Source: Ceraceosorus guamensis
Taxonomy: Eukaryota; Basidiomycota; Exobasidiomycetes; Ceraceosorales; Ceraceosoraceae
DNA: 64,000 bases
Direction: 5' to 3'
Assembly (NCBI RefSeq): GCF_003144195.1
Contig: NW_020290010.1
Span: 186,001-250,000 of the forward strand
This document shows, one piece after another, positions 1 to 64,000 of this stretch (the stretch's first letter is position 1; each line of letters starts with the position of its first letter). The notes beneath the pieces are model-generated. The model was not told the DNA's origin. It searched no databases and worked only from the letters and a program-made list of their open reading frames with translations. The translations under genes were made by a program, and so were the position numbers.

Positions 1-214
1 ATTTCTACATCCAACATCCCCAGAACTTGCTCAGCCAAGCGCCAGAGCGGTCCATGCTCGACCGGTGCCTGCGCTTCAGAATATCGCCTTGGAGCTGCCC
101 ATCAGCGGTCCTTTCTCACGTTTGGCGTCGCCCTCCACATCCCCACATCAGTGTCCCATCCCCTCGCCAGCACGAACCGAAAAGCGCCCGCGGAGTGGCC
201 AGACTCGGTTAGAT

Positions 215-3200
215 ATGCCCAGCCGACAAAGGACGCGAGATGAGTCTTCGTCGCGGGATCATCGACCATCTCAACCGAATCAACGAGATCAGTTCCCACA
301 CCCAAATGACCCCTTGTCGAGGCCGAGCGAAAGCACTGGTGGCCCGGGTCGGTCTTCCACCCCTTCACGTGATACGAGAGCACCTCCACGTGATGCTGAT
401 GGAATCGTCAAACCGAAGCCGAAGTCTAGCCTGCGGCTGGACCACGGGGGCAGGCCCGAATTTGAGGACTGTCCGTGTCAGTCTCCGGATGCATCCAAGC
501 CGACCACTCCAACATCAAGCAAATCTCCTGCTGCTGGACTCTCGCCGATACAGTCTCCTGATGGATGTCGTGTTGCCCAGCCAGCAGCCAAGGTGTTCGC
601 ATTTGATGCCCCGCCGTTGCACCTCCCCGTACTGGACGCCTTCTTGGCGGACCCTGTCCGCTTCAGCGCGCCCAGCTTTACGGAAGCAGACGCAATTGCC
701 ACCGATGAAGAGAGAGAGCTTTACGGTTATGACAGAAGAAGGGGAAAATTAGGCAGGGGCGACCTGCTTGAGGTTGCGGGCGCCCAACTTTTGGTGCCCA
801 GTCGAGCTGCAGAGCCCAACACCGGCGTGCGTCGGCGGACGGTGATGCCCAACAACCCAGTCGATGAGGACCAAAAGCTGCTGCGTCAAGAGAATGGAGC
901 TTCGCCTCCGTCCCCCGCAGATGGAGATGCAGATCTGTCATTGACGCCCAGCACTGGCATCGTTAGCGATACCGTCTCACTGGGAATTTCTTCTTCACTC
1001 TCCTCTGCAAGCAAGCCACAAACAAGGCTGGAGATGTTCCCGCCTTTGATGCTACTGAAAGAGTCTTCGCTCGACGAGCTCAAGTCAAATGCCGTAGGAC
1101 CTCGGAAGCCTCCAGGTGGTTTCTTGGCCAAATTGCCGCCGATGGGAAGCATGATCAGCACCGTTGTCGATTTTATCATTGGTATGGAGGGTAGCGCCTT
1201 TGCTGCGGGCATCTTCCGACTTGAGCTGCTACGAGACTTTGCCCAAATCATGGCTCTGCAGCTGCACTTTGACGTCTCCCCTTCAACGGGCGGGGCAGAG
1301 AAGTGGAGCGCGAGATGGATCATCTTGCATTTCATACCGTCTATACTGGCGCTTGACTTTGTTAGCATTCTCGGCAAAGCGCTCATCTTGTTGCTCATTT
1401 GGATAATCGTCGTTGCCGCTTTGCTCATCAAGTTTTGGAGGATGACTCGCGCTCCAAACCCGAATCGCACGATCGAGGGCTTTGTCTCCCAGCCATGGTT
1501 GTTCACGTCACCGTCCATGGGCACGAAGCTCGTCAACATCCTCACCGTCTTCATCTTGACAACGCTGTACATCCCTCTGTCCAAGCTGGCAGTCGACACC
1601 ATCAGTTGGTCTTCGGACTTCTGGCCGGTCCCCAACCCGTACGCGAACGGCGACAACGTCGGCGATCTTGCACCACTTGGTCCCGCATCGCGTTTTCGAG
1701 ATCCGATGGACTTCTGTTGGACGACCACCATGGCAAAAGACGAGTTCAATTTCGCTTGGCTAGCCGTGCCTATTGCTGTTTTGACAGTGATCATATATAC
1801 TCTGTGGTACCCGTACGCGATGGCGAAGACGATTCGACCGCTACTGCCCCGCGTCAGCGATTTCAACGAGCTTGGAGTGCCGCGCAGTGAAGATGAGAAG
1901 GAGGTAGAGTATCTTCGCCTATTGGAGCGCGATCGATCCCCTCTCAACTTCATGTACAAGGCTTACAGGAGGCGGTGGGGCTTCTGTGAGTGTTCGCTGT
2001 GCTGAGACGAAAGAGTCCCTTGCTGGTCCTGATCCAAAAGCTCCCCTCAGACAAACCGCTCTACATCTTATGCTTTAAGCTGTCCAACATTTTGGTGATC
2101 GGTATCGTGACCAAAGATAACTGCTTGTTCAGGTCCATGCCTGGACGAACCATGCTAGTCGTGCAGCAAAGCACTCTCATCGTCTTGTGGAGTGTTCTGT
2201 TCGCCATCCACCTCTACGTCGTGCCATTCAACGATCGGATCAGCAACCGGTCAGAACTGGTAAGTAGCCACCGCGTCGGAGCGTGAGACGCTCTTGCTTA
2301 TCATAGCAACCCAATCGCACAGGTTTCCCGAGCCGGCTACGTGCTCACCGCTGTTGTTGGCTTACTTGTTGCGCTGCAAGTGCAAGGAAGCACGGTTTAT
2401 CGGTCCACGATTCTTTACCTCATCCAAGCTCTGACGTATGCGGGAAACATCTACTTTTCCTTGGCCGGCACTGGCTGGATGGAGCACCTGGTCAAACGAG
2501 CTCAATCGCGGATAGACTTCAGCATCGACATCTTCTCGCCTGCTCTAGACCTCGATAAGCATGTGAAGCGGCGCATTTGGCAAGAGACACTCTCCACTCT
2601 GCTCCTTTGCGCACGCCCTTATCACATGCGTCCCGGCAAAGTAGTTGCCTTTTCCATCGCGGACGATTGGCCACCCTACATGCTGTGGTTCGAGGGCTCG
2701 CCAGCTGAGCGACATGTCGAGAACCTGAAGATCCTCAAGGCGATTGGCAGCGACACTTATCGAGAGCAAGTTGACCTCCTGCGCAATGGCGAAAACGCGG
2801 CACGTCTCACTGCAGTGATGGACGCGATCCAGTCCCGACTAGCTGGTCCGGATGCGTATTGGCGGCCCACCCAGCCGCCATTCCCCGTTGGCGTCTCTTC
2901 GTGGTTTGGAAAGGCGTTCTTAGTGCCATTTCCACCGACGCTGGTCATGCGGTACGACCAAGTCCAGGGAGACGAGACCGTGCAGCTCAGCACTTTGGGG
3001 GAGCTCGAGCTCTTCGTGTCACAAAATGAAGATCCAGAGGTGCTGTCTCGTCGTTGGGTGCGGACAGCTCTACGCGCACTGGACGGTCAGCTAGTTCAAG
3101 CTCCTCACACTGAAGTGGTGCAGATCGGCGGCCGTCTTGCTTCGTCTGAGAGTTTCTTGCAAAGGCGACGAAGCCGCGTGCGGGCGGCGCTCGGTTTGGG

Positions 3201-4647
3201 CCCTCGTCAAGGCTCAGGCGAATTCACCCTCGCGTGTCCGACCTCGTACGAGACTGGCACCCTTCGCATCGCTCGGAGAGAGCTCGGTTGGCAGGGAGGC
3301 CCGCACGACTTTGCTTCCGGATTCGAAGTGACAGTCACATACGCCGAGGGCACCCGGCAAGACCCTGAAGGCCTTACTCGAGTCCGCAAAGCCCTGACGG
3401 TCGATGGCACGACGGCGTTCGGGTTACACGACGACTTTAGACTCACTTCCGATTTGGTGCGCTTCTTGCGTGCCAATGAGCACATCGTACATGCCCGTCG
3501 AGACAATGTCGAGCGGAACCTACAACAATACCGAGATGGCTATGCCACTGAGGCTATCCGCAAAAGAGAGACGCTCGACTATGCTTTCCTGACGGACGTC
3601 TTTGACGCACCAACGTTGGACCGCGTTCAGCTACGTCAGACTTTGAGAATGGTGACCCGAAATCCTTCAGTGCAGCACCTCCCGCGCCAATACAGAGCGG
3701 CAATGACCCTGCTTCACGAGCGACTGATGCACGTCAACCAGAGCCCTGTCCACAAATGGTGGTGGCTCTTCTGGGACGACCTTTGGCGCCAGAATGGACG
3801 CGACTACAGCCAATTACGACGACATCGCCGTGCCTTGTGCCCACACTACCCATCTAGCATCGCCTATCAGCCAGTGCCTCGCGCCGAATTGGAACGCTTT
3901 CTGGATCAACGCGGGTTGTGGCAATGTCAGGGCGCGAGGGGCGTCATCAACCGCGGCTTGCTGAACCGCCTGTATTTCTATCTCAATATGATCGTCTTCG
4001 CTCGGACACGCTCGTGGATCAAGACTCACACCATGAAAGACCAGTCTAATCCTTTTGCCGACCCACCTCTCTTGCCGGCCAATGCGACCTCGGGGCGGAT
4101 TGCTCGGCACCATAGCGATGCAGCGGTACGCGTCGCTCTCGGCACCATCCGGGCCTACGGACGTGTCGAGGTAGAGGAGCACGATATCAACACAATTGAC
4201 TCTAGTCTGGACCCAATGTCTCGTTTTACGGGTGGCGGAACTAATCACGACGGCAGCAACATCATCGAGAGACCCGCCTGGCCTTGGGCCGAGCAGAGGC
4301 TTGGTGGTCGACCCCTCCTTACCCGCTCCGAGCGCATATGGTGAGCTGTGGAGAAGCACATTGATACTAGCATTTCATAAACTCACCACCCTCCTTCTCC
4401 TTTGCCCAGGGACCGCGTCATGGAGTGGCTCGCGCTCCAGCCATACAAGGTGAACGCTCATTTGCGGACGCTGTATCTTTACCTTGATCTGGTAGATGGA
4501 CCAAAAGGGTCAAGATACGAGCTTCCTGGCACGCATCAGGAATCTGCGTTTGCCGAGCAGGTCGCAGAAGAATCACCCCGCACCTATCCGAAGATCGAAC
4601 AGACCGCAGAGGAAATTGCCCTGGATCGTCTGTCTCGCCCTATTTGA
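215..4647 (+). CDS. Large multi-span membrane protein, unknown function
   Basis: I do not recognise a named family. Four exons (215-1985, 2051-2259, 2323-4340, 4410-4647) give 1411 residues, with phase consistent at all three junctions. The first in-frame ATG is at 215; the frame stays open upstream to a GTG at 65 but has no earlier ATG. Residues 1 to about 350 are Ser/Pro-rich and look disordered. About seven hydrophobic helices follow between residues 377 and 710 (for example ALILLLIWIIVVAALLIKF and LIVLWSVLFAIHLYVV). The remaining roughly 700 residues are soluble, rich in charged residues and Trp, and presumably cytosolic. The layout (disordered N-terminus, helical bundle, long C-terminus) resembles fungal channel or transporter-like proteins, but no diagnostic motif is visible. 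Confidence is high that it is a gene and low on function. Confidence 0.85.
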
Positions 4648-6089
4648 GTCTTGCGTCACGAATCTCACTTCAACAGTTTCACCTGCTTTACTTGTCTGTC
4701 TCCTTCATCGTATACCCAAAGATACCATCTGAATTGATATTGAAATCACACTCGCAAGTCCACACATGACATATTACGTTTGCGCCCGGTGTGCTCTTTA
4801 CTGTGGTCGCGGTGTCCGCTTTCACGGCCGTGACATCGGCGAATGACGAGACTGAGGCCGCACGTAGCTGCTGCTAGCTGGTGATACACATTCTCGACTG
4901 CTCATCGTTCTGGACCCTATTCGACAGTTGGAGACTTGGGTACATAGTGTCTAAATGTAACGCGTACTTGGACCGCAGCCTCCCAATCAGAATTGTGAAC
5001 CTCTAGACGCAAGAGAAGCGTTTGCACGCATTTCGTTGCATCTTCGTGAAAGCCATGCGAAAGGCGGCGATGGCGAAGCGCTCGTGGTTTGGTGCCACGT
5101 CTGCAGATGCGGGGGCGGAGCCAAAGCTTTCGCGGGGAAAATGAATGTAGGTCGCACAGCGGGCTCTCTCTGACTGGACGAGTGCAAGTGCGTGCACCAG
5201 CGACTCACACTGCATGATGGTGATGCATGGTGCGCTGGGGGTCTGGCCGAGATGGATGCTGACCGATCGAGCTGCTGCCACGGAAGCACGCCAGACTGAA
5301 TTCGGGCAGTGAAGCAGTCTAGTGCGCATCTTGCTCCTCCGCCCATCAAGCACCGCAGAAAGCGCTCATTCTTCACCCCGCGCTGTAATTGGGCGCCCGC
5401 CAGCGGCCAAGCCATAGCAGGGATATACCGTGTAGGCGTGTATACTCGTATAGCGCACAAATCAAGAAATGCTGGCCAAGCCGGACGCGCGGGGATAAGC
5501 ACGCTCGTAGTGCTCGAAGCACATGCCCGCGATCGATGTTTGATACACATATATGCTCTGCACGCACGCAGCAGCCGTGCCTTGAGCATGACGCTGGCGA
5601 GTTGGCGACGTGGTCATCAGCAAAACGTGCGTGTGAGAGCCGCGAGGCTGTAGAGCGTCACGCCTCGCGCCTCACGCCTGCCTACATACCTGGCTGCCTG
5701 CCTGCCATGCCGCGCGCGCACGGCACGTCGACATTGACGCAAGACCGGACTGAAGGCCTGCGTTCTGTCACCCGAGATCATAGCACCGCGTTTGCCGCTG
5801 TGCTGATCACAGTCGCTTGCACACATCGCATCCATCTGCACCTTCTATTACCCCAACACCCTTACTCACGACTCATCGTTTCAGCCACCTCGGGGCCATC
5901 GACGTCGCTTCAAACACTCGTGCATCATTCTCGCTTTGCTCTTCGTTGAATCCCTCAACGACCATCGCAAGTGACTGCATCCAGTAAGCGGATCACAGGC
6001 AAGCCGAGCGGATCTTCTCCATCCCATCTTGATTTCTTCATCGCCGATCACGGAAATCTGCAAGTCTTGTAGCTGTTGTTGCATCCATC
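4648..6089. other. Intergenic gap, no gene supported
   Basis: This 1.4 kb gap holds several overlapping open frames on both strands near 4990-5950. None has convincing composition, and they look like a by-product of GC-rich sequence. The last 250 bases before 6090 are pyrimidine-rich and probably form the promoter and leader of the VAP gene. I see no RNA gene or repeat of note. Confidence 0.6.
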
Positions 6090-7919
6090 ATGTCTGTCGA
6101 GTGAGTATCTTTACGCTTTCTAAAGCAGAGTCATTGCCACCTGCGCCATTCGGAGGGTCTAGGCACCTTGACCTCGACGTTCGACAACTCTCTCGCAGGC
6201 ATCAAGTACGTCGAGACTTGTAGCTGATCGCGCTCCCTTGCATAATCCTCTTCTAGTCTCAATCCGCACGTCCAGCTTGGTTTCCCTAGTGAGTAAGAGG
6301 CGGGCGGGATGCGACAGTGATTGACTTAGCCGCGGGAAGAGGTAGCAGGGATGAGTCTCGCGAGCGGATCGCTGTCGATTGCGTTTTGCCAGCAGACACC
6401 AGCCGGGCTTCAGCTGCGCCTCGGTCATGACTGGCTCAGCAAGTAGGGCGGACGAGTGCAATCATGTGCCTCGCTTCTCACGCTGCATGTCCCACAAATC
6501 CACTTCGCCAATGGGCGTCTTTAGGAGGGGACTTTCTTTCGAGTGCTCCCAGGACGCTTCGACTCGCTGCTTCGGGGCGCGAATCAGGAGCCGGCCGATC
6601 GCTCTCGAAATGGTCCTCAGAAGCTGGAGCGCAACATTTGCGTGCATGCGCATGCAAGGGCCAGTCTAAAGGCAGAGCGGGAAAGCTCTTGCCACCTCAC
6701 CCCTTCACGGGTCCTTGCGCTCCAATTTGCTCGAGATGTAGTCACTTTGGACCTCGCTGGTCGCTTGTTTTTTCTGGACGCAGGTGTAAATACAGTAGTC
6801 TGACGTTGGACTCTCTTACACAACCAGGACCCTTGACGCAGCTCGTCAAGCGCTCTTTGCAAGTCTCGAACCCTCACGCTCAACCGGTGGCTTTCAAGGT
6901 CAAGACGACCGCACCCAAGCAGTACTGCGTGCGCCCAAATTCGGGGAGGATCGAGCCGGGAGAGAAGGTCGAAGTACAAGGTTGGTCACCAAAAGTCCGC
7001 ACCTTTGCGCCACCTGCGCCCATTCTGCAGGGACGGTGCGCTGACGCTATGTGTATGCCCTACGCTGCTTTTTCTCGCAGTCCTTTTGCAGCCTATGAAA
7101 GAAGAACCACCTACCTCTGCCAAATGTCGCGACAAATTTCTGGTCCAGTCCACCATCATCACTCCCGAGCGCGAGACTACTTCTCTCAGCGAGCTTTGGG
7201 GAGTGGTAGAAAAGGAGGACAAGAGCGCAATTCACGAACAAAAGATTCGAGTTGCTTTCCTGCCTGCTGCCACTGCGCCCGTGCCAGAAGAGGAAGAGCA
7301 TGTCGGTAGTAACATTTCGAACGGCGACGAGGTAAGTAGAGGGCAGTTGAAACTATTCGCGAGTCACAGCAAGAGAAGGAAATGTAGCAACACGGAGCTC
7401 TGTGGTCTGCGCGCCTCGCGCACAACTCACTGACACTCTCGCCTCTCCCTTGGCATAATGGTACCCTCGCAGAAATACAGCACCGTGCGTGGAACGCCTT
7501 CTCGCGCTGCCAATGGTAGCTCTCCAGGAAATGACGATGGCTCCTTCTCTTCGCCTACTCAGGGCTCGACTTCTCCTGCCAATGGCACGACAAACCCCAT
7601 TGCCGCTGCGCGCAGCGCCGCCGCTAACACCGACGGTGGCGCTCTGGCCGCCTCTCGCAACGCAGCGGTAGCAGCGGGCGGTGCGGCCGCCGCTGGAGCT
7701 GGGGCTGCTTTCGCTGCCACCAAGTCTGCTGGCTCTCGTGCGGTGGAGAAGACGCCCGCAGAATACCAAAGCGAGATCAAGCGACTTCAGCAGCAGCTCG
7801 ATTCCGCTACCAGGAAGGGAGCTCAACAAATCCAGACCGCCAACTCCGAAGGCGTTAGCCTTCAGGTTGTAGGAGTTCTTTTGGTCGCTTCTTTCCTTCT
7901 TGGAGCCTACCTTCTTTAA
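6090..7919 (+). CDS. SCS2: VAP/Scs2-family ER membrane protein (MSP domain, tail anchor)
   Basis: VAP proteins sit in the ER membrane and recruit FFAT-motif proteins to membrane contact sites, affecting lipid transfer. Five exons (6090-6100, 6257-6288, 6828-6980, 7081-7331, 7473-7919) encode 297 residues. The MSP domain fills residues 5-125 and carries the family core FKVKTTAPKQYCVRPN, where FFAT peptides bind. A Ser/Ala-rich linker leads to a short coiled coil (EYQSEIKRLQQQLD) and a C-terminal membrane anchor ending GVLLVASFLLGAYLL. The first exon is only 11 nt and the second 32 nt, and the 539-nt second intron is long for this window, so automated predictors may miss the start. The domain identity is near certain, and the small 5' exons follow from phase and homology. 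Confidence 0.93.
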
Positions 7920-10726
7920 GGGTATGCACGCAGTGTCAGGTGTCGCGACAGCCTAGCAGAACCTCAGCGCTGCATGGTATGGCTGCAGCATCTGACTGAG
8001 ACAAATTCAACGGAAGAAAGGCAGGTCTCGGTAGACTTTTTGAGGCACGGTGGCCGTGATGCACTCATCATGACCGGCTTCACATTAGCCGCCTCCCCCA
8101 CCATAAATGCCTTCCCTTTCCTATGGGCGCCACTTCACCCAACTTGCAGACGAAAATGCACATACCAGTCCGATGTATCCTTCCCCAATCCTCCGTCCCA
8201 AAGCTTTCCGCGCATACGTTCGATCGTCCCTGTGGGTGCGTTGACCCATCCGCGCCCGCCTTTCCTTTTCTACTACCTGCCAGACTCTTGTTCCCGAAAC
8301 ATTTCGCCCACATCACATCCAAGTCGAAATGATATGTTTCACGAGAGTAGTGCCGAGGTATGTCTGGTCACGTTGTTCAGCAGAAACATTTGGTCTTAAG
8401 CTTGACTGCAGTCATTGAGGATACGGATCTGTGCGCTCTCATTGTCCCAGCTTGGGTTGCGGAATCTTGAGCGGAGCATCATCATGTATCGAAGCCGCAC
8501 AGGTGCAGAGACCTTAGACAGCTGACCGGCACACGCACGAAGAGGTGAATTAGGAAGGCACCGACTCGTCACTCCGGAATCCGTGCAACTTCGATCTGGG
8601 CCGTGAGAAAAGACTCGTGACCATGGTGACCGGCTTACTCGCTGAACTCGATTTGTGGACTTTCGCCTTGATCGAGCACGTCATCAACGATCGAGTGCCG
8701 TCCTCGTTCGGCGTATTCAGATTGCTCGTGACTGTGCGCCGAGCTTTCAACATGCACAACAGCTTCTACTGATCCTTTTGGAGCCAGCGGTAGCTTCTAG
8801 CCTCCTTTTGTCAGGCCTTGCCAAACCTTCTGATCCCGAGGCCGATAACGGTGCGTGTGTGTGTTGCTGGACGCGATGCTTTATTCAAGATTGTTTGCTT
8901 TCACGTGACTCGGTCTCTGGCTGCCCTGCATGCATAGCCAAAACGCCCCTTTTCCTCTGCATGGCGGACCAACAGCTCGCTAGCTGTGTACGTGTTGCAA
9001 GTGGCCCACAGGTGCGCAGAGAAGCTATACGAGGCTTTCCGCGTTGGACGTCCTCATGTAGCGGAAACTGGTTTTGTTATTGTCCTTCTCACCTAGATCT
9101 ACCATAGATGTGGTCCCTTTCGACTGACGGCGAGTCGAATCATCATAGAGACGAAGAGGTTTGTGCACCGCTACGGAGATGTCAGTAGAGCAACGACGAG
9201 CCAGACCGCCACGTACTGGAGGCTCCTTATTCACGATTGCTGGCGATACCCTTCTGACCGGCCTGCTGCTGAGGCGCGAGTATCCATAGCCCAAGAGGCT
9301 GCTCCTGAGCCTGCACTCACCCCTCACGACTGCATGCATGCAGCCAACTCAAGCCATCCTGCATTCAGCAGCAATATCTCGCATCAGTGGGCAGTCCGAG
9401 AGCGCATGCAGTCAGCGGCTGCTGATGAGTATCATTCTCGATATTTTCGAAGATCACCGCGGCCAGCAGCAGCAAACCAGCTATATATATAAACGCGCGT
9501 CGTGAATTTTCGACTGCTGTGCTGATGAAGCATCGGCGCTTCAACGGCTGGCGTTGGCATGCAAGCGCGTTGCTGCATGGCTGGACGACATCGCGCGGCG
9601 CGCAGGCATCACATGCGCGCAGACTTAATTGCATTCGGGCAGACCTGACACAGGCCATGCACACTGCAGGCGCTGCAGCCGCGCATGGCTAATTGCTTCC
9701 CTTGACGCTGCTGCTGCATGGCGGCCTGCTGGGGCGGAGGCTGACACGCTTAATCACTCAATGCGTGCGCGTGCTTGATGCCCCCTGTTGCTTCCGGTCG
9801 TGGTGCTGCTGCTGGCTGCTTGCAGTCTGAGTCAAACGAACGCGACTTGCTGCTGCTGGATCCGTCAGTGATGCAAGTCTGATGAGTGTTCTCAGCGCGC
9901 ATACAGTAGTACCCGCCAGGAGACGACACAGGAGATCTTGCGCGCATCGTCTTGCGAGCGCTTGCTTGCTTGCTCTAGCCTCTGCACACCGCGCACACCG
10001 TGATTGCACGATGAAGCATCATTCCCGCCGGATCACGCATTCATCACAACAGCTTAGCGTTCAGCACCGCGAGCAAAGCTTCCACCAAGCCGCCCGCCCG
10101 ATCACCTGCGCCTTTGCACGGCATTCCTCCTAGCTAAGGCGTCCCAAGCGCTGCCAAAGGTAGACTCTCTCCTTTCCCTATCTGCCTTTCATTGCCAGTG
10201 TGCATCTCACAGCGCTTTGAGCCATCCACGTCTCCTCCCTATCCCCTTGCCCATCTTCTTTGCTACCTGTCTACGCGACTACCCCTCCGGCCCACTCTAC
10301 CTATCCGTAACGTGCGACGCAGTCCGACACGCCAATCAAGCCAAAGAAGTGCGACAGCATCCGAACATCGCCTCTTCGCACATTTCTTACCCACGGCACG
10401 GCACCGAGTCCCGCCTCGACTGCTCTTCACGAAATCACGATTTCCACAATACACCTACCTGATTGGCGCAGCATCCTCCGTGTTGTTTCGCCTCCATCTG
10501 CTTTGCACATCCTTGCGCTTATCCTAGCCTTTGCAAAGCGATCCGACGACTTGTCTACCTGACACTCGTCCCTACAGCTACATCCTTTGAAGCGACGCAT
10601 CCATCCAGATCCTACCGCACGCGCGCACCTAGACCTTGGGGCATACGCGCATCGCTGTCGCAGTCGAACTCTAGAGCGACCCGAGCTTCATCATTCGAGT
10701 CTTCTGCTTACATCTCCGCAAGCACA
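7920..10726. other. Long intergenic region upstream of casein kinase gene
   Basis: This 2.8 kb holds no gene I can defend. A possible three-exon frame at 8334-8770 is discussed among the findings. Other contents are an A/T-flanked TCACGA motif at 9230-9238, a 14-bp palindrome CTGCATGCATGCAG at 9330-9343, and a TATATATATAAA stretch near 9482. A pyrimidine-rich block at about 10160-10560 probably contains the promoter and leader of the kinase gene. Confidence 0.55.
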
Positions 10727-12593
10727 ATGTCGACATCACACAGCAGTAGCTCGGGGTCGAACGTGGTTGGAGTGCACTACAGAGTAGGCAAAAAGATCGT
10801 GAGTTGTGTCTTGTGGCAGAGACGCATGTATGCGCAGAGTAATGCGCTCAGACCTGCGTCCGTTGCAATTTGATACCCGCTTTGTAGGGAGAAGGCTCCT
10901 TTGGCGTAATCTTCGAAGGTGAGTGACGTGCCCCCTGAACAGGCAAGAAGGGGATGATCGACGAGGCCCTCGGCTGACGTGACTTCGGCGCTCTCAGGAA
11001 CGAACCTGCTGAATAGCCAGACAGTAGCCATTAAATTTGTGAGTACGTTCGAGACGACTTTGTATTGCATGCTCCTGATCTGACTCAAGCTCGTCACTGC
11101 GCGCAGGAACCTCGGAAAAGTGATGCTCCTCAGCTGCGCGATGAGTACAGGACCTACAAGATTCTTGCTGGATGCCGTGAGTGTCAAGAGCATCGCTTTC
11201 GATCTTACGCCCCTACTCACCACCTTCCATGTCGATCCGCTGCAGCTGGTGTGCCTCAGGTCTATTACTTCGGGCAGGAAGGCCTTCACAACATCCTGGT
11301 CATCGACCTGCTTGGCCCTAGTCTGGAAGACCTCTTCGATATGTGCGGACGCAAATTTAGCATCAAGACTGTTGTCATGACTGCCAAGCAAATGGTGCGT
11401 CGCAGACGCATCGCATCCGCTGATGCACTCCACTGACTCTGCGATGCCTGGTGATACAGATCACCCGGGTCCAAGCGATCCATGAAAAGAACCTGATCTA
11501 CCGCGACATCAAACCAGACAACTTCTTGATTGGCAGACCGATGACCAAATCTGCCAACACCGTCTGGGTGGTTGACTTTGGGATGGCGAAGCAATACCGG
11601 GATCCCAAGACCAAGCAGCACATCCCGTACCGCGAGCGCAAAAGTCTGAGCGGCACGGCTCGTTACATGTCCATCAACACTCACTTGGGTAGAGAGCAAA
11701 GCAGACGTGACGACCTCGAAGCGCTTGGACATGTGTTCATGTACTTCCTGAGGGGCGGTCTGCCATGGCAAGGACTCAAGGCGGCAACAAACAAGCAAAA
11801 GTACGAGAAGATTGGAGAGAAGAAGCAGAGCACACCTATCAAGGAGCTCTGCGAGGGCTTCCCAGAAGAGTTCGGTATCTATCTGAACTACGTCAGAAAA
11901 TTGGGCTTCGAGGAGACACCCGATTACGACTTCTTGAGGGAGTTGCTAAGCAAAGCGCTGCACGGAGAGCAAGAAGATGGCGTGTATGACTGGATGATGC
12001 TGAACGGCGGAAAGGGTTGGGAAGCAGGCACGAGCAAAGACCGTCGTGATGAGCGCGAGCGGTACAGAGACCCCCGAGATCACCGAGCGTCTCACGCCCA
12101 ACAAGCCGCCGGGGCTGGCGGTGCTGCCGGCGGTGCTCTCGCGGCGCCTCAGCAACAGCTTCAACGCAGCGCGTCCAAGCAGGGACGCAAGTCTGGCGTC
12201 CCTGCCCAACTCGTACCAGGCAGCGGTGCGGACAGCCGCGCCGCATCTGGCGCTCTGCGTCCACCCGGCGCAGACTTTGCCAACAACGGCAACTCGGCTT
12301 ACGGCGCAGGAGGTCCAGGACCTGCAGGATCCAATGTAGCCGTTCACGGTGCGCAAGTAGCAGCGACCGGGGACGCTCTCAACACACCCAGGGACAGCCA
12401 CGCGGGCGGTCTGTCATCTGGAGCTGGCGTGCCCAATGGCACTGGCGGAATCGAAGGGGGAAGGCGATTGGATGGTCGAGGACCTGTGCAAGGCGGCTTG
12501 GCTGGTAGCGAAGCTCACCAACACGCTCATCCCGCCGAAAGGAGAGGCTTTGGCGCCAAGTTGGTCGACTTCCTCACCTGCAGGTGTGCTTAG
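10727..12593 (+). CDS. Casein kinase I, YCK/CK1-gamma type
   Basis: A serine/threonine kinase, likely at the plasma membrane like yeast Yck1/2. Six exons (10727-10798, 10888-10918, 10998-11038, 11107-11176, 11246-11394, 11460-12593) give 498 residues. The glycine loop [11 protein letters not shown] spans two introns. The catalytic loop [10 protein letters not shown], the DFG motif and the CK1 hallmark GTARYMSIN are intact, and [18 protein letters not shown] is typical of the fungal YCK group. After the kinase domain (about residues 18-315) comes a Gly/Ala/Pro-rich tail that ends in CRCA. The two terminal-region cysteines could be palmitoylated, as in the CC ends of Yck proteins, although the arrangement is not the classical one. 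Family assignment is firm and membrane targeting is inference. Confidence 0.95.
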
Positions 12594-14897
12594 ATCCACG
12601 ATAGTCGCCCGCCTCGAAACGATTCACCTTGCTCACTGCATCTGCAAAGCCTTGAAGCTCTTTAATTTACGGGTGGCGGCATCTTCACCACCGACTGCTC
12701 CCGATTCCGATGGTCACCGTCACAACACAGTCTTTTTCTTTCTGCGGCTTAGGATTGTGGATATGCGACAGAGAAAGCGGAGACCGGCGCTAGTCACTGG
12801 CGCGCGGCCACGGGACCATCAGGGCGACAGATCAGGAAGGTGATGCATCTTGACTCTCCACCGAAGAGCCAATTCTCTTGCAGTCCCGCCCATAGTCCTG
12901 GCCCATCTCAAACGTCTACAGTCCAAATTTCCCACCTTCACGTCATGCACTCATGCACTTTCCCACGAAGCACATCGCCAAATCCTTTCCCGACCTCCGC
13001 CTAGCGCCTGCCTTTCTGCTTCACACCAAAACCTTCTGATCCGAATCGCAACCGGCCGAGAAGAGGCTTAGTCCTTATGTGACTCTCATCCCACACAACG
13101 ACATTCAAAAAGGTTCACACCCTTGCGCAATGATACATCTTTTTGGCAATTTGCGAGTGCAGCAAGAGCATTAGAGCGTAGGCATGCAAAATGCACATGG
13201 TCAGATTTGTGTTCTTGGTCGCTTTGCGAGGTGTGCTCAGCGCTGAGAATTGGCTTGTGGTTGGTGATCGGTTCTCTCGTCTATCGTTGGAGGTGCAAGT
13301 CGCACGCGGGAGAAGCGGGGCACCGTGTGATAGGTGCGAGCGGAAGGTGCGATGTTGGAAGACTCGTGACTGGGAATCAATTCTTCATTTTGATTCGTCT
13401 ATCAAGCTTCTTTTGTCCTTTTGGAGGCGCGCTTTTCTTGCAATGCAGGGCTCGCGCTCTGCTTTTGCTGCGGCTAGAACAGCGGACAAGTCTTTCGTAT
13501 AGGTATAGTCAGAATGTGGGGTGCCGTACCCGACATTCGCGATAGCAGATGCTCTGATGGTCGCATGTTTGTGCTTCTGCAGACCGATAAATGCGCCTTT
13601 CAGCATCCTGCATATCATATCTGGCGCTCATCGCGCGACTGCGTTACCGAGCTACATGACGAACATAGGGGTCCAAGCTGTTCTGTATGCGCGAATCCGG
13701 GAATTGTGTCGCTACTGTGAGACCATGTTTACAACTGCTGTGCCGATTTCACCCTGGATTCCCTGCTTCAGTCGCTAGAGACCAAAACACCTGCTGCATC
13801 CACATCGGAGAGCGCGGCAGGACTCTCTGATATCCCTGAAGCTCATCGGATAACGCTGCAAGGGCGGTAGCTACTTGGTCTTTCTTGCTGCATTCGTCCT
13901 TCGTGATGATACACGCTTCGTCTCTTCAGATCAGCGAAAGCTGCCCTTTCCCAGCCCTGCTGTCGGCATTTGAGCTGTTGGCTAGCTGTTAGGCTCACCA
14001 CCTCATTTGCTGCAGCGTGGTAAACCGAGCTGGATCCATTCACACAATTCACCTCGACGCATGCAACCTGATGGCGCGTGCATGGCAAGGAGCTAATGGG
14101 AGGGCTGCTGAGTCTGATTGCGACCGCGGTACCGTGCAACGCGAAACGTTCCGATCTAGCGTGATTTTGGACTCTGGTGCTGCTGCTTCCCTTTCATCCT
14201 CTCTGCCTAGTGACTGACGTGAATGTGCAGCCGCGATGGAATCGTAGAAACAAAGTCGTGAGTCGCGAGTGAAGGAACAAGGCGCATTCATGTGATTGGC
14301 TTACAAGTCGCGCTGCTGAGCTTTGCTGCATGCGCCGTCGACGCAGCTTATTATTGACGACTGTGACCGCATGGGAGGGGCTGGTTGGCGATCCAGTCAC
14401 GGGTTTCTGCGCGCACCGATCACCGTCGAGTGAGCAGGCATATCAAGCTAGACATAATAACACAAGGCACACGTACATGCACAGGCACACCTCACTTTCG
14501 CACGCTCACGCCCACGCCGGTCCGTTGGGTCAAAGACAGCCGAATTAGTTTAGGACGCGGCCTAGCGATTTTGTGGGTCCGCGTGCGGTGCGCGGGGGTG
14601 GGTGAGTGCCTGATGCCGATCCATGGAATGATGCAACGCGCCCGTTAATTCACGATTGTTGCATGCATGCTACACCGCGGCAGCTTTAGCGGTACCGTAC
14701 TGTACGGTACGGTATTTACTGTAGCTGATGAGCCTCATGGCATGCTGCCTCATTCGTGATTGTGCTGCATGCCTCTCTGCCCCCCCTTCCCTCCCCGGGC
14801 GCTTGAGCCAACGCGCAACGCGCACGCACGCGCGCACACATGATGATGATGCACACTCACTCATCAGACTTTTGACTTGCCTCTTTCAGCAAATCAA
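12594..14897. other. Intergenic region
   Basis: This 2.3 kb has no supported gene. Open frames near 13120-13550 have unconvincing composition. It contains two dispersed motifs (TTCACGATT at 14649-14657, TTCGTGATT at 14753-14761), a TGCATGCATGC tract at about 14660, and the 19-bp inverted repeat at 14692-14710. Confidence 0.55.
14692..14710. repeat. Perfect 9-bp inverted repeat, 1-nt spacer
   Basis: GTACCGTAC, T, GTACGGTAC: the two arms are exact reverse complements around a single T. It lies between two copies of the dispersed TCGTGA-core motif and about 190 bp upstream of the small gene at 14898. It could be a binding site for a dimeric protein or simply a chance palindrome. Confidence 0.7.
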
Positions 14898-15527
14898 ATG
14901 GGAAAAGGTATAGAAGATCAGAGGTAGGACGATCTCTGCTTGCTGAACCATTATCCATGCACAGCATCCCGTCAAAGCTATAGCTGAGCTGGGATCTGCC
15001 GCTGCCTCTTGCGATTCCTTTGCCCTTGCTGCAGGCTTGGCTTCGTTACGACACCGCCCCTCCGGCCTCATCCTATCTCATTCCAGCGCAGTCTCTGACT
15101 TACGATCTTGACTCTATTGTTCGCAAATTGGCTTCGCACTTTACGACACCTTTTGTTGCTTTCCGTCAACTTTGGTGAAAGGGAAAACGAATGAAGGGCC
15201 TTCTTTCTGTTCTGTAACGAGTCGCGATAGACGAAGATTAAAGGGTGCTACTAGCTCAACCCTTGCCAAGACGTGACGAGCATCGAAAACGAGCGAATCA
15301 AGTATCGCAACACGCTCCAGCAATCACAGCAGGCCAGCACAGCTCGGTGCTTGTATCTCGAGCTGCAAGAACGACCTCAGGGTCAGGGAAGAATCACAAT
15401 TGCCGGTCCGGGGTACAAACGAATTGCGCAGCCTAACGCACAAGATCTGGGAATCACCAATCTTTCTGCCAAGCTTGTGCCCTCCGCAGCGACTGGCTCG
15501 TTGGGATCGACATCACAAGTTGTATGA
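14898..15527 (+). CDS. Small protein, unrecognised, three exons
   Basis: I propose exons 14898-14923, 14989-15174 and 15281-15527, giving 152 residues. No single ATG-initiated frame covers them, so the gene is easily missed. Exon 2 reads as ordinary protein (AWLRYDTAPPASSYL, then YDLDSIVRKLASHF), and exon 3 starts ENERIKYRN and stays open for 82 codons. The junctions use GTAGGA and GTGAAA donors and GAG acceptors, which are weaker than usual here, so the exact splice sites, especially the 26-nt first exon, are uncertain. I see no signal peptide or membrane segment; the middle looks helical. It ends 195 bp before RSR1 on the same strand. I cannot assign a function. Confidence 0.45.
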
Positions 15528-15722
15528 AGCTCCTTCGCAACCTTTCTTTGTCAAATCCTCCGAATCGCTTGTGCTACTATTTCTGGGCGTCAAGGCCCAG
15601 TCAGCTATCGAAGCAGCGGCAGCATCGACCCTAGCTCGAGGAAGGAGTCACTCGTCTAGTGAGCGAAAAGTAATCTTCAGCCGGAAACGTGGCTTGCTGA
15701 ACGGAGATAGGGCGCGCCCAAG

Positions 15723-16983
15723 ATGAAGGAGACCAGAGTGGTCATCATGGGAGGTGAGTGGCCCTATGAGCAGGGTGCCAAGCATCCAGCGTAAAGCGGA
15801 GGATTCCTCCACTCTTTCCGCGAATGTACAGCTGGCCTATGCGCTCTCGCGGCAGAAGCGGTCACCTTGAGACAATAGCATTGGGGCTGTCGAGATGGCA
15901 CGAGAGGAACGGGAAATGGCATGCTGGAGTGAAAAGGGAGCGCAGATTGTCGGAAAGGTGCACGATGCCGTGCATACATTCCTCGAGCGCATCGAAGGGA
16001 TGTTCGAGGAGGAGCGCATTCGCTTACCGAGGTAAAGTGCTTTGCACGGCATGTCTTGGCTGCTTGCTTGAACAGTCTTCTACTTCCCTCACGCGAGAGG
16101 TACTTGCATCACTCGCCCTTTGCGAGCATCATGGCCAAGCGCGTAGTTCCTGGGCTCAAAAGCGGGCATCTTGGCTCATCGGTCGGGAGGTGGGAAGATC
16201 ACTGGCTCTCTTTGCAGAGCAGAGGCTTACCGCGAATTTCTCTCACCAAAATGACAGGTGGTGGAGTGGGCAAATCAGCTTTGACAGTTCAATTTGTTCG
16301 AAATGTCTTCGTAAGCACTTACGATCCGACAATCGAGGATACGTACCGGAAACCTATCATCATCGATGGGCAACACTGTCTGGTGGAGATCCTAGACACG
16401 GCAGGGTAAGTCCTGGGCGATACGAGATGAACTACTCTTCGGAACCACCACATGCTAACGAACCTGGGGGCACCACGACTGGGCAGCACGGAACAGTTCA
16501 TGGCGCTCAAGGAGTTGTACATGAAAAGTGGGCATGGATTCATACTCGTCTTCTCATTGACGCATCTCGCGAGTGTTAACGAGCTTGGTCCGCTGCGGGA
16601 GCAAATCGTTCGGATAAAGAACTCCAAGGTGAGCTTCTCGCGAGCGTGAAGTATCAAAGAAGTAGAGGTTCATGTAAGCTGTCAGACACGTCTCGATCAC
16701 GAGCTCATTTCTACCCGCCTCGTTTCTGCAGGTTCCGCTCGTGCTTGTGGGCAACAAGTCGGATCTGAGGGCGGAGAGGCAGGTTCCTCGGGAGATCGGA
16801 ACCAATCTGTCGAGGGCGTGGGGAAACGTGCCATACTACGAGACCTCTGCTCGGAAACGGATCAATGTGGATGAAATATTTGCGGACGTGGTTAGGCAAT
16901 GTAGGGCTTTCGATGCGGCGCACTTCGCCAGTGGGGCGAAGGAAAAGGGCAACAAGGACAAGAAGAAATGCGTCGTCATGTGA
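15723..16983 (+). CDS. RSR1: Ras-family small GTPase, Rsr1/Bud1 (Rap-like)
   Basis: A GTP-controlled switch that in fungi marks sites of polarised growth and hands on to the Cdc42 module. Four exons (15723-15753, 16258-16405, 16487-16628, 16732-16983) give 190 residues. The P-loop is GGGGVGKS at residues 10-17, so Ras position 12 is the normal Gly. Switch I reads [11 protein letters not shown], and switch II reads DTAGTEQF with Thr at the Ras-61 position, the Rap-like state. NKSD and ETSA motifs follow. The basic tail ends CVVM, a CaaX box whose final Met favours farnesylation. The 504-nt first intron splits the P-loop. Similarity through the switch regions favours Rsr1/Rap over Ras1/Ras2. 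A RasGEF gene lies 22 kb away, with no evidence that it acts on this GTPase. Confidence 0.93.
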
Positions 16984-17316
16984 AGCGGTGCAAAGATGGC
17001 TCGTTTCTTTTTGCTCCCTACCATCTCGCTTTACCCACACCATCGCATCCGCTTGCCCCTTTGGACTCTTCGCACCCGCCGCATCTGCTCCCGACACTAG
17101 TTCGCACTTCTTTGTTTCTCGATTTTTGCTGCACCTTTTGCCCACCCCCCGATCTCGCCTCTTGCTGCACCCACTCATAACCTCGATACCCCTCCCTCCC
17201 CACACACCAAAAACGTCCAAGCGTCTCATCTTCTCCACTATGCAAAGATAGCCGTTCTGAGGACGGCGTGCATCTGCTCCAATACAAAATCCATCAAAGG
17301 GGCCAGGCGAGGCGCA
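16984..17316. other. RSR1 3' region with pyrimidine-rich tract
   Basis: About 330 bases rich in C and T on the plus strand, especially 17020-17230. Such tracts precede plus-strand genes elsewhere in this window, so this may be the promoter and leader of the uncertain gene that follows as well as the 3' end of RSR1. Confidence 0.4.
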
Positions 17317-17782
17317 ATGCGTCAGCTCGTCAGTCGTCCTTCTCGCAACGGCGTGCGTCGAACAGCTCTTCCGCTGTCGGGAGAGACTTTAGAGTTTCTC
17401 TCCTCGCAGCTTTGCCGATGTACCGCATCTCTGGTTCTACGCTGCTACAGCCTCCAGCCCAACGCGCCCTAGCGAGCGTGACTTCGCTCTCTCGCACCTC
17501 TACTATACTCTTACCCTTTGTGCTATCATTCTTGCACATGTCTTCAATGCAATCTTTGCTGCTGGCCTGGCGCATCGAACATACTTCGACAAATTCGAGC
17601 AGCGGTCGCTCTCCCAACATTTTTCAGGCACATCTTGGCTGGCGGGCTGGAAGCAGGCCTGGAGCAAGGGGCCGGTCATGTCATTGCAAGAAGGGCGACA
17701 TGTGAAGAAGACAATCTATAGTGCAAGGAGCATGTTTGGGGGGGGGGAGCGCGAAAGCATCAGAAATTTGCTGTGTCTCTGA
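17317..17782 (+). CDS. Possible small membrane protein, reading frame unresolved
   Basis: From 17411 to the TGA at 17780-17782 one plus frame reads as convincing protein. It starts FADVPHLWFYAATASS, contains a probable membrane helix (YYTLTLCAIILAHVFNAIFA), then SHLYY and RTYFDKFEQRSLSQHF-like segments. A different frame from the ATG at 17317 also looks coding (MRQLVSRPSRNG...). A polypyrimidine acceptor ending CTCTCCTCGCAG at 17409 fits an intron, and GTGCGT at 17353 is a good donor, but joining them shifts the frame. Either the first exon lies elsewhere, or there is a sequence error or a real frameshift. A run of ten G at 17738-17747 inside the frame is a likely error spot. The stop abuts the stop of the ZIP gene on the other strand. 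No family recognised. Confidence 0.3.
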
Positions 17783-19357
17783 CTAAGCCCAATTGCCGAC
17801 GACGGCCATGCCAGCGGCGCCCACCGCGAGCGAGATGGCGGCAGCGGCGCCTTGAACGGCTGGTGCATCCCTCAGAGGACCAAAGACAAAGTCGGCAATC
17901 ATGAGCTCCATTGCGGTGAAGAGGAGAATGCCAGCGGAGATGGAGTTCAAGATGCCGATGGCCAAGGCAGATGTGCTAGCGGTTTCGGAAAAGGATCCTC
18001 GAATGCCAAGCCCGATTGCCATGCCTGTCGGAGTGGTCAGTGAGTAAGCGATAGCCATGAGGAGCTTGAAAGGAAGTCGAACAAATCGTCCATCCAGCAA
18101 AGCTATGCGTCCGCCCAAGGCCAAGCCTTCGAACATTTGATGAAAAGTCATTGCGATGAGCAGAGTGACGAATGTGTCTCCGCTCGACGCTCCGAGCGAT
18201 ACGCCAATGATGACCGAGTGAAAGATGATGCCCGCTTCTAGAGCTATCACTTCGAACTTGGCCACTTTTGCGTGCGCGCGCGCTGCATCCAAGTCCGAGT
18301 TTGATGCCGATGCAGCTTCATCGTGCGCGTGCGGGCCAGACCGCTTCTTAAAGACATCGTCATCACTAGGCGGTTGATTGAATGGTGCATGATGCTGCTG
18401 CACACGATCTGTACTCGATGCGGCGCCCTTTTGATGAGAAGGCCCTTTTGCGGCGATTTGTTGATGCGAGTCAATCTCTTCAGTCTCATCGAGGTTCTCT
18501 TCTGCCCCAGACATTCCCTTGCTCTTTCCGCTAGGCGGATCTGGGCGCGCCAGCTCTTCGTCTGTCAGAGGTATCGGCATCCTCAATCTGGGTGCGGTGC
18601 AGCACAATCCTCCATCTAGCGTTCCAGGAGGTACAGCTGCGCCATTCATCGCCGCTGCTTTTCGTCTGAGACCTCGAAGCAGAAAGAAATCCAGGACAAA
18701 GATGAGATAGAGAGATCCCATAGCTATTGCTGGCGAAGTAGGCTCAAAGGAGAGCTCTCTGGAGAAGCGGACGAGGGCTGCGTTGGTTGAAGACTTCGCA
18801 AGCGATTGCAGAATGAGCTGTGCTACTCACGGGAAACAAGGGCTTTGAAAGCTTTCGAAAGCTTCGTAGAGCAAGTGTATGAATGCTGTGCTGAGAATGA
18901 CTCCCGTGCCAATGTGTCTTAACGCAAAGAAGCACATATCTGCAAGGTCCATCTTTGCCCCATTGCGCTCATCTGCCCGGTCCGCGGTACTGGACACACC
19001 CTTGCGCGTTTGCGATCTGCGTTTGATGAGGTACAACTGGCGCGCTCTAGAAGCCAGAGGAATCAGCGTGCCCAGCAGAGAAGCGATCAGGATGACAAAG
19101 ATGCCTCCGATTGCCAAAGACAGCGAGGTCTGACCTGTCGATCCATCGCTGTTTCCCGACGAGGCGGTAAGACTGCACGCATCTGCTTCGCCAGAAGTTC
19201 CCACGTCGGACGCTTGACGAGCCTGAATAGCCAATTGCAATGCTCGCCGAGAGAGTCGACGCGCTGTGGACGCCGGTACTGCCTGGGCGAGCAAGACCAG
19301 AAGGACAGGATAGAGCATCGACTTCATGCTTGAGACTGCGTTGCGGAAAGAAGGCAT
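17783..19357 (-). CDS. ZIP-family zinc/iron transporter
   Basis: Imports Zn2+ (or Fe2+) across a membrane, as yeast Zrt1/Zrt2 do at the plasma membrane. Two exons (19357-18831, 18758-17783) give 500 residues. A signal-like hydrophobic start (SMLYPVLLVLLAQAVPAS) is followed by three membrane helices, a long cytosolic loop and five more helices. The loop holds scattered His (HQQ, HQK, HHAPF, PHAHDE), as expected for a metal-sensing loop. The metal-binding helices are clear: EAGIIFHSVIIGVSLG and FHQMFEGLALGG, the two signature helices of the family. The single intron has a GTGAGT donor. Metal specificity cannot be read from the sequence. Confidence 0.93.
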
Positions 19358-20767
19358 GCTGCATACGAGGTTGATGATCGTGGCTCAAAGATGGTCAGGA
19401 GATTTGCTAAACCGAGCAACCAACGCAGATGCTTCCAGCTAGGAGGGCCCTTGAAGCTTGGAGGGACCGAGTAGCAGTGCTAGGCACTCATATAGATCAA
19501 ATGACCACCAGAACGTCGGGCACGAGTACGAGGTGATAGCGGTGTCAAGAGTGGCCTGATCAGGGTTCGGTGTGCCTCCTACAAAAAGTGAATCGAGCAT
19601 AGGCCGTCAAGTAGCTGCGTGTATGCACTTGGCACCAAGTCCTTCGTCCGACTTGCAGGGCACATCAAGATGAAGTGCATGGCTTACTTGACTGCGCTCA
19701 GGAGACGTTGCGCATGTCGACTATCCGCGGCTGTGGCTGGCCAAGCTCCGTTCCCACGTCCGATCAAGTGAGCAGTGCCTCCTATACTTTGAGCAGAAAG
19801 GTCTGGCTGTGGACAGACGAGCTGCCCAAAGAGGCCCGAGATTCGTTGATTTCCTGCATCCTCTCCTCTGGTCTCTCGAGAGAAACACCTGCGATCGCAG
19901 CAGTACCACTACTGTGTACCATGCAGCCGTCAGTATTGCCAAACGCCGCACCGCCGATGCGGTACTCTCTCAGCACGAGAGCTGCACTCTACCATATGAA
20001 CCCGCGTTCCTGCTGACGCCTTGAAGACTTCAGCTGGACCTGCCAGGCACATCATCCCGGTCTCCTCCGATCGTACGATTCGTCGACGCAGATTGGGCGA
20101 TCAGGAATTCAAGGTGAGCCCGAATGCCTCAAAGTCCTGATGATCGGTCGATCGTGAGTGTACCCGCGAGCGTGTGTGTGGCTGCTTGCAGAAAGTGCAT
20201 CGCATGCGGGGGTCCTGAGAAATTGAAGGCTTGGCTTTTGCTTGGCATCCTGCCAGCAGCTCTCTGCGCGTCTCACGTGAGGCGCTCTGAGACGCCCGGA
20301 GAATCAAATCCAGCAGAATAATCGTGAATATTAATCAAACATCATGAATGCATCTGCCTGCAGTATCTGTAAGCGGTACCTTTGACCGTGATTGAGGTCT
20401 CCACGCTTAAGCCTGCGTAAATGCATCAACTTTACCACTTCATCATTCAATGGTCATTGGGGAATCATGGTCGGACTCGAGAGCAGGAAGTCATCGGAGG
20501 TGGCAGGTTCGGTTGAGCTCGGAGCTCGGGCGCGCAAGACTGGACAGGCTCAAACAAGAACCCGAAATGCTCTATCAACGCCGCCAAGCAAACGGATTGG
20601 ACAGATTGTGAAGGAGGCTGACAGCGCAAAACGTATTTGGCATGGACAGAGGCGAGCGAGGATCATAGCAGGCCATGATTGCATGGAGATTAATGACTTT
20701 GGTTGAAGTACTAGTCAGGCATCACGTACAGCCCGAATATCGGAAGGGTGCGGCGGTGACACCTCGA
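19358..20767. other. Intergenic region
   Basis: This 1.4 kb lies between the start of the ZIP gene and the end of the next minus-strand gene. No coding region is supported; the open frames at 19675-20016 and 20392-20706 lack recognisable features. One motif copy, AATCGTGAA, lies at 20320-20328 in an A/T-rich patch. Confidence 0.55.
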
Positions 20768-21546
20768 TTAGTTTGAGTCGATGACGGCCTCTGCCTCGGC
20801 CCATCCGACCGATTTGGCCACCTTCACGTAAGCGACGTTTGACAGCAGAGCGAAGGTATTTTAGTATGAGAAGCACGGTATGCTGCGCATAGATGCTGCC
20901 ATTCGAGAACACTCACCTCGTCGGTGACGTCGTGAGGCCCGATTGGGATTCTGGCAGGGTGAAGGAAGAAAACGCGCCCAATTGTCGGTAATAGATCACC
21001 ATCAACCAGATCGCCAGGCTTCGTCAAGGGCAAGAAGCAATTCGAACCCCTCGCTGTCGCCGAGTCGAGAGTTTCAAGGATCCGAACTTACCTGATAGGA
21101 GGCAGGTCGAGGACGTATTGACACGAAACCCTAACCATTTTCTTGCCCCAACGTTTCTTGATGACGTAGTTCTCAAATAGGATGGTATCTCCTATATCTG
21201 CGACTTTACGTGTACAAGCTTTGCCAAACTTTATTTTGGCTTGAAGCAGCCAGAAGGGATCATCGTCGGTTGCATCGGGAACGACGTAGCCTGCTTGTGC
21301 GTGGCATGAATCAGCACAAGTTCGACAATGTAGTCCGGAATCCATTACTAGACTTTACCGTTGTCAAGAAGCTATCACACAATACTCACGATGAGCTGTG
21401 CCAGGGTAGCTTAAGCCAGATCGAGAATCATCGGATCCCGACCCCGCGCTGGTCTCTGGCTGTGTCGCCTCGACAGCTATTACCTTTTGCGTCGCAAGGG
21501 TAAACAAGGCCATCAAGGCAGCAAGGAGAAGCGATGAGTACCGCAT
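20768..21546 (-). CDS. Small secreted protein, paralog A of a divergent pair
   Basis: Predicted 147-residue secreted protein of a family I do not recognise. Exons: 21546-21390, 21290-21092, 20950-20917 and 20821-20768. It starts with a signal peptide (MRYSSLLLAALMALFTLA). The mature part carries DPFWLLQAK, FGKACTRKVAD, ENYVIKK, VSCQYVLD and ends VAKSVGW plus a short tail. Each of these has a counterpart in the gene at 22996-23750, and intron positions and phases match, which also fixes the tiny 34-nt third exon. Two Cys (KAC, VSC) are shared by both and may pair. The second exon has adjacent acceptors (AAG, CAG five bases apart in frame), so a two-residue splice variant is possible. The role is unknown; size and secretion allow an effector or surface function, but that is speculation. 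Confidence 0.8.
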
Positions 21547-22995
21547 AGTGCAGACGTAGGCGCAAGAAGTGTCAAGGGGGCAAGATGCAGCTCTCGCCGA
21601 CAAGTAGGGGAGGGAGAGGCAGAAGCGAAGCTTCAGCGGGATGGAGACTGTACTGGACGCTAGGGTGGTGGGTTGGCGAAGAGCGTCGAAGCGCAAACAC
21701 GAAAAGATGCGACACGCACCCTACGGACAAGAAACAAAAACAGTACCAGAGATTTCACTTTTGGAGCTTTGCGCAGAGCAAATGGCCGGTGTACTTGCAC
21801 GCCCCGCCCGCTCTCCAGACAGAATGGACACAGGAATTCCGCGCTTGACTACCCCCAACGGCTCGGATGTCGTCGAGGAAAGCTGTTTTGCGCCAGAAGT
21901 TTGGTCCTACAGGTGCTGGAGCTCACTCGGAAAGGTTCTTTGTTAGATCACGGTCAAGCGGCAGCGGGCCTTGTCCAGCGTCGACAAAGCTCCCGGGTTC
22001 CGTGACGCGGCGGTCCGGGATCGCCTTCATTATGCAGAATTCGCTGCTCGACCGTACAGCACACTAAGCACGCGGTATCAGTTCATGAAGACTCGACTGT
22101 CGCTAATTGTATGGCACGAAGGTGTAGCGCGTGCTCCGAAGCAGACTGTCCAAAAGTCCAAGTCGGCGGGCCGGCGCACGGCTGAGTACAAATGCAGTCC
22201 GCGGATCAGCTCATTCACCTGCGATCGATCGTATGCCCTTGAACGCGTATCATGATGGTCCTTCAAAATCCAGGCACACTATGAAGGCTCAGGAATGGCG
22301 CCCTTGAAGTGTACGAGAGGGCACGCATACGCATTGCGACGCTGTGGGCCATTCACGGCTCCCCTCCGCCGTCGGTACCTGTCTAGCAAGTGTCCATGGC
22401 AATCGCGGCGGCGATGGGCGCATGGCATCCTTGCTTGCCCAACGTACCGTACGTTCTGCCGAAGAGCCCAACAGCACGTCTGCCACCGAGACGTTCAGAG
22501 CAGGATGGTGAATGATGACGCTGGACGCCAAAGCGGGTATATATAGCAGCTGCCCCTGATACCGGGACGCCAAAGAGACCGACACAAAAGTGAGTCATGT
22601 GGCGGAATTACCTTCCAATCGAGAGCCAAATGAGCATTCGTGCGGCGGGCACGTATCATGGATTGGATCAGTGGCTGTGTGGAAAAGCGCTATCACAAAC
22701 ATTTGTGCACACATCATCGCACGTCTGCGCAACATCTCCAGTGTGACTTTTGGCTTCGCGGAGCATAACGCTATGTGCAGCTGCTGCTGTGTGCTGCCGG
22801 TCAGGCTATTCGAAGAACGTCGGACGGACAAGCATGCGTCTGTAAGCAGAGGGGAGAGCTCCATCAGCGCTATTTAAACCCCTCGCGAATCACCCGCGAA
22901 TTCTCGACTGCCTCAATACGTCCATCTGCCTCCCTCATTTACACCCATCCACACACTCATACGCTCACAACCTCCCCTCCCACTCCAAATTCAAT
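21547..22995. other. Shared divergent promoter region of the secreted paralogs
   Basis: This 1.45 kb separates the start codons of two head-to-head paralogs. It contains a TATATATA stretch near 22540 and the TATTTAAA box at 22871-22878, then a pyrimidine-rich leader before 22996. I see no gene in it. If the pair is co-regulated, the control sites should be here. Confidence 0.6.
22871..22878 (+). promoter_or_regulatory. TATA-like box for secreted paralog B
   Basis: TATTTAAA lies 118 bp upstream of the start codon at 22996 and is followed by a C/T-rich stretch typical of fungal transcription start regions. It is assigned by position and sequence only. Confidence 0.5.
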
Positions 22996-23750
22996 ATGCA
23001 TCTATCTGTTCTTTTCGGCTTGGTCTTCAGCGCAATCGCTCTCACTTTGGTGGTTGCTGCGCCGCTCGAGGATCAGCCCCAGCTAGTCCACAAAGTAAGC
23101 GACGGTCCAAAGTGTGAGTATCAGACGCTTCTGATCGGCGCGCTCAAACTGCGTTAGCTGCTTTCCTCTGAGCTGAGCTCTTCAATCACACAATCACGAA
23201 TATCTCCTTTCGGCTCCCTTCCCATTGCAATCTGACGTCAAAAGTGTTCAGAGTCTCCAAGGCTCAATCGGACCTGGACGATTTCTGGCTGGAACAGTCC
23301 AAGCAAGATTTCGGCGTGGCCTGCGCCCAAAAGGTCCGCGATACATCCGACGGACTCTTGACGTATGAAAACTACGTCATCCTTCCGCCCGCATCCAACG
23401 TCAACGTTCATGGAGAAAAGCTAGATGAGCAAAAGTTTGTGATCCAGGCATCTTGCAAATACACGCTCGATGTGTCGGGGACCAGGTAGGTGTTTGCCGG
23501 TCCTCTTTTCCTGACAAGACCTTGCAGGGGTGCCTCGTGGCTGACAGGCTTGTGCTGCGCCTTGTCATATCTTCCTAGACTTCCATGGACTTCAACTGAG
23601 ATCACGGATGCGGTGGGTAGTCGAGGAACGCAACAAGCCTTTATCTCGTGCCTCCAACTCGTGAGCTGACCACTTCAACTTTCATTGCCGCTGCGACAGG
23701 TCGCCAAGTCTCTGCATTGGGACTCCCTGCCCACCCAGGTGCCAGCTTGA
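22996..23750 (+). CDS. Small secreted protein, paralog B of a divergent pair
   Basis: Predicted 147 residues, the same length as its neighbour. Exons: 22996-23113, 23245-23485, 23579-23612 and 23700-23750. The signal peptide is clear (MHLSVLFGLVFSAIALTLVVAAP). Conserved positions shared with the minus-strand paralog are DDFWLEQSK, FGVACAQKV, ENYVI, ASCKYTLD, a TD pair at the end of the 34-nt exon 3, and VAKS with a following Trp in exon 4. Paralog B has about ten extra residues after ENYVI (PPASNVNVHG region). Both Cys are kept. Because the exon phases agree (1, 2, 0) and exon 3 is 34 nt in both, the two models support each other. Function unknown. Confidence 0.82.
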
Positions 23751-24032
23751 GGTGACAGTGGGCATGAACAAGCGGCACAAGAGTTGCGACGCCATGCTCC
23801 TACTGTTGTCCATTGCGCTATCCTGATCTCAGAATGCACTACCTAAGACTGTCAAATCGTACCTGCACTGAACGCGTTGAACCGCTAAGCGTGTCCAATG
23901 CTATGAATCGTCGTTGTCCATTCATTTCTGAAATGGGGAAGCTTCTATGATGTGCGGTATCATGTCGTTTTGTAGGGAGCAAGGTATTATCGCTAGCTCT
24001 GCACAATCTTCTATATCTCGCTATCACAAGCC

Positions 24033-26883
24033 TCATTGCGCATCTTCACCATGCAGCTCATCCTTGATCGCCTTGATGGCCCTCTCGCTCGCTTCCTGCT
24101 CCTTCAACCTCTGGCTAGCCTGCGAATCCACTCCAGAAGCGGCTCTGAGTGCCGAAGATCTGTCTCCTCCGACTGCAAAAGCTCGAGTGAAGCTAAAAAC
24201 TTTACGTCGACGGGCGTTGAAGTCTGACAGGCTGCCAAACATCGCACCGACCAAAGCGAAAGGCTGTTAAAAGGCAGACTCAAGGTCTCAAGGCACGTCA
24301 GTACTCACGCTTCCATTATCGATAATCCTCGGTAGAAGTACTTTGAGAAACAAAGGAGGCACGAGTCAGCGATCGCAGGCTCAGCTCCTGCTCGAGGCAC
24401 AAGCTTCAGCTCACAAAGTAGTTCCACCAAGCCCCGATCCAATCCCTGATCAAGCCGAGGCTCAAGCCCTGCTCCTTTCTTCTCCTTCTCAGATTCTCCC
24501 TATCATCATCCCAGACTGCCAAGGCGCAGTACCTAGCAGCAATAATGAAGGGTCTGGCAGCACCGTGCGTCGTGTGTAAATTGTAGTCGAGTGAACGCGT
24601 GAGGTCGTTGATCTTCAGAACCATGAGCATCCGTCTAGGGACACGCCGAAGCATATCCAGGATGGAGACGAACAGGCCCTCTTTCGCCATGACGGTCTGC
24701 GACAAACAACAAACGTACATGAGCGGCAGCAGCATAGAAATTCTTGCAGGTCTCAGAACCTACTCACGTCGCGAATGTGCTCCTGCTCTTCGTCGCTCAC
24801 ATCATTTCCGGAGGTCGCGGGCTGATCGAGCAGACTACTGGCTCTCGGTCTGCCCTTGACTCCATGAGGGTTGCTGGGGTCGCTACCCTCCAATCCACTC
24901 TTTCCCGTGATGGCGCTCTCCAAAATAGGATAGAGCTCATCGGGGATATTCGCAATGAGAGAAGCCAGCCTTCGACGCTCTTTTTGCACTCTGGGGGTGC
25001 TAGGAGACAAGAGCGCGAGCCAGAAACGTGCATAGTCCGTGCGCAATTTTTTGTCGATGTCAAATGTAAGACCAAAGTCCAACAGAACGAGCTCGAAGTT
25101 GTAAGGGCTTCTGCTTCCAGGCAGCGCCGGCCGGATCAGCACATTGCCAGCATGAGGCTGCGGGGCACAATTGCTATCGCATCTCAGTCTTGCTTCTCAG
25201 AGCGTCTCTTCTTCACCCGAGCGCATTCGAACTCACGTCTCCGTGGAAAAATCCGTGCATGTACAGCATCTGAGCAAAGACCCTGCTTAATTCCTGACTG
25301 ACGCGATTTCTGTCGATTCCGTGCTTCTGAAGATAATTCAGGTCGTCGGGCCTCCTGCCGTCGATGTACTCCATGACCATGACCCTCTTTGACACATGCT
25401 CCACTTTGGGAATGTAGATGGCCGTCTTTTTGTAGTGGGCAAAGTCCGACACCATCTTGCGGGAAGATTCTGCTTCGTGGCGGAAGTCCAATTCCAGAGG
25501 TAGATTCTAAGTCGGCCACGCAGTGCAGGCAGGTAAGCTCCCAGCGCGCGCCCTGCTGATCTACAGCAAGCAAGGCTGCTCACCTCATTCATCTCCTCGG
25601 CCAGCCAGGTGAACTCGAATTGAGGGAATATGCGCTTGACCCACTTCACGAGGACATTCACAGTCTTGACATCGATGATGCTGAATCTCTCCACCTCGGG
25701 ATGCATGAGCTTCACAGCTTTCCACTGTCCCGTTTTCCTATCCTTTGCTCGATGTACCTGGGCCAGACTCGCGACGCCCAAAGGGTTTGCGTCAAATTCG
25801 GAGAACATTGCCTCAAATGTGGATCCTGTTTCTTGCCTGAACATGGCTTCCAAGGCTGGCAGCGGACTAGGTTCATTGGCATCTTGCAAAGGCCGAAGCG
25901 TCTGAGTATACTGCAAGGGTAGCAATGCGATCGAAGACATGTGTTGACCCAACTTGATGTACAATCCTCCATTCTCTTGCAGGGCTGCCAGCAATCTATG
26001 CGCAGAGCGCAGGTGACAATCTTCCAATTCGGCTTGCTCTGCCTCCTTCGACTCGTACTTGGCGTTGAGCGTCTTTCGGTAGTCCCACACGCACAGGGCC
26101 ACTGCAGTGGCAATCACTGTGCATCTGTGCGAGCGCGGGCGTAGAAAGGAATGAAAGCAGCCTTGCGAGATTAGCGCATGCTCGGAACAGTCGTGATTGG
26201 GATGCTTAGTATAGGGGCTGCTCTCACCTCTTGACCGCAATGACGGTATAATTTCCGGCACCTTTGCCAGCTTCTGCCTCTTTGACCCTCTTCTCCATCT
26301 CCTCCACCGAGATGTCGATGCCCTTGAGGGCAGGATGTTGTCGCTGACCCTGCGCTTCATCCGCATACACGCTCGAGTAAGTGAACCAAGCAGCCGCAGC
26401 TGCTCCCAACAACAAAGCAGCAACTACAGCCCCTTTTCGGCTCGTCTCTCTGAACTTAGCATGCGCTTGCTGCGTTTCGGCTGGATTGGGAACTGCAGGC
26501 TTGTCGAACACGATGGGATCGGGCTGAGCTGCGGGCGGAGGATAAGTCTTTCGGAAAGGTCTGCTATCCGATCCTTTTCCATGATGCTCGGATGCTGAGC
26601 TCGACGCATCGCTTCGAGCAGAAGAGGAAGAGGCAGCCGAGGTGCTTTTAGACTTGTTTCGAGGCTGCGAAGGAGGTTTCCAAGAATAAGTGGGAAATGC
26701 GGTGGATGTGGATGAGGAGGCATGCCTGGATGGCAGTGCGGATCTCAGCCCTGCACAAGCTGCGCAAGAGCTTGTCGGCGCCGCAGTCGTCCCCGAGCTT
26801 TGAAGACGAGCTCTTGCCCAGACGGGTCTGCTGGTGCTCGCTGCCTGCCGAAGCAGAGCTGCGCCCGACGAGCTTGCTAGCAT
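24033..26883 (-). CDS. MCP2: Mitochondrial ABC1/UbiB atypical kinase (MCP2/CQD2, ADCK1 type)
   Basis: Members of this family are atypical kinases or ATPases of the mitochondrial inner membrane linked to coenzyme Q and lipid balance. Seven exons (26883-26228, 26124-25584, 25506-25237, 25157-24768, 24696-24415, 24340-24309, 24231-24033) give 789 residues. The N-terminus is Ser/Arg-rich like a presequence, with a membrane helix near residue 155 (GAVVAALLLGAAAAAWF). Family marks are the KxGQ loop YIKLGQHMSS, GVASLAQVHRA, NLPLELDF, the catalytic HGDPHAGNVL (split by an intron) and LLDFGLTFDID. NLPLELDF and the spacing match ADCK1/Mcp2 rather than Coq8. The last splice uses an acceptor at 24232-24233, chosen because the nearer CAG would change frame. 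Confidence 0.92.
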
Positions 26884-27705
26884 GACGACCCAAGCAAGGT
26901 TGCCGCTCTATCTATCCGAGATTATCGAGCTTTGAGCGGACACATGCCTCGAATTGGCACGTATTGGAAGCTGTGAGTGCAGCAGGTGCAGAGATGGGTT
27001 GAGGTCAAGGAGGATGTATGCGATACTCCCCCATGCTTTTCGCCTTGTCATGACCAAACCGTGAATAGCGTGAATCGGAAGTCTTGCCCTCTGCCGTGTT
27101 CTCCACGATCCCCCGCACGCACGCACAAGCATCAGCTGCGTCATGCAACGTGACCTGTGACGTCCCCTGTTCTCACCGGTCGCATGTTTCCGGCCGGGCG
27201 AGATTCGTCAACGTCCGCCCGAAGCCCAAGTGTGAGAGTGCCGGAGCTCGTGAAATCGAAGTAGCGCATAAGAGAACTTCTAGACCATTCTGGCGGCCCG
27301 GACCCTGCGGGCTGGGAACTCGCGAGTGCGCACGCGCTGACGGGCGCTTGACCTCTGGTTGGCTGTCACAGCGAAGCGGCCCACCCGCTCGCGTTGGCGG
27401 CGAAGAAGCTCGTGCGGCCGCCGTGTCGTGAGTCCTGAGTGCACGCTCGCGCTTGAGCGTTGGCGATTTGTCACACGCGAGAAGGTTGCGACGGCGAGGG
27501 AGGGGCAAGGACGCCCACAATTCATCTCCCTCACGACGCAGCACTCGTGACTTAGACTTCTCGCCCTCGATTCGCACACTTCGCTAGCTGCGCATACCTC
27601 CAATCCCTCGATTCCGAAGAAAGCTCCCACGCTTGCGAACCTGCTCCTTCAAGTTCTTCCGAGGATTGCGAATATAAAGGCATCTGGTGCAGTGCAATAG
27701 CCGAG
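26884..27705. other. Bidirectional promoter between two mitochondrial genes
   Basis: This 822-bp gap separates divergent genes that both encode mitochondrial proteins (ABC1 kinase and NDUFS8). It is GC-rich with overlapping open frames on both strands (27084-27577) that I take as spurious. CCGTGAATAGCGTGAATC near 27058 is a weak variant of the dispersed motif. Confidence 0.55.
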
Positions 27706-28853
27706 ATGAGCTTGCCACGATCAGTTCTGCGCACAGCGCTTCAAGCGCGAGTAGGCCCCTCATCCGGCTCTCATTTCCTGGCCTCTCGTCTGGCCGCTCC
27801 CGCAAGCACTTCACAGTCATCAGCCTCATCTCTTCTCTCTCTTCGATCGATGAGCACATCCAGAATCGCGTGGCAAGCTGTTCCCAAGCAGGAGACGGGA
27901 CCAACAATTATTCCCGGAGACTCAATCGTTGCTGATCCAGCTGCCAAGCGGGAGGCCATCGGCAACGCTGCATCGTACGCTAATCCCTATGCAAAGGGTC
28001 CCAGCGCCATCGACAAGGCTGCGCACTTGTTCTTCTTCACCGAAATTCTTCGAGGTGAGTGGTGTACCATTACGAGCGCGAAGCATACAGAATGTGCCAA
28101 GGACATGGGCATGCTCGTGGCGTACGACTCCACCATGATGCTCCTGGTCGCCTTCAAGATCAGCGTCCCGCGTCTGCTCGCGATGCCCGCTCTCGCTGCC
28201 AAAAGACTCGAGAAACTCGAAACTTACTCGGGATCCCCTTCCTTCTTGCGCGCAGGCATGTGGATCGTCTTGGAAAACTTTTTCAGACCACCCTACACGA
28301 TCATGTATCCTTTCGAAGCCGGACCCTTGTCTCCTAGATTCCGTGGCGAGCACGCGTTGAGGAGGTACCCTACAGGAGAGGAGAGGTGTATTGGTGAGTA
28401 GATCAGCATGTCGAGGCAAGCACATCGAGACTGAGTGTCGATCTGTTCTGCAAATTGCCACACAGCATGCAAGCTTTGTGAAGCAATTTGCCCTGCGCAG
28501 GCCATCACCATCGAAGCCGAGCCCAGAGAAGACGGCGCTCGTCGTACCACAAGATATGGTGCGTGTGGCGACTTGTGCCTTTTCTGACGCAGCGTCGCTC
28601 TCGAAGCTGATCGTATTGCTATTGCTTCATGTATCTTCTCTCGATTGCAGATATCGACATGACGAAGTGCATTTACTGTGGTTATTGCGTCGAGGCTTGC
28701 CCCGTCGATGCGATTGTGGAGACGCAAAACGCAGAGTTTGCTACCGAGTGGCGAGAGGAGCTGCTGTACAACAAGGAAAAGTTGCTGGCCAACGGGGACA
28801 GATCGGAGGCGGAGTACGCTGCCAACTTGCGTCAGGACCACCTTTACCGTTGA
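27706..28853 (+). CDS. NDUFS8: NADH:ubiquinone oxidoreductase 23-kDa Fe-S subunit (TYKY/NuoI)
   Basis: A mitochondrial complex I subunit that carries electrons through two 4Fe-4S clusters towards ubiquinone. Four exons (27706-28054, 28256-28393, 28466-28558, 28651-28853) give 260 residues. The first 60 residues are Arg/Ser/Ala-rich, like a presequence. Both ferredoxin-type motifs are complete: [12 protein letters not shown], and [12 protein letters not shown] in exon 4. The conserved ends [13 protein letters not shown] and NLRQDHLYR are present. The first intron is 201 nt, contains no in-frame stop and is a multiple of three, so retention would add 67 residues without breaking the frame. Homologues lack this insert, which supports removing it. 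Confidence 0.96.
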
Positions 28854-29100
28854 GGCGCGAGGCGAAAGGATACAGGTGTGACGACGATGGTTCTAGCTAG
28901 TCACGCGCAAAGGCACACAACCCATTCTTTCTTTCATGACCGGCTCTATGCATTCGAGGTCCTTCGTCAATTTCATAGCAAGTTCACCGCAAGCATAGAC
29001 GTGGAGTATGAGATGCTATCAATTCCATGCGTAGAGGGGGGTAACCGAGAGTGGGGGCCACAGACGAGAGCGAACGAGATGACAAGAGGATTTATACGAG

Positions 29101-31296
29101 TCAGGCTAGAACGACTCGATGACCGCGATCTTCATCGTCGTCCCGGAGTGACAGATTGGTGCTGCCGCTTCCCCTAGCGATGAGCACAACCATGACGAGA
29201 GCATGAGCGACTGCAAAGATGACAGCCGTGGAGCACTGTCCCACCAATTGCAATGTTGGTCTGAGACCGAGGGCCAAATCGTCGCCGGCTGCGAATTTTA
29301 GGAATTGCAAGATTGCGAGGATGGCGAGGATGATCAGAGCTAGGATGAGATCTAGACGTAATCGTCGACGACGAGCTACGTGTTTGGAAGAAGCTAGCGC
29401 TGCGCTTCCGTTGGTGAGGGAGGAGCAGTGGATGTGGGAGACGTACAGACCGTAGGCTTCCCAGGCTGGAAGAATGGGCACGTCGGACATGACTGTACCG
29501 AGCGAAGCGCAGGAGAGACTGGACTGAGCCGATCGAGTGGATCGCAATGTGCTCTGTCGACTCATGCGCATCGATGACTTTTTCTGCTCTTGCATGCCGC
29601 GAGAGAATGCATGATTGGTCTGGCCGTTTCGATTTGCTCCTTGCCCCGATGCGTCGCAGCTGTTGGAGCTGGCCAGTTGTACCTTGCTGCTCTTTTCTTG
29701 CACATTGTGATGGTGATTTCTGTACGAAGCTCTTTCGGAGCCTGCGACGCCCATCACCTTGCGATCCTGGGCTCGATTCGAGCCAAAAAGCCGTGCGAGC
29801 TCAGCTCCGAAAAGATCTTCTGTGTCAAGCTTGATACCGTTTGTCGTGCCATTCGAAAGGGCCGATCTTCGCCTTTGCAACTCGGCACGATCGTCGTAAG
29901 GATTAGAAAAGAGGGCAGCACCGGGAGAACCAATGATGATTCCTAGACCTGCGCCAAAGTCTAGAGTTGCGTGGTTGGAATCGTTGCTGAGGGAAGTCAG
30001 ATCTCCAGGTCTGAGCTCTCTTGCGTCCCACGAACCAGCTCTGTCCATCTTGTCGCCGTGATAAGCCATGCGGGGCGCTTGACCATTCATATTGACAAAC
30101 CAATCCTCTTTGAATCCTCCTGGCACGTCGACCGCATCGCCTTGCTTCTCGATCGACCCATACGAAGAGCCGGAATCGGACCGCAACAATTCTGATGGTC
30201 TTCTGGATCTTCGGGATCGGGCCAAACGAGCAGCCGCAATCCTGGCGGGATGCGCTGGATCGGTGAAGCGATCAGCAGGACCGCAGCGCATAGCTTTGCT
30301 CATCTCATCATGCGGACCAGTAAAGGAGAAGGCGCTACCTCTACGACTTTGAGACAATCGAACCGCAAGTCGGCTCGCTTCTTCCTCTGCACTGCGAGCA
30401 GATAGCGTACAGTTTCTTTGAGCTCGCAGATTAACGAGCAGCAAGAGCAAAAGGAGGACTCCCAAGATCCCTCCCTTGACGTAGTCTACCTTTTCGATGG
30501 CATTCGCCAGCGCTTGTAGACGATCTGTCAGGGCGTTTGGGCTGCAGACCGGGTCCGTGTCAGAACAGGCTCCTCCGAAGATGTCCGAGTTGGCCGCATC
30601 AAGCAGAGCGGCCAAAGACGCTTGTACAGCTGACCATGCTGAAATGTTGCTCCGACTGGTGAGGACGAGCAGCGCGGTGCTGCCCAAAGCAGCAGACACG
30701 AGCGCCAGAGCGAGCAGAGCATTGTTGAATTTGACGAGCCGGGGAGAAGTGCGCCTATCCTTGGTGGGAGCAGAGATGCCGATCAGGAACAAGAATACCA
30801 AAGCTCCCATTCCAAAGGCTGCACTCTCCAGAATCTGAGCATTCCGTTCTCCGTCGTTGCTTAGGATCAACCTGTGCAAGATGGCGGCGGAGTTGCAAGC
30901 TAGAGCGGATAGTGAAAAGAGGGCGTAGAGAGGTCTCCAAGCGCTCCATTTGCTCCTTTGATTGTATTTGCTCTGACCTCCTTCGCAAGACCACAGATAC
31001 TTCGCTAGTCTGACCAGACCCCAAAGCAGGTCCGACGCGACGAAAAGACTCGCGAGGAGCAGAAGCGCCAGACAAGTAGCTTGCAAAGCCGGCACAGAGG
31101 AGGAGGTGACGGGCAATGCGCGGGTAAAGAGCGATGCTGTGCCGTTGGACGCGCTGCTCAGTGTGCTGTTGGCATTCACTTCCGTGCTGTTTTGCAAATC
31201 TGTCAATGAAGCTTGACGAGAAGAAATGTCCTTGGCAATTGATATGATGGAGCGGGCGAGGATGACGGCGGAAGGATCAGAGGAGGAAGTGTTCAT
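29101..31296 (-). CDS. Protein with seven predicted membrane helices, unknown function
   Basis: A single-exon frame of 731 residues from the ATG at 31296. The N-terminus (residues 1-70) has three NxT sequons (NST, NST, NGT). Hydrophobic segments lie at about 72-96, 120-144, 157-177, 190-214 and 274-292, then a roughly 350-residue Ser/Arg-rich hydrophilic loop, then two more at about 648-668 (LILALIILAILAILQFLKF) and 681-708. If the glycosylatable end is outside, the long loop lies in the cytosol between helices 5 and 6, the arrangement of a G-protein-coupled receptor. Two Cys in the helix 4-5 loop (GGAC, PVC) could pair. No receptor-family motif is recognised, so the call is topology only. 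The region upstream encodes a long pyrimidine-rich leader. Confidence 0.8.
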   Translation of the reverse strand: MNTSSSDPSAVILARSIISIAKDISSRQASLTDLQNSTEVNANSTLSSASNGTASLFTRALPVTSSSVPALQATCLALLLLASLFVASDLLWGLVRLAKYLWSCEGGQSKYNQRSKWSAWRPLYALFSLSALACNSAAILHRLILSNDGERNAQILESAAFGMGALVFLFLIGISAPTKDRRTSPRLVKFNNALLALALVSAALGSTALLVLTSRSNISAWSAVQASLAALLDAANSDIFGGACSDTDPVCSPNALTDRLQALANAIEKVDYVKGGILGVLLLLLLLVNLRAQRNCTLSARSAEEEASRLAVRLSQSRRGSAFSFTGPHDEMSKAMRCGPADRFTDPAHPARIAAARLARSRRSRRPSELLRSDSGSSYGSIEKQGDAVDVPGGFKEDWFVNMNGQAPRMAYHGDKMDRAGSWDARELRPGDLTSLSNDSNHATLDFGAGLGIIIGSPGAALFSNPYDDRAELQRRRSALSNGTTNGIKLDTEDLFGAELARLFGSNRAQDRKVMGVAGSERASYRNHHHNVQEKSSKVQLASSNSCDASGQGANRNGQTNHAFSRGMQEQKKSSMRMSRQSTLRSTRSAQSSLSCASLGTVMSDVPILPAWEAYGLYVSHIHCSSLTNGSAALASSKHVARRRRLRLDLILALIILAILAILQFLKFAAGDDLALGLRPTLQLVGQCSTAVIFAVAHALVMVVLIARGSGSTNLSLRDDDEDRGHRVVLA

Positions 31297-31428
31297 GATG
31301 AATCCAAGCACCACTTCTGCGCTTCAAATGCGAAAGGCGGGCCCCGCTACTACGTTTTCGGGGCTTGCTCGACCTGCGAGCAGCTGAGTAAAGACTGTGG
31401 GTCTGTCCGGACCTGCGGACGAAATGGC

Positions 31429-31560
31429 GAGAGGAGGAGGAGGAGGAGGAGTAAAAAGGGGACAGAAGAAAGAGATTGGAGAGATGAAGAAGAGGAAGGA
31501 GAAGAGAAAAGCAAGAGAAAAAGTGAGTGGGTAGAGAGTGTGTGGAGGAAGATGAAGGTG
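31429..31560 (-). promoter_or_regulatory. Long pyrimidine-rich leader/promoter tract
   Basis: On the minus strand this is an almost unbroken run of C and T, including a (TCC)n section, ending about 130 bp before the start codon of the seven-helix protein. CT-rich blocks mark transcription starts of many fungal genes. This is the most extreme one in the window. Confidence 0.55.
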
Positions 31561-32210
31561 GTGACTGGCTGGTCAGGGACCACAAAAACCGGCTTGCCGT
31601 GGCATTCAACGACGTACAAAGCCACGTCTTGAAATAAGCATGCATCATGACATGACGAGGGGTCGCTCGCTGTACCGCAGCCATGGCTTGCACCTTCTCT
31701 TGCCTTTCATGGTACCCTATCGCAGCGTGCTGGCTCACCCTCGAGCCTTGCGGGGCAGACTCGGGGAGCGTGCCAGGCCCACGAGCAGCGTGAGTCGTCG
31801 GACAGAGGCAGTGCGCAAAGGGCTGGCATGCCGAGGAGCAACAATCGTCAATGCGAATCACGAATGCGAATACGCATGCCGCGCTGTAGACGGGACTCTT
31901 GACTGGGACATGACTTGACTTGACTTTCCTCATTCAATGTTAGCGTGCTCATTCTCAACGGCAACGAAGAGTATGGAGTCCTGTCTTGCGAGACCACGAG
32001 CAGTGGTCCAGCGTGAGCGTTGAGCGGATGGATGGACGATTGGATGTATAAATGGATGGACGGTGATGCTCATCAAGCGCTAATCACGAACAGCTAGGAA
32101 AAGAGCCTTTGAACGTCTACCTACTGTGCTTGAACCTTCAGCTAGGCGGCCTCACGGTATACATGCGCACATGCGGTATCGGCGCTAGCGGTCCATGCAG
32201 ACGCATGCCT

Positions 32211-32244
<34 letters not shown>
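32211..32244. repeat. (CTGC)n microsatellite
   Basis: About 8.5 perfect tandem CTGC/CCTG units. It is non-coding and likely length-variable between strains. Confidence 0.95.
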
Positions 32245-32373
32245 ACACCCGTCCGCCTCACCTCGGTAATTGCAGCGCGGCGGACGGGATCGCCTCCCTC
32301 TTGGACGCTGTCTTTGTGTAGGGCGAAGAAGGGATGGTCCGCGTTGATTGATGCAGACACAGAAAGTGACTGT

Positions 32374-32427
32374 CACTGGGAGTGGGACTGTGACTGGGAA
32401 TGGGACTGGGACTGGGATTGGGACTGC
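32374..32427. repeat. Imperfect TGGGAC hexamer array
   Basis: About nine degenerate units of TGGGAC (variants TGGGAG, TGTGAC, TGGGAA, TGGGAT) in tandem. G-rich on the plus strand, non-coding. Confidence 0.85.
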
Positions 32428-32493
32428 GGGTCGCAGGAATCAAGAAACAAGATCGCGCTGCGACGGGAAGGGGAAGCTCACGATGCAAGATCA

Positions 32494-32518
32494 TTCACGA
32501 TTCACGAAGTCACGATTG
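32494..32518. repeat. Cluster of three TCACGA-core motifs
   Basis: ATTCACGATTCACGAAGTCACGATTG carries three overlapping copies of the dispersed TCGTGA/TCACGA element with A/T flanks. It is the densest cluster seen in the window and lies about 460 bp upstream of YVH1. Confidence 0.75.
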
Positions 32519-32977
32519 TTCCAGATACCATATCAGCAGGCGCGCGCGCGCGCGTGCAGCTAGCTCATCTATCTCATAGAGCTGCACGCTACAGCATGCA
32601 GCTATATAGGACAAGAGTCACAATTGTGACGAGGCTGAGCCGTGAGTCGTGAGTCGCGCGCATGATTCTCTGATTATTGGCACCGTCGGTTCGGTGCATG
32701 CTTGCCAAATTTGTGATTCGATTAGAATAGAGCCAAGCAGCAAGCTTGACATCTTAATATTGTAATCAAACGCTTGATCCAGAATAAGCTTTGGAGAGCC
32801 CCGGCCGAGACCCACAATCAAGAATAACAGACTTCGTTCACTTCTTCTTGTCCCCCCATTCGACTTCTCCGCAACCACTTTCGCGCATTGATCAAGTCTC
32901 GTTCGACCGTACCCGGCTGTTGTTGCACGTTTCAAGCACGTCAGCGCTGGGCGGAAATTCCTCGAGCGAGCGTCAAG

Positions 32978-34944
32978 ATGGACGAAGTGATTCCTCACTT
33001 GTGGCTTGGCGACCTGGCCTGCGCCTTGGCTCCCGATTATCTAGAGCTAGCAGGGGTGACGCACATTCTCACGGCCATGAAGCAGCGTCTTCCACCGCCT
33101 CCCATGCTTCCAGGCGGCCGAAGCATCTCTTCTTCCAGCATGCATCATGTCAAAGTGGATGATTTAGATGACGCACCCATCCTCGTCCATCTACCCGCCG
33201 CCGTCGATTGGCTAAAAGAAGCGTTGGATGAGACGTGGGTGGAAGCGGAGGAAGAAGGGGAAGAGGGTTGGTGGCAACCTGGAGAAAATGTCGTCTATGT
33301 CCATTGTCAGGCCGGCGTAAGTAGGAGCGCCACAATTGTCCTTGCCTACTTGATGCACACGCGCTCCCTCTCTCTGCAAGAAGCGCTCGAGCTGGTCAAG
33401 AGCAGGAGGTCTCACATCGAACCCAATGCTGGCTTCATGACCCAATTGGAATTGTACGAGGCGGGAGGGTGTGCGGTGGATGTGAGGCATCAACCAATCA
33501 GGAGGTTCCTCATGTCACAAACGAGCATCTTGAACGGCGATAGCATAGACGACGTCTTGCTGGCCTACTATCCAAGCCCTCCAGCTAGCGAGAGCAGACG
33601 AAGGAGCAGCAGCGCTACAAGCTCCGGATCTGGCAAACCGAAGCTCAGTCCAACCACGATGAGCCGAGTGAGCAGCAGATCGGGGGGAAGTGAGACTTTG
33701 GATTTATCCAAATCGCCTCCCCTACCTGCCGGAGCCGAGCTGCTAGATACAGATCCTCACCAGCGAGAAGCTTCATTAGCTGCACCCCGAGCAACCTCGA
33801 GCACAGAGTCATCCGCAACTATCGCACCATTACGTCCTGCGAAGCTGAAGTCGTCCGTGACGGGCCCGCCGAACATCGAGTTCAAAATCACTGCCAACAA
33901 TGGTCGACTTCCGGGCGGAGTGAAGAGTGTGCGGGGCAACGAAGGCATTCGAAATAGAGGCACTTTGCAACGACCCACCTTTCAAGGACCCAAATTGTCT
34001 TGCAAAATGTGCAGGAGGGAATTGGCGGCGAGCGATCATGTGGTGGATCATTTGCCCGGAAGCTCGAGCGGAAAGGGCACTTTTCAATCTAGAAGGAGGA
34101 AAAAGGACTGGGAGAAGTTGAGCAGGGAGGAAAAGTTTGGGTCTTCTTCTTCGGCTGCGAATGGCCCTAGAGGACCGCGAGGTTGGCAAGAGGCTCACGA
34201 TGGTGCGAATGTGGCTCAGGAAGAGCTGCCCAACGCTTTGGGCAGTGGAGAGACGAGTGCTTCGGACGCTGCATCAGTATCCGAAAGCGATCAGACGGGG
34301 CTTGGCGATCAAGCGATCCGGCAAGAAGGCGACGCAGTGGCGGAAAACCATTCTGCTTCCTCTGCTTCATCTTCGTCTGCCACACCCACACCTACACCCA
34401 CGCCCACGCCCACGCCCACACAGCGTCCGATGCAATCAGCCGCGGCGCTGAGCGCCTCTTTGCCACCGGCCCTAGCCGCGTTGCGTCTTGGTCGCTCATC
34501 CACCTCCACCACCTCTTCGGCGCCAGCGCCAGCGTTCGCGGACCGATCCGCATGGTCGCAATCAAACGATCATCAACGGACCAGATTGATCCACTCGAAC
34601 AATTGTAGCGCTTACTTTGTCGAACCGTTGCAGTGGATGTCTGCGCTGAAGGAAGGAGAGATTGCGGGCAAGTTGGATTGTCCTAATGCGCGGTGTGGAG
34701 CCAAGCTGGGAAACTGGGATTGGGCAGGCATGCAATGCGGATGGTGAGTGGCGCTTTGAGAGCCTCGGCAGCATTTCCCCCTTCTCCCCCGTCGAACCCG
34801 ACCTCGAGCTGAGTTGGGGGCACAGAACATTCGCACGCTTCGTCATGAACGCTGACATGGGCGAACTCGGCCTTTCAATACAGCGGGGAATGGATCACGC
34901 CGGCTTTTGCGTTACATCGGACCAAGGTGGACGAGGTCGGATAG
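32978..34944 (+). CDS. YVH1: Dual-specificity phosphatase YVH1 (DUSP12 type)
   Basis: In yeast Yvh1 releases Mrt4 from pre-60S ribosomes, a job done by its zinc domain, and also affects growth and sporulation. Two exons (32978-34743, 34884-34944) give 608 residues, longer than the usual 350-400. The catalytic domain (about 1-175) has VHCQAGVSRSAT at about residue 110, the intact HCxxGxxRS loop. A low-complexity stretch of about 300 residues, with a (TP)n run near 34382-34421, separates it from the C-terminal zinc domain, whose Cys lie in CKMC, DCPNARC and QCGCGEW. The last of these is completed only by the 61-nt second exon, which also supplies TPAFALHRTKVDE. The start at 32978 gives the family N-terminus MDEVIPHLWLGD. 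Confidence 0.95.
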
Positions 34945-36019
34945 AGCTGCGCCTTGCATGTGCAAAGAGGACCAACAATCATCAGCAATGCCATGTGACG
35001 CGATGGCAAGCACGTTTGTAACGAGGTGCTATGTCAATGCCCCTTTGGGCTCTTTTGGTAAGGCTGTGCAGCGTGAGATGGAGCATGTCGGCGCGATAGC
35101 TGATCACGAGTTGGCGGGGGGAGTGGAAGGCCAGATCCATCGCGCAACAGACAGCGAAGTCATTCTATCTCCCCGCCATATGACATCCGCCGACTCGATA
35201 CGGAATGTGAATGAGGAGCGACGAGCTGTTTTGGAGTACGAGTCGCGCACAAATGCCTCTCTTCCTTTTACACTTTCGGGCAGAGATTTGCCGCTCCATG
35301 CAACTCACAACTGCGAATGATCGCTCCCAGCTCGACGATGCGTGACTTGCGTGATTCGTGAAAAATGAACGATTGGGCGTGATCCGAGCGGAGCTTAGTC
35401 ACTCACGACTTTCCATCTTCGATATTTCGTGTATGACGTGCCCACTCCTTGCCTGACGATCTTGCAGTCAGGTGGAGAGGGCCAACGAAAGAGTCTATTC
35501 ACGTGATGATTTTGATTACGCCAAATCTGAACAAGATGACTCACAGACTCAAACCGCTCATCCCATCACTTGACCCGATGACACCTTGCGCGCATAATAA
35601 GCAGCTGCAGGGATCGTGGCCGGATATCACGAACAATCTTGATGAATCTGAATCGTGAATGCGGGCCATGCGGCACCACCTTTGGATAGGCGCGATGCGA
35701 TTCGGAGCGACACCGCGAGACGCGCGGCTGGCTGCGCGGAGCTGCACACGCGTCGCGTGATGTGGCTTGAGCTCGCGCACCACGCGTGTGGTGGGACTGA
35801 CGTGCTTCAGCCCGCGGCGCCCGCCACGCATGCACATATGCTGGTCGAGTCATGATGGATTTTAGAGATCTTATCGCGTGCTGATCTCACGTCTTGCATC
35901 AGGGACGTGACCGTAGTAGTGCGCAGCTGATGCCATGCGTGCATGCAGCGCGCACAGCAATTCGTGATTGTCTACGCAGGTGAGTCATCCAAATCCATGC
36001 TTGGACCCTCGCGCGTCAA

Positions 36020-36025
36020 TATAAG
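36020..36025 (+). promoter_or_regulatory. TATA-like element
   Basis: TATAAG followed within 40 bases by a pyrimidine-rich stretch. It would make a leader of about 700 nt for the gene starting at 36772. Assigned by position only. Confidence 0.35.
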
Positions 36026-36317
36026 CGCTTTACGAAGAGTTAAAGACTGGTTGTCTCTTTGCTCAGCCTCACTTCTCCTCCCCACATTCACCTCGTACAT
36101 TTGACATCAAATTCGTTTCAGAGTTGATCAGCACGCATACCGCAAGCAGCAAGTCCACGCAAAGCGACTCTTGACTCAGCAGCAGCAATTCAATCAAGCC
36201 ACGCCCACCTGGATCGCAGTAGTGCAGCTATAGCTTAGCTTGGCTCAGTCAATCTACACGCACACACCCACAAGCACTCGCGATCACACTCATCCCACTC
36301 CCTCGAGCGTCGCGACC

Positions 36318-36551
36318 ATGTCGTGCTGAGCGTTCGACCCATCATCAGCCTGCAATCGCACCCAGGAAAGCATCAAGCCTGTCTACTTGCCATTAGCTTC
36401 CTCCAAGCTCCTCCTTCGCACCACCTCACCATCCTCTTCTTTTTTTTTCCTTGCCCCAAGGCGGAAAACTTGAAGCTTTTTTGCTTACTCACCAAACATG
36501 ATCGACAGAATACGTTTCGCGTGCATTTCGATTTATATCGACGCTGCTTAG
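36318..36551 (+). promoter_or_regulatory. Upstream ORFs in a long leader
   Basis: Two short ATG-initiated frames precede the main start: 36318-36329 (three codons plus stop) and 36498-36551 (17 codons plus stop). If the leader is not spliced, both would be met by scanning ribosomes and should lower or condition translation of the acidic protein. Confidence 0.4.
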
Positions 36552-36771
36552 CATACATTCCCACTCGAGCTTGAACACAGCTCTCGACGATTTCGAAGAA
36601 AAGACCTTGCGACGAATTGGGATCGCATTCACCAAAGGGGCATTCGACCTCGCTGCCACGGCACCACGGCTCGACGGGCCTGCATCTGTCCGGCTCCCAG
36701 AGCTGCGCATCAAACAAATCGCCTCACGACCAAAGCAACAACAGCGGTTGTGCAGTCAGTCCAATCTCATC

Positions 36772-37629
36772 ATGTCGCTGCGCACCTTCTTCGACGACTC
36801 CTCTCGCCTCGAGCGACCAGCTCGCATGGCCAAGAGTCGCCGCGCCACGCTCATTGGCGCCTCGTCTCATCTGGATCAAACCGCAGGTGAAGGTCTGCGC
36901 CGCAGCGTTTTACTTCGCAACGCCATTACTAGAACGCGCGAGCAAGAGCAGTTGCCACCTTTTAATCAGGAGCCAAGCTACGATCGGCTGCCCGACGTGA
37001 CTACTTCTGACTACGACTATGAAGCGTTGGAGGATGAAGCTGGAGATGAAGAGCGTGTGCGCAGGCTTGACCAGCTAGCTTGGCTGGACGAATCTCACGA
37101 TGCATCCATCGATAACTCGACGCTCGATGAGGGGAACGACGATGAAGCGCGTTTCTTTGATGATCTGCTCGAGGAGCTCGGGTCTACGAATCACTCGCCG
37201 CCCAAATTTGGCTCTGGTTCCGGTGCCTCCTCGACGTCACTCTCGTCGTGGATGTCTTCGGACGTCTCTTCATGCAAAGACATTCGTTGCGATTGCCAAT
37301 CTTTGGGTAGTGAACATATAGCGACAGCTTGCACATCTTCCATCGAAACGCTCCCAAGCTTGATCGAGGATGACGCGGAGAGCGATGAGGCTTCGGACAG
37401 CGAAGATGAATCGACGTCGGTGACTCTTGATCGTGGAAGCGTGATCGCTTCTAAATCGGACGACGCTCAACTACAGGAACACGATCAGCTACCAAAGCCT
37501 GGCAAATGTACCTTTGCAGGAGCTCCACACAAAGCTCCTGGGCAAGATGCCCTAGCTTCGCGCTTCTCTACTTCGACCACCTACAATGTCGACTTGGATC
37601 GAATGCTTGCGATGCATCCTCTTGCTTGA
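36772..37629 (+). CDS. Acidic Ser-rich protein, unknown
   Basis: A single-exon frame of 285 residues from the ATG at 36772 (MSLRTFFDDSS). The frame extends upstream without an earlier ATG. The product is strongly acidic, with Asp/Glu clusters (DEAGDEERVRRLD, DDEARFFDDLLEELG, EDDAESDEASDSEDE) and Ser-rich spacers. No signal peptide, membrane helix or known domain is visible. Four Cys in the centre (SSCKDIRCDCQ, ATAC) do not form a standard zinc pattern. Composition is protein-like throughout. I do not recognise it. Confidence 0.65.
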   Translation: MSLRTFFDDSSRLERPARMAKSRRATLIGASSHLDQTAGEGLRRSVLLRNAITRTREQEQLPPFNQEPSYDRLPDVTTSDYDYEALEDEAGDEERVRRLDQLAWLDESHDASIDNSTLDEGNDDEARFFDDLLEELGSTNHSPPKFGSGSGASSTSLSSWMSSDVSSCKDIRCDCQSLGSEHIATACTSSIETLPSLIEDDAESDEASDSEDESTSVTLDRGSVIASKSDDAQLQEHDQLPKPGKCTFAGAPHKAPGQDALASRFSTSTTYNVDLDRMLAMHPLA

Positions 37630-38393
37630 CGCATCTCGCAACGAGGCTCAGAGGATGCCTTGTGTTCTTTGTTTCTTTTTCTTCTTCTTTTCCTTTGCCA
37701 AGCTGAAGTGATCAGCAGCAGATTCGGTAGACCCGCGTGCACAAGTTTTCGACGCGTCCGATTAACGCGCTGGATGGAATCGACATGCGGTCGCGGCACG
37801 TCGTAGACATTCATCCCGATGTAGCTTTCTGCATTGCGCCTTCACAACCCCATCATCCCACCTCTAGACTCTGACCCTTACTCTCGTGATGTTTCGATCG
37901 CTCCACACTCATGACTGGCTAGACTTGCCCTTGATCCACCTTCCATCCAGCTGCTTCACACACACGACGCAAATCAAGATGGCACAATGAAATGGATCAT
38001 GACTGTTGCGATCTGCACGTGCCACCGAGGTTGGATTCGAAAGTGTGCTTGCGCGAGTAGGCCACGCCGTGCGAATGGATGTGCAGAGCGATGAACAAAG
38101 GGGCAAGGAGAATGAACGCATTTGACAGGGGCCACGTGCAAGGAGAAAGAATGTGTGGGCGAGCGGACGGTCAGAATTCCTTGTCGGATCGAGCTTGAAG
38201 TCAGGTGGGCGGGGGGGAGATGAGAAGGACTGCAATTCGCGAGGGAATGGAACGAGCGTGACTTTGTGATGTGGATGAGCGCGGAAACTGCGTGACGTGG
38301 TGGGGAAGATTTGGGGCTGAGGGATGCGTGCATCATGATTTGGACGAGGGGCAAAGGCTGAAAGGAAATGGAGGGAGAGGGGGGAGCCAAGGC
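37630..38393. other. Convergent intergenic region
   Basis: This 764 bp lies between the 3' ends of two converging genes. A minus-strand open frame at 37974-38390 is Pro/Ser/His-rich and adjoins the end of the RasGEF gene; I regard it as 3' UTR sequence. Nothing else seen. Confidence 0.5.
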
Positions 38394-41300
38394 TCAGGAC
38401 TCGGCGATGTACGAGACTCTTTCGAAGGAGGAGGAGGTAAAAGCGGAAGGGGAGGGGAAGGTTAGAAATTTGCCCAGTCGAAACGTCGCGGGAGCGAACA
38501 CTGCTTCGTGCTCACTGAGTCATCTGGTTCGAGTCCAACGAACGAATCTTGAGCGCCTTGACGTACACGGCCGCGCTGGCCTCGTAGGGATACAGACGAG
38601 CGCGTTGCTGAAAGGCCATGACCGTCTTGACGATGGCCGCAGTGTTGCGAGCTTTGTACACGTTGATCAGTGGTTCAAGCTTGATGGAAGGCGGCAAGGG
38701 AGGCAAATGATCGAAGGCGCGAGGCTCTGCCGGGATCAATTCTGGCTTGAGGCCGGCGGGCGCGCTCTTGCTGAGATCGACCGGTTGCGTGGAAGGAGAT
38801 GATGGGTCGAGAAGCGATGGAAGCGCGTCATTGATGGCCAAGTCGGAGATGAAGAGGCCTGAACCGAGATTCATCCGGTATTTCGATCAGCAACAGCAGT
38901 TTATCACAGCAGCTAGACATGCGTCCGACTCACCGAAGAAAGGTATGCAGCCTTCACTGACGGTTCCCTTTGCCGTCGCTCCGCCCGCAGTAGCGCCGTT
39001 GAGACGAACAGAAGGAGGTCGAGCAGTGCCGACGCTGGCCATGTCGTCTACGTATGCATCCGAAACCATATCGCGCATGGCGTTTCGCATAAGTCTAAAG
39101 TTGCGCACTGGGCTGACAAAGCTCTTGAGATCCCGCAAGACCCTCATCTCCCACATGCCAACCCTGCTCCAGGTTCTCCGCAGTCTTTCAACCCACGGAG
39201 ACTGTAGACCAAAGATGATCTGGGCAAGGGAAGCAAAGTTGGAGTGTTGCCAGCATTTCTGCGGGAGCGTTCGAGAAAGGCATGGTCAGTCTCTACCATA
39301 TCCCTAAGCGCACTATGGAGACCACACTCACAAAGGCAACGCGAATGAACTTAGCTACGACGGCAGCACGCTCGTCGACGTTCTGCGTCAAGACGATCTC
39401 GCTGGCAACCCAATTGCAAGTCAAGTTGAAGCGAGCAACGATTGCAGATACAGCGCTATCGGTATGGACTTTGCGATACGAGATGGCCTCAGCTTTCGCG
39501 CGCACTCGGCCTTGGTAGAAAGTTTCCCAATCGTTGACAACGCCAACCGTCTGCTTCCACCGATCCGAAACGAGCTCTTCCCATGTGACAGCTTTGAGCA
39601 GCTCGGCTTCGATGAGGCACAGCTGCTGCGCCATGCTCTCCGAGCTGTATTGCAAGAGGAAGGAGCGATGGACGGGCGGCGGATTCCACTGCGCGTTTGA
39701 GAGCTGAGGAGTCTGCTGTGTGCTGCCAGGGGACAACGTGTTGCTGAGAGCGCCTCCGTGGCTCTTGCGGCGCTGCGTCGGTTTTCCGCCCAGGCGCGGA
39801 GCAGGCAGCTCGGAGCGCTGAGCTTCAAAGCGACCTTGACGATCAGCGTTGAGGGCAGCAATGAGATCGGGGAGATCCGACACGCTGCTCGCGCGGGGCT
39901 CTGCTTGCGCTTCTGCCATAGAAGCGTGAGACTCGTTTGCCTTCGAGGCGTCTGCTTGGGCCACTGCTTCCGAGCCGGCGATCTGAGAATCGTCCGCAGC
40001 TGGCCCACTTAGTTGCGCACCTGTTGACGTCTGCGCGTTCCGCGCCAGGCTTTCCAGGAAGAGCTTCTCCACTCGCTTCGCCTTGGACCGTTGTTTATCC
40101 TCATCTATGACACCTTCTAAGCGCCGTAAGGCAGCTTCAACGTCTCCAGGCTCCTCGTCGTCGCTATCGGCAAGATCGAGTCTGAAGCCACGGACGAGCT
40201 CGTAGCCGGCCAAGGCTTCATCTGGGTCGAACAGATCGGTCTGCAGCATTCCGATGACCGGATCAGGATGCAGCAACTCGGCCTCCGCTCTTTGACGCTC
40301 CATGAAGCTCATTCGCGTTGACAGAATCGAAGGCGCGTAGTTGCTACCGGGGCCGCCAAACCCGGGGGCGCGCGTCAAAGACGCGTTTCCGACCGACGCG
40401 CGGGCGCCTAAAGGGCTGTAGACTTGGCCTGGGTTGAAGCTAGCAAGGCTTTCCATGCTCATGCGAATCGCTTTTGTCGGCTCCAAATCCTGGACGTGCT
40501 GGGCCATGCGAAGATCCCTGGCACCTGGCAGTCTGCGCAAGGCCCTTCTGACCACTCCATCGTCCTCATCACTCGAGAGGTCGATGTCGTCGATCTGAAC
40601 GATGTTCGGCCGGTCGCTGCTGGTTCGTTGCATGCTAGCGATCGATCTGATGCTTTGCCTGCTGCCAAGGCCTCGGTATCGGCTCGAAAGCATTGAGCTG
40701 CGTGGCTCCTGGGGCGCAGTGGACTTTCGCAAGCTAGGCGTACGAATGACAGTGGAGTCGGACCGAAGAGTAGATGCGCTTGGAGCGTGGTGGACCGGAT
40801 GTTGCCCGCCATCGCTCACTTCGCTGATTGCCGCCTCCCCCAAGGAAGTGCCCGGCATCGCAGAGAGCGCTCCTTGCTCCGCTAGTAATGGATCGTGATC
40901 AGTGCTAGTCAACATGGCCTTCGCGTCGGGCCCTGTCAGAGCGTCGTTTGACCCGGAGTCGCTCGCAATGCCTGCACCCTCGATGCCGAGTCCAGCGCGA
41001 GCGCTGACATTCGGCACGGTCAATTCGCGCTCCGAGGCAGACAAATCCAAGCTTGAGGCAGGAGTGCTTCTCGTCTGCGCGCTCGCACCGCTGAGACTTG
41101 GGGTACCCTCCATCCCAGCACTTTCACCCGCACTATCGCTGCTGATGTTCCCGAGAGCCTCATCTTCCGTCAGCTCGCTGGGCGCGAGCGCCCGCTCTTC
41201 TGCGGTGTGGAGGTGCGACGCCAGCGCATGACGGATGTCGCCTTTTTGATCCTCGTCCCTGAGTCCGAAGAACGAGATGAAATTCTCCAAGCCTCCTCGA

Positions 41301-44300
41301 ATGAAGAGCAAGTCGCCGCTCTCATTTGCCTCGAATTCCAATCCGTCGATGCCATTGGCTTCGGAAGCATTGTTTGGCGCGCCACGCTGCCCAATGACAC
41401 GGCGGAACCTCGAGATGCGCCCGACGGTATTGACAAACACCCTCGAGATAGGATTCTGAGAGGAAGGAAGCACAGGTGGCAGCATTCCAGACTGTGACGT
41501 GCCAGAAGCCGTTGAGCTATAAGGCTGGAGAGGACTGGGAGGCGCTGCTTGTTGGCGCGTAGCAGGCGCCAAGGTATGACGATGGCGCACAAGGCGTGCC
41601 GCACCCCCTCGGCCGTACAGAGCACGAACGCCGTCAGCTTCTTCGACGTTGGCGATATCGGCCGAGGACAGCTCTGGCGCAGCGTCCCTCGAGGGCATGA
41701 GTGACTGCTGAATGGCAAAGGGAGCTTTCTTTGGCGCATCTTCTCCCGAGTCCTCGCTAAAGTTGAGGTCCACCTCTTCTGTTTTGCTTGCTTCGACGTT
41801 CTGTGTTCCTTGAGACGAAGCAGCGAACGCGGCAGACGAGTGACCCGCTTCGGGACTTGGTTCGCTCTGATTACTGTCCGACCGTCCGCTCTCGTGAAGA
41901 AGCAGGCCGCTCATGCCGGCGCTCTGATACTGCTCCTTCAGACTCCTGACGAGCTTCTTCAAGCTGCGTATGATACCAGCATCGGCAGGTCTGGATCGAA
42001 GCTCCTGCTCTGATCCGATTCTGTTCAGCCATTCCGTCAACTGACGCCTGAGCGCGCGATCGGGCAAGAAATCGGCCTCAAAGAAGTTGGACAGCCAATG
42101 CTTCAGAACGACATAAGTGCGAACCCGGACAATGCGCCTTTGCGCTTCGTCGGAAGGTCCTACCGCTTGGGCCATGGCCCACTTGAAGCGCATGATCAAT
42201 AGCGATAGCAAATCGGAGGCCGTCATGAAGCTTCGGAAGGTGAGGAAAAAATCCGTCAACAACCTGCCATCGATCTCCGACGTCAGCTCCGAGACGATAC
42301 GAGTGGACGTGCCCGCGATGAGGAAAGGCTTGGGCTGCGTTGAAGTTGATGACATGAAGGAGCCTGCGCCGCTGGCTGAGCCTGTGCGCTTGGAGCGACT
42401 TCCGCTTCGAGCTCTCCCATGGGCTTGCTGGGTGCCCTGTCCAGCACTGGTCGGCGAAGAGGTAGCAGCGACAGCCGAGCCGCCCTCGCCCGTCACAGCG
42501 CGAGCAGTGCTGTAGCGCTTCGCTGCTGCGTTGGTTCCAGGCTGCGAAGAAGGTGCAGAGCCGTCGTTGCCCGCCGAAGCTTTGGCTTGTCGACCGAAGG
42601 GTGTGTCTCCCAGCTGAGGACTATCCGGAAGAACCCTTCCATCACGACCACAAAGCTGCAGCTGCCCGTCCATATCAGAGGACCGCATCGCCCAGATAGC
42701 AAATCTGGGATCATCTCCACACGTAGCAGAGGCGATCGTGACGCGCGCAGATTCTTTGGTGGGTGCGCCTGAAGGACCCAAGGCGGGATCCTCCGTCGAG
42801 GAAGGGCTACGAGTGTGCACCGGACTCTGATCTTCGCCCGACGACGACAGTGTTGTTGCTAAGCTGGATCGTTTCGAATCTCCGCCGCTGGTGGAAGTTG
42901 TAGGAGAGATGATTGATGCCGCGTCAGTCAAGGCATAATGCTGGAGCACATCAAATATCAAGGTCTCTTCATCCTTGGCGCTGATGGCAGAAAGCGGTAC
43001 CATCCTTTCCGCCTCGTCGTCCTCGTCTCTGTACCCTTCGTCACAAAGAATTTCCTCGCGCTCGCTGATGTCGAGATGCGGCAGGATGGCTGGAGGAAGT
43101 GTCGACAGCAAGATTTTTTCTTCCCCAGCTCGCGCGGTGGCTGCGGAGTCGGCACTTTCGAAGCTCTGGGCCTCCCGAAGCAGCCTCTGGCGCGGGCTAG
43201 CGGGGGAGCGAGAGTCAGACAAGCTTCTCGCGTGCAGGGCAGAGGCGTGATTACCAGAAGCGTCGGGCCCCTGGTCTTGGTCTGAGCTGTAAGGCGACCG
43301 ACCTTGAGCAGCGGCAAACTTGTGCACATCCTTGAAAAGCGGCTCGCCAAAGTTTGTCATCTGAGGTATGGGCGACGTGTCCCAAGAGGTGCCCCTTGTC
43401 ACTGCCGCTTTTGCAGAAGAGGAAGAAGTTGCGCTGCCTCCTCTGGCCATGGGCACAACTGGGTGGCCAAAAGGACTAGCCCCTCGCCAGCTGGATGGAG
43501 GCGCTGCTCTGCGCGACAGGTTGGCAGCAGCGTGGGCTTCCAGACCCGTCCTCAGAGACACGTCTTCGCCCTTTGACTCGTATCTGGACAGAATATGCTG
43601 CTGCTGCTGTTCTTGAGCATGCTGTACTTCTTGTTGCTGTTCTTGTCTGAGTCCCAAGATAGCGCCCAAGACATCACCGCCTTGCAACCTGTCAGCCTCT
43701 GCTGCTGTCAATCTATCGCGCACGTTCAAAGGGGCGCTGAAGGATCGCGAAGATTGATTCATGGCGTGACCTGCTTCTTGAGGCGGAGACAACAATGTGG
43801 AAGGAATCTGAGGCATTGGAGGAGTGTTCCCCGACTTGGCTTGACTGGGGAGAGGAGGCACAACGACCCAGCCAGAAGCAGCGGAGCTAGACCCTGCGGC
43901 GTTCTTCGCTTGTCCAGAAGACGCTCCCATCAAACCCATGCTTCGTAATGTCGGGATGCTCTTGCTGGTCTTGAGAGCCTTGCTCTTGCCTTTACTAGCT
44001 CTACCAGTAGACCCAGCAGCCGAGCCGTTCCCTTTGCTGCCTGCACGTCCTCGTCGAGCTTTGAACGCCGAGTCGCCTGCCGTTCCCGCGCTGAGATCCT
44101 CCACACTGAGACGCGCCATCGTGTCGATGTCATGGGAAGCTGCTAAAGCGACGCTCTCCGAGCTCGAGCGCGGCATAGTCGGAGAGCTGCTATCTAGGCC
44201 CATTGCGTCTGCTTGAGACGCTGGTTCGTTCCTGTACTTGAAACGATACACGGTTCTACCACCTTCAATGCGCTTGGCTGTAATTCTGAAAGGCGTGCCG

Positions 44301-44737
44301 CGGCCGTAGTCGAGTTCGTCAGAGGCGGTAGCGTCGGACGATACGAAGGGAGATGGATGCACAGATGAAGAGGCGGACGATGAGGCTTGAGCAGATGCGA
44401 CAGCAGCAGCAGCTGCTGCTTCCTCCTCCTCATAAGGCCTCAGATATATGCCATACTTGGTAGCCAACAGCTTCACAGCGTTCCAATTGGTTGTCTCGAC
44501 ATCAGGAGCGCTAGATGCATCAGGAAAGCTGGATAATGTAGCTGCAGACGCGCCCGAGCCCGCTGCAGGGATGGATGCTGTCATTGCGGTGCGGGACGAG
44601 GATGTGGGCAACTGGATGTGGTCGCTCTTGCTCGTGTCGGATGATGATGGTGCGGCTTGAGTCGAGACCGCAGCGGCGGCCGAAGGGGCGATGCCCAGAT
44701 TTGAGCGACGACGCGCGGCGGTCGGCAGTTGATTCAT
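38394..44737 (-). CDS. Large Ras guanine-nucleotide exchange factor
   Basis: Activates a Ras-family GTPase by promoting GDP release. Exons: 44737-39332, 39258-38934, 38858-38516 and a small last exon 38418-38394, giving 2032 residues. The first 800 residues are disordered and Ser-rich with Gln and Ala tracts. A RasGEF_N (REM) domain lies at about 810-935 (RLLTDFFLTFRSFM, YVVLKHWLSNFF). A long disordered Ser-rich linker leads to the catalytic CDC25 domain from about 1680 to the end (SMAQQLCLIEAELLKAVTWEEL, FNLTCNWVASEIV, FLRRTW-like region). Without the last intron the frame stops at 38512, seven residues shorter. The donor GTGAGC, CTAAC branch site and pyrimidine tract favour splicing. Target GTPase unknown; Cdc25-, Bud5- and Lte1-like are all possible. 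Confidence 0.92.
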
Positions 44738-45069
44738 CGTGCTGATCTACTGTGCGGTCCTCATTTGCATGTGGAGAAACATATGCAAGATCGGCCGGTG
44801 CCAGTGCGATGTGTCGATGGATGCATGGATGTTTGGCAAGTCGGTCGGTGAGACAAGCAAGCAAGTAGGCGTTTGTAGATCAGGGCAGCAAAGAGCCAAG
44901 CCCTGCCGTGGTAATCCTGAAAAGCCAGGGAGGTCGTGGGTACGTGTATAGATGAGGAGCGAGGCCAAGACCCGTGAGAGCTAGTTCTTGTACAGTCGCG
45001 GACCTTATTCTCGGGGCAGCAGCAGAGCTGCGAGAGCAAGTTTCGGTCAATCGAGGTGCCTGCGCGCTG

Positions 45070-45090
45070 CAGCAGCAGCAGCAGCAGCAG
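45070..45090. repeat. (CAG)7 microsatellite
   Basis: Seven perfect CAG units in the presumed upstream region of the RasGEF gene (read as CTG on its strand). Non-coding. Confidence 0.95.
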
Positions 45091-45421
45091 CCTCCCCGCG
45101 CTCACTGTAGACTTCATAGCGATCGATCGAGCGCCCGTGATTAAATTGTAGCACGCGTAACGCTCAAAGCTTTAATTACGGTATGCACCCCATTTGAGCT
45201 TTGCAATCTGAATGAAGGCGCGTTCACAAAGCCGCACGTGCTGAAGGACTTGGCGTGTCGATTGAGCTTCTCTCGGAGCCTCTGTCCAAAAGTGTCTCCC
45301 CATGTAGCTCCAGGATATGGACCCAAATCTGTTTGGGGCTTTGACTGTACACGAGACTGTGTGCGAGTGGTAGTCCTGAGCAGTGTATACATGCTGCAGT
45401 ACTTGCGGTGTGTACAATCTT

Positions 45422-45448
45422 GAATCACGACTGTGAATATTCGTGATT
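45422..45448. repeat. Inverted pair of the dispersed TCGTGA motif
   Basis: GAATCACGA and, ten bases on, ATTCGTGATTGA: two copies in opposite orientation close together, flanked by A/T-rich sequence and a GCATGCATGC palindromic tract. Confidence 0.7.
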
Positions 45449-46618
45449 GAATACAAATATGCATGCATGCACCGGTGCGTGCGACCGCGCGGGGTCCGAG
45501 ATCCGCGCATGGGCGCTGCGCGTGTTTTGCGTCGTGTTCGTAGACCCATCGACGTCAAGCATGCTGCTGGCTGGCCTAGCTTGCGCGCTTCGTTTTGACT
45601 CCAGACTCCACTCACGGCTGCAGCGGCCAACACCAGCATCTCGAGGTTCGAAACACGCGCGATCAGTTTGCTCAAAGAGGCAAGTCATGCACATACATAT
45701 GAATAAGCCGCGACGTGGACAGCTGCTGACTTCGGACTCGCGACCCAGTGCAGACTGCCGAGTAAGGTGTGCGCGGCTCACAAGTCGGAAGTCCTCCTCG
45801 ACTTGTGGGTTGTAAATGTGGGGTTTGGCAATTTGGGAAATCCGGGCTGCGTGCGCGATCAGAGTCTTGAGTCTTCTTGCGTGCACCACTCGGGACTGGT
45901 AGCATATGTCTCGAGTGCGCCAAGGCGTGTCCGAGCGGCAGATGGGCGCGGTAAGTAGGTGCGGTACCAAGTACCGAGGACGATGTTCTCGAATTGTTGT
46001 GAATGAAAGCACCTGAACGATGCTACAAAATCGTGAACGGGCATCGGTACGCCTGCAGTCTTGAGTTGCCGTACGTCTGATTGACGCTAAACCAGATGCA
46101 TCACTCAAGACTATAGAGCTTCTTCCTGAGCATCATGCTAAGCTCTTGTGCGCACCTGGGCGGCTGTCGGCTTTTGACACCTCGTGATTGGACAGGCTCT
46201 CACTCGCTTGTGCTTATTTCTGGCACAGACGACCAAGTATCATGAATCTTGCTGCCTGCCATGCCTCTTTCGGAGCCTTCATTTGTTCGACCCAGAAACA
46301 ACGGCTGGGCTGCGATGACAAGCTCGATCCAAAGGTCGCTTTGCCAAAAACAGGTCCTAGGGGCTGTCACGGCGGTGCCTAATTTGAGCCGGCGCTCCAC
46401 CAAAACTCGAGGTCACGTGATGATTTTGGAGTCGAAAAAAGTTGAGACGGATCGGTGTGTGACAAATCAAGAATGCCTCTAACCTCGCGGAGTGCGCCAT
46501 TTTTGACAATCAACAATCACAATCAGAATGGTGGACTACGAATGTACACCTTTGTCAAGTCTCGTCAGACCGTTCCTCGTATCGATTCAGCTCCCAGTCC
46601 AAAGCTCATTTCCAGCGC

Positions 46619-48763
46619 ATGCAAGCCAGCAACATGTCGTCGACCGCCACGACGACATTGACGCTATCCACGCGGGATGGAACGAGCTCGAAAGCGGGCG
46701 ACCAGTCGACCAAGCGTCGCAAAGGACCCAAGCCAGGCAGTTCCAAAGAAGGCAACACTGCCGAGAATCTCGTCCGAGTATGCGCCGACATAGCTTCTCT
46801 GCTAGTGCAAGCCTACGACAAAGGCTTGCCTCTGGAAGTGAACCTTTTCCGAAAGCAAGCATGCAAGAAGCACGGGTATTCTGGAATTCCTAGAATGACG
46901 GAAGTGATTGCTTCCATTCCCGAATCTCATAGGAAGAGCATCATCCCTCTGATCAAGGCGAAGCCCATCAGAAGCGCTAGTGGCATTGCGGTGGTGGCGG
47001 TCATGAGCAAGCCGCACAGGTGCCCTCACATCAGCTTGACTGGTAATGTCTGCGTCTACTGTCCAGGTGGACCGGACAGCGACTTCGAGTACAGCACGCA
47101 GAGCTACACGGGCTACGAGGTGAGTAGGCCTGTCTAGTAGGTCGACGGTGGTGCATCTAGGCAGGAAGACCGGAGCTATTGTGGCCGAATGGGCGGTCTT
47201 GAGGAATGAAGAATCAAGGTGAAGCCGCATGAAGGTGACAGATTCAGCTCACGCTACAAGTGCCTCACGACAGCCGACATCAATGAGGGCGATTCGTGCT
47301 CGCTACGATCCGTTCGAGCAGTCGCGCAGCCGAATATCTCAGCTCAGAGAACTGGGCCACTCGACGGACAAAGTCGAATTCATCGTGATGGGCGGGACCT
47401 TCATGTCCCTGCCTCAGGATTACAGGGACGAGTTCATTGCTCAGCTGCACAACAGCTTGAGCGGATGGACAGGAAAGGATGTGGACGAAGCAGTCAGGTA
47501 CGTTTTCTTGGAGGATGCTGTGCTCAAGAAGCCGTTCTCTCAATATTCGTCTGCTCTCTTATCGCAAGGTTCTCCGAAAGATCGTCGACCAAGTGCATTG
47601 GGATCACTATGTGCGTAGGGAGCTTCAGTGGTTGGCACCGCATACGTTTCCGCTCACATCCTCGGCTTTCTTCCCCAACACTTGCAGAGAAACGCGGCCA
47701 GACTACTGCCTTCGACCGCACATATCCCAACTGCTGAGGTACGGCTGCACACGACTGGAGATTGGTGTTCAGTCCGTCTACGAGGATGTAGCTCGGGATA
47801 CGAATCGGGGCCACACCGTCAAAGCTACCTGCGAAACGTTTCATCTGGCCAAAGATGCGGGCTACAAAGTCGTAGCTCACATGATGCCCAACTTGCCCAA
47901 CGTGAGTCATCTGCCGGCCATCTCGCGAGTCATGGCTGCCTTCGCGCTGCAAGCTCACCAAATTTCCTGTCGACGCACATGCCGTGATGCAGGTGCCAGC
48001 AGAGAGGGACATGGCGCAATTCGTAGAGTACTTTGAGAACCCGGCTTTCAGATCCGATGGTTTGAAGCTCTATCCCACGCTCGTCATTCGTGGCACGGGA
48101 CTTTACGAGCTCTGGAGGACAGGTAGATACAAGTCGTACCCTGCAAGTTACTTGGTCGAGCTAGTGGCGCGAATCTTGGCTCTCGTGCCGCCTTGGACGC
48201 GCATCTATCGGGTGCAGCGGGACATTCCGATGCCCATCGTCACTTCTGGCGTGGAGAACGGAAACCTGCATCAGTTGGCCGACGATCGGGTCAGAGATTT
48301 GGGTCTGGAATGCAGAGACGTCCGATCGCGCGAAGTCGGCATTCACGAGATCAAGGACAAAGTGAGACCTACAGATGTGGAGCTGGTTCGTAGAGATTAT
48401 TCTGCCAATGGAGGTTGGGAAACTTTTTTGGCCTACGAAGATCCAGAGAAGGATGTGCTGGTGGCTCTCTTGCGTTTGAGAAAGTGCTCCGACGCTACAT
48501 TCAGACCCGAACTGACAAAGGGTCCGAGCAGCATCGTAAGGGAACTGCACACGTACGGCAGTGCCGTACCTATACACTCTAGAGACCCTACGAAATTCCA
48601 ACACCAGGGATTCGGGACATTGTTGATGGAAGAGGCGGAGAGGATAGCAAGGGAGGAACACGGAAGTGAAAAATTAGCGGTCATCAGCGGTGTCGGAACG
48701 AGAGACTACTACGCCCGTCTAGGCTACCATTTGGACGGTCCTTACATGAGCAAGATGCTCTGA
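46619..48763 (+). CDS. ELP3: Elongator complex catalytic subunit Elp3
   Basis: Elp3 uses a radical-SAM domain and an acetyltransferase domain to modify wobble uridines of tRNA (cm5U formation). Five exons (46619-47119, 47274-47497, 47569-47610, 47688-47901, 47993-48763) give 583 residues, about the usual size. The radical-SAM cysteines form [14 protein letters not shown] (CX9CX2C) near residue 135. ETRPDYC and GVQSVYEDV follow. The acetyl-CoA loop [12 protein letters not shown] and the C-terminal [16 protein letters not shown] are intact. Five bases short of a second in-frame ATG (46634), the start at 46619 gives a short basic N-terminus; either could be used. Exon 3 is only 42 nt. Confidence 0.97.
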
Positions 48764-49395
48764 GCAATCATCCCCTCGTGCGCGCGATGTATTCGCAAGC
48801 AAGACGACTTCGAAAATCACTGAATCGAGATCATTTGCCCACTTTCAGCTCCACTGTTCAATCTGTGTGCCATTTTCGATAATTGTGTGCTTGTGTGTAG
48901 GGTCGAGAGCTTGTGATTGTCAGACTTGTGCTTCTTGGGATCTGTGCTGCTGCTTGAAGAAACGCGCAATGAGAGCATGCGTCGAGAAGTCCAGGGGCAA
49001 GCAAGACTTTGGTAATGACTAGGCAAAGGGGAGCGGCAACACTCATGTGACGGATCTGGGTAAGGACAACGGCGATGGCGATATCGAGCTAGTCGTGACG
49101 AGTTAGTGTGGGGATGTAGCATTGATGTGGGGTCGGAAAGCTTTCTCTGGGTCAAGTCTGGATTCTATTGGGTTGATATTGTGCCGCTGGATAGAAAAAA
49201 TGTTTGGATTCAGGAACAAGAGCCATCCGACTTGAGCGTGTCCGCAGTGTAGCACACCTCGCCATCCGCGTTGCGAATGTAGACGCATAGCAAGGTGCGT
49301 GTTGTATGGAGAAGAGAACAGGAGAAGAGCAATGCGTTCGGCAACACCATCGTCAGACGATGGCCATGAAAGGCGCAGGCAGGGTGCGACGTCTT
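48764..49395. other. Convergent intergenic region
   Basis: This 632 bp between the 3' ends of ELP3 and the RRM gene presumably holds both 3' UTRs. No gene, repeat or motif copy seen. Confidence 0.5.
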
Positions 49396-51894
49396 TTAAG
49401 ACTGCTGCAAATTGGTGATCCCGAGCACAGACTTTTCGTCGGGAAGAGTGTGCGGCGGCGAGCCAGTGGCATGCTCGTGTCCAACCGGGTCCAGCGTGGC
49501 GCGACGCCTGCTCGGGACGTGAGGAGGACTGTCCTGTTGCAGAGCACGTAGAGCCGAGCTGTCGAAGCCCGACATGCGAAGATGTTTGTCGTCCGGGGTC
49601 GGCGACCACACGCCTGCTCCTACGTCGTGTGCTTGCGAGGGCCAAGTCTGATTGCTGGTGATGCTCCGTCGACTGAAAGTGTTCTCTGGCGTCTGAAGAT
49701 TAGAAGCGCTCGTGGCTGTACTTCCGTAGCTCAGAGCACTCCCAGGACTTGTGGCACCAGTCTGAGTCGATTGACCGGACGGTGTCCACGGCTCCAACGT
49801 CATGCGTGATAGAGCCAGCTCAGGTGGTGGACTTTTCGCCTTGGTGTCGAGACTGTCTGATTTCGTGGTGGGCTTCAAAGAAGCCTGAAGTTGTGAAGCA
49901 GAAGCTGCATGATGATCTTGCGAAGCATGAACGTTAGACGATGGCGTCGGAACGAAAGGCTCGCCGAGGAGGTGGCTGAGACCGTTGTGCGGGGAGCCAG
50001 CGCCGAATGGCGCTTGAGTCGACGATGACATTGCGGTTCCCATCGTGCACATCTGCTCTTCCATCCAGTGCGGCATACCTTGAGATGAGGACCGGTACGC
50101 ACTTTGGCTAGGCCCATGGGGCTGTTTGAAGTGCGGAGGTCCGTATGGGAAGGGGACGCCTTGAGGGACTTGACCACGTCCGCTCATATTGATGTTCACA
50201 GCACTCGGGCTTGGCATTTTCAACGGATGGTCGTAGACTTGCAGATCATTCGGCGCTGACTGGCCGAAGCAGAGATGGCCAGACCCTGCTTTCATCCAAG
50301 GCGGCGACCAAGCGCTTGCAGGCACCGGGGTGGGCTTTCTCTTTGGCTGTGGTGAGCTGTAGGCGACGTACTCGGCCGTGAGCATCTTCCCATTGCGCAC
50401 CTTGCCATTGATGTCTTGGAAGGCCCGACGAGCAGATTCGGCATCGCAGAAGGACACCAACCCATAGCCTCTGGGAATCTGATGCTCATCAATGGCGAGA
50501 GAGCACGTACCGACGCTACCGTACGGCTCGAACGCACGTCGAAAGTCCTCGTTATCTACGATGGCCGAGGGATCCAGACCGCGTACCAGGATGGTGATGG
50601 GGTCGCGGGTCAGCGAAGTCAAGTCACTGGGAGTGCCATTGTAGTGCGCATCCAAGTAGGCCGGCGTCGCTCCAAGATAAGGGTTGCTGTGCATCATGAA
50701 CGAATTGTTGGTGGTGATGCTGTCTTGTCCACCGCTCTCTGCGGAAAAGAGACTCGAACGGCTGGACAGCGGTGTAAGAGGCGAAGGTAGGGCAGACGTA
50801 TCTCGTCCAAGATACCCGTGCGCACTTGGAGAGGTGCCACGAAGCTGAAGAGGTTCAGGGTGCCAAGATGCCCAAGACTGTTTTGAGCCCCACATCGACC
50901 GATTGTCTTCGAGCGCTCGGCGGGATCCGACGCTGGAGCGATTGCGCGAAAGATTGCACTTCATGACTTCCGACTTGTGGTCTGCTAGAGGGCCTCCGTT
51001 GCGTTGCACAAACGCATGAGATACTTCGATCGGATATCCATTCCAGACGTAGCCATTGAAGGTGTCCATCGCACGAAGTGCTTGCCATGGAGCCCCCATA
51101 TCGATGAAGCCACGTCGACGAGCCTGGCTGTCAGTGATGGCGAGAATGACGCAGTGCGTCACTAGGCCACAGTGGCCAAAGAGCTCCGCCATGCTGTCCG
51201 AGGTAGCATTGAGCGGGAGGTTGAGAACGTAGATGTTGGTGGACAAGACTTTCTCCTGGGTTTTGCCCTCATCGTTCAGCTTCGACACCTGACGATTACC
51301 AAACATGTCGGCCTGTAGCTGTTGGCCGTAGAATTGTGGGGCAAAGCTGTGAGGTCCCGTTGGTGCTAGTCTACTCTGATGTCTGTCGCGCTCGAAGAGC
51401 TCCTGGTCAGAGGGCAAGTAGAGAGCCATGTATGGTTGAGCCCCACTTGTTGAAGTCACCGGCACTCAGGTTGGGTCAGCATGGAGACGCATGCGTGAAG
51501 CCTTCACAACTACAGACGACTCACATTTCGCGTCCGAAATGAAACTGCTTGTTGACGCACAGTGAGAGGCGCATGCTCTCAAAAGTGCTGAAGGTGACGG
51601 AGACCCAATGCGCATCCGTATTTTCGGACGAGCGGGTGCCAACGATCTCGCCGAAAGGTTGTAGCAAGTAGACCACATGCTCTTCAGTGACTGCACAAGG
51701 TGTCGTGATCCGCGTCAGCAAGGTGGGGTTTTGACAAACATCGAGACGTGCCGCGCTGCCTCACCAGACATGGGCAGATTTGTCACAGCTACCGTGCGCA
51801 GGTTGGGTGGACAAGGACGCCTTCCATACGCAGGGCTGCTCCAGTCCATGACCGAACGCTGGATCATAGATCGCTTCTCGGTGATAGACAGCAT
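49396..51894 (-). CDS. RNA-binding protein with three RRMs
   Basis: Exons 51894-51765, 51690-51525 and 51445-49396 give 781 residues. RRM1 (about 38-100) crosses both introns: TVAVTNLPMS as RNP2-like strand, then VTFSTFESMRLS. RRM2 (about 168-245) has NIYVLNLPL and RRGFIDMG. RRM3 (about 379-455) has TILVRGLDPS and RGYGLVSF, a good RNP1. The rest is Ser/Pro/His-rich disordered sequence with no membrane segment. The third exon starts at the AAG acceptor at 51446-51447, the only nearby one that keeps frame. RRM spacing loosely recalls fungal developmental mRNA regulators, but I cannot name an orthologue. Function is presumed to be mRNA binding. Confidence 0.88.
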
Positions 51895-54800
51895 GACTAG
51901 AGCGAGAAGAGTTCGGCGAAAAAGGTTAGCTGGTTCAGCTTGGTGGTCGTCGTCGATTTCAGGCCTCAAAGTTGTCAAGCAGTAGTTGCGAAGGAGTCCG
52001 ATGGAGCCGGACAGCAGCAAGCAAATTGCCGAGTCCAATGCGCTGAGAGCAGCAACCGCGTTGAGTGGTCGAAAGGCTCCTGGTGTCGACAGAATTTGCG
52101 TGTGTGATTGACGAGGGAGAAAGAGATTAGATCGAAGGCCTCTCTTCTTGTACCTTGTCGACGCTTTTGATTCGCGATGTCAGATGAGAGCACCAAAAAG
52201 CGGGGGTTGGTGTCTATCAGCACGAGTGAGTGAGGAAAGCTTCCGAGAGGTTGCGTCCATCCAAGGACCAGCCAGAAAGCTCTTTCGTCCTATGCAAAAG
52301 CGTCGCTGCTTGGTCGAGCGGAGCTGCACTGCGCCTGGCCAAGGCTGTGTTCAGGCGATTACTTTACCCACGCTTGAGCGCCTATACCGGTCGAGAAGCC
52401 AGGCGACCGTTGTGCCATGCATGCGGTGAAGTACGAAGTATTGATCGCGAATGGTAGGATGCCCCCGAGGATGGGAAGTCGTGGAGGGGTTGAGACTTCC
52501 TCGTAAGATCAGACTTTAGGGGCTGAGACTTGTAATCGTGAATAGGAAGCTAAAAGGAAGGTGCAGGGTTGCGATTTCTGACTCACCTTGCAGAGCAAGC
52601 GGTGGATTGCGCTTGACCTCGCGTGGGCAGGCAGCAGAGCTCTGCTGCTGTTCACTCTGATGTGGGAGTCGCTTTGCTTGTGTTCCATATACCGGAGATT
52701 GCCCTTTGATGGCGAGGGTGGGGCGAACGGGCCCGTGTCCGTGTCCGTGCTTCAAATTCTCGATTGAGTTGAGGCGGCAGCCAAGGCAATTCGACTGACG
52801 ACTGCTGCATGGCTTGGGTGGGAGGACCGAGCCTATCTTGGGCAGGTGGTGCATGCGGCGCAGCGGCTCGCAACACCTCCCTACGCCCTCGAGCTCATAC
52901 TCGCCAGCAAGTACGACATCTTCAAACCATGATCTGGTCCCAGAAAGGCCCGTCCGATCATGCGGCGCTGGCAGACCTGATCTGTTCGAGCTCTCCAATA
53001 GGGAGGGATGCATCGTGCAAGCGTGAGAAGCCTGTTGGTGTGAACGCCGCGCAGCTATCCCGCTGCTGACAGTCCACCGAGAATTTAGACCACGCAACCG
53101 ACATCAGCACGAGAAGCGCGTGGCTACACATATGCAACAGCAAGCTTTGTCCGACTGTGGAACGCGCCAGTAAGCTTCACGCACGCATCAGCATCATGCA
53201 GACGCGGCTTTGAGCGCAACCTTACCATGTGTTCCTTGCTGTCGTTAGCGCCGTTTCGACTGAACGCTTTCTCCGCGACGAGTCAGGTGCGCCCACCCGT
53301 GCTTCAGATTGATGAGCGTCCACTTTGATCTTTTCTGAACCCGTGTCTCGAGGCCAAGTAGGCGCCAGCAGGAGGCATGCTGGACTGTAGTGACAAGTTA
53401 CAGTAATTCGTGAGTGTGTAGTGTTGCGTGAGTGTATTCATGATTCGTGATTGCTGAGCAAGCCAGAGCGCGTGAGCAGCATGCTTAATACACACTAGGT
53501 TCTGCGACGACAAGCTTTCGCATGATCTAGCGCACGTCAAGTCTTACATATCGTAACGTCGCTCACAGGCTTACCGACCGGCGCACAAGCAGAGCTGTGT
53601 GCAGCAATTCTGGAGTGGGATGCCTGCATGGTCCTGAGAATCAAGAATGTGAGTCAGGAGAGCTAGAAGCAGTTGAAATGCGCGCCATTCATTTCATTCG
53701 ATGAGCTGGCTTCCAGACCACTCGGTGGGGCGATCCCATGCAGCTTCACGCAGAGGTGCCTTGCTATGCTATTCACTGAGGAGGATTGATGCTCGCAGGA
53801 TCAGAACGAACCACGATCCCAGCACTCCAGTAGTGCATAGGCGGGTGCGTTCGGCAGAGTGAGAGCGGGGAATCCACGTGCTCCACACTCGTGACTCGAT
53901 GGATGCACTCATAGTTCTTGACTCACACTCAGACCCACAACATTTCAAGTGTTCGAAACTTGGGCCAAGGCACCCCATCGAACGCAAAAGAGGCGCCGCC
54001 GAAATCCGAGCTTCCGAGCAAGGGGTGGGTGGGGGCTCATTCCGCGCCTCTGCCTGATAGCGTCTCTATGGATCTAATCAGAGCGCTTTGGCGTCGGATT
54101 GATGGATCAAACATGGCCTGGTAGACTTTGCTCCGGCTAGCAGCTGTGTGTCTTGACTGATGGGGACTGGCTCAGGTGGAGTAAGCATCGTCTAATGGGA
54201 CTCGGTCAAACACCGCCACTCCTTCTCGTGGAATCGGTTCCGCGGCTAAGCACGCCACTGCCCGCTTTGCTGAGGCGCAGATGCGGCGCCTACGTCCGCT
54301 GCACCAAAGGAGAGATGCGCTATTCCTCCGCTGTGTCTTGATTCTGCCAGGTGCTCGATCGAGAAAACCTGCTGATGAGACTCACAACAATCGCGACTTC
54401 AAAGACTCATCTGCGTGGGCGTCCTCCTCATCATTATTGTGACGGCGGTGTGGGAAACGACTGCTGTTCGTGTTGCGCTAGCGCGTTTCTGCATTAGCTT
54501 GCATGCGGGCATGAGCGGGCCGAAGCTGCTGTCGCAGCCATCGGGCATCGCTGCAGCCAAATTTTGAGGACACCTAGCTCTTTTGCCTCCAGGCTGAGCG
54601 GGGTTCTGCTGTCAGCAGCTGTGAGCCCCTGCAGCGCAACCTTCGTGTCTGCTGCATGATATGGTCCTTTTGCCTAACAGTTTGGGCGTGCAGTCAGAAG
54701 AGTAGTTGTGAGCTGTCGGCGGCGATGTTGAGTAGTTCTGACCCACGACTGGTGGTTCACCGGCGGTGTCCATGAAGCGAGTATCTGAATCAGTGAATGA

Positions 54801-56646
54801 CTCCACGACTCTGCACATCGTCACTCTGACTCTTTGACTTTTTGCCCCTGCGACGGCGGCTTTGTCACGCACTACAACAACAACAGCTTCATCTATCACC
54901 TGCATCGCGAAAATTTGTGTCTGTGTCGGCTCGGTGGAGCCATTTCGAAGCCGATTCTTGGCATCCTCAATCCGTAATCGGCTACAGACTCATTGTACAT
55001 GACGAAAGAAGCGATTCGTGATTGACAGCTCAAAGTCGGCGTACTTGCGTAGTAGCCCTTTGACAAAGGCTGGACATAGGCGGGGTGCCGCGTCCGATCG
55101 AGTGCGGTGTTGTGCAGCCTGGAGCGCTGAACTTAGATTCACATCATTATTGCTGCTCATGGCTGCCAGCTCGGGCTGAGACGCGGAGCCGCGTCTCGAC
55201 TCTCGCGGCGCAAGCTGAATCAGACTCTGGTGAAACGCGCGTCAATGGTGAATGCTCAAGAAATTGGCAGGATCCATCAAGTTGCGTTCGCGCTGTGGGA
55301 CCCGCGGGCATCGGTCCGTCATATATACAATCGTGAATGGTAAACTGAAATCGAGTGAAGCTGTGCATCAATCAGTGAGTCAAAGTGTAAGTGCAGAGGG
55401 GTGAGGCTGTTGCTGCGCACCATTCATCCACCTTTACCGATCATAGCGCCAGCAGCTGTAGGGGATTGAATGAGTTGCAGACGTGGACATGGCGTACGTA
55501 CGCGCACCAGCATGTGACGGACTTTGATGCGTCTAAGAGCCGCGGGAAAACCAGGGCTCGCTATCGGACGCGGCTTGTGCCACATCAAACACCCAATCGC
55601 AAACACAATCATCCGGTGCTGTCTCAGCTAAGTCAAGATCGAGCTAGCTGCGCGTATCGATCGCAATCTGAGCTGACACGCTGCGAGCTGAGCTGAGCAA
55701 ACCTCCCGCCTAGCCCTGGTCATCTTGCGAAGACAAAATAAGATGTAGGAGCATGATGAGCGAGTGACATGCAGGATCACGAGGACATACGCGGCGGGCC
55801 GCTCGAACCTTGAAAGCTGGAGCAGCGCATGCACCTTGCAAGGCTCGAAGAGGGGAGCACAACGGTCACCCAGCATCTCACTCACGGGCCGTCTCAGCCA
55901 CGTAGATAGCCAAGAAAAAGTGTCTGGTATACTCATATGAGACTGAAACGTCTCGTCATGGCCCAGCCCAGTCTTCTAGCGCTTCTTCCCGGCCGACACT
56001 CGTGGGGTGACCTTCAATCACAATAGGAAATCTGCTGAGATGCAAAGATGAGACTTTGTAGCAACGATTCTGCACCGTCTACGCCATCCACGATTGTTCA
56101 AGAAGTCCAATTCAAGATTCAACGGACATCGAGGTGAGGAGTCAAGTCAAATTAAATTCACGATTGAATTTGAGTCAAGAGTCAAAAGCGAGATCTGAGT
56201 GAGTCACGTGTGGGACTACGTGCCGCGTTCGACGCGCCGAGCAGCTCATCATCATCTTAGCGTATCGGATGCGTGCTGGGTCGGTCCGTCAAGGTTCGCG
56301 GCAGTCGAAGCCACCGTAAATGAGTCAGTTGTGAGTAGCGCATGCTGTGCTGGGGCAACGGTTCAATCGTTTCCATTATCACGCTAACACGAATCGCTCG
56401 TGGGATTCGGCGCTCATTTCAAGCTCACCTCCGACTTACCCTCATATTCCTGCACAAAGGGTGATCACATGCCAAAAGGGCCGCGGGCGCCGTTTGGTAT
56501 TTCACTGCTGTCTCGGCATGCCTTGCTTTCCAGCAGTCAGCTCTAGTCGATCGGCTCGAGTGTCTTCGACGAAGCTCCTTAGCTCCTCCAACCAACGACA
56601 AAGGACGATGTTTCACGGGCAGGCGCCACAGCGATAGCGACGACAG
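51895..56646. other. 4.7-kb gap, no supported gene
   Basis: The longest gap in the window. I examined open frames on both strands (largest 52516-53097 minus, 193 codons) and found none with domain, signal or composition support. It contains motif copies at 52534-52542, 53444-53452, 55015-55023, 55329-55337 and 56158-56166, more than any other gap. No transposon ends or terminal repeats were seen. It serves as the upstream region of both flanking divergent genes. Confidence 0.5.
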
Positions 56647-59600
56647 ATGGCGACGACAAGTGACTCAGCGAGCCTTCCCCAGGCGAGTGACGAACACTCG
56701 CTTGAAGGACTGCCATCTCAGACGCAAGATGGAAGCGCAACCCCCGATGCTATGGAGCTCGCTCGGGTATCATCAGAAGATGAGCTTATCTCACGGGCGT
56801 GTACAGTGACGGACGACCTGACCAACCCGTCCACCAGAACCTCCTCTGCGTTGCAGCACAGCGGAAGCCCTGCTTGGCGGGATGAAGGTGCCACGGTCGT
56901 GGCAGCACAGACTGGCGCTGGCGATGATGTGGCGAACAGCGCGGAAATGCCATCACCCCTAGAGGAAGAGCCTAGCCAGCAGCTCAGTAGCGAGGATGTG
57001 ATCGAGCTCAATAAGTTCAATGAGGGAAAGGTGCGCATCTAAGACAAGATTTGCGGAGCATCAAAGTTCATTGAGCTTACGACTTTAGCCTCTCTCGCCA
57101 GTCCCGCATCGAGGAGTTCTTGCAAGTAAGTGGCTCGGCGATTGAGCGGTGCGTGCTGTGCTAAGCCTCGACTTCGATGAACTCTCATTCCAGATTTTGG
57201 ACCAGCGACCGAAGCTCGAACCTCTTGCAGATTGCAAAGAAGCGGGCAACAGGCCATCGGATGAGATCTGGCCAGATTTGGATGCGAGGATAGCGGAGAC
57301 GGAAAGCTGGATCGACGAGGTGGAGCGCATAGAGGAGGAGGCTACCGCTTGGAATGCGGCTGATGTTGAGCGCTTAAGGCGCGTCTCTAAAGGTGAGTCG
57401 GCTCACGGATGCCAGCAAGCGTTCTTTGTCTAAGTCAGAGCAGACCAGAGGCTAGTGTCATCAGTGCCCGCCTTCGTGAAACCAAGTGTTGACCCGCGCA
57501 AACCGGTCTCTGGCGGCCTTCCCTTTTCAGAGGCTTCCGAGCGGCACATGTCTCCTCAGGATGCTGATCTGGTGGAGCTGGCTCTTGAAACGCTTGTCGC
57601 CCTCGACAAGCTGCTTCACCTGTGTGGCTTCAGGCGAGATCAGCTGGAGCTGCTCCGGGCTCGCCTCGAATGGGAAAGCCACCGACGGCATTGCTGGGAC
57701 GTCTATCGTACACTTCTTGCGGATGTCGATGAGTTCGTCACAGCGCGAGCAAGATGGACTACGGAGGTCTATCTGCACGGAGTGGGGCGCAATCCCGACT
57801 CCAATGCCAGCTCGTTTGACAGTGACCGATTGAGTCCGGAAACACCGCTCCGATCGCCACTGCGAGAGCGAAGCTCCGCCTCTCGGCAACGAGTCTCTGC
57901 GCGCTTAGATGCAGACAGCCAGAAGCTTGCACATCGCATCAACGCCTTTGCCAAGGCAACTGGAGAATGTGGGGACGTGCTGGACGGAGTCATGGAGTGT
58001 CATAAGCTACCTGACGAGTTCCTAGACGAGCAGGACCGTCTTGAAAACTTGACATCCAGCATGGCCGCAAGATCAGAGCTCCTCGACCAACTCGTGCGCC
58101 AATGGCATCAGTCGGACAGCGCGTACTCGACTCTGCAGACGCTGGCGGCGGACGCTCAGCGCACCACGGCCAAGCTACGAGACGAGGAGCAGGGCGTGCC
58201 CGACAGCCAAAGAGCGCAAGACTTCAGCGGTCAGATCGCAAGCTTCTGCCAACGTCTCGAAACGTTGATAGGCCCTGAACAAGCTAGCTCGGTCAATCTT
58301 GCGACGCCATTAGGCGCACAACCATCTCTCCGAAGGCATCTGAGACCTGTGCAGCCCCAGGAACAGATCTATGCTGACCAAGCTGAGCACACCCGTGCTC
58401 TTGAAGATGCGCTTTCACTTGAAATGCACAAGACAGTCACCGCTGTTCGAGAGGCCAAATCAGCGCTTGAGCGACACTTTCGGGCTCTACGCGCTCTCCA
58501 ACTCATCCAGCGGCTCGTCGCGTCGCTCGACTCTTTGACCAACCAATGTCGCGCCGTAGCAGAGCAGGCAACTTCTGGCTTCGAAGTCGAGTCTCCTTCG
58601 ACAGGCGCTGACACAAGTGCGCAACGGTCGCTCGCAAATCCGGGCTCAAAGCCGGATTTGACATTACTTGAGGCTCTCAAAGCACCTGCGCACGACGTGT
58701 ATCTCAGCCGGCTGCCTGGCCTGAGACCCACCTTAGCCGGTTTGGTCGTCAAGGGCGCCGACTTGCGCAAGGAGATCGACGCTGCCACCCTTGAAGCGGT
58801 CAAAGCAGGGCTTATTCCCTCTGCATTTCGCAGACAGCTCGACAAAAGTCTGGCAAACTTTGAGCAAGTCAAGAGAGATACCGATGCCGCTATTGAAGAC
58901 GGATCTGAGGTCGTCGTGATGCTCAAGCAGCTTCGCACGGCGGATCAGCTCATCGATGCGGTACAAAAAAATGCTGCAGCACTACTTCAAAGAGTCAACG
59001 AGGATTGCATCAAGGTGGCTGAAGCGTACCCGTGGCGATCCGTCAACTCCACCGATGCCCTCAGGGATTTGCGCGCTTCTCTTCAGGTGGCCCGCGAGCG
59101 CATGACCGAGACCCGCCAAGCTCGCGCTGCGTCGGAGCGCGCTCTGCAGCTGGCAGCTGGCCTCGCGAAGGCCAATGAAGCTTCTTCAATTCAGCGGCAT
59201 CTGGTTGATTCGAGCTTCGAGGCAGATCGGCGCGTTTCACAGGCAGAAGCTGCTTTGCGATGGCTCGAAGTCAGTCTGGATCAGCTCGGCGCCGTTGTTG
59301 ACTTACGCTCGACTTTCGAAGAAGCCACAGCTCAAGGACATCAGGTAGCCGAGCTGATTTCGCAGCACGCAGGCCAGAGCGTTGCAACGCTGGCAAGCTC
59401 GGTCGCTACGTTTTCCCAGCAGGCGTTGTCCGTGCCTATGACTGGAGATGCGCCGACAGTTCTCTTCGAGCCCGTCGTATGCGCTGACCCCTCCTTCCGT
59501 TCTGTTGACGAGGAGGTTCGAAAACACGTCAATGGATGGAGCACAGAGCTCGAGACTCTGAAGGAGAGGGTCGAAAGTCTTGCACGACAACGCCAGGTCC

Positions 59601-62056
59601 GTCTGGACGAAGAGCGCTCGTCGCAGCAAAAACGTAACGATGCCCTAGATGCCGTTGCCAATGCATCGACCGCCGTCGATGGACTGGTGAAGCACGTGAA
59701 AGCTGAGCTAGCGAAACATGAGGACGAGATGAAGGCGACTGCAGCTGGACAGGATCCGCGTCAACTTCATCGGCTACATCAGCTGCAAGAGACGGTAGCT
59801 TCTTGGACGCAAGCATCTACGAGCAGACTGCACGTTGCCATTGCCTCACTGACGGACGCTTGTGACGAAGCTGCCCGCCTAGGCTGCACTGAGAGCACTC
59901 TCATGCAGCATCAGCAGCTGACTGCTGATGCTCGCTCACATGTAGCGCAGCTTGAAGCTCAATTTGCAAGTCTCGTGGCAGCAATCAACCAAAGCATCGA
60001 GTCTTGCAGCAGGTTTGCCACAGAGGAGGCGCCCCCGGCAACCGATGGTCTCGAATTTCCAGTCTCTTTAGACCCAAGCTCGGATGACCTCGAAAGCTCG
60101 TCCTCGAGTCGGCTCGAAGACAACGCGCACACGAAGCAGCAGGGCGCTTCTGAAATGCCACAGGTTGAGCTCGCTCTCACCGAATCTGTATCTGACGGCA
60201 CAGGCGCTGAGGTTGATGTCGGCGATGTCAGCATCGATGTATTCGGACCGAAGAGTGTCCTCTCGACCAAATCCTCTGACGCTCCAACAGCACCTCGTGG
60301 CAGAGAGCTGGATACTGTTCAAGACCTGGTCGGACGCCTTGAGGCAGAAGACAAGGTGTTTGTTCAAACTCTCCCGGACGGCTCCCTTCAGAAGCGGCAG
60401 TTACTGCGGCTGCCAACCACATCTGATGACGAGCAAGCCCAAGCGCAGATGCGCCGCCACGAAGAGGAAGTCTACGCAGCCTCATCGAGCCTATCGCCCT
60501 CGAGTTCTCAGAGCACCGAGCTCGCGCACGCTCTTGCAAAACGGCAAGGCCGACTGAGAAGGCACTCCCGCCTCTCGCGTTTCGGCGACCTCGCATCACA
60601 ACTGGAGAACCAGCTCGGAGAGCTAGTAGAGCTTTTGGACAGCCTTGATGCCGATGCAGAAGACGACCACAGATCGCAATCACGACAAGGCGAGCGCAAT
60701 CTGGCCCAGAGCAAGTCCGCCGGCACAGTCGTCGTGAACGAACGGCTAGAGGGAGCACAGACGCTACTTGCTGAGACAAGTATCGCTGCAGATCACGTTC
60801 TTGATGATGTGCGGGTCAAGAACACGTTGGCGAATGTCAACGCCCTACACCGAGAAACTCGGGCGATGGCCGACGAAATACTAGGCGATCCCGAGCTGCG
60901 TCGCCTTCAACGCCAGCGTGAAAGCGTAGTGCCCTCGCCAGCGTTCTCGCTGAGTTCGGCTTCATCGACGGAAGTCTCATCGGCGGAATATGAGGCCTTG
61001 TCTGATGGCAGGGACTCTCCACACGATGCGATGGGGTTCAGACCGCCATCAAGGGAGGCGTCCCCTGCTCCTGTGAGGCGTAAAGCGCAACTCCCTTCAC
61101 AGTCTATCCGTACCTTGTCAGCTGCAGCTGCCACCGATCTGATTTCGGCTTCGCGACGCACGGTCTCGGAAGGTAGCCCGCTAGTCAGGCCAATCAGTCG
61201 AACGTCGAGCGCGGCTCGAAGGAGCGGCATTCCTAGATCACCCCGGAAACGGCTGCCGTCCGAGGTGAATCCCGCGACGACAGAGCAGACGACAGCGGGT
61301 CCGGAAAAACCAGGTGCTCTGGGACATCTCAGATTGCCGAGCGCCCTGTCGACACCGGTGGGCAGCAAGTTGCCAGTGCGCACGCCAAGCCGTGCCACTT
61401 CCATCTCTTCGGTTAAAGTGTCGTCACGCAGAGGTTCGAGACATCCTAATCGGTATCGACCCAACGTCAACAACAAGCTTGACGTTGCCGTGTCTCGAAT
61501 CGTGAATCAGCTGCCTCAGCCGATTCAGATTGCGCACGCTGCTACCGCGCCGGACGCTGCACCACGGGACGCATGGAAAGACGATAGCGGGAGATACTGG
61601 GTAGGATCACGCAATCCAAGACTGTGCTTCTGCCGCTTTCTGCGAAGTCGTATCGTCATGGTTCGGATTGGAGGTGGCTGGCAAGAACTCGGGAGGTGAG
61701 CGTCCCAGATTGTAGCGCAAACGTCTGCAGTCATTGACCTAGCTTGCTTCTTACAATCCGTCCCAGATATATCGAGCACCACTACACCGACTTGATGGCC
61801 GAGGGCGCCACATCTGCAGTCTCGCCTTCTGCCAGCGACTTGCCCTGGATCAAGGGAGGTGATGTGCTGACGGCGACACCTACCCATCTAAAGAGGTCCA
61901 CCATCGCAGAGCTCCACGATTCAGCAAGTGCAGCGAATGTGTCCCCACAAGAGGTCGCCAGCATCGTCCTGACACCTGCTGAAGGCCGTCGCCTACCGTC
62001 GGGGTCGTATGAGCGGGTCAGAACTCCTTCTTCGAGCTCGAGAAGGAGCGTGACAC

Positions 62057-62088
<32 letters not shown>

Positions 62089-62289
62089 GATGACACGCCC
62101 ACGATGCTGGCGCGACGCCGGGTGGAATCCGTTTCCATCTCTCGCCCTTCGCACTTGTCTGTCGGAGCAGCGCAACGTCGAAAGTCGAGCACGTTGCTTG
62201 TGGATGCGAAGATGGCGCGCAGCTATGGACCTACTGGTACACTGCTGAATCTCTCCGACGTCGCCGCCCGTCATCCACCGAATGCTTGA
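56647..62289 (+). CDS. Spectrin-like GAS2-domain microtubule protein with SxIP motif (Kar9/spectraplakin-like)
   Basis: Likely links microtubule plus ends to other structures. Five exons (56647-57030, 57102-57125, 57194-57392, 57465-61695, 61767-62289) give 1786 residues; exon 2 is 24 nt. Residues of about 130-1100 are continuous amphipathic helix, Arg/Glu/Ala/Leu-rich, like spectrin repeats. A GAS2/GAR domain lies near 1525-1625 (NKLDVAVSRIVN, RYWVG, PRLCFCRFLRS, VMVRIGGGWQEL), with its end carried by exon 5; such domains bind microtubules. Upstream, in a basic Ser-rich stretch, is SGIP at 61223-61234, an SxIP motif that EB1 proteins (Bim1/Mal3) bind. A Gly run sits in the tail. Domain calls are strong; kinship to Kar9 is inference from layout. 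Confidence 0.9.
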
Positions 62290-62913
62290 TGCTCTATGTA
62301 TTTTGAAACCCGCTTTTGCCCCTCGTATCGCCCTGGACACTCCCTTGTAATTTGTACCCTGCACGCCTGTGAATCGTCTTCTTGTCTTCTGTGTGTCGAG
62401 CATTGCACCTGCACTATGACTCTATACAATCAGTCCCGCAAGAATGCAACCTCACGACTGAAGGACCGTTGTCCTTGCTTCTCAACTAGTGACGCATGAT
62501 GAAGCTTGGCCGGTCGTCAAAGCTGGTCTCATCAGGTACGTGTTACTTTTCGACGCGCCCAACACGAGGCCAATACGCGTCGCCCGCGCGCATGCTGCTG
62601 CTCTGCTGCTATGGACGCGGTGCATGATTGTAAATCCGAAAGGGCCGAACTCGGCACGCCGGCAGTGAAGCGTGTTGTGCCTTGCTGCTGCAGCCATGCG
62701 CCAGACTCGGCGTCTTGATGAGGAGCATATATGGGGCTGATGTCCGCGGGCGGCTAGCAGTGCATGGTGTTGCGTGCTCTTAATTAATGTGTGCCGATGA
62801 CTCGATCCAACGTCAACCTTGGTCGCTTCTCTGACTCGACAAGAGGAGGAGGATTGATTCTGATATAAAGCTACCACACACAAGAAGATTCATTTGGGCA
62901 TCGCGCAAGAGTC
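62290..62913. other. Intergenic region
   Basis: This 624-bp gap contains the 3' end of the GAS2 gene and the promoter of the methyltransferase gene. No other gene seen. Confidence 0.55.
62864..62869 (+). promoter_or_regulatory. TATA box of methyltransferase gene
   Basis: TATAAA lies 50 bp upstream of the start codon at 62914, a position compatible with a short leader. Position and sequence only. Confidence 0.5.
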
Positions 62914-64000
62914 ATGACAGCCCTACGCACGAGTCTCTGGTACTCTTCCAGGATTGTCTCATCCGTCTCCAATTGCGCAAGACCAAGCTTTCATCAACCT
63001 GGCAATAAAGTCATTGCGCTGTCTCCCAGCATAGAGCATAGAGAAATGTCATCGGTCGTAGACAAGGTCTCGTCTGCAACGAGCAGCGCCGTCGAAGCTG
63101 TGACGTCGCGTTTGACGCCCATGCATCCACTTGCAAGATCCGGCTTCGACCTCTCCGGTGCATCAGGGCTGTACGATCGAGCTCGTCCGTCCTACCCCAC
63201 AGAGGCCATCGAGGCCATCTTGACGGCACCTACTGCTAGAACGAATGGCAAGAAGAGCAAGCTGAGCATCGTAGAGCTTGGCTCGGGCACAGGCATCGCT
63301 ACTCGTGCCCTGCTCGCTCAATCAAACGATAGGATCGCGAAATTGGTGGCTGTAGAACCTAGCACCGGTATGAGACAAGGCTGGGAAACGGCTATTGCTC
63401 CAGTCCGGCAAACCTTGCACGACGTCGAGCTCAAGACTGTTGATGGTGCTTTCGAGAACATCAATGCTGGTCATGACAACGATATTGTGCTCGTGGCGCA
63501 AGTGAGTACAGAGATGATGGTGCCGCGTGTTGAAAGTGATCTTTGGTGGCTGTTGACCGAATGCTTGTGTCTTGGTCCAAGGCCTGGCACTGGACGCGCG
63601 ACTTTTCGAAAGCAATCGCCGAAATTTCCTCCACCCTAAGGCCTGGCGGAGGTATGTTGATTGGCGTCTTTGTGGCGCGTACCAAGGGCCTCGAGAGGAC
63701 GCTCAACGGTGATTCTTCCTACAGTGTTTGCTCTGATGTGGAATCTCGAGGACCGAGATGCTGGTGAGTCAAAGGGTCCAGGTGTGCGCTTTTCCTGGAA
63801 GGTCCAAGGTGATGATGACGTCTGCTTCACTTAGCTTCCTGGGTTGCTGGCCTCAGAGATCACTACGAGCAGTATGAGAACGACACACCCCAATGTAGGT
63901 ACCTTGCAGAATTCCAAATCTGTTGCTATAATAGCGACAGGCTGACAGAGTCATGAGCCCTCCGTAGACCGCCGAATGCTCTGGCGTGAGCCAACATATG
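62914..64000 (+). CDS. Class I SAM-dependent methyltransferase, 3' end outside the window
   Basis: Transfers a methyl group from S-adenosylmethionine; the substrate is not evident. Visible exons: 62914-63501, 63582-63651, 63725-63763, 63835-63894 and 63968 to the window end. Motif I is VELGSGTGIATRAL, preceded by the family mark YDRARPSYP. VAVEPSTGM (motif II region), LVAQAWHWTRDF (across intron 1) and LRPGGGVF follow, then WNLEDRDA. This resembles the yeast Crg1/Tmt1-type methyltransferase group. The first 40 residues are hydrophobic/basic with Ser and could be a mitochondrial presequence; an inner ATG at 63046 (MSSVVDKV) would remove it. The gene continues past 64000. Confidence 0.88.

What the first reader, a model, noticed from the sequence alone, without database searches (positions are those of the whole stretch)
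20768..23750. Head-to-head pair of secreted paralogs of an unrecognised family
Two divergent genes encode 147-residue proteins with signal peptides. They share FW..Q.K, FG.AC..KV.D, ENYVI, SC.Y.LD, TD and VAKS..W, with two conserved Cys. Intron phases match, and a 34-nt exon is the same length in both. The proteins have diverged far, while the splice pattern and core residues are held, which suggests an old duplication under selection. I know no named family with this pattern. An effector-like role is only a guess.
Basis: partly seen in the sequence, partly recalled or inferred. Interest (0 to 1): 0.75.

Follow-up and report, generated by a model that had tools for sequence, protein, structure and literature searches.

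The report
Diverged secreted gene pair in Ceraceosorus
Two neighbouring, back-to-back fungal genes are old duplicates that encode small, probably exported proteins seen so far only in the leaf fungus Ceraceosorus; the pair is real, and what it does is unknown.

Summary
Two divergent four-exon genes, minus 20768-21546 and plus 22996-23750, each encode 147 residues with a hydrophobic leader; intron phases are 1, 2, 0 and exon 3 is 34 nt in both. Paralogy is beyond chance: local score 155, at most 64 in 5000 shuffles. The minus product equals Ceraceosorus guamensis IE81DRAFT_365367; the plus product is 90% identical to C. bombacis CBOM_06981. Paralogs share only 37%, so the duplication predates the split of these species. 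No other relative was found among 1958 scored candidates, above cut-off in Pfam, with a PDB profile or elsewhere in the own genome. The core is held (87 of 91 residues identical between orthologs), leader and linker drift (38 of 47). Fold prediction failed (mean pLDDT 38 and 44). Best reading: an orphan secreted family, known only from this genus in the searched data, kept as a diverged pair; secretion, the disulfide and an extracellular binding or effector-like role are inference. Ordinary in kind; a modest orphan-family find.

The parts
21390..21546 (-). minus gene, exon 1 (157 nt, ends in phase 1): start codon, hydrophobic leader, linker
   Evidence: product identical as printed to P0001
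21092..21290 (-). minus gene, exon 2 (199 nt, ends in phase 2): core with FW, FGxAC, ENYVI, SCxYxLD
   Evidence: six-frame match in own genome
20917..20950 (-). minus gene, exon 3 (34 nt, ends in phase 0)
20768..20821 (-). minus gene, exon 4 (54 nt with stop): VAKSxxW and tail
22996..23113 (+). plus gene, exon 1 (118 nt, ends in phase 1): start codon, hydrophobic leader, linker
   Evidence: splice form supported by P0002
23245..23485 (+). plus gene, exon 2 (241 nt, ends in phase 2): core with FW, FGxAC, ENYVI, SCxYxLD
23579..23612 (+). plus gene, exon 3 (34 nt, ends in phase 0)
23700..23750 (+). plus gene, exon 4 (51 nt with stop): VAKSxxW and tail
21547..22995 (.). 1449-bp stretch between the two start codons, where the divergent promoters must lie (inferred)
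   Evidence: length; no inverted repeat pair with both arms inside it in the list

Best explanation
An inverted duplication in an ancestor of the two Ceraceosorus species gave two divergently transcribed genes for small exported proteins. Each product is a leader of about 22-24 residues, a variable linker of about 25-35 residues, and a conserved core of about 80-90 residues that probably holds one disulfide (C66-C110 in plus, C78-C109 in minus). The mature proteins most likely work outside the cell as small stable binding modules at the leaf surface or the plant interface; the copies differ by a 12-residue stretch after ENYVI (present in plus) and in about half of the core residues, and so probably bind different partners. 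Shown: gene models (from sequence and database proteins), homology, shared intron phases, restricted range in the searched databases, a constrained core. Supported indirectly: gene order with the ZIP gene in C. bombacis, by equal contig length. Inferred: inverted duplication as the event, secretion, the disulfide, extracellular binding, effector-like use.
For: Gene anatomy and paralogy score. Database proteins for both genes. Only two relatives with E <= 10 among 1958 candidates, and all five matches of each of three queries in the own genome fall in these two genes. Between orthologs 4 of 91 core residues differ against 9 of 47 in leader and linker. The neighbouring ZIP protein of C. bombacis (97% identical over 93% of the query frame) lies on a contig of the same length, 479409, as CBOM_06981.
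Against: No expression, secretion or phenotype data. C. guamensis is so far known only as an asymptomatic epiphyte (PMC11687029, section 16 read). Two Cys only, fewer than in many apoplastic effectors (recalled). The core is nearly as conserved as the ZIP neighbour (87 of 91, 96%, against 97%), which is not the fast change often expected of effectors. No minus-gene ortholog was seen in C. bombacis. Both structure models are of low confidence and disagree on the strands, so the disulfide has no structural support.
Confidence: 0.5

Rival explanations
1. The pair serves the fungus itself: cell-wall, surface or mating-related secreted proteins without any host target.
For: High core constraint between a pathogen of Bombax and a leaf epiphyte fits a housekeeping surface role as well as an effector.
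Against: No wall-binding domain in the Pfam scans; no hydrophobic tail that would suggest an anchor in the hydropathy profile. Neither excludes the reading.
Confidence: 0.3
2. They are secreted metal-handling proteins that work with the adjacent ZIP transporter, by analogy with the Pra1-Zrt1 pair of Candida albicans (recalled).
For: A ZIP gene lies next to the minus gene, frames 17786-19384, and the ZIP and plus orthologs share a contig length in C. bombacis.
Against: The ZIP frames are on the same strand as the minus gene and about 1.4 kb downstream of it, not divergent; only 4 and 2 His in the precursors; none of the 23 window matches to the zinc-response-like site ACCTTNAAGGT (recalled; up to 2 mismatches; 15.9 expected, 4 of 100 shuffles reach 23) lies between the start codons.
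Confidence: 0.04
3. The fold is a remote, reduced ZP-N domain in a fungus.
For: Sub-threshold match of the plus protein (E 0.024, 15.4 bits) and of its ortholog (E 0.093, 13.5 bits) to PF23344 over residues 65-113, which takes in both Cys.
Against: The cut-off is 24.7 bits; the minus protein is not listed for ZP-N at E <= 10, though HMMER's filters drop most weak matches; both low-confidence models put the first Cys stretch in a helix; no PDB profile match. The genome scan with PF23344 was uninformative, as its control genomes did not ring either.
Confidence: 0.03

Closest known systems
C. guamensis IE81DRAFT_365367 (P0001) and C. bombacis CBOM_06981 (P0002), hypothetical proteins
   Same: P0001 is the minus product itself; P0002 is the ortholog of the plus product (133 of 147 residues identical)
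   Different: The names shown for both records are 'hypothetical protein' with no Pfam domain; nothing there links the two
Clustered secreted effector genes of smut fungi (Ustilago, Sporisorium)
   Same: Small leader-bearing proteins, neighbouring paralogs, narrow range; virulence gene clusters and effector paralogs are mentioned in PMC5811872 (passages seen)
   Different: No such protein among the hits; no expression or virulence evidence; host interaction of C. guamensis unknown
ZP-N domain (PF23344)
   Same: Weak similarity over 49 residues with both Cys
   Different: Below cut-off; the paralog is not listed; low-confidence models show helix where ZP-N (recalled) is all beta

Membership tests
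Fungal candidate effectors (small secreted proteins; operational class, criteria recalled) | N-terminal signal peptide, no membrane span after it | tested here: inconclusive
   Hydropathy peak in the first 20-25 residues only; no dedicated predictor run
Fungal candidate effectors (small secreted proteins; operational class, criteria recalled) | Small size (under 300 residues) | tested here: met
   147 aa each
Fungal candidate effectors (small secreted proteins; operational class, criteria recalled) | Cys-rich (four or more), often but not always required | tested here: not met
   2 Cys each
Fungal candidate effectors (small secreted proteins; operational class, criteria recalled) | Lineage-restricted, no known domain | tested here: met
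   within the limits of a word-seeded search and 81-257 aa candidates
Fungal candidate effectors (small secreted proteins; operational class, criteria recalled) | Expression during host contact and a host phenotype | not testable with these tools
   No expression data
ZP-N domain (PF23344) | Score over the curated cut-off of 24.7 bits | tested here: not met
   15.4 and 13.5 bits for the plus orthologs; minus protein not listed
ZP-N domain (PF23344) | Immunoglobulin-like all-beta fold (recalled) | tested here: inconclusive
   Models too poor: mean pLDDT 37.7 and 44.2
Pra1-type zincophore (recalled) | Gene divergent to a ZIP transporter; His-rich zinc sites | tested here: not met
   ZIP is adjacent but on the same strand as the minus gene; 4 and 2 His

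The most novel reading that the evidence does not exclude
The two genes found a new secreted one-disulfide fold peculiar to Ceraceosorus, and the products are not redundant copies but obligate partners (for example the two halves of a heterodimer), which would explain why they stayed side by side with matching splicing while their sequences moved apart to 37% identity.
Probability: 0.1. Interest if true: 0.55.

Novelty: new member of a known kind. Interest (0 to 1): 0.3.

Why it matters
Orphan secreted families are where new extracellular folds and host-facing proteins of fungi are found. This one is small, well bounded, present (at least the plus gene) in both a tree pathogen and a leaf epiphyte of one genus, and has an internal comparison in its two paralogs, so its role in a plant-associated life can be tested. 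It joins two proteins that the database names only as hypothetical into one family.

Tried and rejected
Distant-family search: Pfam on four inputs, three of them distinct (plus, minus = P0001, P0002), NCBIfam on both paralogs (no match), PDB by sequence with plus, minus and a three-sequence profile. The best PDB sequence matches, TFIIE subunit 1 for plus (E 0.04) and mS33 for minus (E 1.2), were taken as chance, since the profile found nothing at E <= 10. The Pfam matches GxGYxYP_N, ACAS_N (plus) and PRORP (minus), E 0.1 to 0.21, were taken as chance.

Structure: two AlphaFold2 jobs with two-row alignments, one for P0002 and one for P0001, gave mean pLDDT 37.7 and 44.2. They agree on a helix over the FW..FGxAC stretch and a short helix at TDxVAKS but not on the strands. 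No fold search was run, since such models give meaningless matches. The window's own plus protein was not modelled; its ortholog P0002 stood in for it.

Zinc-response-like sites: none between the start codons. Inverted repeats over 20000-24600: 8 pairs of 14-20 nt; the only pair with both arms in coding exons of the two genes is 16 nt in the ENYVI codons. ZP-N in the own genome: no match, but the 14 control genomes did not ring either, so this says nothing.

Literature: 0 papers of the held library hold either locus tag; 0 hold both 'Ceraceosorus bombacis' and 'secretome'; 9 hold 'Ceraceosorus' and 'effector' (listing seen), of which passages of two, PMC5811872 and PMC6450895, were seen, where Ceraceosorus appears once each, in the reference lists. 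A search for ZP-N with agglutinin, yeast and fungal gave 0 papers; the link of yeast agglutinin to ZP-N that I had in mind is recalled only. The C. bombacis genome paper (PMC4607519) is not held, so what it says of the secretome was not seen.

Full report
What is there. The window lies in contig C15 (186001-250000) of a 23.8-Mb genome in 199 contigs. The minus product is identical, as printed, to a deposited protein of Ceraceosorus guamensis, IE81DRAFT_365367, so the organism is most likely that species, of a genus in the Exobasidiomycetes; this is an inference from one exact protein. C. [quoted passage not shown] bombacis is a leaf pathogen of Bombax (PMC11687029; abstract, section 16 and passages seen).

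The genes. The plus gene has exons 22996-23113, 23245-23485, 23579-23612 and 23700-23750; the minus gene has exons 21546-21390, 21290-21092, 20950-20917 and 20821-20768. Each CDS is 444 nt, each product 147 residues, with intron phases 1, 2, 0 and a third exon of 34 nt in both. Introns differ in length (131, 93, 87 against 99, 141, 95 nt), and 1449 bp separate the start codons (all). For intron 1 of the plus gene two other in-frame splice choices exist, giving 144 or 146 residues; the C. bombacis relative reads GPKLFKV across the site and supports the 147-residue form. Intron 1 has the same phase in both genes but lies one codon apart when counted back from the shared FW; introns 2 and 3 coincide.

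More than chance. The mature proteins align with a local score of 155; 5000 shuffles gave a mean of 27.1 and a maximum of 64. In a six-frame search of the own genome each protein finds the other (E 2.0e-5, E 6.2e-6), and all five matches of each of three queries fall in these two genes. That search is seeded and reads exon by exon, so a remote third copy could be missed.

Age and constraint. The plus product and C. bombacis CBOM_06981 differ at 14 of 147 residues: 5 of 22 in the leader, 4 of 25 in the linker, 4 of 91 in the core and 1 of 9 in the tail (the borders are mine). The paralogs are identical at 48 of 134 aligned residues. The duplication is therefore older than the split of the two species. 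Without DNA of C. bombacis no dN/dS could be computed. The neighbouring ZIP protein is 97% identical between the species over 93% of the query frame, and its C. bombacis contig has the same length (479409) as that of CBOM_06981, which points to conserved gene order. The C. guamensis plus product did not appear as an entry of its own; the database is clustered at 90%, P0002 stands for two member sequences, as does the ZIP entry P0003, so the C. guamensis protein may be the second member; this is a guess.

Family. Protein searches with the two- and three-sequence alignments scored 771 and 1958 candidates and kept the same two proteins each time (E <= 1 and E <= 10). Pfam gave nothing over a cut-off, NCBIfam nothing, and the PDB profile search nothing. 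The only Pfam lead seen in two proteins was ZP-N (15.4 and 13.5 bits; cut-off 24.7), in the plus orthologs and not listed for the minus protein; I regard it as chance or at most a lead. The protein search needs shared five-residue words, so far-diverged relatives in other Exobasidiomycetes are not excluded.

Fold. Two AlphaFold2 runs with two rows each failed (mean pLDDT 37.7 for P0002 and 44.2 for P0001). Both place a helix on the FW..FGxAC stretch and a short helix at TDxVAKS. They disagree in between: P0002 has strands 76-85 and 103-112 (ENYVI and SCxY), P0001 has strands 111-115 and 118-122 (after the second Cys). The order of elements and the disulfide are therefore not established.

Surroundings. 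Left of the pair, on the minus strand, are two frames of a ZIP transporter (17786-19384); right of it, also on the minus strand, two frames of an ABC1-type kinase (24753-26423). I scanned 20 frames of the window against Pfam: 19 of the 46 listed frames of at least 180 aa and one shorter one. None matched a mobile-element domain at E <= 0.001; the unscanned frames and small spliced genes could hide more.

How it probably works. The leader sends the protein out of the cell; the linker tolerates change; the core is held, with a probable disulfide between the two conserved Cys for stability outside the cell. The copies differ by a 12-residue stretch after ENYVI, present in plus, and in about half of the core, which suggests different or modified binding partners. 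Whether the partner is a plant molecule, a competitor on the leaf or the fungal wall is not decided by any result here.

Verdict. It is a new orphan family of an ordinary kind, small secreted proteins of a plant-associated fungus, and its interest depends on expression and structure that could not be obtained here.

Noticed in passing
window 17786-19384, minus strand: ZIP-family metal transporter next to the pair; in C. bombacis its ortholog is on a contig of the same length as the plus-gene ortholog.
   Followed up: partly
window 22538-22595, plus strand: A TATATATA stretch followed about 45 bp later by GTGAGT, some 400 bp upstream of the plus start codon; could mark an upstream start with an intron in the 5' UTR (seen).
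   Followed up: no
window 24753-26423, minus strand: Two frames of an ABC1-type kinase gene, apparently split by an intron, right of the pair.
   Followed up: no
window 39296-44746, minus strand: Very long open frame (1817 codons) with RasGEF_N and RasGEF domains.
   Followed up: no
window 57434-61696, plus strand: Long open frame (1421 codons) ending in a GAS2 domain match, a possible cytoskeleton linker.
   Followed up: no
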